Shown here piece after piece: positions 1-64,000 of a stretch of DNA of 64,000 bases. Within the stretch, counting starts at the first letter, position 1. Every line of letters starts with the position of its first letter. Source of the DNA: Actinomycetota bacterium. GTDB lineage: Bacteria > Actinomycetota > Actinomycetes > Nanopelagicales > Nanopelagicaceae. The translations under genes were made by a program, and so were the position numbers. The notes under the pieces were generated by a model, which made no database searches, was not told the origin of the DNA, and was given only the letters and a program-made list of their open reading frames with translations. The DNA lies in assembly GCA_009704505.1 (NCBI GenBank), contig WLEB01000002.1, positions 1 through 64,000 on the forward strand. Direction: 5' to 3'.

Positions 1-48
1 ACACGTTAAGCAATTGCTTAACTATTTACGCGTAATAAGGGGATTTCT

Positions 49-504
49 ATGAACAAGGCCCAATTCATTGCGGCGCTAGCTCCACATTTCAATGACAGCA
101 AGAAAGAAGCAGCACATGCTGTAGATATTGTTTTTGACACAATCGTTCGCAGCCTTTCAAAGGGCGAAGATGTGATGATTAACGATTTTGGTAAATTTAA
201 GAAAGTAGATCGCAAAGCACGTATGGGCCGTAACCCATTTACTGGCGAAACGATCAAGATCAAGGCTTCTAAGAAGGCTCGCTTCCTTCCTGCAAAGGGA
301 CTCAAGGATGTAATCTCAGGTGAACGCAAGTTGGGGCCTGCTCCAAAGCCAGAACCAAAGGTTGAAAAGGCATCTGCAAAGAAAGCAGCTCCAAAGAAGG
401 CCGCTAAGAAGTCAGCTAAGAAGAGTGCAAAGAAGGCTGTTAAAAAAGCAAAGCCAGCCGCTCGTAAAACAGCTAAGAAAGCAAAGAAGGCTAAGAAGAA
501 GTAA
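49..504 (+). CDS. hup: HU-family DNA-binding protein with Lys/Ala-rich C-terminal tail (HupB-like)
   Basis: MNKAQFIAALAPHF...GRNPFTGETIKIKASKKARFLPAKGLKD HU core, then a KKAAKKSAKK tail typical of actinobacterial HU. Confidence 0.95.
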   Translation: MNKAQFIAALAPHFNDSKKEAAHAVDIVFDTIVRSLSKGEDVMINDFGKFKKVDRKARMGRNPFTGETIKIKASKKARFLPAKGLKDVISGERKLGPAPKPEPKVEKASAKKAAPKKAAKKSAKKSAKKAVKKAKPAARKTAKKAKKAKKK

Positions 505-523
505 ATCTGTAAAGATTTATAGG

Positions 524-553
524 CGGGGCTAGCATCTGCTAGCCCCGTTTTTT
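524..553 (+). terminator. Intrinsic terminator after hup
   Basis: CGGGGCTAGC-atct-GCTAGCCCCG perfect 10-bp stem followed by TTTTTT. Confidence 0.92.
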
Positions 554-559
554 CTGTAA

Positions 560-1360
560 TTGACTACTATTGACGTTGTGGCTGACTACAAGGTTTCTTA
601 TGCGCCGCCTGTCGGCAAGCCGTTGGGTTCAAATAAGACAATCAGGTTTATAAGCTCTGTACTTATCCCGCTCATGACTTTGATTTCAAAAAAGAATTGG
701 CGCGGTAGCGAGAACATTCCACGTTCTGGAAAGATAATTATTGCCAGCAACCATGTTTCTTACATGGACGTACTTTTCTTTGGACACTTTCTCTACGGTA
801 ATGGCCGTGCCCCTCGTTTCATTGGGAAAGAGGGCGTATTCAAAATTCCAGTGATCGGCAAACTTCTTTTGGCCGCAGGTCAGGTTCCAGTAGTTCGTGA
901 AAGTAAGGATGCATCTAAAGCAGTCCAACATGCCGTTAAGTTATTAGAAGCTGGTCACTGTCTTGGTGTCTACCCGGAAGGCACATTGACACGCGATCCC
1001 GATGGTTGGCCAATGGTGGCAAAGACCGGATTGGCACGTCTTGCGATTATCACCCAAACCCCGGTTATTCCAGTGGCCCAATGGGGTACGCAGATAATCA
1101 TGCCAACCTATGAGAAGAAAATTAAGTTCTTTCCCCGTACACCAATTAAGATCTTGGCAGGTGAACCGCTAGATTTTTCACCCTGGTACGGTAAAGAAAA
1201 TGATCCAGCAGCACTTGTGGAGGCAACTGCCTTTGCAATGCGAGCGATCACCGAGCTACTAGAGGAGCTGCGGGGGCAGAAACGACCAGTGGAGATTTTT
1301 GATCCTCACAACTCAGATCTACCCCGAACAGGTAACTTTAAGAAGGCAAGGAAGAAATGA
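560..1360 (+). CDS. 1-acyl-sn-glycerol-3-phosphate acyltransferase (PlsC family); start uncertain
   Basis: NHVSYMD and YPEGTLTRD acyltransferase motifs; GTG at 578 is an alternative start. Confidence 0.88.
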   Translation: MTTIDVVADYKVSYAPPVGKPLGSNKTIRFISSVLIPLMTLISKKNWRGSENIPRSGKIIIASNHVSYMDVLFFGHFLYGNGRAPRFIGKEGVFKIPVIGKLLLAAGQVPVVRESKDASKAVQHAVKLLEAGHCLGVYPEGTLTRDPDGWPMVAKTGLARLAIITQTPVIPVAQWGTQIIMPTYEKKIKFFPRTPIKILAGEPLDFSPWYGKENDPAALVEATAFAMRAITELLEELRGQKRPVEIFDPHNSDLPRTGNFKKARKK

Positions 1361-2358
1361 GCAAAGTAGTCGTTTTGGGCGCCGGACAATGGGGCTCAAC
1401 TTTGGCACAAGTTCTAAGTGATGCAGGCAACCATGTACTGATCTGGGGGCGTGATCAAAAAGTTGTGGATGAAATCAATCAATCTCACACTAACACTAAA
1501 TATTTGGGTGAAAATGTTTTGCCAGTTGGCTTAAAGGCAACAACAGATCTAAAGGAAGCTTTTGATTACTCTAACATTTACGTAGTTGCGGTTCCGGCTC
1601 AAGTGCTACGCGAAAATCTCATTCTCTGGAAGCCATTGGTTCAAACTAACGCAATATACATAAGTACGTTAAAGGGAATTGAAGAGAGCACTTTGTCTCG
1701 AATGACGGAGATCATTGAACAAGTGCTAGAGACAAAAAACGTTGCGATCATTACAGGGCCAAATCTTGCTAATGAACTTATCTTGCGCCAGCCAGCAGGT
1801 GCAATCGCAGCAGCGCCAACAATGGCGTTGGCAGAAAAAGTTCAGAATTTATTTTCAACTCCCTATTATCGAGTGTATCCATCGGTTGACGTTTTGGGAT
1901 GCGAGCTTGCAGGTGCTATCAAATCAGTAATCGCACTGGCAGTTGGTATGTCTATCGGTATGAATTTAGGTGAAAACACTCAAGCAATGTTGATTACTCG
2001 GGGATTACACGAAGTGGCTCGTTTGTGTGCAGCCCACAAAGCTGATCCACTCAGTGCTGCAGGCCTTGCTGGAATGGGAGATCTTGTTGCAAGTTGTGGA
2101 TCACCTTTATCTCGCAATAGAACATTCGGTGAAGTTCTCGGACGAAGTGGTTCAATGGAGATCGCCAGAAGAGATGTTGCAAAAACGGTAGAAGGAGTTG
2201 CATCATCTAGTGCGGTGCTTGAGATTGCACACCGTGTGGGTGTTGAAGTACCCGTAATTGAGGCAGTGGCAGATGTAGTTTCAGAAACAATTACTCCTTC
2301 TCAGGCCTTAGATCGCCTTATGGAAATCAGCATCAAATCTGAGAACTTCATCCAATGA
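1357..2358 (+). CDS. gpsA: NAD(P)-dependent glycerol-3-phosphate dehydrogenase
   Basis: VVLGAGQWGSTLAQVLSDAG nucleotide-binding motif; GpsA-type C-terminal domain; 4-nt overlap with upstream gene. Confidence 0.95.
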   Translation: MSKVVVLGAGQWGSTLAQVLSDAGNHVLIWGRDQKVVDEINQSHTNTKYLGENVLPVGLKATTDLKEAFDYSNIYVVAVPAQVLRENLILWKPLVQTNAIYISTLKGIEESTLSRMTEIIEQVLETKNVAIITGPNLANELILRQPAGAIAAAPTMALAEKVQNLFSTPYYRVYPSVDVLGCELAGAIKSVIALAVGMSIGMNLGENTQAMLITRGLHEVARLCAAHKADPLSAAGLAGMGDLVASCGSPLSRNRTFGEVLGRSGSMEIARRDVAKTVEGVASSSAVLEIAHRVGVEVPVIEAVADVVSETITPSQALDRLMEISIKSENFIQ

Positions 2359-3392
2359 CGAAAAAAAAGATCGCCATTATCTGCGGCGGTCCAAGTAGTG
2401 AGCATGAAGTTTCTGCTCTATCGGGTGCGGGTGTTCTATCAGGCATAGATAAACAGTTATTTGATCCACTCCTTATTGGAATCACTAAATCTGGGCAATG
2501 GGTTTTACTGCCCAATGACTATCCATTAGCAATTAGTAATGGAGCCATGCCGACTATCGAATTAACTAGCAACCAGGTTGAGCTAACGGAGAATGGTTTT
2601 GAATTAAATGGAGCCCCTTTGCAGATTGACTGTGTCTTTCCAGTTTTGCATGGTGAGTTTGGTGAAGATGGCCAGATCCAACAGTTACTAGAAAATTCCA
2701 AAATCGCCTATGTTGGAAGTGGAGTTGAGGCCTCGGCCCATGCCATGGATAAATCGATTGCTAAAGCGATTTTTGCTAAGAATGGATTATTGATTGCCGA
2801 AGGCGTCGAGGTGACTGCCCTTAATTGGCAGAAGTTAACTAAGGATTTGATCTACCCAGTATTTGTTAAGCCAGCTAGTGGTGGCTCAAGTCGAGGAACT
2901 CATAAGGTTAAAGGTTCAGATTCTTTGGAAGCGGCTATCTCTGATGCTCTTACTTATGATGACAAAGTATTGGTTGAACAAGCAATCGATGGGCGCGAAA
3001 TCGAGTGTGCAGTTATCGAGCGCGAAGGTGTCATTGAGGCATCGGTTGTGGGGGAGATAATTGTTAACCCAGCTTTTGAGTTCTATGACTTTCAAGCCAA
3101 ATATCTAGACAGCGCAACTACAGTGCAGATTCCTGCCAGCATTAGCCAATCAGATTCACTCAAGATTGCAGATCAAGCAAAGACAGCGTTTAGGGCTTTG
3201 GGTTGTAGTGGCCTAGCGCGATGTGATTTCTTTTACACAAAAAAAGGTGAAATTGTAATAAATGAACTAAACACAATGCCTGGGTTTACAGGTACATCTG
3301 TGTATCCAAAACTATGGGCAGCTAGCGGGCTTACATATAGTCAATTGATAACAACCTTGATTAACTCTGCATTAAAAGCGAGTAAGAACTAG
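2355..3392 (+). CDS. ddl: D-alanine--D-alanine ligase
   Basis: CGGPSSEHEVSALSG start; VLHGEFGEDGQIQ; NELNTMPGFT. Confidence 0.96.
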   Translation: MTKKKIAIICGGPSSEHEVSALSGAGVLSGIDKQLFDPLLIGITKSGQWVLLPNDYPLAISNGAMPTIELTSNQVELTENGFELNGAPLQIDCVFPVLHGEFGEDGQIQQLLENSKIAYVGSGVEASAHAMDKSIAKAIFAKNGLLIAEGVEVTALNWQKLTKDLIYPVFVKPASGGSSRGTHKVKGSDSLEAAISDALTYDDKVLVEQAIDGREIECAVIEREGVIEASVVGEIIVNPAFEFYDFQAKYLDSATTVQIPASISQSDSLKIADQAKTAFRALGCSGLARCDFFYTKKGEIVINELNTMPGFTGTSVYPKLWAASGLTYSQLITTLINSALKASKN

Positions 3393-3399
3393 CGCGTTT

Positions 3400-3639
3400 T
3401 TAGCTTAAGTGAGTTACAGGACAAGTCAGTGTTCGAGTAATCCCAGGGACTCCTTGAACTTTGGCTAATACAAGTCGGCCAAACTCTTCCATGCTCTCAG
3501 CTTCTGCACGCATGATGACATCGTAAGGACCAGTTACGCCTTCAGAAAGTGTCACACCAGGGATTTTTGCCGCAGCATTGGCAACTCCTGCTGCTTTTCC
3601 AACTTCAGTTTGAATCAAGATGAACGCCTGTACTGACAT
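3400..3639 (-). CDS. Lrp/AsnC ligand-binding (RAM-domain-only) regulator
   Basis: MSVQAFILIQTEVGKAAGVANAAAKIPGV...GPYDVIMRAEA; conserved between ddl and thiL in Actinobacteria. Confidence 0.85.
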   Translation of the reverse strand: MSVQAFILIQTEVGKAAGVANAAAKIPGVTLSEGVTGPYDVIMRAEAESMEEFGRLVLAKVQGVPGITRTLTCPVTHLS

Positions 3640-3774
3640 GTGAGAACCCTTTCTGTTTTTGTTCAATCTGAATTCACATAGATTCCTAGTAATTTACAGA
3701 TTTCCAATTGTATGGCCGTGCGTAAACGCTACCGTAGAACTTCCTATTCTCTCTAGTCGATTAGGCTATGGGGT

Positions 3775-4728
3775 ATGAACTTCGATGAGGCAGGCGTTAT
3801 CCAACTGCTCAGCGGCATTTTCGGGAGCAACCATCGTGGAGTCGATATTGGGATTGGTGATGACGGGGCTGTGGTCAAAACCAGCGATAGGACCGTGATT
3901 ACAAATGATGTTGCTGTGGAGGGTACACATTTTCAAACTGAGTGGAGCAGCGCCTTTGAGATTGGACGGAAGATTACAGCGGCCAATCTTGCAGATGTTT
4001 ATGCAATGGGCGGACAGCCACAGTATTTGGTAGTGGCACTGACTTTAACTGGTGATGAATCTTTAGATTGGATCGAGGAGTTAGCACAGGGAATTGCCCA
4101 CGAAGCCAACAGTTGCGGGGCAGTAGTTGTTGGAGGCGACCTTGCAAAGGGTGAGAACAAAAGCATTTCAATCACGGCGCTAGGTAATGTTCAAAGTCCG
4201 ATTAAACGTTCAGGTGCTCAGGTAGGCGATGGAATTTATCTCTCATCACTTCCTGGTTGGTCTGCTGCAGGTTTAGCGATACTTCAAAGTTCGATCACTT
4301 CTGGTCCTGAATTAATTGGTGATAATGACTTTGCCAACCATGCTGTTAGTGAATTCTCTGCACCCACAGTCGATTACGCAGAGGCCGTAGCCTTCGCGTC
4401 ATCGGGCGCCCATAGCTTGACCGACATTAGTGATGCATTTGTAATTCAAGCCAAACAGATGGCAGATGCATCCAAGGTTACCTTTGAAATTGATCAAGAA
4501 CTCATCACAAAAAATGTTGAGTTCGAGAGTCTCAAAGAGTTAGCAGATTTACTTGAAACTGATGTATGGCAGTGGATCTTTGCTGGAGGAGAAGACCATG
4601 TTTTCTTAGCAACAGGTAAGAATCTCAATGGGTTTAAGGTTGGCACGGTAATTGAAGTTATTGATGGGCAAAGTCTTACTGGTGTAGAAATGAAAAAAGC
4701 GCCAGATACCTGGCGCCATTTTCAATAA
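3775..4728 (+). CDS. thiL: Thiamine-monophosphate kinase
   Basis: GIGDDGAVV; TNDVAVEGTHF; VGGDLAKG; AM-synthase-like fold motifs. Confidence 0.93.
   Translation: MNFDEAGVIQLLSGIFGSNHRGVDIGIGDDGAVVKTSDRTVITNDVAVEGTHFQTEWSSAFEIGRKITAANLADVYAMGGQPQYLVVALTLTGDESLDWIEELAQGIAHEANSCGAVVVGGDLAKGENKSISITALGNVQSPIKRSGAQVGDGIYLSSLPGWSAAGLAILQSSITSGPELIGDNDFANHAVSEFSAPTVDYAEAVAFASSGAHSLTDISDAFVIQAKQMADASKVTFEIDQELITKNVEFESLKELADLLETDVWQWIFAGGEDHVFLATGKNLNGFKVGTVIEVIDGQSLTGVEMKKAPDTWRHFQ
4699..4716. terminator. Bidirectional terminator hairpin inside 3' end of thiL
   Basis: GCGCCA-gatacc-TGGCGC; T-rich on + strand (cATTTTc) and T6 on - strand (GCGCTTTTTTC) for rpmB. Confidence 0.7.
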
Positions 4729-4740
4729 AATTAACAGTAA

Positions 4741-4926
4741 TTAGCGAACGACTTTTCCAGCCTTAAGGCAAGAAGTGCAGACGTTTTGACGCTTAGTGCT
4801 TCCACCGACAAGAGTGCGAACACGTTGAATATTTGGATTCCAACGACGACGTGTCTTTACCTGTGAGTGTGAGACGTTATTACCAAAGCTGGGGCCTTTG
4901 CCACAGATATCGCATGTTGCTGCCAT
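4741..4926 (-). CDS. rpmB: 50S ribosomal protein L28
   Basis: [34 protein letters not shown]. Confidence 0.97.
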
Positions 4927-5139
4927 GGCAGAACTCCTTAAAATGTTTGACATGAATCATGTTCTCTAGCGGTGCTTTTCGAACAGGGCGTAAGGGTATC
5001 GCGTAGGCAGGGTCAGATGCCAATTCCTCTTCAACCGACCGGAAAGAGGCCCACATACGCGAGGTTTTCGCCCAAAACTTGAGGAGTCAATTCTTGAGAA
5101 TTTCACAATCTCAAACCTCATAAAGGGGAGAATGAACCC

Positions 5140-7317
5140 GTGGCTAATCTAGAGAACAAGGTCTCATCGGTAATTGGAGACAGGACCGCAAAGGTTTTAG
5201 AGGCCACCTTCGGTATAAAAAACATCGGAGATCTGATGAGACATTACCCGCGGCGATACATGGTTCGTGGAGAGCTATCGGATATTTCGCAGTTAAATGA
5301 AGGAGATGAAACAACCATCCTTGCGCAGATTTATTCAGCAACAAATAGACCAATGCGCGGGCGCAAAGGAAGCATGTTAGAGGTAATCGTTACTGATGGA
5401 ACTGACAAACTTTCCCTCACATTTTTTAATCAAGCATGGCGCGAAAAAGACTTAAAGGTCGGGCGACAAGGTTTGTTTGCCGGCAAGATTGGTGTTTTTA
5501 ACAATAAGAAACAGCTGACACATCCAGACTATGAACTTATTCCAGATGGTTCTGATTTGGATACGGCGGTTGAGGGTTTTGCCGGCAAGTATTTACCCGT
5601 CTATCCAGCCTCTTCGAAACTGCCTTCGTGGAAGATTTCACAGTGCATGCAATTGGCGATCGGTTCACTTGAAGAAGTTGAAGATTTTCTGCCTGAAACA
5701 ATTAGACAAAAGCATGGATATCCCACTTTGCACCAAGCTTTGGTTCAACTACATCAACCAGCAGATCTAGAACATGCCGAATTAGCACGAGCGCGCTTGA
5801 CCTTTGATGAAGCATTTCTGCTGCAATCTTTATTGGTATTGCGTCGAAATGAACTCAAGAAGCTCAATTCAAATCCAATCAAGAAAATTGCGGCAGGATT
5901 ACTAGATTCATTTGATAAGTCACTTCCTTTTCAACTCACAGCAGGTCAGTTGCACGTTAGCAAAGAGATTGAATCAGATTTAGCCCAGTCACATCCCATG
6001 CATCGTTTGCTTCAAGGTGAAGTTGGTTCAGGAAAAACAATCGTGGCCCTAAGAGCAATGCTTGCAGTTGTAGATAGCGGAGGACAGGCTGCATTGCTAG
6101 CACCAACTGAGGTGCTGGCTGGACAACATCTTCGAACAATCACAAAATTACTAGGTGATCTCTCTCAAGGCGGAATGTTGGGTGGAAACGAAAATGCTAC
6201 TCGAGTAGTTCTTTTGACTGGATCACAAAGTGCTGTTGATCGAAAAGAATCGTTAGCAATGGCAGCAGATGGTGTTGCAGGTATTGTGATCGGAACACAT
6301 GCATTACTCGGCGAAAAAGTAGCCTTTAAAAATCTTGGATTAATCGTTGTTGATGAACAGCATCGTTTCGGCGTGGAACAACGTGATGCACTTAAAGAAA
6401 AAGCAACACTGCCTCCTCATCTATTGGTAATGACTGCAACTCCAATTCCGCGTACTGTGGCAATGACTGTATTTGGCGATTTAGATGTTTCAACTCTTCG
6501 AGAGCTGCCTTTAGGTCGTCAACCAATCACTACGCATGTAGTTCCAGTAAAGGAAAAACCTCATTACTTGGAGCGTACCTGGCAACGAATTAAGGAAGAA
6601 GTAGCGCAAGGTCATCAGGCCTACATCGTGGCTCCCAGGGTTTCTGCTATTGAAGAAAGTAATGCAGATGCTGATTTGGACTTTCTTTTCGGTGAAGAAT
6701 CAGATGAGATAGCAGCAGTTGAGGAACTTGCTCCTTCACTTCATTCGGGAGCCTTAATGGGATTGCGGATAGCTGTTCTACACGGTCGTCTTTCAGCCGA
6801 AGAAAAAGACACAACTATGCAGGCTTTTTCAAAAGGTGAGATAGATGTTTTAGTTTCAACTACCGTTATAGAAGTTGGCGTAGATGTGGCTAATGCAACA
6901 ATTATGGTAATTATGGATGCTGATCGCTTTGGTGTTTCGCAGCTGCACCAACTGCGTGGTCGAGTGGGTCGTGGAACTTCACCAGGTTTGTGTCTACTTG
7001 TTACTTCTAGTGAAGATTCCTCTCCTGCCCGCCAACGATTAGATGCTGTTGCCAAAACACTAGATGGGTTCGAGCTCTCACGAATAGATCTAGAACAACG
7101 GCGTGAAGGTGATGTTCTAGGAGCATCTCAGTCAGGAACAAGATCGCATTTGAGATTACTTCGAGTGCTTCGAGATGAAGAGTTGATTGAACAAGCAAGG
7201 CAAGATGCACAGGATCTAATCTCAATAGATAAAGAATTAACCAGTTATCCTGCCCTAAAGTTAGAGTTGGCTAGGTTGCAACGCGATCAAGCAGTTGATT
7301 ATCTAGATAAGGGGTGA
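5140..7317 (+). CDS. recG: ATP-dependent DNA helicase RecG
   Basis: LLQGEVGSGKTIVALRAML, DEQHRFGVEQR, TATPIPRT, QLRGRVGRG; GTG start. Confidence 0.97.
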   Translation: MANLENKVSSVIGDRTAKVLEATFGIKNIGDLMRHYPRRYMVRGELSDISQLNEGDETTILAQIYSATNRPMRGRKGSMLEVIVTDGTDKLSLTFFNQAWREKDLKVGRQGLFAGKIGVFNNKKQLTHPDYELIPDGSDLDTAVEGFAGKYLPVYPASSKLPSWKISQCMQLAIGSLEEVEDFLPETIRQKHGYPTLHQALVQLHQPADLEHAELARARLTFDEAFLLQSLLVLRRNELKKLNSNPIKKIAAGLLDSFDKSLPFQLTAGQLHVSKEIESDLAQSHPMHRLLQGEVGSGKTIVALRAMLAVVDSGGQAALLAPTEVLAGQHLRTITKLLGDLSQGGMLGGNENATRVVLLTGSQSAVDRKESLAMAADGVAGIVIGTHALLGEKVAFKNLGLIVVDEQHRFGVEQRDALKEKATLPPHLLVMTATPIPRTVAMTVFGDLDVSTLRELPLGRQPITTHVVPVKEKPHYLERTWQRIKEEVAQGHQAYIVAPRVSAIEESNADADLDFLFGEESDEIAAVEELAPSLHSGALMGLRIAVLHGRLSAEEKDTTMQAFSKGEIDVLVSTTVIEVGVDVANATIMVIMDADRFGVSQLHQLRGRVGRGTSPGLCLLVTSSEDSSPARQRLDAVAKTLDGFELSRIDLEQRREGDVLGASQSGTRSHLRLLRVLRDEELIEQARQDAQDLISIDKELTSYPALKLELARLQRDQAVDYLDKG

Positions 7318-7321
7318 GCTG

Positions 7322-7891
7322 TTGCGGATAATTGCTGGCGTAGCCAAAGGTAGAAATTTAGGAACAGTGGCAGATGCAACCAGGCCCACTTCTGATCGCG
7401 CTCGTGAGGGCCTTTTCTCATCTCTTGCATCCGAGTTTGGAACCTTCGAAGGATTACGTGTTCTAGATCTTTTTGCAGGATCTGGTGCAATAGGCCTTGA
7501 ATCACTTTCTCGAGGCGCCACACTTGTTCATGTTGTTGAAAGAGATGATCAGGCGATCAAGACCATAGAGGCCAATTATGAGTTAGTGAAAAAATCTAAT
7601 CCAGATGGCAAACTCCAAATATTTGGTATGAGTGTTGAACGCTTTCTCAATGATCAACCTAAGGAGAAATACCACCTGATTTATATAGATCCTCCATATG
7701 ATTTTTCTAACCAAGAAGTTGAAGATACGCTCAGTAAATTACATGATCATGATTTTTTAAACAGCGATGCATTTATTGCAGTAGAGCGCAATACAAGGAT
7801 GGATCAATTCATTTGGCCTGATGCCTTTATCCCAGCGCGTGAGCGAAATTATGGGCAGGCCACCATCTATTACGCCAATTTTCAGCCTTAA
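7322..7891 (+). CDS. rsmD: 16S rRNA (guanine966-N2)-methyltransferase
   Basis: MRIIAGVAKGRNL, RVLDLFAGSGAIGLESLSRG, YIDPPYDF. Confidence 0.95.
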   Translation: MRIIAGVAKGRNLGTVADATRPTSDRAREGLFSSLASEFGTFEGLRVLDLFAGSGAIGLESLSRGATLVHVVERDDQAIKTIEANYELVKKSNPDGKLQIFGMSVERFLNDQPKEKYHLIYIDPPYDFSNQEVEDTLSKLHDHDFLNSDAFIAVERNTRMDQFIWPDAFIPARERNYGQATIYYANFQP

Positions 7892-7930
7892 GAATGGATT
7901 ACTCGCCCGTCTATTGCTAGCGTTTGGTCT

Positions 7931-8410
7931 ATGAAGCGCGCTGTTTGCCCTGGATCCTTTGATCCAATCACTTACGGGCACTTAGATATCATCGAACGCG
8001 CCGCCCAACAATTTGATCACGTTGTAGTTGCTGTTCTAGAAAACCGCACTAAAGCATCTTTGTTTACAGTCCAAGAGCGAATTAAAATGATTTCAGAAGT
8101 TACCAGTAGATTTCCAAATGTTTCTGTAGATTCTTGGAGTGGATTATTGGTTGAATACTGTAAGAGCAATTCAATCCAAGCAATTGTGAAGGGTTTGCGC
8201 GCTGTAACTGATTTTGATTATGAACTCCAGATGGCTCAGGTGAATTTACAGGGCTCGGGCGTTGAAACCATGTTTATGGCTACATCTCCAACTCATTCAT
8301 TCTTGTCATCATCTTTGGTCAAAGAACTCGCGCACTATTCTGGTGATGTCTCATCTATGGTGCCACCGTCAATCAATGAAGCGCTTAAGCTTCGAATAGC
8401 AGGGGAGTAG
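7931..8410 (+). CDS. coaD: Pantetheine-phosphate adenylyltransferase
   Basis: CPGSFDPITYGHLDIIERA; VKGLRAVTDFDYE. Confidence 0.97.
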   Translation: MKRAVCPGSFDPITYGHLDIIERAAQQFDHVVVAVLENRTKASLFTVQERIKMISEVTSRFPNVSVDSWSGLLVEYCKSNSIQAIVKGLRAVTDFDYELQMAQVNLQGSGVETMFMATSPTHSFLSSSLVKELAHYSGDVSSMVPPSINEALKLRIAGE

Positions 8411-8413
8411 ATC

Positions 8414-8896
8414 ATGGAATCGATTGAGAAATTAACGTCTGCAATCACGATGATAGAAGAGGCACGAGGCGTACCCCTGTCTGCTAGTTGTGTCGTTCAT
8501 CGCGCGGAAATTCTTTCAATTTTAGATGCGGCTCGAGACGGACTACCTTCAGACTTTGCATCTGCTCATTCAATTATCGAAACTCGAAATGCGATCATTG
8601 AAGAAGCTCGATTGAGCGCTGAACAGATGATTGCAATTGCTCGTGAAGAAGTATCACAGATGGTAGAGAAAACTTCGGTTGTTCAGATTGCACGTGATGA
8701 AGCTCGTCAGATATTACAAGAGGCCAGAGAAAGCGCTGAAATTGAAAAACAAGAGATTGAAGAGTACATAGATGGCCGATTAGCAACTCTTGAAGTTATC
8801 TTGAATAAAACATTAGATGCCATTGGTCGTGGTCGGGATCGATTAGCTGGCGCAAATGACAAAGATGTTTTGTCTCAACTTGCCGAAAAGGATTAG
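8414..8896 (+). CDS. DivIVA-like coiled-coil protein, SepIVA-like (between coaD and DUF177)
   Basis: Coiled-coil rich EEARLSAEQMIAIAREEV...; position matches mycobacterial SepIVA. Confidence 0.6.
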   Translation: MESIEKLTSAITMIEEARGVPLSASCVVHRAEILSILDAARDGLPSDFASAHSIIETRNAIIEEARLSAEQMIAIAREEVSQMVEKTSVVQIARDEARQILQEARESAEIEKQEIEEYIDGRLATLEVILNKTLDAIGRGRDRLAGANDKDVLSQLAEKD

Positions 8897-8923
8897 TTGG
8901 CCTAGCCACAGATATTTGATCCC

Positions 8924-9508
8924 ATGAGTACTTCGCACAAATCCTTTCAATTAAACACGTTCGAACTTCCCAGACGTGCGGGGGAGATGAAGGAGTACTC
9001 CTTAGATATTCAGGTCAATGAGAACTTTGGTGTCAATCTGATTTCTGTTCCTGCAGGTCAGACTATTGAAGTCGATGCACGTTTGGAGTCAGTCACTGAA
9101 GGAATTCTTTTGAGCGCTGATGTTTATGCAGTTGCAAAAGGTGAATGCATACGTTGTTTAGATCCAGTAGAGATAGTTATAGAGCGAAAAATACAGGAGT
9201 TATACAACTACGAACCAACAAATGAACGTGGAAAGAAAAAGAAACACGATACTGAAATTGATGATTTAGATATTGAAGATGAGCTAATGATGCAAGGTCA
9301 GATTATGGATCTGGAAACTCCGATTCGCGATGCAGTAGTGCTCTCACTTCCCATTAATCCTTTGTGTAATCAAGATTGCTTAGGGCTTTGTCCTGAATGT
9401 GGGGAAAAATGGGCTGTCCTTGCACAAGATCATGCTCACACATCCATAGACGCACGCTGGGCAGGCTTGAAAGCTTTGGGCTCTGAAGATCCCGATTTCA
9501 AGATTTAA
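8924..9508 (+). CDS. YceD/DUF177 family protein
   Basis: CIRCLDPVEIVIERKIQELY...LPINPLCNQDCLGLCPECG. Confidence 0.92.
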   Translation: MSTSHKSFQLNTFELPRRAGEMKEYSLDIQVNENFGVNLISVPAGQTIEVDARLESVTEGILLSADVYAVAKGECIRCLDPVEIVIERKIQELYNYEPTNERGKKKKHDTEIDDLDIEDELMMQGQIMDLETPIRDAVVLSLPINPLCNQDCLGLCPECGEKWAVLAQDHAHTSIDARWAGLKALGSEDPDFKI

Positions 9509-9619
9509 CGGTTTTGAGGGATACTTACGCCCTTAGGTTAGAACGGCGATTTAGCCCAGAGAGCCTATATTTTTAAATGACTCGAATACTCGAGGAAACT
9601 GAAAGAAGAGGTTAGAAAA

Positions 9620-9793
9620 GTGCCAGTACCAAAGCGAAAAATGTCGCGTTCAAAGACGCGCTCTCGTCGTAGTCAGTGGAAAACAACTGCAGCTGCACTT
9701 GCTACATGTGGTCAATGCCAGCAACCTAAACTTCAGCACACTGCTTGCCCAACATGCGGTACATATAACCGTCGTCAGGTATTAGAGGTCTGA
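9620..9793 (+). CDS. rpmF: 50S ribosomal protein L32
   Basis: Own translation of a GTG ORF absent from the track: VPVPKRKMSRSKTRSRRSQWKTTAAALATCGQCQQPKLQHTACPTCGTYNRRQVLEV*. Confidence 0.95.
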   Translation: MPVPKRKMSRSKTRSRRSQWKTTAAALATCGQCQQPKLQHTACPTCGTYNRRQVLEV

Positions 9794-9794
9794 T

Positions 9795-10481
9795 CTGAGT
9801 TCTTCGCTCGCTGAGCAGCTGGGAGTAGATCTCGATCCAGCTTTGCTTGAATTGGCCTTCACCCATCGTTCATTTGCATATGAATCAGGAAGTAAAGAGA
9901 CAAATGAGCGTCTGGAATTCCTTGGCGATTCTGTATTGGGATTGATTGTTACCGAATCACTCTATAAGCGATACCCAGATTTTGATGAAAGTCGGCTTTC
10001 ACCTCTTCGTTCAGGTGTTGTAAATATGCGTGCTCTTGCCGATATCGCAAGAGGATTACAACTTGGAAGCCACATTCGTCTTGGTAAAGGTGAAGAAGTT
10101 ACAGGCGGAAGAGACAAACATTCACTTTTAGCCGATGCATTAGAGGCATTAATCGGTGCCATTTATTTGCAGTTTGGTTTTACTAAGTGCTCAGAAATAG
10201 TAGAAAAATTAATTACTCCTACTATGGATTCTGCTGTTGCCCGAGGTGCCGGTCTTGATGGCAAAACAGCGTTACAAGAGTTAGCCGCTGCACTTGGGAA
10301 AGGTGCACCCGAGTATGTTGTTAGTGAAGAGGGTCCTGATCACGATAAAAATTTCACTGCTACAGCAATGCTCGCAGGTCAAGTCCTGAGTCAAGGTGTT
10401 GGAAAGAGTAAGCGCGAGGCTGAGCAAGTGGCCGCACGTGGTGCATATGAAGCTTTAAAAATCGCCTTTCCACAGCCTTAA
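9795..10481 (+). CDS. rnc: Ribonuclease III; apparent CTG start (track ORF begins at TTG 9843)
   Basis: ERLEFLGDSVLGL signature; dsRBD C-terminus; in-frame upstream codons encode LSSSLAEQLGVDLDPA typical of RNase III N-termini. Confidence 0.9.
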   Translation: MSSSLAEQLGVDLDPALLELAFTHRSFAYESGSKETNERLEFLGDSVLGLIVTESLYKRYPDFDESRLSPLRSGVVNMRALADIARGLQLGSHIRLGKGEEVTGGRDKHSLLADALEALIGAIYLQFGFTKCSEIVEKLITPTMDSAVARGAGLDGKTALQELAAALGKGAPEYVVSEEGPDHDKNFTATAMLAGQVLSQGVGKSKREAEQVAARGAYEALKIAFPQP

Positions 10482-10521
10482 ATCTACGAAAATCCTGCGC
10501 TCGAAGCGATAGGTTTACCGC

Positions 10522-13500
10522 GTGTATTTGAAAAGTATGACGCTCAAGGGCTTTAAGTCCTTTGCTTCAGCGACCACTCTTCGACTCGAGCCGGGAATTA
10601 CATGCGTTGTCGGTCCTAACGGCTCTGGAAAATCAAACGTAGTCGATGCCCTTACCTGGGTTATGGGTGAACAAGGTGCCAAATCTTTACGCGGTGCCAA
10701 AATGGAAGATGTCATCTTTGCAGGCACAAGTGGCCGTGCACCTCTTGGGCGCGCTGAAGTTTCACTCACAATTGATAACACAGATGGCGCTCTCCCAATT
10801 GAGTATGCAGAAGTTACTATTTCAAGAATTTTGTTTAGAAACGGACAAAGTGAATATCAAATTAATGGAGAGGCTTCGCGTCTTCTAGATATCCAAGAAC
10901 TTCTTAGCGATTCTGGAATTGGCCGGGAAATGCACGTCATTGTTGGTCAAGGTCAATTAGATGCAATTTTGATGGCAACTCCAGAGGAGCGTCGTGGATT
11001 TATTGAGGAAGCTGCTGGTGTTTTAAAGCATAGAAAACGTAAAGAAAAGGCTTTGCGCAAACTTGACTCAATGCAGGCAAATCTTGCGCGTGTTCAAGAT
11101 CTTACCGTTGAGCTACGCAGACAGCTTCGCCCACTCGGTAAGCAAGCTGAGGTGGCTAAGAAGGCTGCAACAATTCAAGCAGATCTGCGTGATGCCAAAC
11201 TCCGCCTTTTTGCAGATGACTATATTTCTATGTCAAAGACTTTAGAGCTAGAAGTTGCTGATGAGAGTGCACTGAGAGAACAACGAGCAGTTGTTGAATC
11301 AGAACTAGAAACTATTCGCCGTCGTGAAGAGGCTTTGGATTCACAAGCTGCAATAGAAGGACCACAACTTGTTGCAGCTCAAGAACTTTATTACAACTTG
11401 AATTCATTACGTGAAAAATTTCGCGGAACACAAAGCCTGGCTCAGGAAAGATCTCGTTTTCTAAATGAAGAAGCAGAAGAGGCGCGCTCATCTGGTCGCG
11501 ATCCCCAGACATTAGACCTAGAGGCGCATGCATTACGCGAAGAAGAGCGAGAACTGCGTGCAAATGTTGAAGTAGCTAAGAACGCTCTTGCACAGGCAAC
11601 TGTGGCTTTAATTTCTGCCGAAGCGCTTTTGAAAAGCGATGAAGACACTATTGCAGCGGCTATGCGTGCGATTGCAGATGCGCGCGAAGGCACAGCCCGC
11701 CAAGAAGGTCACATTAAATCTTTAAATGCACGACTAGAAGCAATCGCCGAAGAGATCGCTCGATTAACTAAGTCTCGCAATGAAGCGCAGGCGCGAGTCG
11801 AGCAAGCACAACGTGAATATTCGACATATGAACTAGAGATTGCAGGTGCCGACTCTGGTGAATTAGGCCTTGATTCACTCTTTGAAAGCGCAAAATCTTC
11901 CCTGGAATCATCCAAACTAAAACTTACACAGCTACTGGAATCAGAACGTGCAGCAGATCGTGAACGAAACGCTGTTGAATCCAAATTGGAAGCGATAAAG
12001 CTGACATCTGAAAATCGAGATGGCGCCTCTGCGTTATTGAAAGATTCAAGGGGTGTTTCAATCATGGGCAGCGTTGCTGGTCTTATTGAAATAGATAAGG
12101 GGTGGGAGGCAGCTGCTGCGGCAGCACTAGGAAATTTCGCTGATGCAGTTGTCGTAAAGGATCTCTCTTCAGCTGTAACGGCGTTGACTACTTTGCGTCG
12201 AGAAAATCTGGGCCAGGCAGATGTCTTGGTTTATGAACCAGGAATGGTTCAAAAAGCTTCGATCCCTTCGGGCTTGAACTCATTATCAACGTATGTTCGC
12301 TCCAATTCAATCGGAGATTTACTCGCCTCCCTCTTGTCAGGAATAGTTGTTGCAGATGATGCAAATGCTGCAGAAGCCATCTTGCGATCTCACCCAGATG
12401 TAGTTGTTGTCACACGCGATGGTGACGTTGTTTCTAAAGGGCGTGCAACTGGCGGATCAAAATCTTCATCCTCACTCATCGAAATCACAGCACTGATCAG
12501 CAGTTTAGAAAGTAAATTACAAGAGATAATTCATGATTGTGATCGCTTGAAGTTTGAAATTGCTTCTGCAAATACCGAAATTGCATCCAGACAAAGTGGA
12601 TTTGACTCAGCCCTATCAAAACTCAATGAGTCTGATGCTCGAATCGCTGCATTGACTGAACAATTGGCAGTATCTGGACAAAACATGAAATCCTCAATGG
12701 CAGAAGTCGAACGTTTAGATAGATCCATCAATGAAGCAAATGCAACCAAATCTCGTGATGAGGGTGAAATTGTCATTGCTCAAAACCAACTACAACAGCG
12801 TGGTGAAGTAGTAGAACCGGATCATTCACGGACAGAGCAACTGCGAAGCCAGGTCACTACCGCCAGAACTGCTGAAGTTGAAGCAAGACTTGCCGTTAGA
12901 ACGATTGAAGAGAGAGTTGATTCGGTTGCAGCTCGTGCGTTAGGTCTAGAAAGATCTGCTCAAGCAGAACGTGATGCATCAGAGCGCGCGGTTCTACGTC
13001 GTAGCACCCGCGCACGTGCTGCTGTAATTTCTCAAGCCGTCGCTGAATCTGCCTATGAAGTCCTTATTCATTTAGAACGTTCAATTTCAAAAGCAGCAAT
13101 AGAGCGTTCTCGACTTGATGAATCACGCGTAAGCCGCGAAGGTGAGACTTTATCCGTACGCTCGCGTGGTCGAGAGTTAACAATCCAACTTGAATCTTTG
13201 ACATCTAGTGTCCATAAAGATGAAATTGCCCGTGCCGAACAGCGGTTGCGAATTGAAACTCTGGAGAGCAAAACTCTAGAAGAGTTCGGGGTAGATGCCC
13301 AAACATTGATTAGTGAGTATGGGCCTGATAAAGATGTTCCTACTTTTCATGAAACTGATGAAGGCGAGATTATCTCTACAGAGATGGTTCCATATCGCCG
13401 AGATCAGCAACAAAAGAGATTGGCTGCTGCTGAAAGATCTCTCAACTTGCTAGGAAAGATCAATCCACTGGCACTTGAAGAGTACACATCATTGGAAGAG

Positions 13501-14058
13501 CGGTTAAAGTTTTTGGCAGAACAGTTAGAGGATCTGAAAAATACCAAAAAAGACCTTCTCGACATCATTAAAGAAGTTGATGATCGAGTGCAGTCAATTT
13601 TCATGGAAGCTTACCTAGAGACTGCAAAGCATTTCGAAGATATCTTCTCTCGACTATTTCCTGGTGGAGATGGCCGCCTTATTTTGACCGATCCAGATAA
13701 CCCACTCACGAGTGGTGTTGATGTTGAGGCCCGCCCACCTGGAAAACGAGTAAAACGTCTTTCACTGTTATCAGGTGGAGAAAAATCCTTGACGGCCGTT
13801 GCGATGCTTGTTGCAATCTTTAAGGCCCGCCCAAGTCCGTTCTATGTTCTAGATGAAGTTGAAGCCGCACTTGACGATGTTAACTTGGGAAGATTATTGG
13901 GCGTATTAGAAGAGCTGCGTGCTAGTTCTCAATTAATAATTATTACTCACCAAAAACGAACCATGGAAATTGCAGATGCTTTGTACGGTGTAACAATGCG
14001 CGGAGATGGTGTGACAGAGGTTATTTCTCAGCGCCTTCGCGAATCTGACGCAAGTTAA
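10522..14058 (+). CDS. smc: Chromosome segregation SMC protein
   Basis: Walker A GPNGSGKSNVVDA; hinge; LSGGEKSLTAVAMLVAIF; VLDEVEAALDD. Confidence 0.98.
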   Translation: MYLKSMTLKGFKSFASATTLRLEPGITCVVGPNGSGKSNVVDALTWVMGEQGAKSLRGAKMEDVIFAGTSGRAPLGRAEVSLTIDNTDGALPIEYAEVTISRILFRNGQSEYQINGEASRLLDIQELLSDSGIGREMHVIVGQGQLDAILMATPEERRGFIEEAAGVLKHRKRKEKALRKLDSMQANLARVQDLTVELRRQLRPLGKQAEVAKKAATIQADLRDAKLRLFADDYISMSKTLELEVADESALREQRAVVESELETIRRREEALDSQAAIEGPQLVAAQELYYNLNSLREKFRGTQSLAQERSRFLNEEAEEARSSGRDPQTLDLEAHALREEERELRANVEVAKNALAQATVALISAEALLKSDEDTIAAAMRAIADAREGTARQEGHIKSLNARLEAIAEEIARLTKSRNEAQARVEQAQREYSTYELEIAGADSGELGLDSLFESAKSSLESSKLKLTQLLESERAADRERNAVESKLEAIKLTSENRDGASALLKDSRGVSIMGSVAGLIEIDKGWEAAAAAALGNFADAVVVKDLSSAVTALTTLRRENLGQADVLVYEPGMVQKASIPSGLNSLSTYVRSNSIGDLLASLLSGIVVADDANAAEAILRSHPDVVVVTRDGDVVSKGRATGGSKSSSSLIEITALISSLESKLQEIIHDCDRLKFEIASANTEIASRQSGFDSALSKLNESDARIAALTEQLAVSGQNMKSSMAEVERLDRSINEANATKSRDEGEIVIAQNQLQQRGEVVEPDHSRTEQLRSQVTTARTAEVEARLAVRTIEERVDSVAARALGLERSAQAERDASERAVLRRSTRARAAVISQAVAESAYEVLIHLERSISKAAIERSRLDESRVSREGETLSVRSRGRELTIQLESLTSSVHKDEIARAEQRLRIETLESKTLEEFGVDAQTLISEYGPDKDVPTFHETDEGEIISTEMVPYRRDQQQKRLAAAERSLNLLGKINPLALEEYTSLEERLKFLAEQLEDLKNTKKDLLDIIKEVDDRVQSIFMEAYLETAKHFEDIFSRLFPGGDGRLILTDPDNPLTSGVDVEARPPGKRVKRLSLLSGGEKSLTAVAMLVAIFKARPSPFYVLDEVEAALDDVNLGRLLGVLEELRASSQLIIITHQKRTMEIADALYGVTMRGDGVTEVISQRLRESDAS

Positions 14059-14069
14059 AGGTTTTCTTA

Positions 14070-14906
14070 ATGGCGATTTTCACCAAGTTAATTGCACGAA
14101 TAAAAGGCAATAAAGATTCTTTCTCTTCTGATTGGTCGGAATTAGAGTCAGAACTTATTCAGGCAGATCTGGGACCCTCACTAGCTGCTGAGTGCATTGA
14201 ACAGGCAAAAAAGTTAAGTACTGATTCACCACAAGAGTCTCTGCTTCAGTTTTTGGCCAGCAAACTCTCGAAAAGATCACATGAAATGAACTTATCTAAG
14301 GCAACTTCGACGATTTTAGTAGTTGGCGTCAACGGGACAGGTAAAACGACTTCAGTAGCAAAGCTTGCATCATTTTATAAATCTTCTGGGAAAAGCGTTC
14401 TTTTGGCAGCCGGTGATACTTTTCGAGCAGCTGCTGTAGAACAGTTAAAAACTTGGGGAACGCGTATTGATGTTCCTGTTATATCTGGGCAAGAAAATGG
14501 TGATCCGGCCTCTGTTGCCTTTGATGCAGCAAAGTTTGCACAGACAAACAATATAGAGATTTTGATTATTGATACTGCAGGTCGCTTACACAATAAAAGT
14601 GATCTCATGTCAGAGCTAGCTAAGGTAAAGCGAGTTGTTGAAAAAACTTCGCCAATCAGTGAAGTTCTATTAGTTATTGATGCAACAACGGGACAAAATG
14701 GTTTAATGCAAGCAAAAATCTTTGCAGAAAGCGTTGATGTAACGGGTGTGATTCTTACCAAGATGGATGGAAGTGCCAGGGGTGGGGTGGCTCTAGCCAT
14801 AGAGGCAGATCTGGATATCCCGATTAAATGGATTGGATCAGGGGAGTCAGAAAGCGATTTTTCTCCCTTTGATCCCGACGTCTATCTCAAATCTCTGCTT
14901 TCGTAA
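14070..14906 (+). CDS. ftsY: Signal recognition particle receptor FtsY (short, NG domain only)
   Basis: GVNGTGKTTSVAKLA, DTAGRLHNKSDLM, TKMDGSARGG. Confidence 0.95.
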   Translation: MAIFTKLIARIKGNKDSFSSDWSELESELIQADLGPSLAAECIEQAKKLSTDSPQESLLQFLASKLSKRSHEMNLSKATSTILVVGVNGTGKTTSVAKLASFYKSSGKSVLLAAGDTFRAAAVEQLKTWGTRIDVPVISGQENGDPASVAFDAAKFAQTNNIEILIIDTAGRLHNKSDLMSELAKVKRVVEKTSPISEVLLVIDATTGQNGLMQAKIFAESVDVTGVILTKMDGSARGGVALAIEADLDIPIKWIGSGESESDFSPFDPDVYLKSLLS

Positions 14907-14949
14907 CCCATTTGTAACACTTCATCTTAATTTGTCACACCCTCGAAAC
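14903..14949 (+). promoter_or_regulatory. Candidate GlnR-type boxes upstream of amt
   Basis: GTAAC-n6-GTAAC (14903-14918) and GTCAC-n6-GAAAC (14934-14949). Confidence 0.5.
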
Positions 14950-15050
14950 CCACCTAGGCATCGTCTGTAACCCACCAGTAAGAAGGTAAGGCCTAATCAA
15001 AGGCTCTCAATGTTGAGAATTCACCTTGTGAAAATAAGGCGGTAAATATT

Positions 15051-16681
<1,631 letters not shown>

Positions 16682-16689
16682 TAGTAACA

Positions 16690-16748
16690 ATATGAGTATC
16701 TGCGATAGTCGAAATTTTTGAGATGGGAGCTATCGCAGATACTCATAT
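16690..16748. repeat. Perfect 19-bp inverted repeat (stem-loop, 21-nt loop)
   Basis: ATATGAGTATCTGCGATAG ... CTATCGCAGATACTCATAT. Confidence 0.95.
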
Positions 16749-16814
16749 GAATTTTGGTCGCTAGTACTGATCATTTCGCAACTTCTCCTGGCTCTCAAGT
16801 ACTCTGCTCCCATT

Positions 16815-18272
16815 ATGTTTGAATCCATAGCCTCCAAATTTAGCAGTGCCTTTTCATCGTTGCGCGCTAAGGGCAAAATCTCTGCAGCAGATATCGATAC
16901 GGTTTGTAGCCAAATTATGACTGCGCTTTTAGATTCAGATGTAGCCGTTCAAGTGGTCGACAAGTTCATTCTCGACGTTAAAGAGAAATCCTTAGGCGCT
17001 CTTCCAACTTTGCAGTCAGGTTCAAATCAAGCTAATGCAATTTTTGAGATTGTTAATAAAGAGTTAGTTGAAATACTTGGAGGATCAACTCGTCGCATTC
17101 GAATGGCAAAAAATCCTCCCACCGTAATTATGTTGGCAGGACTTCAAGGGGCAGGTAAAACAACGCTGGCCGGTAAATTAGCTAAGTACTTCGCTGATCA
17201 GGGAGACACACCGATACTTGTAGCAGCTGATTTGCAGCGACCAAATGCGGTAACTCAACTTCAAGTAGTTGGACAATCAATTAATGTTCCTGTTTTTGCG
17301 CCAGAGGTTGGAAATGGTGTTGGCGATCCAGTGACAGTTGCAAAAGCTGGCGTAGATCATGCCAAATCCAAACTGCATAGCGTGGTCATCATTGATACGG
17401 CCGGTCGATTGGGTGTGGATGAAGAGTTAATGAAGCAGGCATCAAAAGTACGTGATGCAGTCAATCCACATGAAATACTTTTTGTTGTCGATGCAATGAT
17501 TGGCCAAGACGCAGTTCCAACGGCTCAAGCATTTTTAGATGGTGTCGGATTTGATGGTGTAGTACTTACAAAACTAGATGGTGATGCCAGAGGCGGCGCC
17601 GCTCTATCGATTGCTTCCCTAACTAAACGCCCAATTATGTTTGCATCTACTGGTGAAAAGATGCAAGATTTTGATGTTTTTTATCCAGAGCGGATGGCTT
17701 CACGAATTTTGGGGCTAGGCGATGTTGCAACGTTAGCTGAGCAAGCAAAGAAGGCATTTGATTCAGAGAGCTCTGCAAAACTTGAAGAGAAGTTTGTACG
17801 CGGCGAAGAGTTCACCTTTGAAGATTTCTTGGAACAGCTACAAGCCATGTCAAAGATGGGCAACATGTCCAAACTGCTAGGAATGCTTCCTGGAGCGGGA
17901 GCAATGAAAAAGCAGATTGAAAATTTCGATGAAGGCGAGATTGTTCGCTCAAGGGCAATTGTTGAATCAATGACTCCAATGGAGCGATCAAATCCAAAGC
18001 TGCTTAATGGATCACGACGTGCCCGAATTGCACGTGGAAGTGGTCGCAATGTTTCTGATGTGAACAATCTTGTCGATCGCTTTGCAGCTGCACAAAAATT
18101 AATGAAGCAAGTCAGAACTTCAGGAATGCCACCTGGTATGCCGGCCGGAATGAATGCCGGTGGAATACCTGCTATGCCTGCAGGATTCGGTGGCTCCACC
18201 AAAAATAAGTCGAATACGAAGAAAAAATCCAAGTCTGGTAACCCAGCTAAGCGAGCGCTCGAAGAGGGATAG
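16815..18272 (+). CDS. ffh: Signal recognition particle protein
   Basis: GLQGAGKTTLAGKLAKYF, DTAGRLGVDEELM, Met-rich M domain with GMPPGMPAGMNAGG tail. Confidence 0.97.
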   Translation: MFESIASKFSSAFSSLRAKGKISAADIDTVCSQIMTALLDSDVAVQVVDKFILDVKEKSLGALPTLQSGSNQANAIFEIVNKELVEILGGSTRRIRMAKNPPTVIMLAGLQGAGKTTLAGKLAKYFADQGDTPILVAADLQRPNAVTQLQVVGQSINVPVFAPEVGNGVGDPVTVAKAGVDHAKSKLHSVVIIDTAGRLGVDEELMKQASKVRDAVNPHEILFVVDAMIGQDAVPTAQAFLDGVGFDGVVLTKLDGDARGGAALSIASLTKRPIMFASTGEKMQDFDVFYPERMASRILGLGDVATLAEQAKKAFDSESSAKLEEKFVRGEEFTFEDFLEQLQAMSKMGNMSKLLGMLPGAGAMKKQIENFDEGEIVRSRAIVESMTPMERSNPKLLNGSRRARIARGSGRNVSDVNNLVDRFAAAQKLMKQVRTSGMPPGMPAGMNAGGIPAMPAGFGGSTKNKSNTKKKSKSGNPAKRALEEG

Positions 18273-18305
18273 AAGGAGAAACCAAGCCTTTGTGCTGGCT
18301 TAATT

Positions 18306-18386
18306 GCCCCATGAACTGGATCTAAGGCAGGCCCGATTTCCTTCTCGGCGCAGTAGATGGCAGAATTACGAGCCTGTTGATGGGGC
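18306..18386 (+). ncRNA. Candidate structured RNA element between ffh and rpsP
   Basis: Nested helices GCCCCAT(18306-18312)/ATGGGGC(18380-18386), CAGGC(18328-18332)/GCCTG(18372-18376), CCGA(18333-18336)/TCGG(18345-18348). Confidence 0.35.
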
Positions 18387-18489
18387 CCTCTACCCCCGTT
18401 CAACATCCATTACCGATAGTTACGGATTTTGATTGCGCACCCCGCTGCATTCATCACTCGTGACACACAAATACAGGAGTACAACTTTC

Positions 18490-19050
18490 TTGGCTACAAA
18501 AATTCGTTTAATGCGCATGGGCAAGATCCGCACACCATTTTTCCGTGTAGTGGTTACAGACTCACGCAAGGCACGTAACGGTCTTTCAATTGAGGAGATT
18601 GGTCGCTACGTTCCAGGACAGGAACCATCACTTATCGAGATTAACTCTGAGCGCGCTCAGTACTGGCTCGGAGTTGGTGCACAGCCATCAGAGGCAGTTG
18701 CAGCACTTCTTAAGGTAACTGGTGATTGGCAGAAATTTAAAGGTCTTCCAGGTAGTGAAGGAACTCTTCGTGTGGCAGCAGTTAAACCTGCAAAGAGCGT
18801 TGCATATGAAGCTGCAATGAAAGCAGCAGCAGCTGAACCTGCAGAAGGTGCAACTACTATGAAGAAAAAGGCACAGGAAAAGCTTGCAGCAAAAGCTAAC
18901 CCTGTTGTCGAAGAGCCAGTTGTTGAAGCAACACCAGAAGCAGTTGTTGAAGCAACACCAGAAGCAGTTGTTGAATCAACACCGGAAGCAACTCCAGATG
19001 TAGTAGCAGAGCCAGTTGCAGAGGTATCTTCAGAAGCGGCGCCTGAATAA
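18490..19050 (+). CDS. rpsP: 30S ribosomal protein S16 with acidic repeat-containing C-terminal extension
   Basis: TTG start, (M)[40 protein letters not shown]-terminal VVEATPEA repeats. Confidence 0.95.
18917..18988 (+). repeat. 3 x 24-bp tandem repeat in rpsP
   Basis: cagttgttgaagcaacaccagaag twice exact plus one diverged copy. Confidence 0.95.
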
Positions 19051-19052
19051 CA

Positions 19053-19292
19053 ATGATGGACGAAGCTTTAGAGCATCTAGTAAAAGGAATCGTTGATAAT
19101 CCTGACGACGTTGTTGTCAAGGAAGTTAATCATCGTCGTGGAACAACGTTGGAAGTTCACGTTAATCCTGAAGATATCGGAAAAGTTATTGGCCGAAATG
19201 GTCGTACTGCAAAGGCGCTTCGCACCGTTGTAAGTGCGCTCGCAGGTCGTACCGTGCGCGTCGATCTCATCGAGACCGACGAAGCCAGATAG
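19053..19292 (+). CDS. KH-domain RNA-binding protein (KhpA-like)
   Basis: IGKVIGRNGRTAKALRTVVSA KH motif; between rpsP and rimM. Confidence 0.93.
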   Translation: MMDEALEHLVKGIVDNPDDVVVKEVNHRRGTTLEVHVNPEDIGKVIGRNGRTAKALRTVVSALAGRTVRVDLIETDEAR

Positions 19293-19294
19293 CG

Positions 19295-19795
19295 ATGCGC
19301 TTGCTCGTGGGGCGAATCGGTCGCGCTCACGGAATTCTTGGCGAAGCAACGATTGAGGTTCGAACTGATGAACCTGATCGCCGTTTTGCGATCGGAAACC
19401 AAGTGTCAACTGACACCCATGGAGATTTAAAAATTATCTCCGGCCGAGTTCATAATGGAATATTGCTCCTTGGCTTTGATGGATTCAATGATCGAAATGC
19501 TATTGAGAAACTACGAGATACTCTTTTATATGCAGAAGTTGATATCAACGAAACTAGTGATGTGGAAGATGAGTATCACGTACTTCAACTTATCGGGTGC
19601 CAGGCGATACTCGAAAATGGCAAAGTATTTGGCGAAGTAACCGATGTCATTAATCTTCCTGGACAGGATTTGCTGGCAGTAAAGACCAATAATGGTGAAC
19701 AATTGATTCCTTTTGTTCACCAATTAGTGCCCACGGTTGATATTGCAAACAAGAAAATTACAGTAATCCCACCAGCTCTAACGGAGCGAGATTAA
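19295..19795 (+). CDS. rimM: Ribosome maturation factor RimM
   Basis: LLVGRIGRAHGILGEATIEVRTDEPDRRF; PRC-barrel C-terminus. Confidence 0.93.
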   Translation: MRLLVGRIGRAHGILGEATIEVRTDEPDRRFAIGNQVSTDTHGDLKIISGRVHNGILLLGFDGFNDRNAIEKLRDTLLYAEVDINETSDVEDEYHVLQLIGCQAILENGKVFGEVTDVINLPGQDLLAVKTNNGEQLIPFVHQLVPTVDIANKKITVIPPALTERD

Positions 19796-20464
19796 ATGAA
19801 AATTGATGTAGTCACAATCTTTCCGGAGTACTTAGCCCCACTGCAACTCTCCCTGCTTGGAAAAGCTCAAGAACAAGAGATCATCGAAATAAATGTTCAC
19901 GACTTGAGATCCAATGCAAATGATAATCACCACGCTGTCGATGACACACCATACGGTGGCGGTGCCGGAATGGTGATGCTGCCTGAAATATGGGGCCAGG
20001 CTTTAGATCCATTAATGAATCAAGATTCTGATCTAATCATTCTTACACCAGCAGGAAAGCGTTTTGATCAGCCGATGGCTTCAAAGTTCTCTAATGCGTC
20101 GCACCTTGTTTTTGCATGCGGGCGATATGAAGGTATCGATGATCGCGTTCGTATGCACTATGAAAACAAAGGGCATCGAGTGCATGAAGTATCTATTGGT
20201 GACTATGTATTAGGTGGTGGCGAGGTAGCAGCGTTAGTGATGATTGAGGCTATTACTCGATTAATTCCTGGAGTTCTTGGAAATCCTGAATCACTTGCAC
20301 AGGAGTCTCACAATGATGAGGGCTATCTTGAATATCCTAATTTCACTAAACCAGCTAACTGGCGTGATCTACAGGTACCAGATGTCCTGCTGAGTGGAAA
20401 TCACAAGGAAATTGAAAAATGGCGTTCAGAGCAGGCCGCTGAGCGCGCAAAAAAGAATCGTTAG
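19796..20464 (+). CDS. trmD: tRNA (guanine37-N1)-methyltransferase
   Basis: MKIDVVTIFPEYLAPL; DDTPYGGGAGMVM; CGRYEGIDDRV; GDYVLGGGE. Confidence 0.96.
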   Translation: MKIDVVTIFPEYLAPLQLSLLGKAQEQEIIEINVHDLRSNANDNHHAVDDTPYGGGAGMVMLPEIWGQALDPLMNQDSDLIILTPAGKRFDQPMASKFSNASHLVFACGRYEGIDDRVRMHYENKGHRVHEVSIGDYVLGGGEVAALVMIEAITRLIPGVLGNPESLAQESHNDEGYLEYPNFTKPANWRDLQVPDVLLSGNHKEIEKWRSEQAAERAKKNR

Positions 20465-20538
20465 CAATTCACATTAATGAAAACTATGCGAGCAAGTAGA
20501 GTTAGCAGTATGTGCAGAAAAATAGAAAACAAGCTGCC

Positions 20539-21960
20539 ATGACCCGTTCCTATCTGGTTGAAACTTACGGCTGTCAGATGAATGTACATGATTCAGAGCG
20601 CATTGCTGGTTTATTGGATGAAGCAGGCTATGTTCCTGTAATTGAAGGAGAACAAGCTGACTTAGTAGTTTTTAACACATGCGCAGTGCGTGAAAACGCT
20701 GACAATAAACTTTATGGAAACTTGAGCTTTCTTGCACCGATAAAAAAAGCTAATCCCCACATGCAAATAGCTGTTGGTGGATGTCTTGCTCAGAAAGATC
20801 AAGCCACAATTATCAAAAAAGCGCCGTATGTCGATGTCGTATTTGGCACTCACAACGTTGGTTCACTTCCTGTGCTTTTGGAACGTGCACGGATTGAAGA
20901 AGAGTCTCAGATAGAGATTTTGGAAGCGCTGGAGCATTTCCCTTCAACATTGCCAGCACGCCGTCTTTCAGCTTTTTCATCATGGGTGTCAGTCTCTGTT
21001 GGGTGCAATAACACCTGTACTTTTTGTATTGTTCCAACTCTTCGCGGCATTGAAAAAGATAGAAGCGCAGGAGATATTCTCAATGAAGTCAAAGCCTTGG
21101 TTGATCAAGGAGTAATAGAGATTACCCTCTTGGGACAAAATGTAAATGCATACGGTGTGGACTTTTCAGATCGCGGCGCCTTTGCAAATCTTTTGCGCTC
21201 TTGTGGCCAGATTGATGGCTTAGAGCGCGTTCGCTTTATGTCTCCACACCCTAGAGATTTCACAGATGATGTCATTGATGCAATGGCGCAAACACCCAAT
21301 GTAATGCCGCACTTACACATGCCCCTTCAGTCGGGATCTGATCGAATTTTGCAACAGATGAGACGTTCTTATCGAAGCGATAGATACCTGGGAATTTTAG
21401 ATCGAGTGCGGACGGCAATGCCCCAAGCAATGATTACAACTGACATCATCGTTGGATTCCCCGGAGAAAGTGAAGAGGACTTTCAACAAACATTGGATCT
21501 ATGTACCCAAGCAAGATTTGCTGCCGCTTATACGTATCAGTATTCAAAACGCCCAGGAACACCTGCAGCAACCATGCCCGATCAAGTTAGCGAAAAAGTA
21601 GTGGGCGAAAGATACACGCGCCTTCACAATCATCAGCAGGAAATATCTCTTTCAGTCAATCAAGAAAGTATTGGCTCAATTCATAAAGTCTTAGTCGGAG
21701 ACTATGAAGGTCGCAGGGATGAAGCGCAGTCTCGTTTGACAGGACGCAGTGAAGATTTTCGCCTTGTTCACTTCGATAACACCACTTTGGCCAGACCGGG
21801 TGATGAAGTTACTGTGAAGATTACGCAGGCTTCGGCGCATTACTTAATTGGAGATGCTCTTTCTGTCAGACAGACAAGAGGGGCACAGGCACATCAAGAT
21901 CGAATTGAAACCAAGGCAAGTTCGGCCACGATGCTTGGTATTCCATCGGTTAAAAAATGA
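20539..21960 (+). CDS. miaB: tRNA-2-methylthio-N6-dimethylallyladenosine synthase
   Basis: [31 protein letters not shown] radical-SAM motif; TRAM domain. Confidence 0.96.
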
Positions 21961-22862
21961 ATGTGATTGTCATTTGCGGCGCAACTGCTACCGGAAAGAG
22001 TGATCTTGCAGTTGCATTAGCGCGGGAGATAGACGGTGAAGTAATTAACGCAGACTCAATGCAGCTATACAAAGGTATGGACATTGGCACGGCAAAGATC
22101 ACCCTTGATGAAAGACAGGGCGTCCCACACCATTTAATGGATTTATTGGATGTCACAGAAGATGCAAACGTAGCTTGGTATCAGGGAAAAGCTCGTGAAA
22201 AAATCGCAGAGATTCACTCCCGTAGCAAAACCGCAATCATTGTGGGTGGAACTGGACTGTATATCAAAGCAATTTTGGATGATTTGAATTTTCCAGACAC
22301 AGATCCTGTAGTTCGAGCAGAACTTGAACTTGAGTATGCAACAAAGGGCATAGGACCACTCTTTGAAAGATTGGAGAAGCTGGATCCAGCTGCAGCCTTA
22401 GCAATAGACAAAGAAAACTCTAGAAGAGTAATTCGCGCTCTTGAAGTAATAAAGATTACTGGTAAGCCATTTACTGCAAACTTACCTAGGAAAGAAAGTA
22501 CAAGATATCCAGAGGCCTTGCAATTTGGTTTGGTAATGGACCGTGAGCTCCTAGGTGAGAAAATTTCAGCGCGTGTTGAAAGAATGTGGCAGGACGGTTT
22601 TGTTGCAGAAGTTGAGTCTTTGATGCAATCTGGCATTACTCGCGGAACCACAGCCCAAAAAGCCTTGGGATATTCACAAGTGATTGCCTTTAAAGAGGGG
22701 AAAATCTCGGAAGATGAGGCCATTGAAGAAACTAAGCGTGCAACACGCCAGTATGCGCGCAGACAGGAAACCTGGTTTTCTAGAGATGAGCGAATTATCT
22801 GGATCTCACCAATACAAAATCGAATCGAACGCATTCTTAATTCGTTAAACTCATCTACATGA
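21957..22862 (+). CDS. miaA: tRNA dimethylallyltransferase
   Basis: [43 protein letters not shown]. Confidence 0.96.
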
Positions 22863-23656
22863 TTGCAACATACGGGCATGGGACGCACAATGACTTTGTT
22901 TTAGTCTTTGATCCCTTAGATGAGCATTCAATAACTACTTCTCAGACTGCGGCCATTTGCGACCGTGAGAATGGAATTGGCGCCGATGGACTCATTCGAA
23001 TCATTAAGCGAAACGAGAAATGGTTTATGGATTATCGCAATGCCGACGGATCCATTGCAGAGATGTGTGGCAACGGTATACGAGTGATGGCTCGCTATTT
23101 AGTCGAACGTGGACATCAACCTGAAGGTATTTTTGCAATCGATACAAGGGACGGGGTTAAGCACCTTCGTGTTCCACTAACAGATGACATCTCTGTGAAT
23201 ATGGGCCAAGTAAGTGATGAAGGTGAGAGCATTACGGCTGCTACAAATGGAAAAATCTGGAACGGATACAACATCAGTGTTGGAAATCCTCACGCCGTGG
23301 TCTTTGTTGATGACATTAATGATGTAGGGCAGTTGCTAGAACCGCCGGTAGTTCGGCCTAAAGACTCTTATCCAGAAGGCGTAAATGTCGAGTTCGTCCA
23401 AATTACCAGTGACAATGAGATTTTGATGAGAGTTTATGAAAGAGGATCTGGCGAAACACAGTCATGTGGAACTGGAACTTGCGCAGTTGCATTGGCGGCC
23501 ACGATACATTCCAATAAAAAACTACCTGCAACATGGATCATTAAACCTCCTGGGGGCCGTTTAGAAGTATCAATTGATGGGCACTCTAATGCTACTTTGA
23601 TTGGTCCTGCTGTCTTAGTCAAGGATGTAGATATTTCTAGGTTCCTCATTGAGTAA
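22859..23656 (+). CDS. dapF: Diaminopimelate epimerase
   Basis: GTHNDFVLV; RNADGSIAEMCGNGIR; SCGTGTCAVA. Confidence 0.95.
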   Translation: MIATYGHGTHNDFVLVFDPLDEHSITTSQTAAICDRENGIGADGLIRIIKRNEKWFMDYRNADGSIAEMCGNGIRVMARYLVERGHQPEGIFAIDTRDGVKHLRVPLTDDISVNMGQVSDEGESITAATNGKIWNGYNISVGNPHAVVFVDDINDVGQLLEPPVVRPKDSYPEGVNVEFVQITSDNEILMRVYERGSGETQSCGTGTCAVALAATIHSNKKLPATWIIKPPGGRLEVSIDGHSNATLIGPAVLVKDVDISRFLIE

Positions 23657-25148
23657 AGATTTTGATGAAAAGAAGGATGCTCACTTAGATGATGAATTTG
23701 ATCATGAGTTTGAAAAACTTCTTCTAGAAAGTGCCCGAGTAGCTGCAGAGTTTGATGCTGCCGAAGCAGATGAAACAATCGATCAATCACAGGAACTTTC
23801 AGAGCGCAATGCGCTTCGCCGCGTTAAAGGATTTTCAACCGAACTTCAAGATATCTCCGAGGCTGAGTATCGCCAGCTCCAACTAGAGCGCGTTGTGCTT
23901 GTGGGAGTTTGGACTGAGGGAACTATTGCCGATGCGGAGAACTCTTTAGCAGAGTTAAAGGCATTGGCCGAGACTGCTGGATCAGAGGTTCTTGAAGGAT
24001 TGATTCAACGTCGCGATAAGCCAGATCCGGCTACCTACATCGGTTCAGGAAAAGTGATCGAACTTAAAAACGTAGTTGTTTCAACTGGTGCAGACACAGT
24101 TGTTTGCGATGGTGAGCTATCTCCTTCTCAGCTTCGCCAGCTAGAAGATAAGTTAAAAGTTAAAGTTGTTGACCGAACTGCATTGATCTTAGATATTTTT
24201 GCTCAGCATGCAAAAAGCAAAGAAGGTAAAGCCCAGGTTGAATTAGCACAGATTGCTTACTTGCTTCCAAGACTTCGTGGTTGGGGTGATTCACTCTCAC
24301 GTCAGGTTGGTGGTCGAGCTGCAGGCGGTGCCGGTATTGGTGGTCGTGGACCTGGTGAAACTAAGATTGAAACAGATCGCCGCAGAATTCGCGACAAAAT
24401 GGCAAAGCTTCGGGGCGAAATTGCCGAGATGAAGACTGCCCGTGATACAAAAAGACAGGAACGTCGCAGGAACAATATTCCTTCGGTTGCAATCGCTGGA
24501 TATACAAATGCTGGTAAATCCTCACTGCTCAACAAACTTACCAATGCAGGCGTATTGGTCGAGAACGCACTATTTGCCACCTTGGATCCAACTGTTCGAA
24601 AAACACAGACCCATGATGGTCGGATTTATACATTAAGTGACACTGTCGGATTTGTTCGCCACCTTCCGCACCAACTTATCGATGCATTTAAGTCAACTTT
24701 AGAAGAGGTATCTCAATCAGATTTAATTGTTCACGTTGTTGATGGTTCTCATCCAAATCCATTCGAGCAGATAAAAGCTGTTCGATTAGTTATAGATGAG
24801 ATCGGCGGCAAGGAGATTCCTGAGATTATTGCCATCAATAAAGTTGATATTGCTGATCCAAATATAGTCATGGAGATTTTGCGCAAGGAGCCAAATAGCT
24901 ATGCTTGTTCAGTTCGAACTGGCTTTGGCATTGAAGGTTTACTCCATGCAATTGAAAGCTCTCTACCTCGTCCATCCGTGGAAGTTACAGTGGTGATTCC
25001 TTATGACAGGGGAGACCTGGTGCATGCAATACATGAGTCTGGCGAGATATTCTCAGAATCATATGTTGCAGAGGGAACGGCAATCCACGCTCGCGTAGAT
25101 GCGGGCCTGGCCCAAAGGATCGAAAAATCTGGCCAAGTTCAGGAATAA
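23649..25148 (+). CDS. hflX: GTPase HflX
   Basis: GRGPGETKIETDRRRI; GYTNAGKSSLLNKLT; DTVGFVRHLPHQLIDAF. Confidence 0.96.
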   Translation: MSKDFDEKKDAHLDDEFDHEFEKLLLESARVAAEFDAAEADETIDQSQELSERNALRRVKGFSTELQDISEAEYRQLQLERVVLVGVWTEGTIADAENSLAELKALAETAGSEVLEGLIQRRDKPDPATYIGSGKVIELKNVVVSTGADTVVCDGELSPSQLRQLEDKLKVKVVDRTALILDIFAQHAKSKEGKAQVELAQIAYLLPRLRGWGDSLSRQVGGRAAGGAGIGGRGPGETKIETDRRRIRDKMAKLRGEIAEMKTARDTKRQERRRNNIPSVAIAGYTNAGKSSLLNKLTNAGVLVENALFATLDPTVRKTQTHDGRIYTLSDTVGFVRHLPHQLIDAFKSTLEEVSQSDLIVHVVDGSHPNPFEQIKAVRLVIDEIGGKEIPEIIAINKVDIADPNIVMEILRKEPNSYACSVRTGFGIEGLLHAIESSLPRPSVEVTVVIPYDRGDLVHAIHESGEIFSESYVAEGTAIHARVDAGLAQRIEKSGQVQE

Positions 25149-25256
25149 CGAGAGATTGTGGCGTGTTGTAACAAATAGATGGTGTTAAATGCGCCATGAT
25201 GCGCCCGCAGAGAGTTATCAGATAAACGACGAAGTATCGAAAAGGTGGTGAGAGCA

Positions 25257-25553
25257 ATGGCAACTGATTACGACACACCCAGAAAAACCGATGAGGAGCT
25301 TCATGAGGAGTCCCTTGAAGAGTTAAAAGCAAAGCGAGTTGATGCTCAATCTGGCCAGATCGATGTTGACGAAGCTGAAGCTGCTGAAAATCTTGAACTG
25401 CCAGGTGCAGATCTTTCCGGTGAAGAACTTGCAGTGCGAGTTGTCCCAAAGCAAGTTAATGAATTCACATGTTCGCGCTGTTTCTTAGTGCACCATATTT
25501 CTCAGTTAGCAAAGGGTGAAGGCGCAAAAGCTGTTTGTAAAGAGTGTAATTAA
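25257..25553 (+). CDS. DUF4193 family protein
   Basis: MATDYDTPRKTDEE...FTCSRCFLVHHISQLA...CKEC. Confidence 0.9.
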   Translation: MATDYDTPRKTDEELHEESLEELKAKRVDAQSGQIDVDEAEAAENLELPGADLSGEELAVRVVPKQVNEFTCSRCFLVHHISQLAKGEGAKAVCKECN

Positions 25554-25990
25554 ATCTTTAACGCTTTTAATGCTGTAAGAACCTTCTCTGGTTGTGATGT
25601 TGAAATCAACCAATATGGAGTTTGATCTCTTGTGTCATTGACGAAAAGTTGAACAGCAAGCGGTGACCAAAATCTAATGGCTAGATGTGCAGCTGGATCG
25701 GCGTCTCGGGTACGAATTTTTCTCAGTTGTTGATTGTCGAGAGCAAAACTCTCTCCAAGAAATTCTCGCTGTAAATGTGCCGGCCCGACACGTATCTCCG
25801 TGTCATCCACTTCAATTATCAGGGCAGTTTTGATGTAAATGGCGATCAATGTCAGCGTAAGTACTACCAAAGACACTAATGCTGAGTTATTTCCTAAGGC
25901 TGCCCAAATAGAGATTACAAGAGAGAGAAAAAAGAAGTAAATAATGGCTAAAAGCCAAAGTGGCGTACGTATCACTTCTCTGTATCGCAT
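25550..25990 (-). CDS. DUF3093 family membrane protein
   Basis: RYREVIRTPLWLLAIIYFFFLSL; convergent with DUF4193 gene as in other Actinobacteria. Confidence 0.82.
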   Translation of the reverse strand: MRYREVIRTPLWLLAIIYFFFLSLVISIWAALGNNSALVSLVVLTLTLIAIYIKTALIIEVDDTEIRVGPAHLQREFLGESFALDNQQLRKIRTRDADPAAHLAIRFWSPLAVQLFVNDTRDQTPYWLISTSQPEKVLTALKALKI

Positions 25991-26031
25991 GGGTGTTACC
26001 GTATCGGATAATCACGCGCTAATCTTTATCC

Positions 26032-26616
26032 ATGGGCAGAGTAGCAAGCACCGTTCCACCCGAAGGCTCGATAATTCCAGAGCGTCACCCCCTTGCACCG
26101 CCAGTGGGGACAAAAATTCCTTCACACTTTGGACATTGTTTTGGTTGTGGGCATCTACATCCGACAGGGTTGCGTTTAGTTGCATATTCTGGGGAAGGTG
26201 CCAATATCACAGCTACTTTTACAGTTACTGAAAATCACCAAGGCGCTCCTGGATTAGCTCACGGTGGATTGCTCTCACTTGCCTTTGATGAAGCCTTGGG
26301 CAAATTGATGTGGTTAATCCGCTCACCGGCAGTAACTGGTCGCTTAGAAACAGATTTTCTGATTCCAGTACCAATAGGAACAACTCTGCATATTGCTGCA
26401 GAGATAACAGGACAACACGGTCGAAAAGTTTATACATCGGCAGTTGGTCGCTTGAATTCTCCGGAAGGTGAAATTGCTGTTCGAGCATCAGCTCTTTTCA
26501 TCATCGTTCCTATGGAGCATTTTATTAACAATGCACCGGATGGTTATTTTGAAGAGTTGGCAAAAACTCCTGAACTATTAACTTTTGTTGATCCAAATTT
26601 CGAGATTAATCCTTGA
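26032..26616 (+). CDS. PaaI/hotdog-fold thioesterase
   Basis: CFGCGHLHPTGLRL...GAPGLAHGGLLSLAFDEALGKLM. Confidence 0.88.
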   Translation: MGRVASTVPPEGSIIPERHPLAPPVGTKIPSHFGHCFGCGHLHPTGLRLVAYSGEGANITATFTVTENHQGAPGLAHGGLLSLAFDEALGKLMWLIRSPAVTGRLETDFLIPVPIGTTLHIAAEITGQHGRKVYTSAVGRLNSPEGEIAVRASALFIIVPMEHFINNAPDGYFEELAKTPELLTFVDPNFEINP

Positions 26617-26617
26617 T

Positions 26618-27061
26618 ATGAAAGGTGTAGAAGTTCTCATTACGCGCCTTGATCCGAGCGTTCCAATGCCAACCTATTCCAAGCCCGGCGATGCTGGGGC
26701 TGATATAACTACTCGCGTTGACATCGATTTAAAGCCAGGAGAGCGCGCACTCGTTCCAACTGGTATTTCAATTGCACTTCCTGATGGATACGTCGCCTTG
26801 GTACATCCACGCTCAGGACTTGCAATCAAACACGGTGTAACAATGGTAAATGCTCCAGGCACAGTCGATGCTGGTTATCGTGGCGAGCTTTCATGCATAC
26901 TTATTAATCACGACCCAACCGAATCTGTTACTTTCAAAAAGGGCGATCGGATAGCGCAATTGGTAATTCAAAAAGTAGAGCGCGCTGTTTTCACGGAAGT
27001 TGAACACCTTCCGGGATCAGATAGAGGCACAGGTGGCTTTGGATCGACGGGGCGCTCATGA
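26618..27061 (+). CDS. dut: dUTP diphosphatase
   Basis: PGDAGADITTR; HPRSGLAIKHGVTMVNAPGTVDAGYRGEL; RGTGGFGSTGR. Confidence 0.97.
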   Translation: MKGVEVLITRLDPSVPMPTYSKPGDAGADITTRVDIDLKPGERALVPTGISIALPDGYVALVHPRSGLAIKHGVTMVNAPGTVDAGYRGELSCILINHDPTESVTFKKGDRIAQLVIQKVERAVFTEVEHLPGSDRGTGGFGSTGRS

Positions 27062-27681
27062 ACCAACATGGTCAAGATCGTGACAAGGTTATAAATGCCC
27101 TGGGCGGTAAAAAAGGTTTAATTGACTCTGGATTACCAGCAGTGGTTTTCCTGATTGTTTTTAATATAAATCAAGATCTTCAAGGTGCTATCTGGGCTTC
27201 TTTATCACTGGCAATAATCCTTGCAATCTGGAGGTTGATTCGCAAAGACACTATTCAACACTCAATTTCTGGCGTTATAGGAGTCTTGATTTGTGCCTAT
27301 TTTGCTAATCGAAGTGGAAATGCAACTGATTTCTATATTCCAAAACTGCTGACTAATTTGGGATATGGAACCGTTTATCTGATTGCCAACTTAGTTGGAT
27401 GGCCAATTTTGGGCCTTGTTCTTGGACCATTACTAGGGGAAAACTTCACATGGAGAAATAACCCTCGACGTAAAAAGATGTACATCAAAGCAAGTTGGTT
27501 ATGGGTAGCTTTATTCTTTTCGCGCATCGCCGTTCAATATCCAATTTATAAAAGTGGCAACGTAAATCTATTGGGGACAGTCAACCTTGCTATGGGATAC
27601 CCGTTGTTTTTTGCCGCTGCCTATGGTTCTTGGTTGATTATTCGATCTGAACCACCGATAGACAATAAAGCCAAAGAATAG
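27058..27681 (+). CDS. DUF3159 family membrane protein
   Basis: GGKKGLIDSGLPAVVFLIVF; multi-TM; 4-nt overlap with dut. Confidence 0.88.
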   Translation: MNQHGQDRDKVINALGGKKGLIDSGLPAVVFLIVFNINQDLQGAIWASLSLAIILAIWRLIRKDTIQHSISGVIGVLICAYFANRSGNATDFYIPKLLTNLGYGTVYLIANLVGWPILGLVLGPLLGENFTWRNNPRRKKMYIKASWLWVALFFSRIAVQYPIYKSGNVNLLGTVNLAMGYPLFFAAAYGSWLIIRSEPPIDNKAKE

Positions 27682-27683
27682 AT

Positions 27684-28340
27684 CTAAGAGATAAAGCAAG
27701 CCTTGATTTGAGCTTCGGCATCGGTTGAAGCAACAAAGAGAAGTTCATCTCCTGCCACGAATACATCATGAGCTTTAGCCGTAATAACTTGACCATCGCG
27801 GACAATTGCTGCAAGAGCCGCATTTTCTGGTAATTCTATTTCATCGACAGTCTTGCCAATGCAAGCAGAACCATCTGGCAGAGTCAGCTCCACAAGATTT
27901 GCCTGGCCTTTTCTAAATGAGAAGAGTCGCACGACATCACCAACAGTTACTGCCTCTTCAACTAATGCCGAGATAATTCTTGGTGTTGACACTGCAACAT
28001 CTACACCCCAAGAAGTGTCAAAGAGCCATTCATTTTTTGGGTGATTAATTCTTGCCACAACTCTTGGTACGCCGTACTCAGTCTTTCCAAGTAAAGATGT
28101 CACAAGATTTGCCTTGTCATCTCCCGTAGCTGCAACCAATACTTGGCATGTATCTAGATGAGCGGCATCAAGTGCGGTTATCTCACAGGCATCGGCCATC
28201 AGCCACTCTGCATCAGGGACGCTTTCTATCTTTAAGGCTTTTGGATCTTTTTCAATGAGTAAGACTTGGTGGCCGTTATCTAAGAGTTCTCGAGCGATAG
28301 CGCGTCCAACATTTCCTGCACCGGCGATAGCAATTCTCAT
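27684..28340 (-). CDS. TrkA-family potassium uptake regulator (CeoC-like)
   Basis: IAIAGAGNVGRAIARELLDNGHQVLLIEKD; TrkA-N and TrkA-C. Confidence 0.92.
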   Translation of the reverse strand: MRIAIAGAGNVGRAIARELLDNGHQVLLIEKDPKALKIESVPDAEWLMADACEITALDAAHLDTCQVLVAATGDDKANLVTSLLGKTEYGVPRVVARINHPKNEWLFDTSWGVDVAVSTPRIISALVEEAVTVGDVVRLFSFRKGQANLVELTLPDGSACIGKTVDEIELPENAALAAIVRDGQVITAKAHDVFVAGDELLFVASTDAEAQIKACFIS

Positions 28341-29005
28341 GAGCGTTCCGCCTCTGGAGTTTGAGCAAGAATCTGTTGTGTGCGTTCAAGATCAGCATCT
28401 GCAACCATCACATGAACTAGATCGCCCTCTTGTAAAACGGTATGCGTGTTTGGAATTATCGCTTCACCTAGGCGCGTAATGAATGCAATGCGAGCTGGTG
28501 TTAATTCATCGATCAGTAGTACAGGGCGTCCATACCACTGTGTATTTGGATTTACTTCATAGAGTTGAAGAGTTCCTGTGGCATCTCGCCATTCAGAGCG
28601 CGAACCCTCCGGCGTCAAACGGCGAAGAATCTGATCTGTTGTCCATAGAACTGTTGCAACAGTTGGAATTCCAAGACGTTGGTAGATCTCGGCTCTGCCT
28701 GGATCATAAATTCTCGCAACAACATTTTGGACACCGTATGTCTCACGTGCAACCCGGGCTGCCAAAATATTGGAGTTATCACCATTACTTACCGCAGCAA
28801 ATGCATCGGCCTCTTGAATACCTGCTTCAATCAAATTATCACGATCAAAACCAACTCCAGTGACTGTTCGACCTTTAAAATCTGGGCCTAAACGTCGAAA
28901 TGCTTCACGAACCTGGTCAATAACAGCAACAGTGTGTCCTGCGGCCTCTAATTCGGTGGCCAGAGATGATCCAACTCGACCGCAACCCATGATGACTACG
29001 TGCAC
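28337..29005 (-). CDS. TrkA-family potassium uptake regulator (CeoB-like)
   Basis: VHVVIMGCGRVGSSLATELEAAGHTVAVIDQ; 4-nt overlap with next gene. Confidence 0.92.
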   Translation of the reverse strand: MHVVIMGCGRVGSSLATELEAAGHTVAVIDQVREAFRRLGPDFKGRTVTGVGFDRDNLIEAGIQEADAFAAVSNGDNSNILAARVARETYGVQNVVARIYDPGRAEIYQRLGIPTVATVLWTTDQILRRLTPEGSRSEWRDATGTLQLYEVNPNTQWYGRPVLLIDELTPARIAFITRLGEAIIPNTHTVLQEGDLVHVMVADADLERTQQILAQTPEAERS

Positions 29006-29037
29006 AAGGTACAACTTACACCCATAGGCTTGTATCT

Positions 29038-30252
29038 ATGGCATTAGAGCAGGCACCCGCCCTAAAAGTTGGAGACTGTATTGAGGTCACAATTGAAAAA
29101 GTTGCCCATGGCGGCCACTTCATTGCCCGCCATAACGGAGCAGTGATTTTCGTTCGCCATGCCATTGAGGGCGAGACCTGCACGATCGAACTTACAAGTG
29201 TGGGCGCAAGCTTTAGTCGCGGCGATGTTGTTTCTATTAATACTCCGTCGGAGTTTCGAGTTAATCCACCATGTTCTTTTTCTCATCCAAATGGTTGTGG
29301 AGGATGCGATTTTCAACATATCTCAGAGGCACATCAACGCACATTAAAGTCTCAGGTGATTACAGAACAGTTTGCTCGAATTGCAAAGATGGATTTAACG
29401 GTTGAGGTTGAAAAAGTTGGGGAAATCTCTAAGTGGCGTACTCGTGCAATTGCTACAACAAACAAAGATGGAAAATTGGGCTTTTATAAATCTCGATCAC
29501 ACACGGTTGTGCCCGTTACAGATTGCAATATATGCATAGACACAGTCGGAATCCATGAGCTATCTCAAAAATCCCTTAAGCCCGATTTTCGGGTTGAGAT
29601 AAGTGCCTCAAATACGGGGGAGAGGACAATTGCATTGGCCAATGCGATCGGTAAAGAGCGAGCGCGAATTACTGAAGGTCCCGCTATATTGCATGAAAAA
29701 GTTTTAGACAAAACCTTAGAAGTTAGCCATGAATCATTCTGGCAGGGCCACAAAAATGCACCAGAGATCTTAAGCAAGACAGTTCTGGATTTTGGGGGTT
29801 TTAAGGACGGGGATCATGTATTAGATCTCTATGGTGGCGCTGGACTTTTCACCGCTGCAGTTATAGATGTAATTGGCCAGAGCGGACATGTAGATTTAAT
29901 TGAAGGCAGTAAGGCAGCAACCAATGATGCCGCAAGAAATTTTCTTTCATATTCCAACGTTGAGATCATCACTGGCGATGTCGCAAAACATTTACCGCGA
30001 ATTTCATCTGCTGATGTAATTGTCTTGGATCCACCAAGAGATGGCGCAGGTAAAGAGGTTATTGCTCAAATAGCACGACTGGGACCACGTTCAATTGTTT
30101 ATGTTGCCTGTGATCCAGCGGCACTTGCTAGGGACACTGCCTATCTTGCACATCACAGTTTTTCTCTCGTAAAAATTCGTGCTTTTGATCTCTTTCCAAT
30201 GACACATCACATCGAATGTGTTGCTCTGTATGCTCAGACTGATGTATCTTGA
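29038..30252 (+). CDS. TrmA/RlmD-family class I SAM-dependent RNA methyltransferase
   Basis: TRAM domain; CGGCDFQHI; VLDLYGGAGLFTAA; VLDPPRDGAG; YVACDPAALARD. Confidence 0.92.
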   Translation: MALEQAPALKVGDCIEVTIEKVAHGGHFIARHNGAVIFVRHAIEGETCTIELTSVGASFSRGDVVSINTPSEFRVNPPCSFSHPNGCGGCDFQHISEAHQRTLKSQVITEQFARIAKMDLTVEVEKVGEISKWRTRAIATTNKDGKLGFYKSRSHTVVPVTDCNICIDTVGIHELSQKSLKPDFRVEISASNTGERTIALANAIGKERARITEGPAILHEKVLDKTLEVSHESFWQGHKNAPEILSKTVLDFGGFKDGDHVLDLYGGAGLFTAAVIDVIGQSGHVDLIEGSKAATNDAARNFLSYSNVEIITGDVAKHLPRISSADVIVLDPPRDGAGKEVIAQIARLGPRSIVYVACDPAALARDTAYLAHHSFSLVKIRAFDLFPMTHHIECVALYAQTDVS

Positions 30253-30286
30253 GCGCAGGTAATCAAAGAATATAAGGGGTGCACGG

Positions 30287-32929
30287 GTGAGTAAAAACTC
30301 TTTTAACGCAAAGAAAAACTTGGAAGTTGCGGGCAAGAGTTTTGAGATTTTTGATATCTCAGCCATCGAAGGGGCATCTAATCTTCCCTTTAGCTTGAAA
30401 GTCCTTCTGGAAAACCTTCTGCGCACAGAAGATGGTGCCAACATCACTCAGGAGCACATTAAGGCGTTGGCTAATTGGGATCCAACAATCGAACCAGACA
30501 CTGAGATTCAATTTACCCCTGCTCGAGTAGTGATGCAGGATTTCACGGGCGTTCCTTGTGTTGTAGACCTTGCAACAATGCGTGAGGCGATTGTGGAGTT
30601 AGGTGGCGATCCTTCTAAAGTCAATCCTCTTGCTCCTGCAGAGCTAGTAATTGATCACTCTGTCATTGCAGATAAATTTGGAACTAAAGATTCTTTTGAA
30701 CAAAACACAGACATTGAATATGAGCGAAATCAAGAGCGATATAGATTTTTGCGCTGGGGACAAAGTGCATTTGATGAGTTCAAAGTAGTTCCACCAGGTA
30801 CAGGAATTGTTCATCAAGTAAACATCGAATACTTAGCTCGGGTAGTTATGGTTCGTACTGTCCAAGGCGTTGTGCGTGCTTACCCAGACACGGTCGTTGG
30901 AACAGACTCTCACACAACGATGGTCAATGGTTTGGGAGTTTTGGGCTGGGGTGTTGGTGGAATTGAGGCAGAAGCTGCATTGTTGGGACAACCAGTTTCT
31001 ATGCTTATTCCACGAGTTGTTGGATTTAAATTGACGGGTCAACTTCCTTTGGGAACGACTGCAACAGACATGGCTTTAACAATTACAGAGATTTTGCGTA
31101 AGGTCGGAGTTGTAGGAAAGTTCGTCGAGTTCTTTGGCCCGGGCGTTGCCTCAGTTCCCATGGCTAACCGCACAACAATTGGAAATATGAGTCCTGAATA
31201 TGGTTCAACGTGCGCAATCTTTCCAATCGATGATGAAACTCTTAGATATCTTCGTCTTACTGGCCGAAGCGATGAACAGATCGCACTTGTTCAGGAGTAT
31301 GCAAAGAAGCAGGGAATGTGGCACGACCCATCAGTTGAACCTCGCTTCTCACAAGTAGTTGAGCTTGATCTTTCTACCGTTGTTCCATCAATCTCTGGTC
31401 CAAAAAGACCACAAGATCGAATTGCACTCAGTGATTCAAAAATGGCATTTGAAAAGATTCTTCCTTCATACCTAAGTGAGAAAACTATTAAGGGCGAGGT
31501 AAAGGCTGGTTCTACGCGGGTTAAAAACGGAGATGTTGTCATTGCTTCGATCACATCCTGTACAAATACTTCCAATCCATCAGTGATGATTGGTGCAGCT
31601 TTGCTTGCAAAGAAAGCAGTAGAAAAGGGATTGAAATCCAAGCCTTGGGTGAAAACAACACTCGCCCCAGGATCTAAAGTTGTTACAGATTATTATGATC
31701 GCGCAGATCTAACCCAGTATATGCAGGCACTTGGATTCCACTTGGTTGGATATGGCTGTGTAACATGTATTGGAAACTCTGGACCACTTCCTATCGAAGT
31801 TGGAAAAGCAATTGGTGAAGGCGACTTAGCTGTTACTGCTGTTTTGTCAGGTAATCGAAACTTTGAAGGTCGCATCAGTCCAGAAGTAAAGATGAATTAC
31901 TTGGCATCTCCACCACTTGTTGTTGCCTATGCAATCGCTGGAACCATGGATCACGACTTTGAGAAAGATTCTCTAGGTAAAGACACATCCGGTAAAGATG
32001 TCTTTTTAAAGGATATCTGGCCATCTCCGCAGGAGATCCAGACTGTGATAGATGCTTCAATCTCTTCTGAGATGTTCAAAAAAGATTACGCCACAGTTTT
32101 TGAGGGTGATCATCGCTGGAAGTCACTTGCAACGCCTACTGGCAAAATTTTTGAGTGGGATGCCAAGTCAACCTACGTGCGCAAACCTCCTTATTTTGAT
32201 GGAATGCCCAAGCAACCAACTCCAGTTGTAGATATTTCAGGAGCGCGAGTGCTTGCAATTTTGGGGGATTCAGTAACAACTGACCATATTTCACCGGCCG
32301 GAAACATCAAGGCTGATTCTCCTGCAGGTAAATATCTTGCCGAGCATGGAATCGAGCGAGCAGACTTCAATTCATATGGCTCCAGACGCGGTAACCATGA
32401 AATTATGATCCGCGGAACTTTCGCAAATATTCGTTTGAAGAATCTTCTACTAGATGGAGTTGAAGGTGGATACACCCGCAACTTCCTCAATGGCGGAGAA
32501 CAAACAACAATATTTGATGCATCTATGGCCTATCAAAATGCAGGAGTTCCATTAGTAATTCTTGCAGGTAAAGAATATGGATCAGGATCATCTAGAGATT
32601 GGGCTGCTAAAGGTACTGCGCTTCTTGGGGTTAGAGCGGTAATTGCAGAAAGCTTTGAAAGAATTCACCGTTCCAATCTGATCGGAATGGGTGTACTTCC
32701 ATTGGAATTTAAGAATGGAGAATCTGCCGCCTCGTTAGGTTTAGACGGGACAGAGGTTTTCTCAATTGCAGGTATCACGGCCCTAAATACGGGGGGAGTT
32801 CCAAAAGAGCTCACAGTAACTGCTGGCGATAAGAGTTTTACCGCCAAAGTTAGAATTGATACGCCAGGAGAGGCTGATTACTACCGTCATGGTGGAATTA
32901 TGCAGTTTGTTCTGCGTTCACTTCTTTAA
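30287..32929 (+). CDS. acnA: Aconitate hydratase
   Basis: [43 protein letters not shown] start. Confidence 0.97.
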
Positions 32930-32938
32930 AGGCTAAGT

Positions 32939-34174
32939 TCAGTTTTTGACGGATCGAAATGGAATTGCACTGAAAATAATTCCTGCAACAAGTCCCCAAA
33001 ATGGTGAACCAAGTCCCAACGGTTGAATTCCGCTGATTGTTATCAAAAGCGTCGCCATTGCAACCTCACGTCCATGAACTCCTGCAACTGACTCATGAAG
33101 TGAATTCGCTAGTGCCGGCAGCAATGCCAGTCCAGCGATGGTTGCGATCATTGAAGGTGGAAGCATGTTGAACAAATCAATAATTGGGATGGTAAAAACA
33201 GCTGCAGTAATGTAGAAAATTCCACAGAGAACGCCGGCCGTATAGCGAGTAGTTTTGTCTGGATCAGCATGTTCTCCAACTGCGATATTTGCTGTGATTG
33301 TTGAAGTGTTTACACCCGTGTTTCCAAAGGGTGCTGTTAAAAGTGATATAAAACCGCCAGTTAAAATTGAGTACTTGATCGGTGGTTGATACTTGGCTGA
33401 TCGTAAGACGGCAAATCCTGGGGCATATTGAGTGGCAAGGGTTGCTAAAACCATTGGAAGAGCAAGATTAATCGCACTTGCCCAGGTGAAATCGGGTTCA
33501 ATAAACTGCGGATGAACCCAAAATAATTCAGCTCCATTAAATTGGAGTTTTCCTAATGCAACAGTAAGAACAATTCCAACGATAAACACAGGAACAACAG
33601 GTGTTCTCACATTAAGTTTTCGGGCCAGGAAGAAAACCACAACCATTATGGATACTAGCCATGGTTCTGCAGTAAATGAGGTAAAGATTTGGACACCAAA
33701 TTGGAATAGGACACCAGCAAGCATGGCCATAATTACTTCATGAGGAATGAATTTCATAATCTTTCGCATAGCACCCGTTGCACCAATAATGATGAAGGTA
33801 ATAGCGACGATGATGTAAGAAGCAACAGCCTCGTTAATCGAATGTGCCTGCAGGCTTGTTACTAACAAAACCATTGAAGCAGTCGAAGGAGATCCAATCA
33901 TTGGCATTCGAAAGCGCAGGCTAAGGAAAAGACCAAAGAGTCCAGAGGTTAGCCAGGTAATAAAGATCCAATTAGATGTTTGAGCATCAGTAAAAGAGCC
34001 ATTTTTTGCGGCCGTAAGTTGAATGACAATTGGACCTGTGACTGCAACTAGAACCACCAAGAAACCAGATATCAGTGTTCCGAGCGTGGCATCTTTCGGA
34101 AAGCTCTTTAGGTTGCTTAAAACTGCGCCTAAACCGTTTTTCGTTGTGCCTTCATAGAGTTCAGTCATGTTCAC
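32939..34174 (-). CDS. BenE-family membrane transporter
   Basis: ~12 TM; IGSPSTASMVLLVTSLQ; FGNTGVNTSTITANIAVGEHADPDKTTRY. Confidence 0.75.
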   Translation of the reverse strand: MNMTELYEGTTKNGLGAVLSNLKSFPKDATLGTLISGFLVVLVAVTGPIVIQLTAAKNGSFTDAQTSNWIFITWLTSGLFGLFLSLRFRMPMIGSPSTASMVLLVTSLQAHSINEAVASYIIVAITFIIIGATGAMRKIMKFIPHEVIMAMLAGVLFQFGVQIFTSFTAEPWLVSIMVVVFFLARKLNVRTPVVPVFIVGIVLTVALGKLQFNGAELFWVHPQFIEPDFTWASAINLALPMVLATLATQYAPGFAVLRSAKYQPPIKYSILTGGFISLLTAPFGNTGVNTSTITANIAVGEHADPDKTTRYTAGVLCGIFYITAAVFTIPIIDLFNMLPPSMIATIAGLALLPALANSLHESVAGVHGREVAMATLLITISGIQPLGLGSPFWGLVAGIIFSAIPFRSVKN

Positions 34175-34178
34175 TTAG

Positions 34179-34238
34179 TGTAGACCTGGATTGGTCTACA
34201 ACTAACCTTGATTCGTTCTCCTATAGGAGTAGTTAGTT
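34179..34238. repeat. Cluster of nested inverted repeats between fadB-like and BenE-like genes
   Basis: TGTAGACC-tggatt-GGTCTACA (34179-34200); CTCCTATAGGAG (34218-34229) inside AACTAAC/GTTAGTT (34200-34206/34232-34238). Confidence 0.85.
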
Positions 34239-36350
34239 CTTAGCAGGAAGTGAAGCAACACCTTTGTCGTGGAATCGCTTACCTGAAGTTGACTCACTAA
34301 TTCCCGTGCGGTCTAAGTAAGGCAAAATCCCACCCAAATGCATCGGCCAACCAGCACCCATCAACATGCACAAATCGATTTCAGCTGGAGATGACACAAC
34401 GCCCTCATCCAACATCGCTCGTGCCTCTTCAGCCAGAGCTTTCAAAGCTCGATCACGAACTTGCTCTGCAGTTGATGGAGTGTTGCCCTTTTCTACAAGT
34501 GCAACCGCTGCAGGGTTAGGAGTAAATGTTCCATCCTCGTTTTTGGTATAGAAATTGCGCACACCCTCTTTAACCATGCGCTGCATAGTTGGAGAGATTC
34601 GATAGCGCGGTCCTAGATTCTTGTGCAAAGTCTCTGACACATGAAGCGCCACCCCTGGACCAACAAGATCTAGAAGTTGGAATGGCGACATTGGAAAGCC
34701 AATCTCCATCATCGCAGCATCTGCAACAGCAGGAGGAGTTCCCTCATCTACAGCGTCAGTAACTTCACCCATGAATCGTGTTAGGAGTCTATTAACTACA
34801 AAGCCCGGAGCATCTTTACAGATGATCATTACTTTTTTAAGTTCCTTACCGACTGCAATTGCTGTGGCAGTAGTTGCATCATCTGTGGTTGAAGTACGGG
34901 CTACTTCAAGTAAAGGCATGACAGCTACAGGATTGAAAAAGTGGAAGCCAACTACTCGCTCTGGATTCTTTAATCCCTGAGTCATAGCTTCAACTGATAG
35001 AGAGGACGTATTTGTCGCTAAAACACATTCAGGTGAGACAATAGCCTCTAACTTTTTGAATAGTTCTTGCTTTAGTGAAAGCTCTTCAAAAATGGCTTCA
35101 ATAATGAAGTCACAATTAGCAAAAACTTTTTGGTCTGCCGATCCCGATATCAAAAGAGCCAAACGAGCGGCAGATTCAGCGCTCATGCGCTTTTTCTCAA
35201 CAAGTTTGTCTAATTCATTTTTTACCCAAGCCACACCTTTATCAGCACGGGCTTGATCAATATCGGTCATGACAACTGGACACTTGAGATTTCTCAACAA
35301 AAGCAAGGCCAGCTGAGATGCCATGAGTCCGGCGCCAACTACACCAACTTTAGCTACCTTACGTGCCAGAGCAGGCTTTGGCGCACCTTCAACCTTTTTA
35401 CGTTTCTTTTGAATCAAATTAAATGCATACAAAGATGCTCGCAGTGGGTCAGACATAACAAGGTCTGCAAGTACTTTGTCCTCGGCATCAAAACCTTTAC
35501 CTAGATCATCTTTTCTTGCAGCTGCAATAAGCTCCAGAGCTTTTGTAGGAGATGCAATCTCAGCACCGCCATACTTTTTCAACGCCGCAGCTTTTCCAGT
35601 AGCCAATGCACTGTCCCATGCTGGATCATTACTGTAGTCAGGGCGATCTATTTTTGTGCTTCCGTTAAGAACGCCAACTGCAAATGAAATTGATCGCTCT
35701 AAATAATCTGCAGGATCAAAGACTGCATCGACTACACCAAGCTTTAGAGCATCTTTTGACTTCAGCATCGTATTGTTATTGAGTGCGTTAAGAATGATCA
35801 CTTGAACTGCGCGCTCTGGGCCAATTAGTTTTGGCAATATTGTGGCACCACCCCATCCTGGAACAAGCCCCAAGAAAACTTCTGGAAGTGCAATGAATGC
35901 AGTAGATGAAAGCGTTCGATAATGGCAGTGAAGTCCGACCTCTAGACCTCCGCCAAGTGCAAGACCATTGATAAATGCAAAAGTTGGAATCTTTGATTCA
36001 CCTAAACGACGGAAGACATCATGGCCAAGTTTTCCAATAGCCATTGCTTGGCTGTGATCATTTAGGAATGCAAGAGCAGAAAGGTCTGCACCTGCTGCAA
36101 ATATAAATGGCTTTCCTGTTATTGCAATAGCTGCTGGTTTACGACCAATTGCATCTGTTATCGCCGCATCTAATGCAGTTAGTGATTGAGGTCCAAACGT
36201 GTTTGGTCGATTATGATCAAGAGAGTTATCTAAAGTGATTAACGCTAATGAGCCTTGACCGCCAAATGCTGCTAAGTCAATATCACGGACAAGTGCGTGC
36301 GTAACGACTTCTTCTGGCGCTCCTGCTGGCAAAGTTATGTTTGTGCTCAT
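34233..36350 (-). CDS. fadB: Fatty-acid oxidation multifunctional enzyme (enoyl-CoA hydratase / 3-hydroxyacyl-CoA dehydrogenase)
   Basis: Crotonase domain GLALGGGLEVGLHCHYR plus HCDH domain VGVVGAGLMASQLALLLLR; CKDAPGFVVNRLL. Confidence 0.93.
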   Translation of the reverse strand: MSTNITLPAGAPEEVVTHALVRDIDLAAFGGQGSLALITLDNSLDHNRPNTFGPQSLTALDAAITDAIGRKPAAIAITGKPFIFAAGADLSALAFLNDHSQAMAIGKLGHDVFRRLGESKIPTFAFINGLALGGGLEVGLHCHYRTLSSTAFIALPEVFLGLVPGWGGATILPKLIGPERAVQVIILNALNNNTMLKSKDALKLGVVDAVFDPADYLERSISFAVGVLNGSTKIDRPDYSNDPAWDSALATGKAAALKKYGGAEIASPTKALELIAAARKDDLGKGFDAEDKVLADLVMSDPLRASLYAFNLIQKKRKKVEGAPKPALARKVAKVGVVGAGLMASQLALLLLRNLKCPVVMTDIDQARADKGVAWVKNELDKLVEKKRMSAESAARLALLISGSADQKVFANCDFIIEAIFEELSLKQELFKKLEAIVSPECVLATNTSSLSVEAMTQGLKNPERVVGFHFFNPVAVMPLLEVARTSTTDDATTATAIAVGKELKKVMIICKDAPGFVVNRLLTRFMGEVTDAVDEGTPPAVADAAMMEIGFPMSPFQLLDLVGPGVALHVSETLHKNLGPRYRISPTMQRMVKEGVRNFYTKNEDGTFTPNPAAVALVEKGNTPSTAEQVRDRALKALAEEARAMLDEGVVSSPAEIDLCMLMGAGWPMHLGGILPYLDRTGISESTSGKRFHDKGVASLPAKN

Positions 36351-36352
36351 AA

Positions 36353-37540
36353 TTATTTTGATCCCTTAAAGTGTGGATTTTCCCAGATGACGGTGCCGCC
36401 CATGCCTAAACCAATGCACATTGTTGTAATTCCGTATCTAACCTCAGGCTTTTCCTCAAAAGTGCGAGCAAGATTGAGCATCAATCGAACTCCAGAAGAT
36501 GCCAATGGGTGACCAACAGCGATGGCGCCGCCATATGGATTAACGCGAGGATCATCATCGGCGATTCCAAAGTGATCCAAAAATGCAATTACTTGAACTG
36601 CGAAAGCTTCATTTACTTCAAAGGCGCCGATATCTTCAATTTTTAGTCCGGCCTGTTTTAAAGCTTTAAGCGTTGCTGGAACTGGTCCATAACCCATAAT
36701 CTCTGGCTCAACTCCAACAAATGCAAAGGTGACGAGTTTTGCTTTAATTGTGAGTCCAAGTTCTAATGCTTTTTCTTCACTGGCAAGCAATGCAGCTGTT
36801 GCGCCATCATTTAGACCTGATGAGTTTCCAGGTGTAACACGACCTGCTGGGCGAAACGGAGTTTTTAACCCAGCTAAACCTTCCATCGTAGTTTGAGGGC
36901 GAGGTGGTTCATCAACTGTTGCTACGCCCCAGCCAAGTTCAGCATTTCTTGCAGCCGTAGGAATTAAATCTCGCTGGATCTTTCCTTCACTGTAGGCCTT
37001 TGCAGTTTTGATTTGAGAGTTAAGTGCAAATTGATCTGCGCGTAATTTTGTTAATTGAGGGAAACGATCATGCAAACGCTCTGCTGTTGCTCCCATTGCT
37101 AGTGCATCTTGTTCAACAATTCTCTCCGCTAAATACCGAGGATTAGGATCTAAGCCTTCTCCAATTGGGTGGTTACCCATATGTTCAACACCACCTGCGA
37201 TTGCAAGATCATTTGTTCCCATTGCAATAGCACCTGCAATTGTTGTTACTGCTGTCATTGCACCAGCGCACCATCTATCGATTGAGTAACCAGGAACTGT
37301 GTTAGGTAAACCAGAAAGTAGCGCGGTGCTTCTACCAATGTTCATGCCTTGATCACCGGTCTGAGTAGCAGCAGCAATCGCAACATCCTCAATTGTTGAA
37401 CGATCTACTTTTGGATTTCGATCGAGCAAACCACGAATCGCTCTGACCATTAAGTCATCTGCTCTCGTTCCGGCATACATTCCGCCGGCCTTTCCAAATG
37501 GCGTACGAACAGCATCGACGAGGACAACGGTGCGAGTCAT
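36353..37540 (-). CDS. fadA: Acetyl-CoA C-acyltransferase (thiolase)
   Basis: VDAVRTPFGKAGG; RWCAGAMTAV; NEAFAVQ; NPYGGAIAVGHPLASSG. Confidence 0.95.
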   Translation of the reverse strand: MTRTVVLVDAVRTPFGKAGGMYAGTRADDLMVRAIRGLLDRNPKVDRSTIEDVAIAAATQTGDQGMNIGRSTALLSGLPNTVPGYSIDRWCAGAMTAVTTIAGAIAMGTNDLAIAGGVEHMGNHPIGEGLDPNPRYLAERIVEQDALAMGATAERLHDRFPQLTKLRADQFALNSQIKTAKAYSEGKIQRDLIPTAARNAELGWGVATVDEPPRPQTTMEGLAGLKTPFRPAGRVTPGNSSGLNDGATAALLASEEKALELGLTIKAKLVTFAFVGVEPEIMGYGPVPATLKALKQAGLKIEDIGAFEVNEAFAVQVIAFLDHFGIADDDPRVNPYGGAIAVGHPLASSGVRLMLNLARTFEEKPEVRYGITTMCIGLGMGGTVIWENPHFKGSK

Positions 37541-37587
37541 GAGAGATCCCTTGTTAGCGGTATAGGGAAGATGTTACTCGTGAGTAG

Positions 37588-37665
37588 GTCTCTGGACAAC
37601 GGGGGCGACAGCCTTACTGGCTGCCAACTGCTTCCTTGGTTGGTCTTTAGTCAGACCTGGTTGTC
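37588..37665 (-). ncRNA. Candidate structured RNA between rnd and thiolase gene
   Basis: GACAAC(37595-37600)/GTTGTC(37660-37665) enclosing hairpins 37607-37625 and 37642-37657; no ORF in track. Confidence 0.35.
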
Positions 37666-37725
37666 AGTCAATTGGCTTTCTTAGGTGCTACCAGAGCCTG
37701 CTTAACTCTCTTGCGTAGGTGCTTC

Positions 37726-39027
37726 TTATTTTGCATCTCCAGGTGTGGAATTTGCTTCAGTGGCTTCATCGACAATCACAGGAACTGGCTCTTTTTCTAA
37801 CAGAGCCTCTGCGAGTGCGCGTCCAACCAAGTTAACCTGCCACGGGCGAGCACCAAGAGTAAGAAGTGATTGTTCTACAGCCTCAACCTGCAATAGCTCG
37901 GTAGATCCCTGCGGTGGGTTCCAACAAATTCGGCGAACTAATTCTGGCGTAATTAAATTCTCCACAGGGATACTGTTTTCTTCCGAGATTTTCTCAAGGC
38001 TCATCCGCGCATGTGTCAGAGGTGCATATTTGTCAGGGAATTTATCACGCCACAATTTAATCGGCGGCAGAGTATCGGCGTTTGTGCGCATCTGAGGCCA
38101 CTCTTGTTCGGGTAGTGCAACTGCCGTTGCAATACTTTCAAGCCATAGAGGTAAGTTTTCTAACCAGCGAGCTCGCAAACCAAGAGGTCGTAACGCTTTT
38201 TCGAACTCCTTTTTCGTCGTAGGAGATGCTATAGCTAACTCAACAATTGCGTTGTCATTGAGAAGTTTCCCCTGAGCAATGTCGCTCTGACTTGCAATTT
38301 TATCCCGAGCAATCCAAAGAGATCTAACGATTGCAAGCTGATCTCTGCGTTTAATTTTATGCATACCTGAAGTACGTCGCCATGGATCAATACGAGGTGG
38401 CGATGGTGGTGCCAATAAAATTGAGGCGAACTCTTCCATAGCCCAGGGAAGTTTTTTACTCTCGTTCAAAATCTGATAAATCCGGTCACGAAGTTCCACG
38501 AGAAGCTCGACATCTAAAGCGGCATAGGTAAGCCAATTTGTAGGAAGTGGACGCACCGACCAATCAGCAGCACTATGTTCTTTTGCTAATGAGACGCCCA
38601 TTAAAGATTCTAGAAGTGGGCCTAGTCCAACACGGGGCAACCCTGCAATTCGGCCGGCAAGCTCGGTGTCAAACAAGAGAGAGGGATTAATTCCTATTTC
38701 ACGAAGACAGGGAAGATCTTGTGTACTTGCATGCAAGATCACTTCATCGGTATTTAGTAGATCATTTAATCTCAGAATTAATGGATGGTTTATTCCAAAA
38801 GGTATGGGATCAATAAGGTGAAGGCCTCCACCATTTCTTTTGATCTGAATCAAATATGCACGAGCGCTATATCTAAATCCTGAGGCGCGCTCAGCATCAA
38901 CTGCGAAAGGGCCCGTGCCTAGGGTCAACTGCTCTATTGCTTTTACAAGTCCTGACTCATTATCAATGATCTCAGGTGTTCCCCCAGCAGGGGCTAACAG
39001 TGGGACAGCAACAATCTCTTCACTCAT
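37726..39027 (-). CDS. rnd: Ribonuclease D-like 3'-5' exonuclease (HRDC)
   Basis: FAVDAERASGFRYSARAYLIQI; DTELAGRIAGL; LTYAALDVELLVELRD. Confidence 0.92.
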   Translation of the reverse strand: MSEEIVAVPLLAPAGGTPEIIDNESGLVKAIEQLTLGTGPFAVDAERASGFRYSARAYLIQIKRNGGGLHLIDPIPFGINHPLILRLNDLLNTDEVILHASTQDLPCLREIGINPSLLFDTELAGRIAGLPRVGLGPLLESLMGVSLAKEHSAADWSVRPLPTNWLTYAALDVELLVELRDRIYQILNESKKLPWAMEEFASILLAPPSPPRIDPWRRTSGMHKIKRRDQLAIVRSLWIARDKIASQSDIAQGKLLNDNAIVELAIASPTTKKEFEKALRPLGLRARWLENLPLWLESIATAVALPEQEWPQMRTNADTLPPIKLWRDKFPDKYAPLTHARMSLEKISEENSIPVENLITPELVRRICWNPPQGSTELLQVEAVEQSLLTLGARPWQVNLVGRALAEALLEKEPVPVIVDEATEANSTPGDAK

Positions 39028-39029
39028 AT

Positions 39030-39608
39030 TTAGTTGCGACGGTTAGATGTAATCGCAGAGACTCCTTCAGGGATGGGAGGCAATCCTGCTACATCACATA
39101 TTAATTTGCACCAACTATCAATGTGATCGATTATCAAAGTTGGATGACTAACAATTGGTGTCCATGAAGCACGGATCTCAATCTCGGCTTCATTTTTGCG
39201 CGGAGACAGTTTTCCAAAGGAGGCACTGGTAACTCTTGTTACGGTCCCACTAGGGGAGTTGTATTCACACCCATTGTTTTGGAGGGATTCCAGAAACCAA
39301 CTCCAGCCAACTTCAGGCAGCAGTGGATCTTCTTGCATAATTGGATCAACATCAGCACTCACGAAAGTCACGCATCGAAATTCACCATCCCAAGTGGCTT
39401 GACCACCAGGTTCGTGTAGTAAAACAAATCGACCATTTGCTATTTCATCTTCTTTTTCCCCAAGTAAACCGTTAGAAACGTCGGCAGAGAAAGCAAAAGC
39501 AAAAGTAGCTAATTTTTGAGGCGCAGGAACTTCCGTAAGCATTACCTCTGATCTTGGTGTAAATGTACGGAGCTGATCAATTAATCGCTCAAATCCATTC
39601 GCATCCAT
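39030..39608 (-). CDS. DUF3000 family protein
   Basis: Size, position beside rnd and motif FVLLHEPGGQATWDGEFRCVTF. Confidence 0.82.
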   Translation of the reverse strand: MDANGFERLIDQLRTFTPRSEVMLTEVPAPQKLATFAFAFSADVSNGLLGEKEDEIANGRFVLLHEPGGQATWDGEFRCVTFVSADVDPIMQEDPLLPEVGWSWFLESLQNNGCEYNSPSGTVTRVTSASFGKLSPRKNEAEIEIRASWTPIVSHPTLIIDHIDSWCKLICDVAGLPPIPEGVSAITSNRRN

Positions 39609-39662
39609 GTTCTAAGGATAAAGATTACGGATAGGTTTTCATGGGAGGCGGGGCGGTAGGCT

Positions 39663-40508
39663 TTGACAATGGCATCGTTACTAGCGCTTCTCTCTAGTGC
39701 ATTATGGGGATCAGCGGATTTTTTCGCCGGTCGTATGAGCAAGAAGCATCATCCATTTGCTGTGTTGGGCTTTTCTCAGGTAATTGGATTATTTGTTGGC
39801 TTATTGATCTTGGTCATCTCTGGTAGTTGGCAAGGAAAAGTTCTGGGCTTTGATGGATATTTAATTCCAGGTGCTCTTGCTGGCTTAGCTGGATACATTG
39901 GACTTGCATGTTTATATGAAGGATTATCCACTGGACGAATGGGAGTTGTTGCACCCATTAGTTCGATGAGTGCAGTTGTTCCTCTTGCATATGCATTAGC
40001 AACAGGGGATGCACTTTCAACATTGGCCCTGTTTGGAGTATTCATTGCTCTTGTTGGTGTTTTTTGCGCAAGTGGACCAGAACTTTCACAGGGAATGCCG
40101 ATCAAACCTTTATTGCTTGCATTAGGAGCAGCTGCAGGTTTTGGACTTTCGCTTACATTTATTGCTGTGGGTTCTGAGTCAAGCGCCTTACTGACCATGG
40201 TTTCAATGCGTGGTGCAACATTTTTTGTAACCATCTCAATTGCTTTGAGGTTTAGAACAACGGGTAAATTTGGAAAGAAAGATCTACCGCTCTTGATATT
40301 TATTGGTGCAGCAGATTTCTTAGCAAATCTCTTACTTGGCGTGGCAACAACAAAGGGCTTGGTTTCTGTTGCAATGGTCTTTGGATCTCTATATCCAATT
40401 GCTACCGCACTTCTTGCCTTCAAGTTTCTCAATGAGCGCCTGCACGCGGTGCAGTACGTTGGCATCGGTTTAGCTGTCGGTGGCGTCTCTTTGATATCAG
40501 CCTTTTAA
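39663..40508 (+). CDS. EamA/DMT-family transporter
   Basis: ALLSSALWGSADFFAGRMSKK; ~10 TM; FLNERLHAVQYVGIGLAVGGV. Confidence 0.88.
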   Translation: MTMASLLALLSSALWGSADFFAGRMSKKHHPFAVLGFSQVIGLFVGLLILVISGSWQGKVLGFDGYLIPGALAGLAGYIGLACLYEGLSTGRMGVVAPISSMSAVVPLAYALATGDALSTLALFGVFIALVGVFCASGPELSQGMPIKPLLLALGAAAGFGLSLTFIAVGSESSALLTMVSMRGATFFVTISIALRFRTTGKFGKKDLPLLIFIGAADFLANLLLGVATTKGLVSVAMVFGSLYPIATALLAFKFLNERLHAVQYVGIGLAVGGVSLISAF

Positions 40509-40526
40509 GGTTAATTTCTTGGCTAG

Positions 40527-41018
40527 TTAGTTTGACGCAGAGAAAAACTGCGTATCTTCAATCTGTTGCATTTCTACATGCTTGAACTTAGATAAAAGCA
40601 GCTGCCAGTCCAAAATGTTCTCACCGCCAATTACCTCTGTGATACTCAATTCTAATTGATCAATTTTTTGATTTTCGACTAACTCCACAATCATTCGCGC
40701 CCCACCTTCAATGAGAATATTCTCGCCAAAGACTTTACGGGCTTTATCAATTGCCTCGTCAGGTGAACAGTTCCATATCTGAGAGTTCTCATTTTCGACA
40801 ACTGGATTAATCGAACTCCGAGAACAAATAATGAGTGGAACGGGAGTCCGGGAATAAGGTTCGTTTCTGGCCGTGTTTCCACCAATGATGATTACATCTA
40901 CCTGGCGACGACGGTTGAGAAAAGATGCACGATCGGCCGATGAACTAATGTTTCTAGAGGTAGCATCTTTAGTTGTTGAACCATCGCGACCGACTACCAA
41001 AGTTGCGATCGTGCTCAT
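40527..41018 (-). CDS. RibD C-terminal/dihydrofolate reductase-like domain protein (short)
   Basis: VDVIIIGGNTARNEPYSRTPVPLIICSR; ILIEGGARMIVEL. Confidence 0.75.
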   Translation of the reverse strand: MSTIATLVVGRDGSTTKDATSRNISSSADRASFLNRRRQVDVIIIGGNTARNEPYSRTPVPLIICSRSSINPVVENENSQIWNCSPDEAIDKARKVFGENILIEGGARMIVELVENQKIDQLELSITEVIGGENILDWQLLLSKFKHVEMQQIEDTQFFSASN

Positions 41019-41039
41019 TGCTTAATTATCACCTAATCG

Positions 41040-41060
41040 AGTTCGGTTTGGAACCGAACT
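41040..41060. promoter_or_regulatory. Perfect dyad in divergent intergenic region
   Basis: AGTTCGGTT-tgg-AACCGAACT; companion GTAGTTgAACTAC at 41080-41092. Confidence 0.6.
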
Positions 41061-41120
41061 TTAGGTTTAGAAGTAGCGCGTAGTTGAACTACTGGGCTTG
41101 GGGGAGTTAATCTTGCTTGT

Positions 41121-42269
41121 ATGTTGAGCAATGAGGGCAAAGTTCTCTTTGTTACTAATGATTTTGGTCCTCGAGCCGGCGGCATTGAAACCTTCATTAT
41201 TGGCCTGATAGAGCGAAGAGCGTTTGCAAGCACAATTGTTTACACATCGGCGCAAGCAAATTCTCAAGAGTATGATCAAATGTGGCAGAAAAAGTACGGA
41301 GTTAAAGTCATCCGTGATTCTTCAAGAATTTTACTTCCAACCCCCAGAGTATCCCGGCGAATTTCGGCGTTAATTAAAGCCGAAGGGATTTCAGTTGCCG
41401 CTTTTGGCGCTGCAGCTCCCTTGGGCCTACTGGCACATTCGATGAAGCGTTCTGGGATTAATCGCATAGTTGCCTTAACTCACGGACATGAAGTCTGGTG
41501 GGCAAAGGTATTTCCATTTAATCTACTTCTGCGCAGAATAGGCACAGGTGTTGATTCACTTACTTATTTGGGTGAATACACACGTCAAATGATTTCGCGG
41601 CCACTGACTCAATCAGCGAAAAGGGCAATGATAAAAATTGCTCCCGGTATCGATACCGATCATTTCTCGCCGAGAAACTCTGACAATCTTCGACAATCGC
41701 TTCAACTTAGCCAGAAGAAAGTTATTGTCTGTGTTGCTCGATTGGTTCATCGAAAAGGTCAAGATAAATTAATTGATGCGATGCCTTCTATTTTAGAATC
41801 TATCTCAAATGCCCACCTTCTTATTGTCGGACAGGGTCCATATCTTCCAAAATTAGTAAAGCGAGTAAAGAAACTGGGCCTTGAAGAGAGTGTAACTTTC
41901 GTGGGACGGATCAATTATGAAAAATTGCCTGAATACATCTGCGTTGGTGATCTCTTTGCGATGCCATCACGATCTCGCTTTTGCGGATTAGAGGTAGAAG
42001 GTTTAGGAATTGCATATTTAGAGGCAAGTGCATGTGGACTACCTGTACTAGCAGGCTCCTCAGGCGGAGCACCAGATGCAGTAGTCGATGGAAAATCTGG
42101 AGAAGTTGTTAACGGCACTGACATCACTGCGATATCCAAAACAGTAATTAAATTTCTCAGAGATCCTGAGGGATCACAGCAAATGGGTCAATTTGGTCGT
42201 AACTGGGTTGTAGAAAAATGGCGTTGGGAGATTTGGTCACAGGCTTTCGAGCGTTTACTGAAGCAGTAA
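41121..42269 (+). CDS. GT4-family glycosyltransferase (PimB-like)
   Basis: TNDFGPRAGGIETFI; GQGPYLPKLVKRVKKLGLEESVTFVGRI; SSGGAPDAVVDGKSG. Confidence 0.88.
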   Translation: MLSNEGKVLFVTNDFGPRAGGIETFIIGLIERRAFASTIVYTSAQANSQEYDQMWQKKYGVKVIRDSSRILLPTPRVSRRISALIKAEGISVAAFGAAAPLGLLAHSMKRSGINRIVALTHGHEVWWAKVFPFNLLLRRIGTGVDSLTYLGEYTRQMISRPLTQSAKRAMIKIAPGIDTDHFSPRNSDNLRQSLQLSQKKVIVCVARLVHRKGQDKLIDAMPSILESISNAHLLIVGQGPYLPKLVKRVKKLGLEESVTFVGRINYEKLPEYICVGDLFAMPSRSRFCGLEVEGLGIAYLEASACGLPVLAGSSGGAPDAVVDGKSGEVVNGTDITAISKTVIKFLRDPEGSQQMGQFGRNWVVEKWRWEIWSQAFERLLKQ

Positions 42270-42863
42270 CCCATTTGCCCGCGCGTAGTTAATTGCACTA
42301 ACGCGATTTTCGACATTTAGCTTTCTAAAAATAGAGCCTATGTGGGACTTAACAGTAGATTGACTTAGAAATAATTGCTGCGCGATTTCTTGGTTACTTA
42401 AACCAAATGAGATTTTCATCAATACATCTATCTCTCTAGCAGTTAGCAGTGGCTCAGCAGAGTGAGGCAGTGAACTCAAACCTTTAGAAGAAAAGCCAGA
42501 GGGAGAGGATATGCAGTGCTCAATGGCGGCAATGATTTCAGAGACAGGTGCGCTCTTAACTACGAAGCTATTAGCACCTGATTTCATGGCTGCTATAACA
42601 AACTCAGAGCCGGAGTTAAGAGTAAGTATTACTACGCCTGTTTCTTTTGAGATAGATCGAATCCACTGGACTACTTCAAATCCAGACCCATCAGGCAGAT
42701 TTAAGTCGATAATGACAACATCTGGATTGGTGTGTGCAATTTGCGCAATTGCTTCAGCAACTGTTCCAACCGAGCCAACCAAGTGGAAATTGGCTAAGGC
42801 AAAGGCGTTGGAGAGTCCTTCGCGAACGATTGCATGATCATCAACTATCAATACTCGAATCAT
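42255..42863 (-). CDS. NarL/LuxR-family response regulator
   Basis: REC: VLIVDDHAIVREGL, DVVIIDLNLPDGSG; GerE HTH: LTAREIDVLMKISFGLSNQEIAQQLFLSQSTVKSHIGSIFRKL. Confidence 0.95.
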   Translation of the reverse strand: MIRVLIVDDHAIVREGLSNAFALANFHLVGSVGTVAEAIAQIAHTNPDVVIIDLNLPDGSGFEVVQWIRSISKETGVVILTLNSGSEFVIAAMKSGANSFVVKSAPVSEIIAAIEHCISSPSGFSSKGLSSLPHSAEPLLTAREIDVLMKISFGLSNQEIAQQLFLSQSTVKSHIGSIFRKLNVENRVSAINYARANGLLLQ

Positions 42864-43332
42864 TTTTGTCCAATGGAATGTTTATTGCAATCCTCGTCCC
42901 ATTTTGATCTGATTCAATAAGGGTTTCCCCATGCAAAGCTTTTACTCTTTCCTGGATTCCAGTAAGACCAAAAGATCCCTTTTTCTCTATGGCTCCACCT
43001 ATTCCATTGTCAGCAACAGTTATTGATAGAGCTGTAGCTTTTGAGTGTTGTTCTACATTTCGTAATATCTCGTTGAACACTCGATTTAGTTCATAAGAGT
43101 ATGCGGGGGTGAACCGAACCTGACTTGGGCCAAGTTCTCGTAGCCGGTGAATTTCAATACGAACCTTTTCAATGATTTCAGTGATCGAAAATCTGACTGC
43201 ACGCAGCTCTGTGCGGGTGCTTGGATCGGCGCTGTTTGAAATGGCGTTATCAATGGAAAAGCCCAGGCCAACTAAGTCCTGGGCAATTCCGTCGTGTAAC
43301 TCCTGAGCAAGAGTTACAAACTCATCTTTCAC
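42841..43332 (-). CDS. Minimal sensor-less histidine kinase (HisKA_3 + HATPase_c)
   Basis: LAQELHDGIAQDLVGLGFSIDNA H-box; NEILRNVEQHSKA N-box; DNGIGG; GLTGIQERVKALHG; GTG start overlapping fadD TGA. Confidence 0.88.
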   Translation of the reverse strand: MKDEFVTLAQELHDGIAQDLVGLGFSIDNAISNSADPSTRTELRAVRFSITEIIEKVRIEIHRLRELGPSQVRFTPAYSYELNRVFNEILRNVEQHSKATALSITVADNGIGGAIEKKGSFGLTGIQERVKALHGETLIESDQNGTRIAINIPLDKNDSSIDS

Positions 43333-45119
43333 GTTGCAAATAATGCTTCGATCTCTTTAGCAAACTCCTTAGCAACGACATGTCGTTTCACGGATAGTTT
43401 TGCTGTCAGGTGACCGCCAGCGATAGTGAAATCAGATGGCAAAATTGTGAATTTACGAATTGATTCGGCACGGCTTACTGCCTTATTTGCTTCATCAACT
43501 GCTGTTTGAATAGCTGCAACTAGATCTGGATCATTGACTAAATCAGGGATTGTTGCCCCATCTTTTTTGTTATTGGTTATCCAGGCTTTTATTGCATCAG
43601 GATCAATTGTTACAAGAGCTGCGATAAATGGTTGATTATCACCTACGACTAGACACTGACTTACTAATGGATGTGCGCGTAGTCGATCTTCAAGAACTGC
43701 TGGTGCAACATTTTTTCCACCAGCTGTAACGATGATCTCCTTTTTACGACCAACGATGTAAAGGAATCCTTCTTCATCTAGTTTTCCTAAGTCGCCAGTT
43801 TGGAACCAACGCTCAGAGTTAAACACTTCTGCGTTTGCAGCATCATTTTGCCAGTAACCATCCATGACAATTGGGCCGCGGATTAATACTTCGCCATCTT
43901 CGGCAATCTTTATTGACGTACCTGGAATTGGTCGACCAACTGAGCCAACACGATGTGCTCCGTACAAATTCAAAGTTGCTCCTGCAGTTGTCTCAGTTAA
44001 TCCATATCCCTCAAGAATCGTTACTCCGATTCCGCGATAGAAGTGACCTAGGCGAACACCAAGGGGTGCACCACCAGAGATTGCGGCCTCAACTTTTCCA
44101 CCCATACCGTGTCTAATCTTGCTGTAAACAAGTTTGTCGAAAAGGCCATGCTTTAACTTCAAGATTGGAGAGACTGATTTCTTATCAAGGGCCTCTGAGT
44201 ATGCAATTGCGACAGCGGCTGCTTTTCTAAAGATATTTCCTTTTCCTGCAGCCTCAGCCTTTGCCTCTGCTCCGTTGTAGATTTTTTCAAAAATACGTGG
44301 AACAGCCAAGACGAATGTTGGTTTAAATGAAGCAAGGTCCATTGGCAATCTGCCTACTGGATCACTGCAATGAGCTAAGTGAAGTCCAGCAGTGATTGAT
44401 CCAATTTGAACCATACGACCAAACACGTGAGCAACTGGAAGAAAAAGAAGTGTTGAACCACCAGGCTTTAAGAAAAGTTCACTTGCACCTTGCACGACAT
44501 TTCCGCACTCTGCGTGGAAATTGCCATGTGTGAGTTGAACACCCTTTGGCTTTCCAGTTGTTCCAGATGTGTAAATTAAAGTCGCAAGAGTGCTTGGAAC
44601 AAGTGAGTTACGACGACGATCAACTTCTTCATCGCTAATGTTCTTTCCAGCCTCTCTAAGGACAGTAAGAACATCATCTGTCATTGTCCATACATTTTTA
44701 GTATGTGAAGGTAAAACTGTCTGTACTAATTCACGCATCGCGGGGGTTTCGACAACGATCGCAACTGAGTGAGAGTCATTGAGAATCCAGTCGATTTGTT
44801 CGGCAGATGAGGTATCAAAAATTGGAACAACTACACCGCCTGCAAACCACGTTGCAAAGTCCAAGATGGTCCATTCATATCTTGTACGAGCCATGATCGA
44901 AACGCGATCACCAATTTGAATACCGCTTGCGATTAATCCCTTTGCGGTTGCTCGAATCTCTTCTTCAACCTCTTTTGCAGTAACTGGCTGCCATCCCTCA
45001 CCAAGTGGTCGGGACATCGTTACGCGCTCTGGTTCAAACCATGCGCGTTCAGTGATTAGATTTGTGAGATTTCCTGCAGTAGAGGCAGGAACAAGTGCCG
45101 GGACTGTGATTTCATTCAT
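43329..45119 (-). CDS. fadD: Long-chain acyl-CoA synthetase (FadD15-like)
   Basis: IYTSGTTGKPKGVQLTHGN; GYGLTETTAGATLN; IVGRKKEIIVTAGGKNVAP. Confidence 0.94.
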   Translation of the reverse strand: MNEITVPALVPASTAGNLTNLITERAWFEPERVTMSRPLGEGWQPVTAKEVEEEIRATAKGLIASGIQIGDRVSIMARTRYEWTILDFATWFAGGVVVPIFDTSSAEQIDWILNDSHSVAIVVETPAMRELVQTVLPSHTKNVWTMTDDVLTVLREAGKNISDEEVDRRRNSLVPSTLATLIYTSGTTGKPKGVQLTHGNFHAECGNVVQGASELFLKPGGSTLLFLPVAHVFGRMVQIGSITAGLHLAHCSDPVGRLPMDLASFKPTFVLAVPRIFEKIYNGAEAKAEAAGKGNIFRKAAAVAIAYSEALDKKSVSPILKLKHGLFDKLVYSKIRHGMGGKVEAAISGGAPLGVRLGHFYRGIGVTILEGYGLTETTAGATLNLYGAHRVGSVGRPIPGTSIKIAEDGEVLIRGPIVMDGYWQNDAANAEVFNSERWFQTGDLGKLDEEGFLYIVGRKKEIIVTAGGKNVAPAVLEDRLRAHPLVSQCLVVGDNQPFIAALVTIDPDAIKAWITNNKKDGATIPDLVNDPDLVAAIQTAVDEANKAVSRAESIRKFTILPSDFTIAGGHLTAKLSVKRHVVAKEFAKEIEALFAT

Positions 45120-45172
45120 GGGAGAACGCTAGCGTGACACATGAGAAAAGGGGAAGAGGGTAGCCTTCTCCC

Positions 45173-45610
45173 ATGAGCGAATTCAGTAAATCCACAGTAA
45201 CAATCGAAGCACCGATCTCAGATATTCAAAAGACCCTCTCAGAGCTAGACAAATACCCTGAGTGGTCGACGCAGATTAAATCTGCTGAAAGCCTTGCAAC
45301 CGATGATCAAGGTCGCATAACAAAAATTAAGATGAGCATTGATGCCGGAATGATGAAGGATCGCGTTGTTCTAGATTACGACTGGAGCCAGGCGCCGGAG
45401 AAAATAATCTTCTCACTAGATGAGGCAGACCTACTGACCAGTATGGATGGTGCCTACACATTCAAGAGCATCGATTCAGAGACAACAGAAGTTACTTATG
45501 AGTTAGGCGTCTCCCTATCTATGTCTATTCCAGACATGATGAGAAAGAAAGCTGAAAAGGCAACTATTGATGCTGCACTTGCTCAACTTAAATCACATCT
45601 AGAGGGCTGA
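45173..45610 (+). CDS. SRPBCC-family protein
   Basis: KSTVTIEAPISDIQKTLSELDKYPEWSTQIKSAE. Confidence 0.85.
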   Translation: MSEFSKSTVTIEAPISDIQKTLSELDKYPEWSTQIKSAESLATDDQGRITKIKMSIDAGMMKDRVVLDYDWSQAPEKIIFSLDEADLLTSMDGAYTFKSIDSETTEVTYELGVSLSMSIPDMMRKKAEKATIDAALAQLKSHLEG

Positions 45611-45614
45611 GTTA

Positions 45615-46559
45615 GTGGGCTTATCGATCGGCATCGATGTCGGTGGAACGAAAGTTCTCGGAGGCGTTGTCGACGATAACGGAGTTGTCCTTGCCCGAGC
45701 AAGAAAAGATACGCCGCGACAGGGTGGAAAAGCCTTAACGCAAAGAATTGCCGAAACAGTTAAAGAGTTGATGGCCCAACATGATGTTGAATCAGTCGGA
45801 GTAAGTGCTGCAGGTTTTGTTTCATCTGATAGAAAAACAATGTTAGCAACACCAAATATTGCAGACTGGAATGATGTGGATCTTGACTTTGAGTTAAAAT
45901 CATTAATCGATCTTCCAATTGTCATTGAAAACGATGCAAATGCTGCAGCATGGGGCGAAGCAAAATTTGGTGCTGGGCGCAATCAAAATCACATGATGAT
46001 GCTTACTGTTGGTACTGGAATCGGTGGTGGGATCGTTGTAGATGGCCAGCTCTATAGAGGCGCATTTGGTATTGCTGCAGAGTTTGGCCACATGCGCGTT
46101 GTTCCCGAAGGACATATCTGTGGTTGTGGCGCACGTGGTTGTTTTGAACAATATGCATCCGGAAATGCATTACTTCGACATGCTCGTGAAGCAATAAATG
46201 CCAGTCCTGAAGTAGCTCGGAATCTTTTATCACGAGGTGATGGCACTGTTGCGGGCCTTACTGGTCAAATCATCACTCAGGCAGCACAGGAGGCAGACCC
46301 AATTGCACTTGCAGCATTTAACACAACTGGGCAATGGCTTGGAGCCGGAATAGCATCCCTTGCAGTTTTATTGGATCCAGAATGCATTGTCATCGGGGGA
46401 GGAGTCATTGATGCTGGCGAGATTTTACTTGCGCCAACTCGTGAATCTCTTGAGAGAACAATGCCCTTTGCTGGAAAGCATCCATACCCAGAGCTAATCG
46501 CTGCAGAACTTGGCAATGATGCAGGATTAGTTGGAGTTGCAGATTTAGCGAGAGTTTAG
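45615..46559 (+). CDS. ROK-family glucokinase
   Basis: IGIDVGGTKVLGGVVD; ENDANAAAWGEAKFGAG; CGCGARGCFEQYASG. Confidence 0.93.
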   Translation: MGLSIGIDVGGTKVLGGVVDDNGVVLARARKDTPRQGGKALTQRIAETVKELMAQHDVESVGVSAAGFVSSDRKTMLATPNIADWNDVDLDFELKSLIDLPIVIENDANAAAWGEAKFGAGRNQNHMMMLTVGTGIGGGIVVDGQLYRGAFGIAAEFGHMRVVPEGHICGCGARGCFEQYASGNALLRHAREAINASPEVARNLLSRGDGTVAGLTGQIITQAAQEADPIALAAFNTTGQWLGAGIASLAVLLDPECIVIGGGVIDAGEILLAPTRESLERTMPFAGKHPYPELIAAELGNDAGLVGVADLARV

Positions 46560-46603
46560 TTACTCAAGAAACTGGCTGCTATTTTTGAATAACAGTAAAT
46601 GTT

Positions 46604-46888
46604 TTAAAGATTTACGCCATCATCTTCGCGATACGGACGATTAAACCAACGTTTAATCGCAACCTTTGCAGAGCGAAACAAATCAATTGGATTAGCACCT
46701 GGGGGATTTGGTTGAGCAAAACCTTCATCTAAGTTCTGGCCCTCTATTTTTTCGATTCGTTCCAGATCATCTAGGTAAGTATTCGGTGTCGATTCATCTA
46801 AGGACAGTCCGGAAACTATTGAGTCAAATTCTGAACGGATCAGATCCTCTTCATCGAACTCATCAGGGCTTTTTCCATGCTCATTCAC
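46604..46888 (-). CDS. Small acidic hypothetical protein
   Basis: 94-aa ORF in a gap between ROK and plsC genes; no recognisable domain. Confidence 0.6.
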   Translation of the reverse strand: MNEHGKSPDEFDEEDLIRSEFDSIVSGLSLDESTPNTYLDDLERIEKIEGQNLDEGFAQPNPPGANPIDLFRSAKVAIKRWFNRPYREDDGVNL

Positions 46889-46932
46889 CCTCCGATGGTG
46901 TCATAACTGCCAATAGACAGTAAATTGTCCCC

Positions 46933-47625
46933 GTGCTGAACAACTTGCCATACGGAGCTCTACGCGCATTTTTAACTCCCTTTCTCATGCTTGCCTTTCG
47001 GCCAAAGGTTCGGGGCCTGCGAAACGTTCCGGCAAAGGGTCCTTTGATTATTGCCTCCAATCACCTCTCCTTTAGTGATTCGATTTTCATGCCAATGGTT
47101 GTTCCCCGCAAAGTAACTTTTCTAGCCAAAAGTGAATACTTCACTTCACCTGGGCCAAAAGGCTTATTAAAGAAGTTAACTTTCATCGCTTTGGGTCAAG
47201 TCCCTGTAGATCGCTCCGGTGGGCGCCGCAGTGAAGCAGCCCTGATAACTGGACTGAAAGTTTTATCAGATGGTGCATGCCTTGGTATCTATCCAGAGGG
47301 AACAAGATCACCTGACGGCAGACTGTATAAAGCACGTACAGGAATTGCCCGACTTGCAATTGAATCAGGCGCCCCAGTTGTTCCAGTGGCGATGTTTGAT
47401 ACTGACAAAATTCAACCAACTGGGCAAGTAGTGCCAAATGTAAAAAGAGTGGGAATGAGTTTTGGAGAACCTATGTACTTTGAAGGTGATCCAACAGATT
47501 TAGAACATCTAAGAAATGTCGCAGATACGATCATGAAAGCAATAGGTGAGCTTTCTGGGCAAGAGTACGTTGATACATATGCCCCAAAAAAGGCCAGACT
47601 TGAAAAAACTGAGGACGAGGATTAA
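46933..47625 (+). CDS. 1-acyl-sn-glycerol-3-phosphate acyltransferase (PlsC family)
   Basis: NHLSFSDS; YPEGTRSPDGRLYKARTG. Confidence 0.92.
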   Translation: MLNNLPYGALRAFLTPFLMLAFRPKVRGLRNVPAKGPLIIASNHLSFSDSIFMPMVVPRKVTFLAKSEYFTSPGPKGLLKKLTFIALGQVPVDRSGGRRSEAALITGLKVLSDGACLGIYPEGTRSPDGRLYKARTGIARLAIESGAPVVPVAMFDTDKIQPTGQVVPNVKRVGMSFGEPMYFEGDPTDLEHLRNVADTIMKAIGELSGQEYVDTYAPKKARLEKTEDED

Positions 47626-47660
47626 TCCAGTTCGGTGAAAAGTAGCGGACTAAACAAGAG

Positions 47661-48338
47661 TTAATTCAGGGCGTTTCGAGCAACTAGATAGTTACAGGTT
47701 GCACACTCTGCCCCTGGTTCAGGAAGTTCGCCTTCGAGCACAGTTATAAACTCACCGATTACCTTTAAGAAATTCTCTTGGTCTCTTTCAACTGGAATGT
47801 ATTTCTGAAAGACACCAAAACCATAATCTTCGACTGAGGCTCCAATTGCATGTGTTGGCTTCCAAACGAGCAAGCCCATTGAAGCAACTGTTTGCCCCTT
47901 TCCAGCTGCTGGATTTTCTAGAGAATAGGCATAAGCCTCGAGTTGTGGCGAATAGAACTGACCGGTATCTCTTTGGCTATCAGAGACTTTGCAGTCGATT
48001 AAACCGATGGTGCCATCCTCATTGGTTGAAACCAGATCGTATTTACCTAGAATTCTCCATCGCGTTTCAACGCCATTAACAACCAAGGGCTTACTTTTTA
48101 CCCATTCGCCCCACTTGGTAACTGTCCCAGGGCGAAGTGAGGAATCAATCGTTGGCATATCGGCGCCTTGAAAGTGCTCCTCTTGAAGAGCTGCCATTGT
48201 TCCCACTAAGGGAAAAGCGCCAGGCATGATTACTTTGTACCAGTACTTGATCCACAGACACCTTTTGCAGGTAGATAGGCCAAAAGTTAGGTCTGAAGGG
48301 GAGATGTTTTCGCGGGCGGGCTTTGCAGGTTTGATCAT
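47661..48338 (-). CDS. RecB/Cas4-like PD-(D/E)XK nuclease with two CxxC pairs
   Basis: STCKRCLW, GKYDLV...GLIDCKVS, QLEAYAY, ECATCNYL. Confidence 0.78.
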   Translation of the reverse strand: MIKPAKPARENISPSDLTFGLSTCKRCLWIKYWYKVIMPGAFPLVGTMAALQEEHFQGADMPTIDSSLRPGTVTKWGEWVKSKPLVVNGVETRWRILGKYDLVSTNEDGTIGLIDCKVSDSQRDTGQFYSPQLEAYAYSLENPAAGKGQTVASMGLLVWKPTHAIGASVEDYGFGVFQKYIPVERDQENFLKVIGEFITVLEGELPEPGAECATCNYLVARNALN

Positions 48339-48394
48339 GGCCTAATTCTCCTTGTAAACACTGACATGGCTGAAAAGGTCCCAGGTTTACCCCT

Positions 48395-48408
48395 TTGGGC
48401 GCGCCCAA
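48395..48408. promoter_or_regulatory. 14-bp perfect palindrome in divergent intergenic region
   Basis: TTGGGCGCGCCCAA. Confidence 0.5.
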
Positions 48409-48447
48409 GTTGCCTCCTGCGCCTATATCCGATTAGATTACGCATCA

Positions 48448-48466
48448 ATGTATCCATTCGATACAT
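48448..48466. promoter_or_regulatory. Candidate PadR operator
   Basis: ATGTATC-cattc-GATACAT perfect dyad upstream of padR-ino1. Confidence 0.65.
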
Positions 48467-48536
48467 CTTACGGAGTAGTTTTTGGGCTTACAGGCTCAAC
48501 AAATCATGGGATGAAGTCAGGGAAAGGCAGGTCACG

Positions 48537-49067
48537 ATGCGCTCGCGTTCTGAGTCTCTCGAATTTGCCCTCCTTGGATTGCTCTCCCAAAGTCCACTTC
48601 ATGGCTATGAACTGCGAAAGCGAATGGGGGCGATCTTTGGACCTTTCCGCGCACTCTCATTCTCCGTTCTCTATCCGCAGCTTCGCCGAATGATGGAAGC
48701 TGGGTTGATTGCGGAGTCGACCGTTGAATCAACTTCTCGCCGATCACGCATTGTCTATGCGATTACCGATCTTGGTGCTCGCAAGTTTGCATCGCTGACC
48801 GAATCAGTAACACCAGAGACTTGGGAAGATGAAGGATTTGAAATTCGTTTTGCATTTTTTGGACCAACCTCTGCAAAGAACAGAGTGAGAATTCTTGAGG
48901 GACGTCATCGTCGCCTTAAGGAGAAAGCAGAAATCCTTCGTGGTGAACTCGAGAAGTCACCCGTTGGAATCGATAAATATCTAGAAGAGTGGCGACGTCA
49001 CTCACTGGAATCAGCCGATAGAGAGATCGCTTGGCTGGAAGACATGATCAAAACCGAGAGGAAATAG
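48537..49067 (+). CDS. PadR-family transcriptional regulator
   Basis: [51 protein letters not shown]; adjacent to ino1. Confidence 0.92.
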
Positions 49068-49068
49068 A

Positions 49069-50166
49069 GTGAATATCACAACCGGTAAAGGCGACATCCG
49101 TGTTGCAATCGTTGGCGTTGGAAACTGCGCTAACTCATTAGTTCAAGGTGTCGAGTACTACAAAGACGCCGCTTTAGACCAAGAGATCCCGGGTCTTATG
49201 CATGCAGTTGTTGGGGGATATCACATCTCCAGCGTTAAGTTTGTTGCAGCATTTGATGTTGATGCTAAGAAAGTGGGACTTGATCTCGCAGAAGCAATCT
49301 GGGCAAGTGAAAATAACACAATCAAATTTAGTAACGTAGCAAAGACTGGTGTCCCAGTTCTTCGCGGAGTTACAAACGATGGGCTAGGAAAGTACTACAA
49401 GGAGACCATTAAGGAATCTGATGCACCAGCGGTAGATGTTGTTAAGGTGCTAAAAGATGAAGCAGTAGACGTTGTTATCTGCTACCTACCAGTGGGCTCT
49501 GAAGTTGCTGCAAAGTACTATGCACAATGCGCAATTGATGCAGGATGTGCATTCGTAAACGCACTTCCAGTATTTATCGCCTCTGATCCAGTATGGGAAA
49601 AGAAGTTTGCTGATGCAGGACTTCCAATTGTTGGAGATGACATCAAGAGCCAAGTTGGTGCGACTATCACTCACCGCATTATGGCAAAACTCTTCCAAGA
49701 TCGCGGCGTACACCTAGATCGCACCTACCAATTAAACGTTGGCGGAAATATGGATTTCAAGAACATGCTCGAGCGTGATCGCCTTGAATCTAAGAAGATC
49801 TCTAAGACCAACTCTGTAACATCTCAGTTAGATCATGACCTAGGTGAGAAGAACGTTCACATCGGACCTTCTGACTACATTCCTTGGTTAGATGATCGCA
49901 AGTGGGCCTATGTTCGCCTCGAGGGTCGCGCTTTCGGAGATGTCCCACTAAACCTTGAATACAAGTTGGAAGTATGGGATTCACCTAACTCTGCAGGTGT
50001 CATCATTGATGCACTTCGCTGCGCAAAAATCGGCTTGGATCGCAAGATTGGGGGAGCTCTGCTCTCACCATCTAGCTACTTCATGAAGACTCCACCAACT
50101 CAGTACACAGATGAAGCAGCCCACAACAAGGTTGAAGATTTCATTGCTGGGAAATTAGATCGCTAA
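49069..50166 (+). CDS. ino1: myo-Inositol-1-phosphate synthase
   Basis: [38 protein letters not shown] start. Confidence 0.96.
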
Positions 50167-50176
50167 ATACAAAAAC

Positions 50177-50198
50177 TAAAGTAGTCACATCTACTTTA
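50177..50198. repeat. Hairpin upstream of ino1 terminator
   Basis: TAAAGTAG-tcacat-CTACTTTA perfect 8-bp dyad. Confidence 0.8.
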
Positions 50199-50215
50199 TA
50201 AATCTCCTCTCTATA

Positions 50216-50249
50216 GAAAAAGCCCCCGGCAATAACCGGGGGCTTTTTC
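50216..50249. terminator. Intrinsic (probably bidirectional) terminator after ino1
   Basis: AAAAAGCCCCCGG-caataa-CCGGGGGCTTTTT. Confidence 0.96.
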
Positions 50250-50275
50250 TTTAACCACTCACGGAGAGTTGAGGG

Positions 50276-50854
50276 TTAAATCGTCGCTTCTATAGGAGTG
50301 CGACGAAGGTGAACAAATCCTGCTATTGCTAAGAGAAGAAACAATAAACCGGCGGCAAAGGCTGCAATCGCTGCATAACCAGCAATTACTCCCATAGTTC
50401 CAAAGGCATATGCCTGAAGCAGCATTCCGCGAAGAGTGTTTCCCATAAACAAAGTTTGGCGAAGATCTGCATACTTTGTAATCGTCGCAACATCAGTACT
50501 TCCCCCACGGACTAATCCCATATATGTCCCTGATACTTCAGAGTATGTGGAAGGTTTACCTGTAACGGCGATAGATGAGCCTTTCATGTGTTCCCAGATA
50601 TAAAGGTCTGAGTAATCGCGGGCCATTTCACCAGTGTTGACTGTTTTACCTGCCCATTTTGTGAGCTGTTCTTTTGTATCTGCAGGCAAACTATCTTCCG
50701 CAGGAAATGCAATATTCTGATTTTCCAGTTGGGTTTTTACACTCTCATTTGCAAATGAGGCTCCAAAATTAAGAAGTCCTGCAAATGTGAACAAAAGAAG
50801 TGCAAGTCCAAGTCCAACATAAGAAACAATCTTGTCAAAAGTTCTACGATTCAT
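50276..50854 (-). CDS. Hypothetical membrane protein, two predicted TM segments flanking an extracytoplasmic domain
   Basis: ATG preceded by AAGGAG; N- and C-terminal hydrophobic helices. Confidence 0.75.
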   Translation of the reverse strand: MNRRTFDKIVSYVGLGLALLLFTFAGLLNFGASFANESVKTQLENQNIAFPAEDSLPADTKEQLTKWAGKTVNTGEMARDYSDLYIWEHMKGSSIAVTGKPSTYSEVSGTYMGLVRGGSTDVATITKYADLRQTLFMGNTLRGMLLQAYAFGTMGVIAGYAAIAAFAAGLLFLLLAIAGFVHLRRTPIEATI

Positions 50855-50887
50855 CTTTCTCTCCTTCATAGGTTGTTTTCAAAAACA

Positions 50888-50904
50888 TTGATCGAAGCGA
50901 TCAA
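50888..50904. promoter_or_regulatory. Perfect dyad upstream of membrane-protein gene
   Basis: TTGATCG-aag-CGATCAA. Confidence 0.5.
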
Positions 50905-51080
50905 CACAGCCCATGTTTACTAGGCCCAACAACCTTTAAATTGAAATTTAGGTGGGGTTAGCACTCGCAGATGAGCGCATGAGTGTCTGCACTCAATCTC
51001 CGTGCGGAATTAGGTAAAGAGCTATTGGTTATAACGGCGAGTAAAAATCTGAATACAAAATAAATTAAACCTAAATGAAC

Positions 51081-51401
51081 CTAGTCAATATGTCGATTAC
51101 ACATTCCTTGACCATCAGGACCAACCTCAAAATGGCTACATGGCATATTCAACTTATCAAAGGCTTGGTCGCCATAGTGAGCTCGATATGCCAGGGCAAG
51201 CAAAACCCGTAAGTTCGTTTCGGAATCGGATTTAATTCCAAAAACCTGCGCACTTCGACTCACAGTATTTTCGATCACTTTTTCATTGTGTGAGGTCTCG
51301 GTTGCAATCACAGCATTTGATTTGCCCTCACAAAGTAGTTCCAGTACAAGCCTTTCAAAAGGAGTTAACTCTCTTGTTGAAATTCTGATATTTCTGACCA
51401 T
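51081..51401 (-). CDS. Orphan LuxR-type HTH protein with Cys/His-containing tail
   Basis: LTPFERLVLELLCEGKSNAVIATETSHNEKVIENTVSRSAQVFGI; tail PCSHFEVGPDGQGMCNRHID. Confidence 0.75.
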   Translation of the reverse strand: MVRNIRISTRELTPFERLVLELLCEGKSNAVIATETSHNEKVIENTVSRSAQVFGIKSDSETNLRVLLALAYRAHYGDQAFDKLNMPCSHFEVGPDGQGMCNRHID

Positions 51402-51474
51402 AAGTAGTGCCCCTTTCTGCCTCTTAGACAGTATCTTCCTTTTTTTTGCCTAAGTCACCCCATAAGATAGGCCA

Positions 51475-52218
51475 ATGAGTGAAATCTTGAGAAAGCAAGA
51501 AGGCAATATCCTCGTTTTAAGTTTTAATCGGCCCGCAAAGATGAATGCTCTGACTCGATCAATGTATGCAGGCTTGGCAACAGGACTCAATGAGGCTGCG
51601 GGGGATTTTGGGATCAGAGCTGTGATCTTGACCAGTGAAGATCAACACTTCACTGCAGGAAACGATATTTCAGATTTTATGAACAACCCACCTACGAGTG
51701 AATCCTCTGAAGTTTCGCAGTTCCTTGAATCTTTGCTCAATTTTCCTAAGCCACTAATTGCAGCAGTAAAGGGCAATGCAGTCGGCGTAGGAACAACGAT
51801 GTTGCTTCATTGCGATGTTGTAGTTGCCAGTCCTTCGGCCAAGTTTTCGATGCCCTTTGCATCGCTAGGTTTAGTGCCAGAGGCAGGATCAAGTTTTCTT
51901 TTCCCACAGTTAGTTGGTTATCAAAGAGCTGCTCGAATCTTTATGACAGGGGAGAGCTTTGATGCACCATCAGCGGTGGAAATGGGTTTGGTTACTTCAA
52001 TTGAAAACGACCCTATTAATGAAGCCATGAAAATTGCGCAGCAAATTGCAGAACAGCCTCCGCAAGCGATCATTAATACAAAGGCGCTTCTTAAAGCCAA
52101 ATCACATGACGCAGTTGCTGCAGTCATGAAAGCTGAATTTGAAATCTTTGCAATGTCTCTTCAATCCGAAGAAGCCATGGAAGCTTTCATGAAATTTATG
52201 TCTAAGAAGGGTAAGTAA
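51475..52218 (+). CDS. Enoyl-CoA hydratase/isomerase family protein
   Basis: FNRPAKMNALTRSMY; HFTAGNDISDF; KGNAVGVGTTMLLHCDVVVAS. Confidence 0.92.
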   Translation: MSEILRKQEGNILVLSFNRPAKMNALTRSMYAGLATGLNEAAGDFGIRAVILTSEDQHFTAGNDISDFMNNPPTSESSEVSQFLESLLNFPKPLIAAVKGNAVGVGTTMLLHCDVVVASPSAKFSMPFASLGLVPEAGSSFLFPQLVGYQRAARIFMTGESFDAPSAVEMGLVTSIENDPINEAMKIAQQIAEQPPQAIINTKALLKAKSHDAVAAVMKAEFEIFAMSLQSEEAMEAFMKFMSKKGK

Positions 52219-53048
52219 TGTCTCTATCAGGAAAACGCATCTTCATAACTGGCGGTTCACGTGGAATAGGTCTTGCAATTGCATTAAGGGCGGCAGCAGA
52301 TGGAGCCTCAATTGCTATCGCAGCAAAAACAGCGGATCCAAATCCAAAACTACCTGGAACTATTTTTACTGCCGCAGCCGAGATTGAGGCAGCTGGCGGT
52401 AAAGCACTGGCCCTTCAATGTGACATACGTGATGAGGTGGCAATTGAAGAGGCGATAAAGAAAACAGCAGATGCATTTGGTGGAATTGATATTGTAATTA
52501 ACAATGCAAGTGCTATTAACCTCACCAAAACTGATCAGACACCTGCCAAACGATTTGATTTAATGTTTGATGTAAACGTTCGAGGTACTTTCCTTACTTC
52601 ACAAGCAGCTCTTCCGCACCTACGACAGTCGGCAAAGGATGGCAGAAACCCACACATTCTTAATCTTTCACCTCCGTTATCAATGAAACCAATCTGGTTT
52701 AAAAATCATGTTGCATACACCATGGCAAAATATGGAATGAGTATGTGTGTTCTGGGCATGGCAGAAGAGTTCAAACGCGATGGGATTGCGGTAAATGCTC
52801 TTTGGCCGCGAACTGTGATCGATACTGCAGCTCTTCAAATGATTCCAGGAATAGACGCATTGGCTGGTCGAACCCCACAGATTCTTGCAGATGCAGCGCA
52901 CATCATCTTAAATAGAGATTCAAAAGAGTGCACAGGAAATTTCTTTGTCGATGATCTACTTCTAGCAAGTGAAGGAATTACTGATCTCGAGAAATACTCA
53001 GTTACTCCAGGCACTACTGATTTCCTACTCGATTTCTTTTTAGACTAA
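52218..53048 (+). CDS. SDR-family oxidoreductase (HSDL2-like)
   Basis: FITGGSRGIGLAIALRAA; VINNASAINL; YTMAKYGMS. Confidence 0.92.
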   Translation: MSLSGKRIFITGGSRGIGLAIALRAAADGASIAIAAKTADPNPKLPGTIFTAAAEIEAAGGKALALQCDIRDEVAIEEAIKKTADAFGGIDIVINNASAINLTKTDQTPAKRFDLMFDVNVRGTFLTSQAALPHLRQSAKDGRNPHILNLSPPLSMKPIWFKNHVAYTMAKYGMSMCVLGMAEEFKRDGIAVNALWPRTVIDTAALQMIPGIDALAGRTPQILADAAHIILNRDSKECTGNFFVDDLLLASEGITDLEKYSVTPGTTDFLLDFFLD

Positions 53049-53057
53049 ACTCAACAT

Positions 53058-53588
53058 ATGCGTAAATTAACCATGACGGCCCTTGCTGGCTTGTGCCTGA
53101 TTCTCTCTTCACCCACCAGTTTCGCCCATGGACAAATCGTCACGTCATATCCTTTGATGGATTCCGTATCCTCACCAACACCTAATCAGGTATGGATTGA
53201 ATTTGATGGACAGTTACAGCAAATAGAGGGTGAAGTTGTAAATACTCTAAAGGTGACCGATTCAACAGGATTAGTTGTTAGTTCAGAGGAAGCAGTCATT
53301 GAAGGTGCAAAGATTTCTACTCAAGTATCGGATCAAAGCGTAGGGGGAGTGTTTACAGTGCAATACCGCATAGTCTCAGAAGATGGCCATCCTGTTGAGG
53401 GAAGTTACACATTTGAAGCCTCACCTGGCTTTGAGGCAACAGAGATGATTGAACCAACAACGAGTGCTACAGCATCTGATAATCAGACAGACCTGAGTAT
53501 CGGTGCGATAGTGATGGCAGTATTTCTGGTTGTCTTTGCCGTTAGATACTTTGTAAAAATGCGTAATGAAAAAAATGAGAGAAAATAA
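53058..53588 (+). CDS. CopC-domain secreted/membrane-anchored protein
   Basis: Signal peptide, HGQIVTSYPLMDSV, YRIVSEDGHPVEGSYTF, C-terminal TM. Confidence 0.88.
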   Translation: MRKLTMTALAGLCLILSSPTSFAHGQIVTSYPLMDSVSSPTPNQVWIEFDGQLQQIEGEVVNTLKVTDSTGLVVSSEEAVIEGAKISTQVSDQSVGGVFTVQYRIVSEDGHPVEGSYTFEASPGFEATEMIEPTTSATASDNQTDLSIGAIVMAVFLVVFAVRYFVKMRNEKNERK

Positions 53589-53642
53589 AGCAATCTAGGT
53601 TTCACAGTAAAAATCAGAACCATCTGATCAGAAGAAGAGGCT

Positions 53643-55067
53643 ATGCAAGCATTTGATCTTGAAGTAAACGGTACTAATGTCATTCAAGAGTCAGAGAGAA
53701 AAGGCAAACCTAGTTCACTTTTTTGGCCATGGGCCGGAGCTAATGTCTCTTTGCTGGCTCTTTCATACGGAGCTTTCTTTTTAGGCTTTGGTATCTCTTT
53801 CAGGCAGGCGACAGCGGCGGCCATCATTGGAACAGTGGGATCATTTTTTTTAGTTGGAATAAGTTCGCTTGCAGGAAAGCGCTCGAATGCCCCAACCACA
53901 GTTTTGGTCCGAGCTTCATTCGGCGTGAAGGGTAGCGTTGTACCTGGATTTCTTTCATACCTTGTGTTTGTTGGTTGGGAAACGGTCCTTGTATCACTTG
54001 CCACACTTGCAACAGGTACCGTTTTTTCTAGATTCACAGGGATAGATAATAATCTCGCACTCGTAATGGGATTTGCTCTAGCCGTTGGATTAACTATGTT
54101 GGGCGGAGTTCTTGGTTTTAACATGATCATGAGAATTCAAAAGATTCTCACCATCACCACCGTTGCAATGACAGCTGTTTACATTGTCCTTACTTTTGAC
54201 AACGTCGAATGGCATATGGTTTCTTCAATTAAAGATGGAACTTCTCAAGCATTTATCGGAGCGGTCATTTTTGCAGTAACCGGAATCGGATTGGGCTGGG
54301 TGAACTGCGCAGCCGATTACTCCAGATATTTGCCACGCTCCGTTTCAAGTAAAGCAGTTGTAGGGTGGACAGTTCTTGGAGCATCTGTTGTTCCGATTCT
54401 TTTAGTTATTTACGGGACAGCACTTTCTGCAAGCAACTCTGAATTAAGCCAAGCCATTGCTAACGATCCAATTGGCGCATTAACCACACTGCTACCTACC
54501 TGGTACTTAATTATTTTTGCTTTGGTTGCAATTTTGGGATTAGTGGGCGGAGCAATACTTGATTTGTACTCATCAGGTTTAGCTTTAATATCTATAGGCC
54601 TTCCCGTTAAACGCCACCATGCCGCACTCATCGATTCAGTAATTATGCTCGTGGGTTCTATCTATATTGTCTGGATTGCTAACAACTTTTTCTATCCATT
54701 CCAAGGTTTTCTTATTACCTTGGGAGTTCCGGTAGCAGTTTGGTCTGGGATCTTTGTTGCCGATGTTGTTTTGAGAAAAAAGCCATATAACGAAGCGGCC
54801 TTATTTGATAAAAATGGCATTTATGGCTCCGTGAACAAAGGTTCAATTCTTCTAATGGGGGTGGGAACTTTTATTGGTTGGGGTTTTGTAACAAACACAT
54901 TTGCATCATGGTTAGCATGGCAAGGGTATTTGATGCAGATAATTGGTGGAAAAGATGGAGCTTGGGGATATTCGAATGTGGGAGTTGCATTCGCACTCCT
55001 TATCGGTTTTCTAGGCCACATAATTCTCTCAAGAAAGTCGATTGCTTCACAAGAAAACTCAATATAA
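53643..55067 (+). CDS. NCS1-family cytosine/purine permease
   Basis: 12 TM; GKRSNAPTTVLVRASFGVKGS; GLGWVNCAADYSRYLPR. Confidence 0.9.
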   Translation: MQAFDLEVNGTNVIQESERKGKPSSLFWPWAGANVSLLALSYGAFFLGFGISFRQATAAAIIGTVGSFFLVGISSLAGKRSNAPTTVLVRASFGVKGSVVPGFLSYLVFVGWETVLVSLATLATGTVFSRFTGIDNNLALVMGFALAVGLTMLGGVLGFNMIMRIQKILTITTVAMTAVYIVLTFDNVEWHMVSSIKDGTSQAFIGAVIFAVTGIGLGWVNCAADYSRYLPRSVSSKAVVGWTVLGASVVPILLVIYGTALSASNSELSQAIANDPIGALTTLLPTWYLIIFALVAILGLVGGAILDLYSSGLALISIGLPVKRHHAALIDSVIMLVGSIYIVWIANNFFYPFQGFLITLGVPVAVWSGIFVADVVLRKKPYNEAALFDKNGIYGSVNKGSILLMGVGTFIGWGFVTNTFASWLAWQGYLMQIIGGKDGAWGYSNVGVAFALLIGFLGHIILSRKSIASQENSI

Positions 55068-55113
55068 GGATAATCAGCCTTCGCCTGAAGATGCTCAATG
55101 ATACTTTAGGACT

Positions 55114-56310
55114 ATGAAGCGCACCATTAGACCGTTGCTGGATTTCCTGCATCGCGAATCTTCAGGTGGAGTTCTAATATTAATAGCTTCGGCTCTTGGC
55201 TTAATCGTTGCAAATTCGCCGATATCTGCAAGCTATTTTTCCTTTCTAGATCTGCAATTTTCATTGGGAAATGATTCAATTTATCTCAAACTAACGATGC
55301 TCAAAGTTATTAACTACGTCTTGATGACTCTATTCTTTTTTGTCGTGGGTCTTGAGATAAAGCGCGAACTAACATCCGGGCACCTATCCAGTTTTAAAAA
55401 AGCAATCATGCCTTTTGTTGCAGCTTTAGGCGGAATGGCAGTTCCAGCGATGATTTACTTACTCATAGCAGGCCGAGATGCACCAGGTGGATGGGGAGTA
55501 GCTGTCGCCACTGATATTGCCCTAGCAGTTGGATTGCTAGCAATTATCGGAAGTAATGCTTTGGCTTCGCTTCGTACTTTTCTATTAGCTCTGGCCGTAA
55601 TTGACGACATTGGAGCAATTTTAGTTATTGCATTTGTCTATTCAACAGGGATAGTCCCAGGTTGGATTGCTGGCGCTTTACTTACTTTTGTCTTTATTGC
55701 CGCACTGAAAAAGTTTCAAGTTAATCAGGTATTTGTCTATGTGCCTCTTGGTGCTTTGCTTTGGTATTGCATGTACAGAGGTGGCATTCACCCCACCTTA
55801 GCGGGAGTTGTGCTGGGAATGATGACGCCAAATATTTCAAGGAATGACACAGAAGTAGAAGATAGTGAGGATGGTGTCGTCTCAGTTATCGAATGGCTAG
55901 AAGACAAATTACATCCGCATAGCAGCTTTCTCATCGTTCCCTTGTTTGCGTTTGCAAATACAGGTGTTCAAATTACACAGAGTTCGATCAGCGCTGCCAT
56001 TAATTCACCAATAGCTTGGGGTATTTTCTTTGGCTTAGTAGTTGGAAAGCCTGTCGGAATAGTTCTTTCAAGTTGGAGTGCCAAGAGAGTTGGGCTAGGA
56101 GAGTACCCAGAGGGTGCCAATACAGTTAAAATCTTTGCAACTGGAAGCGCCGCCGGTATTGGATTTACAGTTGCAATATTTATTGCTAATTTGGCATTTG
56201 CCGATCGCGCAACGCAAGAGTTGGCAATTTTCTCTGTAATTATCGCATCACTTGTAAGTGGTGCGATAAGTACTGTTTTGTTCAAGATCTTTGCACGCAA
56301 ATCAGATTAA
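55114..56310 (+). CDS. nhaA: Na+/H+ antiporter NhaA
   Basis: FFFVVGLEIKRELTSG; GWGVAVATDIALAVGLLAIIG; VIDDIGAILVIA. Confidence 0.97.
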   Translation: MKRTIRPLLDFLHRESSGGVLILIASALGLIVANSPISASYFSFLDLQFSLGNDSIYLKLTMLKVINYVLMTLFFFVVGLEIKRELTSGHLSSFKKAIMPFVAALGGMAVPAMIYLLIAGRDAPGGWGVAVATDIALAVGLLAIIGSNALASLRTFLLALAVIDDIGAILVIAFVYSTGIVPGWIAGALLTFVFIAALKKFQVNQVFVYVPLGALLWYCMYRGGIHPTLAGVVLGMMTPNISRNDTEVEDSEDGVVSVIEWLEDKLHPHSSFLIVPLFAFANTGVQITQSSISAAINSPIAWGIFFGLVVGKPVGIVLSSWSAKRVGLGEYPEGANTVKIFATGSAAGIGFTVAIFIANLAFADRATQELAIFSVIIASLVSGAISTVLFKIFARKSD

Positions 56311-56321
56311 ACAAGGGTAAA

Positions 56322-56357
56322 ACAAAACCCGCTCTCATAATTAAGAGCGGGTTTTGT
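56322..56357. terminator. Bidirectional terminator between convergent nhaA and glnA
   Basis: ACAAAACCCGCTCT-cataatta-AGAGCGGGTTTTGT. Confidence 0.95.
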
Positions 56358-56368
56358 TATGATGATTT

Positions 56369-57802
56369 TTATAGATCGTAATACAGTTCGAACTCAGCTG
56401 GATGTGGGCGAAGACGCACATAATCTACTTCGTTCTTTCGTTTCCATTCGATCCATGTTTCGATCAGATCCTTCGTAAAGACACCACCCTTAGTTAAGAA
56501 ATCGTGATCCTTTTCTAATGAGTTAAGAACAGCATCTAATGATCCTGGCACCTGAGGAATAGAGGCTGCCTCTTCTCCTTCGAGTTCATACAGATCTTTA
56601 TCAACTGGGGCAGGTGGTTCAATTTTATTAACAATTCCATCAAGACCAGCCATAAGCATTGCTGCAAAGGCCAAATATGGATTTGAAGATGGATCTGGAC
56701 AACGGAACTCAATGCGCTTTGCCTTTGGACTTGATCCAGTAATTGGGATACGGATACAAGCAGAACGGTTGCGAGCTGAGTACACAAGATTTACTGGAGC
56801 CTCATAACCAGGAACAAGTCGTCGATATGAGTTAACAGTTGGGTTGGTAAATGCAAGAAGTGATGGTGCGTGCTTTAAGAGACCACCGATATACCAGCGA
56901 GCCATATCGGAAAGATCTCCATATGTTCCTGCTTCATAAAATAACGGCTTTCCATCTTTCCAAAGGGACTGGTGAACGTGCATTCCAGAACCGTTATCTC
57001 CGAAGAGTGGCTTAGGCATAAACGTTGCTGTCTTTCCACCTTCCCATGCGGTGTTACGAATGACGTACTTAAACTTCATTACATCATCACCAGCTGAGAG
57101 AATATCTGTGAATCGGTAATTGATCTCCATCTGTCCGGCAGTTCCAACTTCATGGTGTGAACGCTCAACAAGTAGACCTACTTTGCCAAGCTGCATAACC
57201 ATTTCGTCTCGAAGATCTGCGTATTGATCTGTTGGTGAAACAGGAAAGTAACCGCCCTTAACGCGAGTGCGATATCCGCGGTTTGGAGTTCCATCAGCAT
57301 CATGCTCAACTCCTGTGTTCCATGCTCCTTCATATGATTCAATCTCATAGACGGCAGTGTTAATGTCTGTCTTAAAGCGAACACTGTCAAAGACATAGAA
57401 CTCAGCTTCTGGTGCAAAAAATGCAGTGTCAGCAAATCCAAGTGAGCGCATGTAGTCAACAGCTTTTGCAACTACTCCTCGAGGATCACGGCTATATGGG
57501 GTGTTATCTACCGGATTATGAACAGAGAAGATAATGATTAGAGTCTTCTCTTTACGATAAGGATCCAGGTATGCAGACTCTGGAACCGGTAAAAGTTTCA
57601 TGTCTGACTCATTGATAGTTTGGAATCCACGAATCGATGACCCGTCAAACATTAAACCATCTGTAAAGACGGCTTCATCGAAAGATTCAACTGGCACATT
57701 AAAGTGGTGTTGAATTCCCGGTAAATCAGTAAAGCGAACATCAACAAGTTTGACATTCTCCTTCTTGATGAAGGCAAAAATTTCTGATGCATTCTTAAAC
57801 AT
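56369..57802 (-). CDS. glnA: Glutamine synthetase type I
   Basis: [46 protein letters not shown]. Confidence 0.97.
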
Positions 57803-57957
57803 GCTTCTCCCAATTTCACATGTAATGCGCACCCCGCTCAACGTTGAGTTCTAGGCCCGCTTTTGTAGTCAAACCCTAAGTCCAGATGAGGTCAAAAACA
57901 TAACCAGTTTGTTAAATCCGTGTTACTTCTCCCAGTGACGGAGGTTATCCTTGCCAC

Positions 57958-58329
57958 ATGAGATATGAAGCTGTGCGTGTGAGCCTTGGCCGTCGATTTG
58001 CTGCCTTGATGCTGGATTGGCTTTCATGCTATTTCATTGTCACGGCTGTATCGGGCGGAATTGGCGCTGCAGTACCCAATCGCCCCTTTTACGTTTTGGG
58101 CCTTTTCTTCACTCAGATTTTCATGCTCTCTTGGCTTCAGGGCGCATCTCTAGGGCATCGAATTTTTGGAATAAGAATTGTTCGCTATGTCGATGGTGGT
58201 CCTATAAATGCCCGGCAAGCGTTTATTCGTAGCGCTCTATTGGTAACAATAGTTTTTGCGATTACCTTTGATGAAGAGGGAAGAGGCCTTCATGAAAGAT
58301 TTAGCAAAACAATACTGATTCGAAATTAA
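57958..58329 (+). CDS. RDD-family membrane protein
   Basis: LGRRFAALMLDWLSCYF; GASLGHRIFGIRIVR; divergent from glnA as in other Actinobacteria. Confidence 0.9.
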   Translation: MRYEAVRVSLGRRFAALMLDWLSCYFIVTAVSGGIGAAVPNRPFYVLGLFFTQIFMLSWLQGASLGHRIFGIRIVRYVDGGPINARQAFIRSALLVTIVFAITFDEEGRGLHERFSKTILIRN

Positions 58330-59000
58330 CGAATCTTTCCACCACGAGTAGGCATTGGTCCTTTAGGAATTGGCATGGACATTCCACCAACAGCCTTGAG
58401 GCGCGCACGAACTTCGCGCATCTGGTGAGCTGTTAACTTCTTAGGAAGTCGGCGCATTTCTTTTTGTAGCTTCCTAATTGGCACTCGATTGTCTTCATTA
58501 CCAATCAAAATCTCTATTACTGGAACTCCAGGTGCAAAGCGCTCTGCTTTCTTTCGCTCATCACTCATCATCTGCTTTACAGAGTCACTACCTTCACCCG
58601 AGATAACAATTCCCGCGCGACCAACACTTCGATGCACCATGTCCTGATTGCGTGATACAGCTACCGCTGGAGTTGTAGTCCATCCCTTACGTATGGCCAT
58701 GAGAACGCTTGCGCCTGCTCCCATTTGACCTTCAATAGAAACGTATGCGGCGCTACCTGCTTGCCGAGTGAAAAGAAGCATCGCGGCCAAGAGTGCAATA
58801 GGAAGGAAAACAAAACCAAGATAGACAGGCTGACCGATTGCAATTCCGATTCCGATTCCGATAGCCCATGTCATTAGAAACGTTGCGATCAGGGCAATTG
58901 AAATCCATGGCTTCACTTGTTTGGTTACGGCGTAGGCATCACGGAAAGCTTGAAAACGAGGTGTCTTGATTTTCTTTTCTTTAGATTTTCTCTTGAACAT
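58326..59000 (-). CDS. DUF4191 family membrane protein
   Basis: FRDAYAVTKQVKPWISIALIATFL; location between lipA region and glnA. Confidence 0.87.
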   Translation of the reverse strand: MFKRKSKEKKIKTPRFQAFRDAYAVTKQVKPWISIALIATFLMTWAIGIGIGIAIGQPVYLGFVFLPIALLAAMLLFTRQAGSAAYVSIEGQMGAGASVLMAIRKGWTTTPAVAVSRNQDMVHRSVGRAGIVISGEGSDSVKQMMSDERKKAERFAPGVPVIEILIGNEDNRVPIRKLQKEMRRLPKKLTAHQMREVRARLKAVGGMSMPIPKGPMPTRGGKIR

Positions 59001-59004
59001 AGAT

Positions 59005-59703
59005 TTAGTTTAGTGGAGCCGGCGCGGTTCCACCAAGACGAGCAGGTGCCCAACGCTGTCCGGCATGGTTATCGGGGTAGGACTGCTGAACTTCATGGAG
59101 TAGATCGAGCATAACTTTGCGTAAGTGGAGTTGGGACTGTTCTACGTTTGCAGCTGGAGGATAGGAAATTGGATCACCGCATACAACTGAAATAGGGAAG
59201 TGGTTTCTTTTGAAGTTGGGCTTAAGACCCTTGGTGATAACTCTTTGGCTTCCCCAGATGATAGTTGGAATTACGGGAGCCCCGGATTCAATTGCAAGGC
59301 GAATGGTTCCAGATTTAATTTCTTTTATTTCAAAACTAACTGAGATTGTTGCCTCAGGAAAAATACCAATAATCTCTCCAGATTTAAGGGCTTTTAATGC
59401 AACTTCAAAAGAAGGTCCGCCATTGCTTCGATCAACATTAATGTGGTGCATACCTCGCATCAATGGGCCTGCAATTTTGTGATTAAAGATTTCCTTCTTT
59501 GCCATAAAGCGAACATAACGTTTGGTTGGCAGGGCGGCTGTTCCTGCTATTGCAAAATCTAAATATCCAACGTGGTTGATGGCTAGTATCGCACCACCTT
59601 TGTGCGGAATATGTTCTTGGCCTTGAAAATTAAATCGCAATCCAAGATATCTCCAAAAACCCTTTACAAGCAAAATAACCGGTGGGTAAACCAAATCAGC
59701 CAC
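59005..59703 (-). CDS. Lysophospholipid acyltransferase (PlsC family)
   Basis: [19 protein letters not shown] start at 59703 (track ORF extends to 59766) overlapping lipA end. Confidence 0.85.
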
Positions 59704-60634
59704 GAATTGCCTTTTTTTCCATCGCTTGTTTGTATAAACGGCCGGCTCTGTAACTGGAACGAACAAGCGGACCGCTCATGACACCAAGGAATCCGATCTC
59801 TTCTGCTTCTTGTGCCAACTCAACAAACTCTTCTGGCTTTACCCAACGCTCAACCGGGTGATGTGTTTGTGTAGGACGTAGGTATTGCGTGATCGTAATT
59901 AGGTCACACCCGGCATTGTGTAGATCACGTAGAGCCTGTGAAATCTCTTCTCTGGTCTCACCTAACCCCAAGATCAAGTTCGATTTTGTAATCAGACCAA
60001 AATCTTGGGCCATGCCGATAACTTTGAGAGATTTTTCATAAGTGAAAGCTGGGCGAATCTGTTTGAAGATACGGGGGACTGTTTCTAAGTTATGAGCAAA
60101 TACTTCAGGCTGTGTTTCAAAGATTGGATTGAGAAGCAAAGGATTGGCATTGAAGTCTGGGGCCAGCATTTCAACTCCAGTACCCGGGTTTAGTTGATGA
60201 ACCATTCGAATTGTTTCGGCGTAAAGCCATGAGCCTTCATCTTCTAAATCATCACGGGTAACACCAGTAATTGTGGCGTAGCGAAGTTGCATAGAACGCA
60301 CAGACTCTGCGACTTTGCGAGGTTCTTCTCGATCGATTGGAAGTGGTTTTCCTGTATCAATGTTGCAAAAATCGCAGCGACGAGTACATCTGTCTCCGCC
60401 AATAAGAAAAGTTGCTTCCTTGTCTTCCCAACATTCAAATATGTTTGGACAGGCGGCTTCTTGGCAGACTGTATGAAGGCCTTCACTTTTAACTAATGCA
60501 CGAAGTCGTGTGTACTCCGGGCCCATGTTTGCACGAGTCTTAATCCATTCAGGCTTTCGCTCGATAGGCGTTTGGGCATTTCGTGCTTCGATTCGAATTA
60601 GTTTGCGACCTTCTGGCGCCATTGTCATAGACAC
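59696..60634 (-). CDS. lipA: Lipoyl synthase
   Basis: [37 protein letters not shown]. Confidence 0.97.
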
Positions 60635-61281
60635 ACCTTACGCAAAGAATTCAAAATATGCGCCTCAACACTATTTGATATCTCATCAACTGAGATCTCG
60701 CGCTGTAACTCTCTTTGTAAAGATGTCACTTGTGCATCTCTAATTCCACAAGCCACAATCTTGTCATAGGCTTTCAAATCTGGATTTACGTTAAGTGCAA
60801 ATCCATGCATCGTTACCCCTTTTGCAACTCTTACTCCTATAGCTGCGATTTTTCTATCACCTTGTGAGCCAATAACCCATACACCAGATCGTCCTTCAAC
60901 ACGCACGGCCTTGATTCCAAGTTCGACGCAAACATTAATAAGCGCACTTTCAATTTCGCGCACAAAACCGACAACTTCGGTTGGCTCTGAAAGTTTGATG
61001 ATGGGATAACCAACCAATTGACCAGGACCATGCCAAGTAATTCGTCCGCCACGATCAACATCAATGACATCAGTTCCGTCTACAGGGCGCTCGAACTCTT
61101 CTGTTCGACGGCCAGCTGTATAAACCGAAGGGTGCTCAAGAAGTACAAGGGTGTTTTCCTGAACTCCATTGGCCACATCGGCATGTATGGCCCTTTGTAA
61201 CTGCCAAGCTTGTTGGTATTCCATGGTTTTATAACGAGAGACAGAAATTACTTTCTCTACATCAGTTACAAGGTTGGGCAC
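60625..61281 (-). CDS. lipB: Octanoyltransferase
   Basis: [41 protein letters not shown]. Confidence 0.96.
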
Positions 61282-61363
61282 CCTCTAATCCTAAAGGTAG
61301 GCTTGCCCCATGCCCAATCGGGCCGCGCGCCAAGACAGTAAAACCAGGAAGGTCCTCTAAATC

Positions 61364-63511
61364 GTGAGCACTACAAAGAAAAGCCGCCGTCCCCTTGTCT
61401 ATGCATTAATCGTTATTTTTGTGTGGTTTGGAACAAGCGGTGTTATGGGACCTTTGTTTGGCAAGTTGTCAACTGTTCAAGAAAATGACAACTCAGCGTT
61501 TCTGCCTGATAGCGCTGAATCTACTCAAGCTTCAAAGATCATTGCGCAGTTTAATGATTCAGAGAATCAGAGCCTTCCAACGCTTGTTCTATACCGAGGC
61601 GAAATTGACGCAGAAAAAATCACAGGATTGAACATTCATCTCGCTCAACTTGCATCAAAAAACATTGGTGACAGCGATGTCCCAATCTCTGCATATTTAA
61701 ATCCTGGAGAGCAAATCTTTGCCTTTCCTTCTCAAGATGGGAAGGCTTTACTTGTCAACCTTCCATTTAACGCAGATGTTGCCTCAGATTTGCTACCAAA
61801 TAACAAGCCTGTACTACCAGAGTTAATCGAGACATTGCGTGAAGATGCATCTGAGTATGCAAACTCGAATGGTTTGATTTCTAACGTAACCGGTATTGGC
61901 GCAATCTTGGGAGATCTCTTTGGAGCATTCGAAGGGATTGACTCATCGCTTCTGTTCACAACGTTAATTGTGGTTGCGCTGATTCTGATTGTTGTTTATC
62001 GATCTCCAGTGCTTTGGATTCTTCCTCTCTTTTCAGCAGTAATTGCACTCTCAACTGCCGGAGGATTAATTTATCTTCTGACAAAAAATGATGTCATTGA
62101 TCTCAATGGTCAATCTCAAGGAATTCTCTCTGTTCTAGTTCTGGGCGCGGCAACAGATTATGCGCTGCTATTAATTGCTAGATACCGTGAAGAGCTTCAC
62201 CATTTTGACACTCCATTTAGTGCGATGAAGGCAGCTTTAAAAGGAGTTGTAGAACCCATCGTTGCATCTGGTGCAACAACTACAACAGCATTAATGGTCC
62301 TACTTCTGAGTGATCTTTCTGGAAACAGAGGTTTAGGCCCAGTTGGTGCAATCGGAATTATCTGTTCGGTCATAACAATTTTAACTTTACTGCCCGCTCT
62401 TCTTGTTGCCTTTGGTCGCTGGGTTTTCTGGCCACGCATTCCACGCCATGATGATGTGAACTCTCAACTAGATGGTTCGTGGGCAAAAGTGGGAGCAGCA
62501 GTTGAAAAGCGCCCCCGCAAACTTTGGATTGGTACTGCAATTGGATTGACGATTTTGGCAGGATTTTCAACAACTTTAAATGCCAGAGGACTTTCTACGG
62601 CAGATGCATTTACTCAACGACCAGATTCTGTTGTTGGCTTAGAGTTTTTAGGCCAGCATTTTCCTGGTGGATCAGGACAACCAACAGAGGTTGTCGTAAA
62701 ACAAGAACTGATTGCTCCAATTTCAGCGGCGTTGATGCAAGTTGATGGCGTTGCATCTGTAGAACCATTACGTAGCGCACCTGCAATTCCAGGTCAGCCT
62801 CCAGCTGAGATAAAAATTGTTGATGGTAGGGCGGTACTGAATGCTACGCTTTCTTTAAATCCTGACAGCGTTGAAGCTCGAGATGTAATCCCCAAAATAC
62901 GAGATGCAGTTCATGCAATCGATCCTGAAATTTTAGTTGGCGGGTCAACTGCTGTCGCCTTTGATACAGATGTTGCTGCAAACCACGATAATCGGACGAT
63001 CATTCCAATTGTATTGATCCTGATCACGATAATTTTGGGTCTCCTGTTGCGAAGCATCCTTGCCGCCGGTCTTTTACTTGGAACAGTGGTCCTGTCTTAC
63101 TTTGCAACACTTGGTGCTTGCCAATTGGTCTTTGAGCACATATTTGGTTTCAAGGGTGCAGATGTTTCATTCCCACTCTTTGCATTCATCTTCCTAGTTG
63201 CACTTGGTATTGATTACAACATCTTCTTAATGACAAGAGTGCGAGAAGAAAGTGCGAGAATTGGAACTAGAGCCGGTGTTATTAAGGGATTGACAGTTAC
63301 AGGTGGAGTTATCACCTCCGCTGGAATTGTTCTAGCAGCAACTTTTGGCGTTCTTGGAGTCTTGCCGCTTGTGTTCTTGGCACAACTAGGATTTGCAGTT
63401 GCTTTTGGTGTTTTGCTAGACACAATGATTGTTCGAACAATTCTGGTTCCAGCTTTGGTTCACGATATTGGTGGAAAAGTATGGTGGCCTTCTAAATTGC
63501 AGAGTAAGTAA
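61364..63511 (+). CDS. MMPL-family (RND-type) transporter
   Basis: ~12 TM; LSVLVLGAATDYALLLIARYREELH; FIFLVALGIDYNIFLMTRVREE; GTG start. Confidence 0.93.
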   Translation: MSTTKKSRRPLVYALIVIFVWFGTSGVMGPLFGKLSTVQENDNSAFLPDSAESTQASKIIAQFNDSENQSLPTLVLYRGEIDAEKITGLNIHLAQLASKNIGDSDVPISAYLNPGEQIFAFPSQDGKALLVNLPFNADVASDLLPNNKPVLPELIETLREDASEYANSNGLISNVTGIGAILGDLFGAFEGIDSSLLFTTLIVVALILIVVYRSPVLWILPLFSAVIALSTAGGLIYLLTKNDVIDLNGQSQGILSVLVLGAATDYALLLIARYREELHHFDTPFSAMKAALKGVVEPIVASGATTTTALMVLLLSDLSGNRGLGPVGAIGIICSVITILTLLPALLVAFGRWVFWPRIPRHDDVNSQLDGSWAKVGAAVEKRPRKLWIGTAIGLTILAGFSTTLNARGLSTADAFTQRPDSVVGLEFLGQHFPGGSGQPTEVVVKQELIAPISAALMQVDGVASVEPLRSAPAIPGQPPAEIKIVDGRAVLNATLSLNPDSVEARDVIPKIRDAVHAIDPEILVGGSTAVAFDTDVAANHDNRTIIPIVLILITIILGLLLRSILAAGLLLGTVVLSYFATLGACQLVFEHIFGFKGADVSFPLFAFIFLVALGIDYNIFLMTRVREESARIGTRAGVIKGLTVTGGVITSAGIVLAATFGVLGVLPLVFLAQLGFAVAFGVLLDTMIVRTILVPALVHDIGGKVWWPSKLQSK

Positions 63512-63520
63512 CCAGTAGCA

Positions 63521-64000
63521 ATGGCACTTAAAGTCGGAATCGCTGGATACGGCTTAGCGGGTCGGTATTTCCATGCTCCTTTGCTAAAGGGTTGTGGTTT
63601 TGAAGTTACAGGTGTCCATACAACAAATAAGGAACGTTCCGCCCATGCACTTTTAGATTTTCCTAATACAAAGGTTTTGAGTTCGATTTCTGAGTTAGTC
63701 GAGCTTAATCTTGATCTTTTAGTTGTTGCCTCTGCCAATCTAGTTCACGCGGAGCATGCAATTGCTGGCATCAATAAAGGGATTCCAGTTGTAATCGATA
63801 AACCAATGGGAAGAACTGCTGCAGAGGTGCAGCAAATTATTTCTGCCGCGCAATCCAAGAATGTCGCAGTAACAACCTTTTTTAATAGGCGCTGGGATAG
63901 TGATGCTTTAACGATCAAGAAAGTTCTAGAAAGCAAAGTTTTAGGTGAAGTTCATCGCCTTGATTCACGTTTTGAAAGATTTAGACCTGAGCTCAATTTA
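63521..64000 (+). CDS. Gfo/Idh/MocA-family oxidoreductase (truncated by window end)
   Basis: Own translation: MALKVGIAGYGLAGRYFHAPLLKGCGFEVTGV; IDKPMGRTAAEVQQII; open to the end. Confidence 0.9.
   Translation, partial: MALKVGIAGYGLAGRYFHAPLLKGCGFEVTGVHTTNKERSAHALLDFPNTKVLSSISELVELNLDLLVVASANLVHAEHAIAGINKGIPVVIDKPMGRTAAEVQQIISAAQSKNVAVTTFFNRRWDSDALTIKKVLESKVLGEVHRLDSRFERFRPELNL

Follow-up and report, generated by a model that had tools for sequence, protein, structure and literature searches.

GerE of Bacillus subtilis, a protein with a role in sporulation, consists of a single GerE/LuxR helix-turn-helix (HTH) domain and has no Cys/His tail comparable to the one considered here; it also belongs to another lineage, with another operator, than the regulator described below. 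DevR/DosR, a hypoxia/dormancy response regulator termed OsdR in Streptomyces, likewise carries a LuxR-type HTH, but it additionally contains a receiver domain and requires the kinase DevS. Its half-site is GGGAC: the OsdR consensus is AGGGCCGATCGGCCCT (PMC5069765), and GGGAC-N4-GTCCC forms the core of the DevR/OsdR box. PedR (Synechocystis ssl0564) is a redox-sensing, HTH-only LuxR regulator that binds RWWTRGGYNNYY and relies on C80 together with thioredoxin (PMC13421787). In this small, receiver-less protein, the signal is carried by one cysteine, C80, and no conserved CxH...CxxH tail is described for it in that paper (PMC13421787).

The window analyzed here, a stretch of 64,000 nucleotides from an actinobacterium of the Nanopelagicaceae (contig WLEB01000002.1, positions 1 to 64,000), encodes a 106-aa regulator that shares the receiver-less, HTH-only form of GerE and PedR and the LuxR-type HTH of DevR. 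HTH-only LuxR regulators are already known from GerE and PedR; the conserved CxH...CxxH tail sets the present protein apart from them. A literature search found no paper on this acI regulator and, among open-access papers, no HTH-only LuxR regulator with a conserved C-terminal CxH...CxxH cluster. The best explanation of the locus, and one considered probable, is a one-component LuxR/GerE regulator that fills, in a streamlined lineage, a role like that of DevR, in which the tail would act as a metal or thiol switch and paired palindromes would serve as operators.

The regulator and its relatives

The regulator gene lies on the minus strand at 51081–51401, with its ATG at 51401 and its stop codon at 51081–51083, and the plus strand of the same interval has stop codons throughout. 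A previous sequence-only reading had named this interval and a 106-aa product without giving a strand; interval, length and sequence stand, including the tail PCSHFEVGPDGQGMCNRHID, which matches exactly, and the strand is minus. In a scan of public genomes, with one genome per species, 48 relatives with 60–86% identity were found in records for Planktophila, IMCC19121 and uncultured or metagenome-assembled actinobacteria. Candidatus Planktophila is placed in Candidatus Nanopelagicales, the order name for the relatives having been deduced from the record names. True members are present in 83 of 108 good-quality Nanopelagicales (acI) genomes, a count from which weak paralogue matches at 1e-8 to 1e-11 were removed. 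Outside the order, the sampled genomes of the class yielded one clear relative only (L079, genome G423), which is without the Cys/His tail altogether, and a search of viral contigs found no homologues. By sequence comparison, the ORF is a real gene, conserved across the order. At one locus (L043, a single assembly), the tail is frameshifted after QS, probably through a sequencing error or recent decay.

The HTH core, as delimited by AlphaFold, Foldseek and an entropy table, comprises approximately residues 12–51 (51249–51368, minus strand). The Pfam GerE family (PF00196) matches residues 12–61 of the window protein with E=1.3e-4, slightly below the curated cut-off, and is matched by 26 of 26 aligned family members (best 7e-9); an NCBIfam search of the window protein gave weak matches only, mostly to response regulators. 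The AlphaFold model contains helices at residues 14–24, 29–36, 40–53 and 64–76 (pLDDT of about 70–90), and Foldseek matches it to GerE, which stands high in this fold search, the DosR C-domain, LiaR and NarL. In a sequence search of the PDB, the only matches are GerE (1fse, the best) and the DosR C-domain (1zlj, the second). The four-helix HTH and the PF00196 match place the regulator in the LuxR/GerE HTH superfamily. Across 96 distinct sequences, the recognition helix (H38–R49) is almost invariant, specifically at H38, K41, E44–T46, S48 and R49, and C24, also within the HTH, is retained in 95 of 96.

Domains and residues typical of related classes were looked for as well. The 106-aa chain has no receiver domain of the kind found in NarL/FixJ response regulators including DevR/DosR, with 11 residues preceding the HTH, and no autoinducer-binding N-terminal domain as in quorum-sensing LuxR proteins. 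WhiB-like proteins have four conserved cysteines that hold an Fe-S cluster; here the conserved cysteines are C24, C88 and C101 only. The earlier proposal of an N-terminal GerE-like HTH without a receiver is upheld by Pfam GerE, AlphaFold and Foldseek, among which AlphaFold predicts the HTH fold whose absence would have spoken against it, and the proposed order, with the HTH first and a Cys/His cluster last, also holds.

The Cys/His tail

The tail spans residues 88–106 (51084–51140, minus strand) and, on sequence comparison, has the pattern C88-x-H90-x10-C101-x2-H104. C88 is present in 94 of 95 sequences, H90 in 92 of 95 and C101 in 93 of 94; G97 stands out too, and most remaining positions vary among the 96 distinct sequences, ligand conservation being far above that of the surroundings. 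The fourth His follows C101 as CxxH (+3) in 78 of 93 sequences, as CxxxxH (+5) in 11 and as CxxxH (+4) in 1, and is absent from 3. Conserved ligands as expected of a CxH...CxxH hairpin are thus found, 90 of 93 sequences having a His three to five residues after C101. Variable Cys/His residues had been named as grounds for abandoning the idea of a ligand cluster, grounds that do not apply because C88, H90 and C101 are nearly invariant across the order. AlphaFold models the tail with low confidence (pLDDT of about 50–60) and short strands at 91–93 and 99–101.

The conserved tail looks like a metal site whose last ligand is mobile, and it may bind a metal or respond to redox state. It would form a small beta-hairpin with a metal, most likely Zn, or serve as a thiol/metal switch for DNA binding. 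For haem ligation, one of the roles first suggested, there is no specific support. The Rieske [2Fe-2S] motif has the same ligand order, CxH...CxxH, with a spacer of about 15–17 residues. With four invariant ligands looked for at that spacing, the regulator differs in its x10 spacer, in a fourth ligand that is not invariant and in the lack of a Rieske fold; a Zn site or thiol switch suits the tail better, given the 10-residue spacer and a last His that shifts or is missing in some members.

It is possible, at some distance from being probable, that the tail plays a purely structural part, as a Zn site or a dimer clamp; the protein would then be a constitutive regulator like GerE, its activity set by how much of it is present and not by redox or metal. 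GerE, the best PDB sequence match, is likewise an HTH-only LuxR protein and lacks any sensor domain, and four ligands within 17 residues plus a shifting fourth His fit a small Zn hairpin. Since three members are without the fourth His and L079 is without the tail, the tail may indeed be structural rather than sensory. Two indirect observations suggest a signal instead: the near-absolute conservation of C88, H90 and C101 within a variable tail and the DevR-linked target discussed below. Rather doubtful is a metal-free thiol switch, in which disulfides of C88 and C101 (or C24) would set dimerization as in PedR, which is likewise HTH-only and is regulated through thioredoxin and an intermolecular C80 disulfide (PMC13421787). 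The near-invariance of C24 is in keeping with such a switch; however, the equally conserved H90 and the usual C-terminal His would be superfluous for a plain disulfide.

Paired palindromes and the adjacent membrane-protein gene

The putative target of the regulator is the gene for a 192-aa, all-helical membrane protein on the same strand (50276–50854, minus). Its listed ORF starts at 50869; the Shine-Dalgarno sequence and conservation indicate that the start is probably 50854. Divergent from the regulator are a gene of the enoyl-CoA hydratase family (51475–52218, plus strand) and, behind it, one for an SDR oxidoreductase (52218–53048, plus strand), both in conserved synteny. At the majority of loci, the regulator is divergent from this pair, and the membrane gene comes next on the regulator's strand. 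One locus (L081, G128:C1:805000-817000) has a tandem duplication of approximately 1.1 kb that takes in the regulator along with the beginning of the membrane gene, whose first copy is cut short by a stop. No Pfam or NCBIfam family was found for the membrane protein; its structural model is confident, with long helices, and a structural search with it gave no meaningful PDB match. Hyp730 (PMC7856521) was excluded as a homologue, being Rv1234-like with beta strands. Among the 108 good genomes, regulator and membrane gene occur together in 72, the regulator alone in 11, the membrane gene alone in 4 and neither in 21, a co-occurrence that could be partly due to joint deletion of neighboring genes.

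Two operator-like palindromes lie between the two genes. Palindrome 1 (50981–50994; minus strand GAGTGCAGACACTC) lies 140 bp before the start codon of the membrane-protein gene, and palindrome 2 (50953–50966; minus strand GAGTGCTAACCCCA) is 28 bp from palindrome 1. At almost every locus, the stretch between regulator and membrane gene contains one or two GAGKG-CTAG-CMCTC palindromes, spaced 27–28 bp (29 cases) or 37–39 bp (29 cases) apart, the two spacing classes differing by one helical turn. A matrix of the palindrome scores at least 14 in 72 of 74 loci with adjacent regulator and membrane gene, compared with 0.07% of shuffled sequences and no site in 335 kb of flanking DNA. Because this matrix was trained on the same sites, a second version was built from one set and applied to other genera, where the best scores were 9.2–20.7; 14 genomes that carry the membrane gene and lack the regulator scored -4.5 to 3.0, and the palindrome was absent from all 14. 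In genus g11, where the regulator does not precede the membrane gene, the palindrome lies approximately 54 bp before the regulator's own start.

From these comparisons, the two sites in the window are likely operators, and the regulator very probably controls the adjacent membrane-protein gene through them. A regulator dimer would bind each GAGKG-CTAG-CMCTC palindrome, and the two dimers would sit adjacent on the same helix face, upstream of the -35 region of the membrane gene; given that position, the regulator would probably act as an activator. The palindrome centers would lie approximately 50 and 80 bp before the guessed transcription start of the membrane gene, for which a possible -10 element (TAGTAAACAT, 50913–50922, minus strand) was picked out by conservation alone. 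In one genus, the regulator apparently acts on its own promoter. In g11, the regulator is followed at three loci (L088, L089, L094) by a different membrane protein of approximately 100 aa, and at these loci and L152–L160 the palindrome precedes the regulator itself.

The sequence-only reading had chosen another site for a binding assay (EMSA), the dyad TTGATCG-N3-CGATCAA at 50888–50904. In relatives, hairpins of differing sequence occupy this place, with five of six consensus pairs changed on both sides and pairing kept, a covariation that excludes the dyad as an operator; it is best read as a hairpin in the transcribed leader of the membrane-protein mRNA (minus strand). The hairpin lies directly 5ʹ of the Shine-Dalgarno sequence of the membrane gene, and its structure is kept across genera.

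That the palindromes instead serve another regulator, or are terminators or RNA hairpins, while the LuxR-like protein acts elsewhere, is improbable. T-rich stretches do follow some second palindromes, and the CTAG-centered 12-mer also occurs elsewhere in the genomes, often inside coding regions. However, in contrast to the pairs of the leader hairpin, no covariation is seen between the paired palindrome positions 4 and 11 (Fisher p=0.54), which rules out an RNA stem, and the motif tracks the regulator, being missing from all 14 targets without it and preceding the regulator gene in g11. A search for a genome-wide regulon using the 14-mer with one mismatch was rejected, as its yield did not exceed that of a reversed-pattern control, and no regulon is claimed because exact 12-mers elsewhere lie partly within coding regions. 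The notion of a truncated response regulator decaying into a functionless remnant, to which the missing receiver and the existence of related full-length receiver-type proteins might point, is refuted by strong purifying conservation over many genera, the near-invariant recognition helix and conserved synteny.

Further palindromes were seen at other positions. At six loci that showed no membrane gene (L032, L033, L042, L044, L046, L161), a good palindrome lies approximately 118 bp upstream of the regulator, within the 5ʹ coding region of the crotonase, where several read as VLTL/VLAL codons; these may be chance or an operator. At L209 (G237) and L214 (G136), genes encoding similar secreted proteins are each preceded, at a distance of approximately 170 bp, by a single palindrome and are a possible second target of the regulator. 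The out-of-order relative L079 (G423) has a different palindrome, GGTCAC-N5-GTGACC, just before the start codon, upstream of 4998.

The membrane protein and DevR/DevS in other Actinomycetes

Of the 114 genera of the class that were sampled, the window's own order included, 41 have a homologue of the membrane protein. At 9 of 20 membrane-gene loci outside the order, DevR- and/or DevS-like genes lie within a few kb, mostly together with an Acg-like nitroreductase gene. GGGAC-N4-GTCCC (at least 9 of 10 positions) was found in 15 of 21 upstream regions outside the order versus 0.86 expected, whereas permuted half-sites gave 0–2 and Nanopelagicales 0 of 77. These DevR-like boxes and the Nanopelagicales palindromes share a 5-4-5 layout and a matching position upstream of the same membrane-gene homologues; they differ in the half-site, which is GAGKG rather than GGGAC in the palindromes. 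At L217–L236, all from other Actinomycetes, membrane-protein homologues with DevR-like boxes are often found beside DevR/DevS and nitroreductase genes. The membrane-protein homologue is a possible uncharacterized member of the DevR/OsdR regulon.

Direct descent of the regulator from DevR is unsupported, its HTH being nearer to another response-regulator lineage. As some larger relatives also retain a DevS-like kinase, the comparison favors a similar role over common descent, and any "replacement of DevR" by the regulator would be an analogy of role only. The signal would be related to redox or oxygen, because the target homologues adjoin the DevR/DevS hypoxia system and have DevR-like boxes in the same place. 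A bolder version of this reading, offered tentatively and with limited confidence, is that the 106-residue chain merges the roles of DevS and DevR: a CxH-x10-CxxH hairpin, holding an Fe-S cluster or redox-active Zn/Fe, would sense redox or oxygen, and the protein would bind re-specified operators before a membrane gene linked to hypoxia or dormancy.

The acI actinobacteria rank among the most abundant bacteria of fresh water, and to our knowledge little is known of their gene regulation. For a small regulator from this group, a sensor site, operators and a target can now be predicted, and an uncharacterized actinobacterial membrane protein is linked to the DevR/DevS hypoxia system of other orders.
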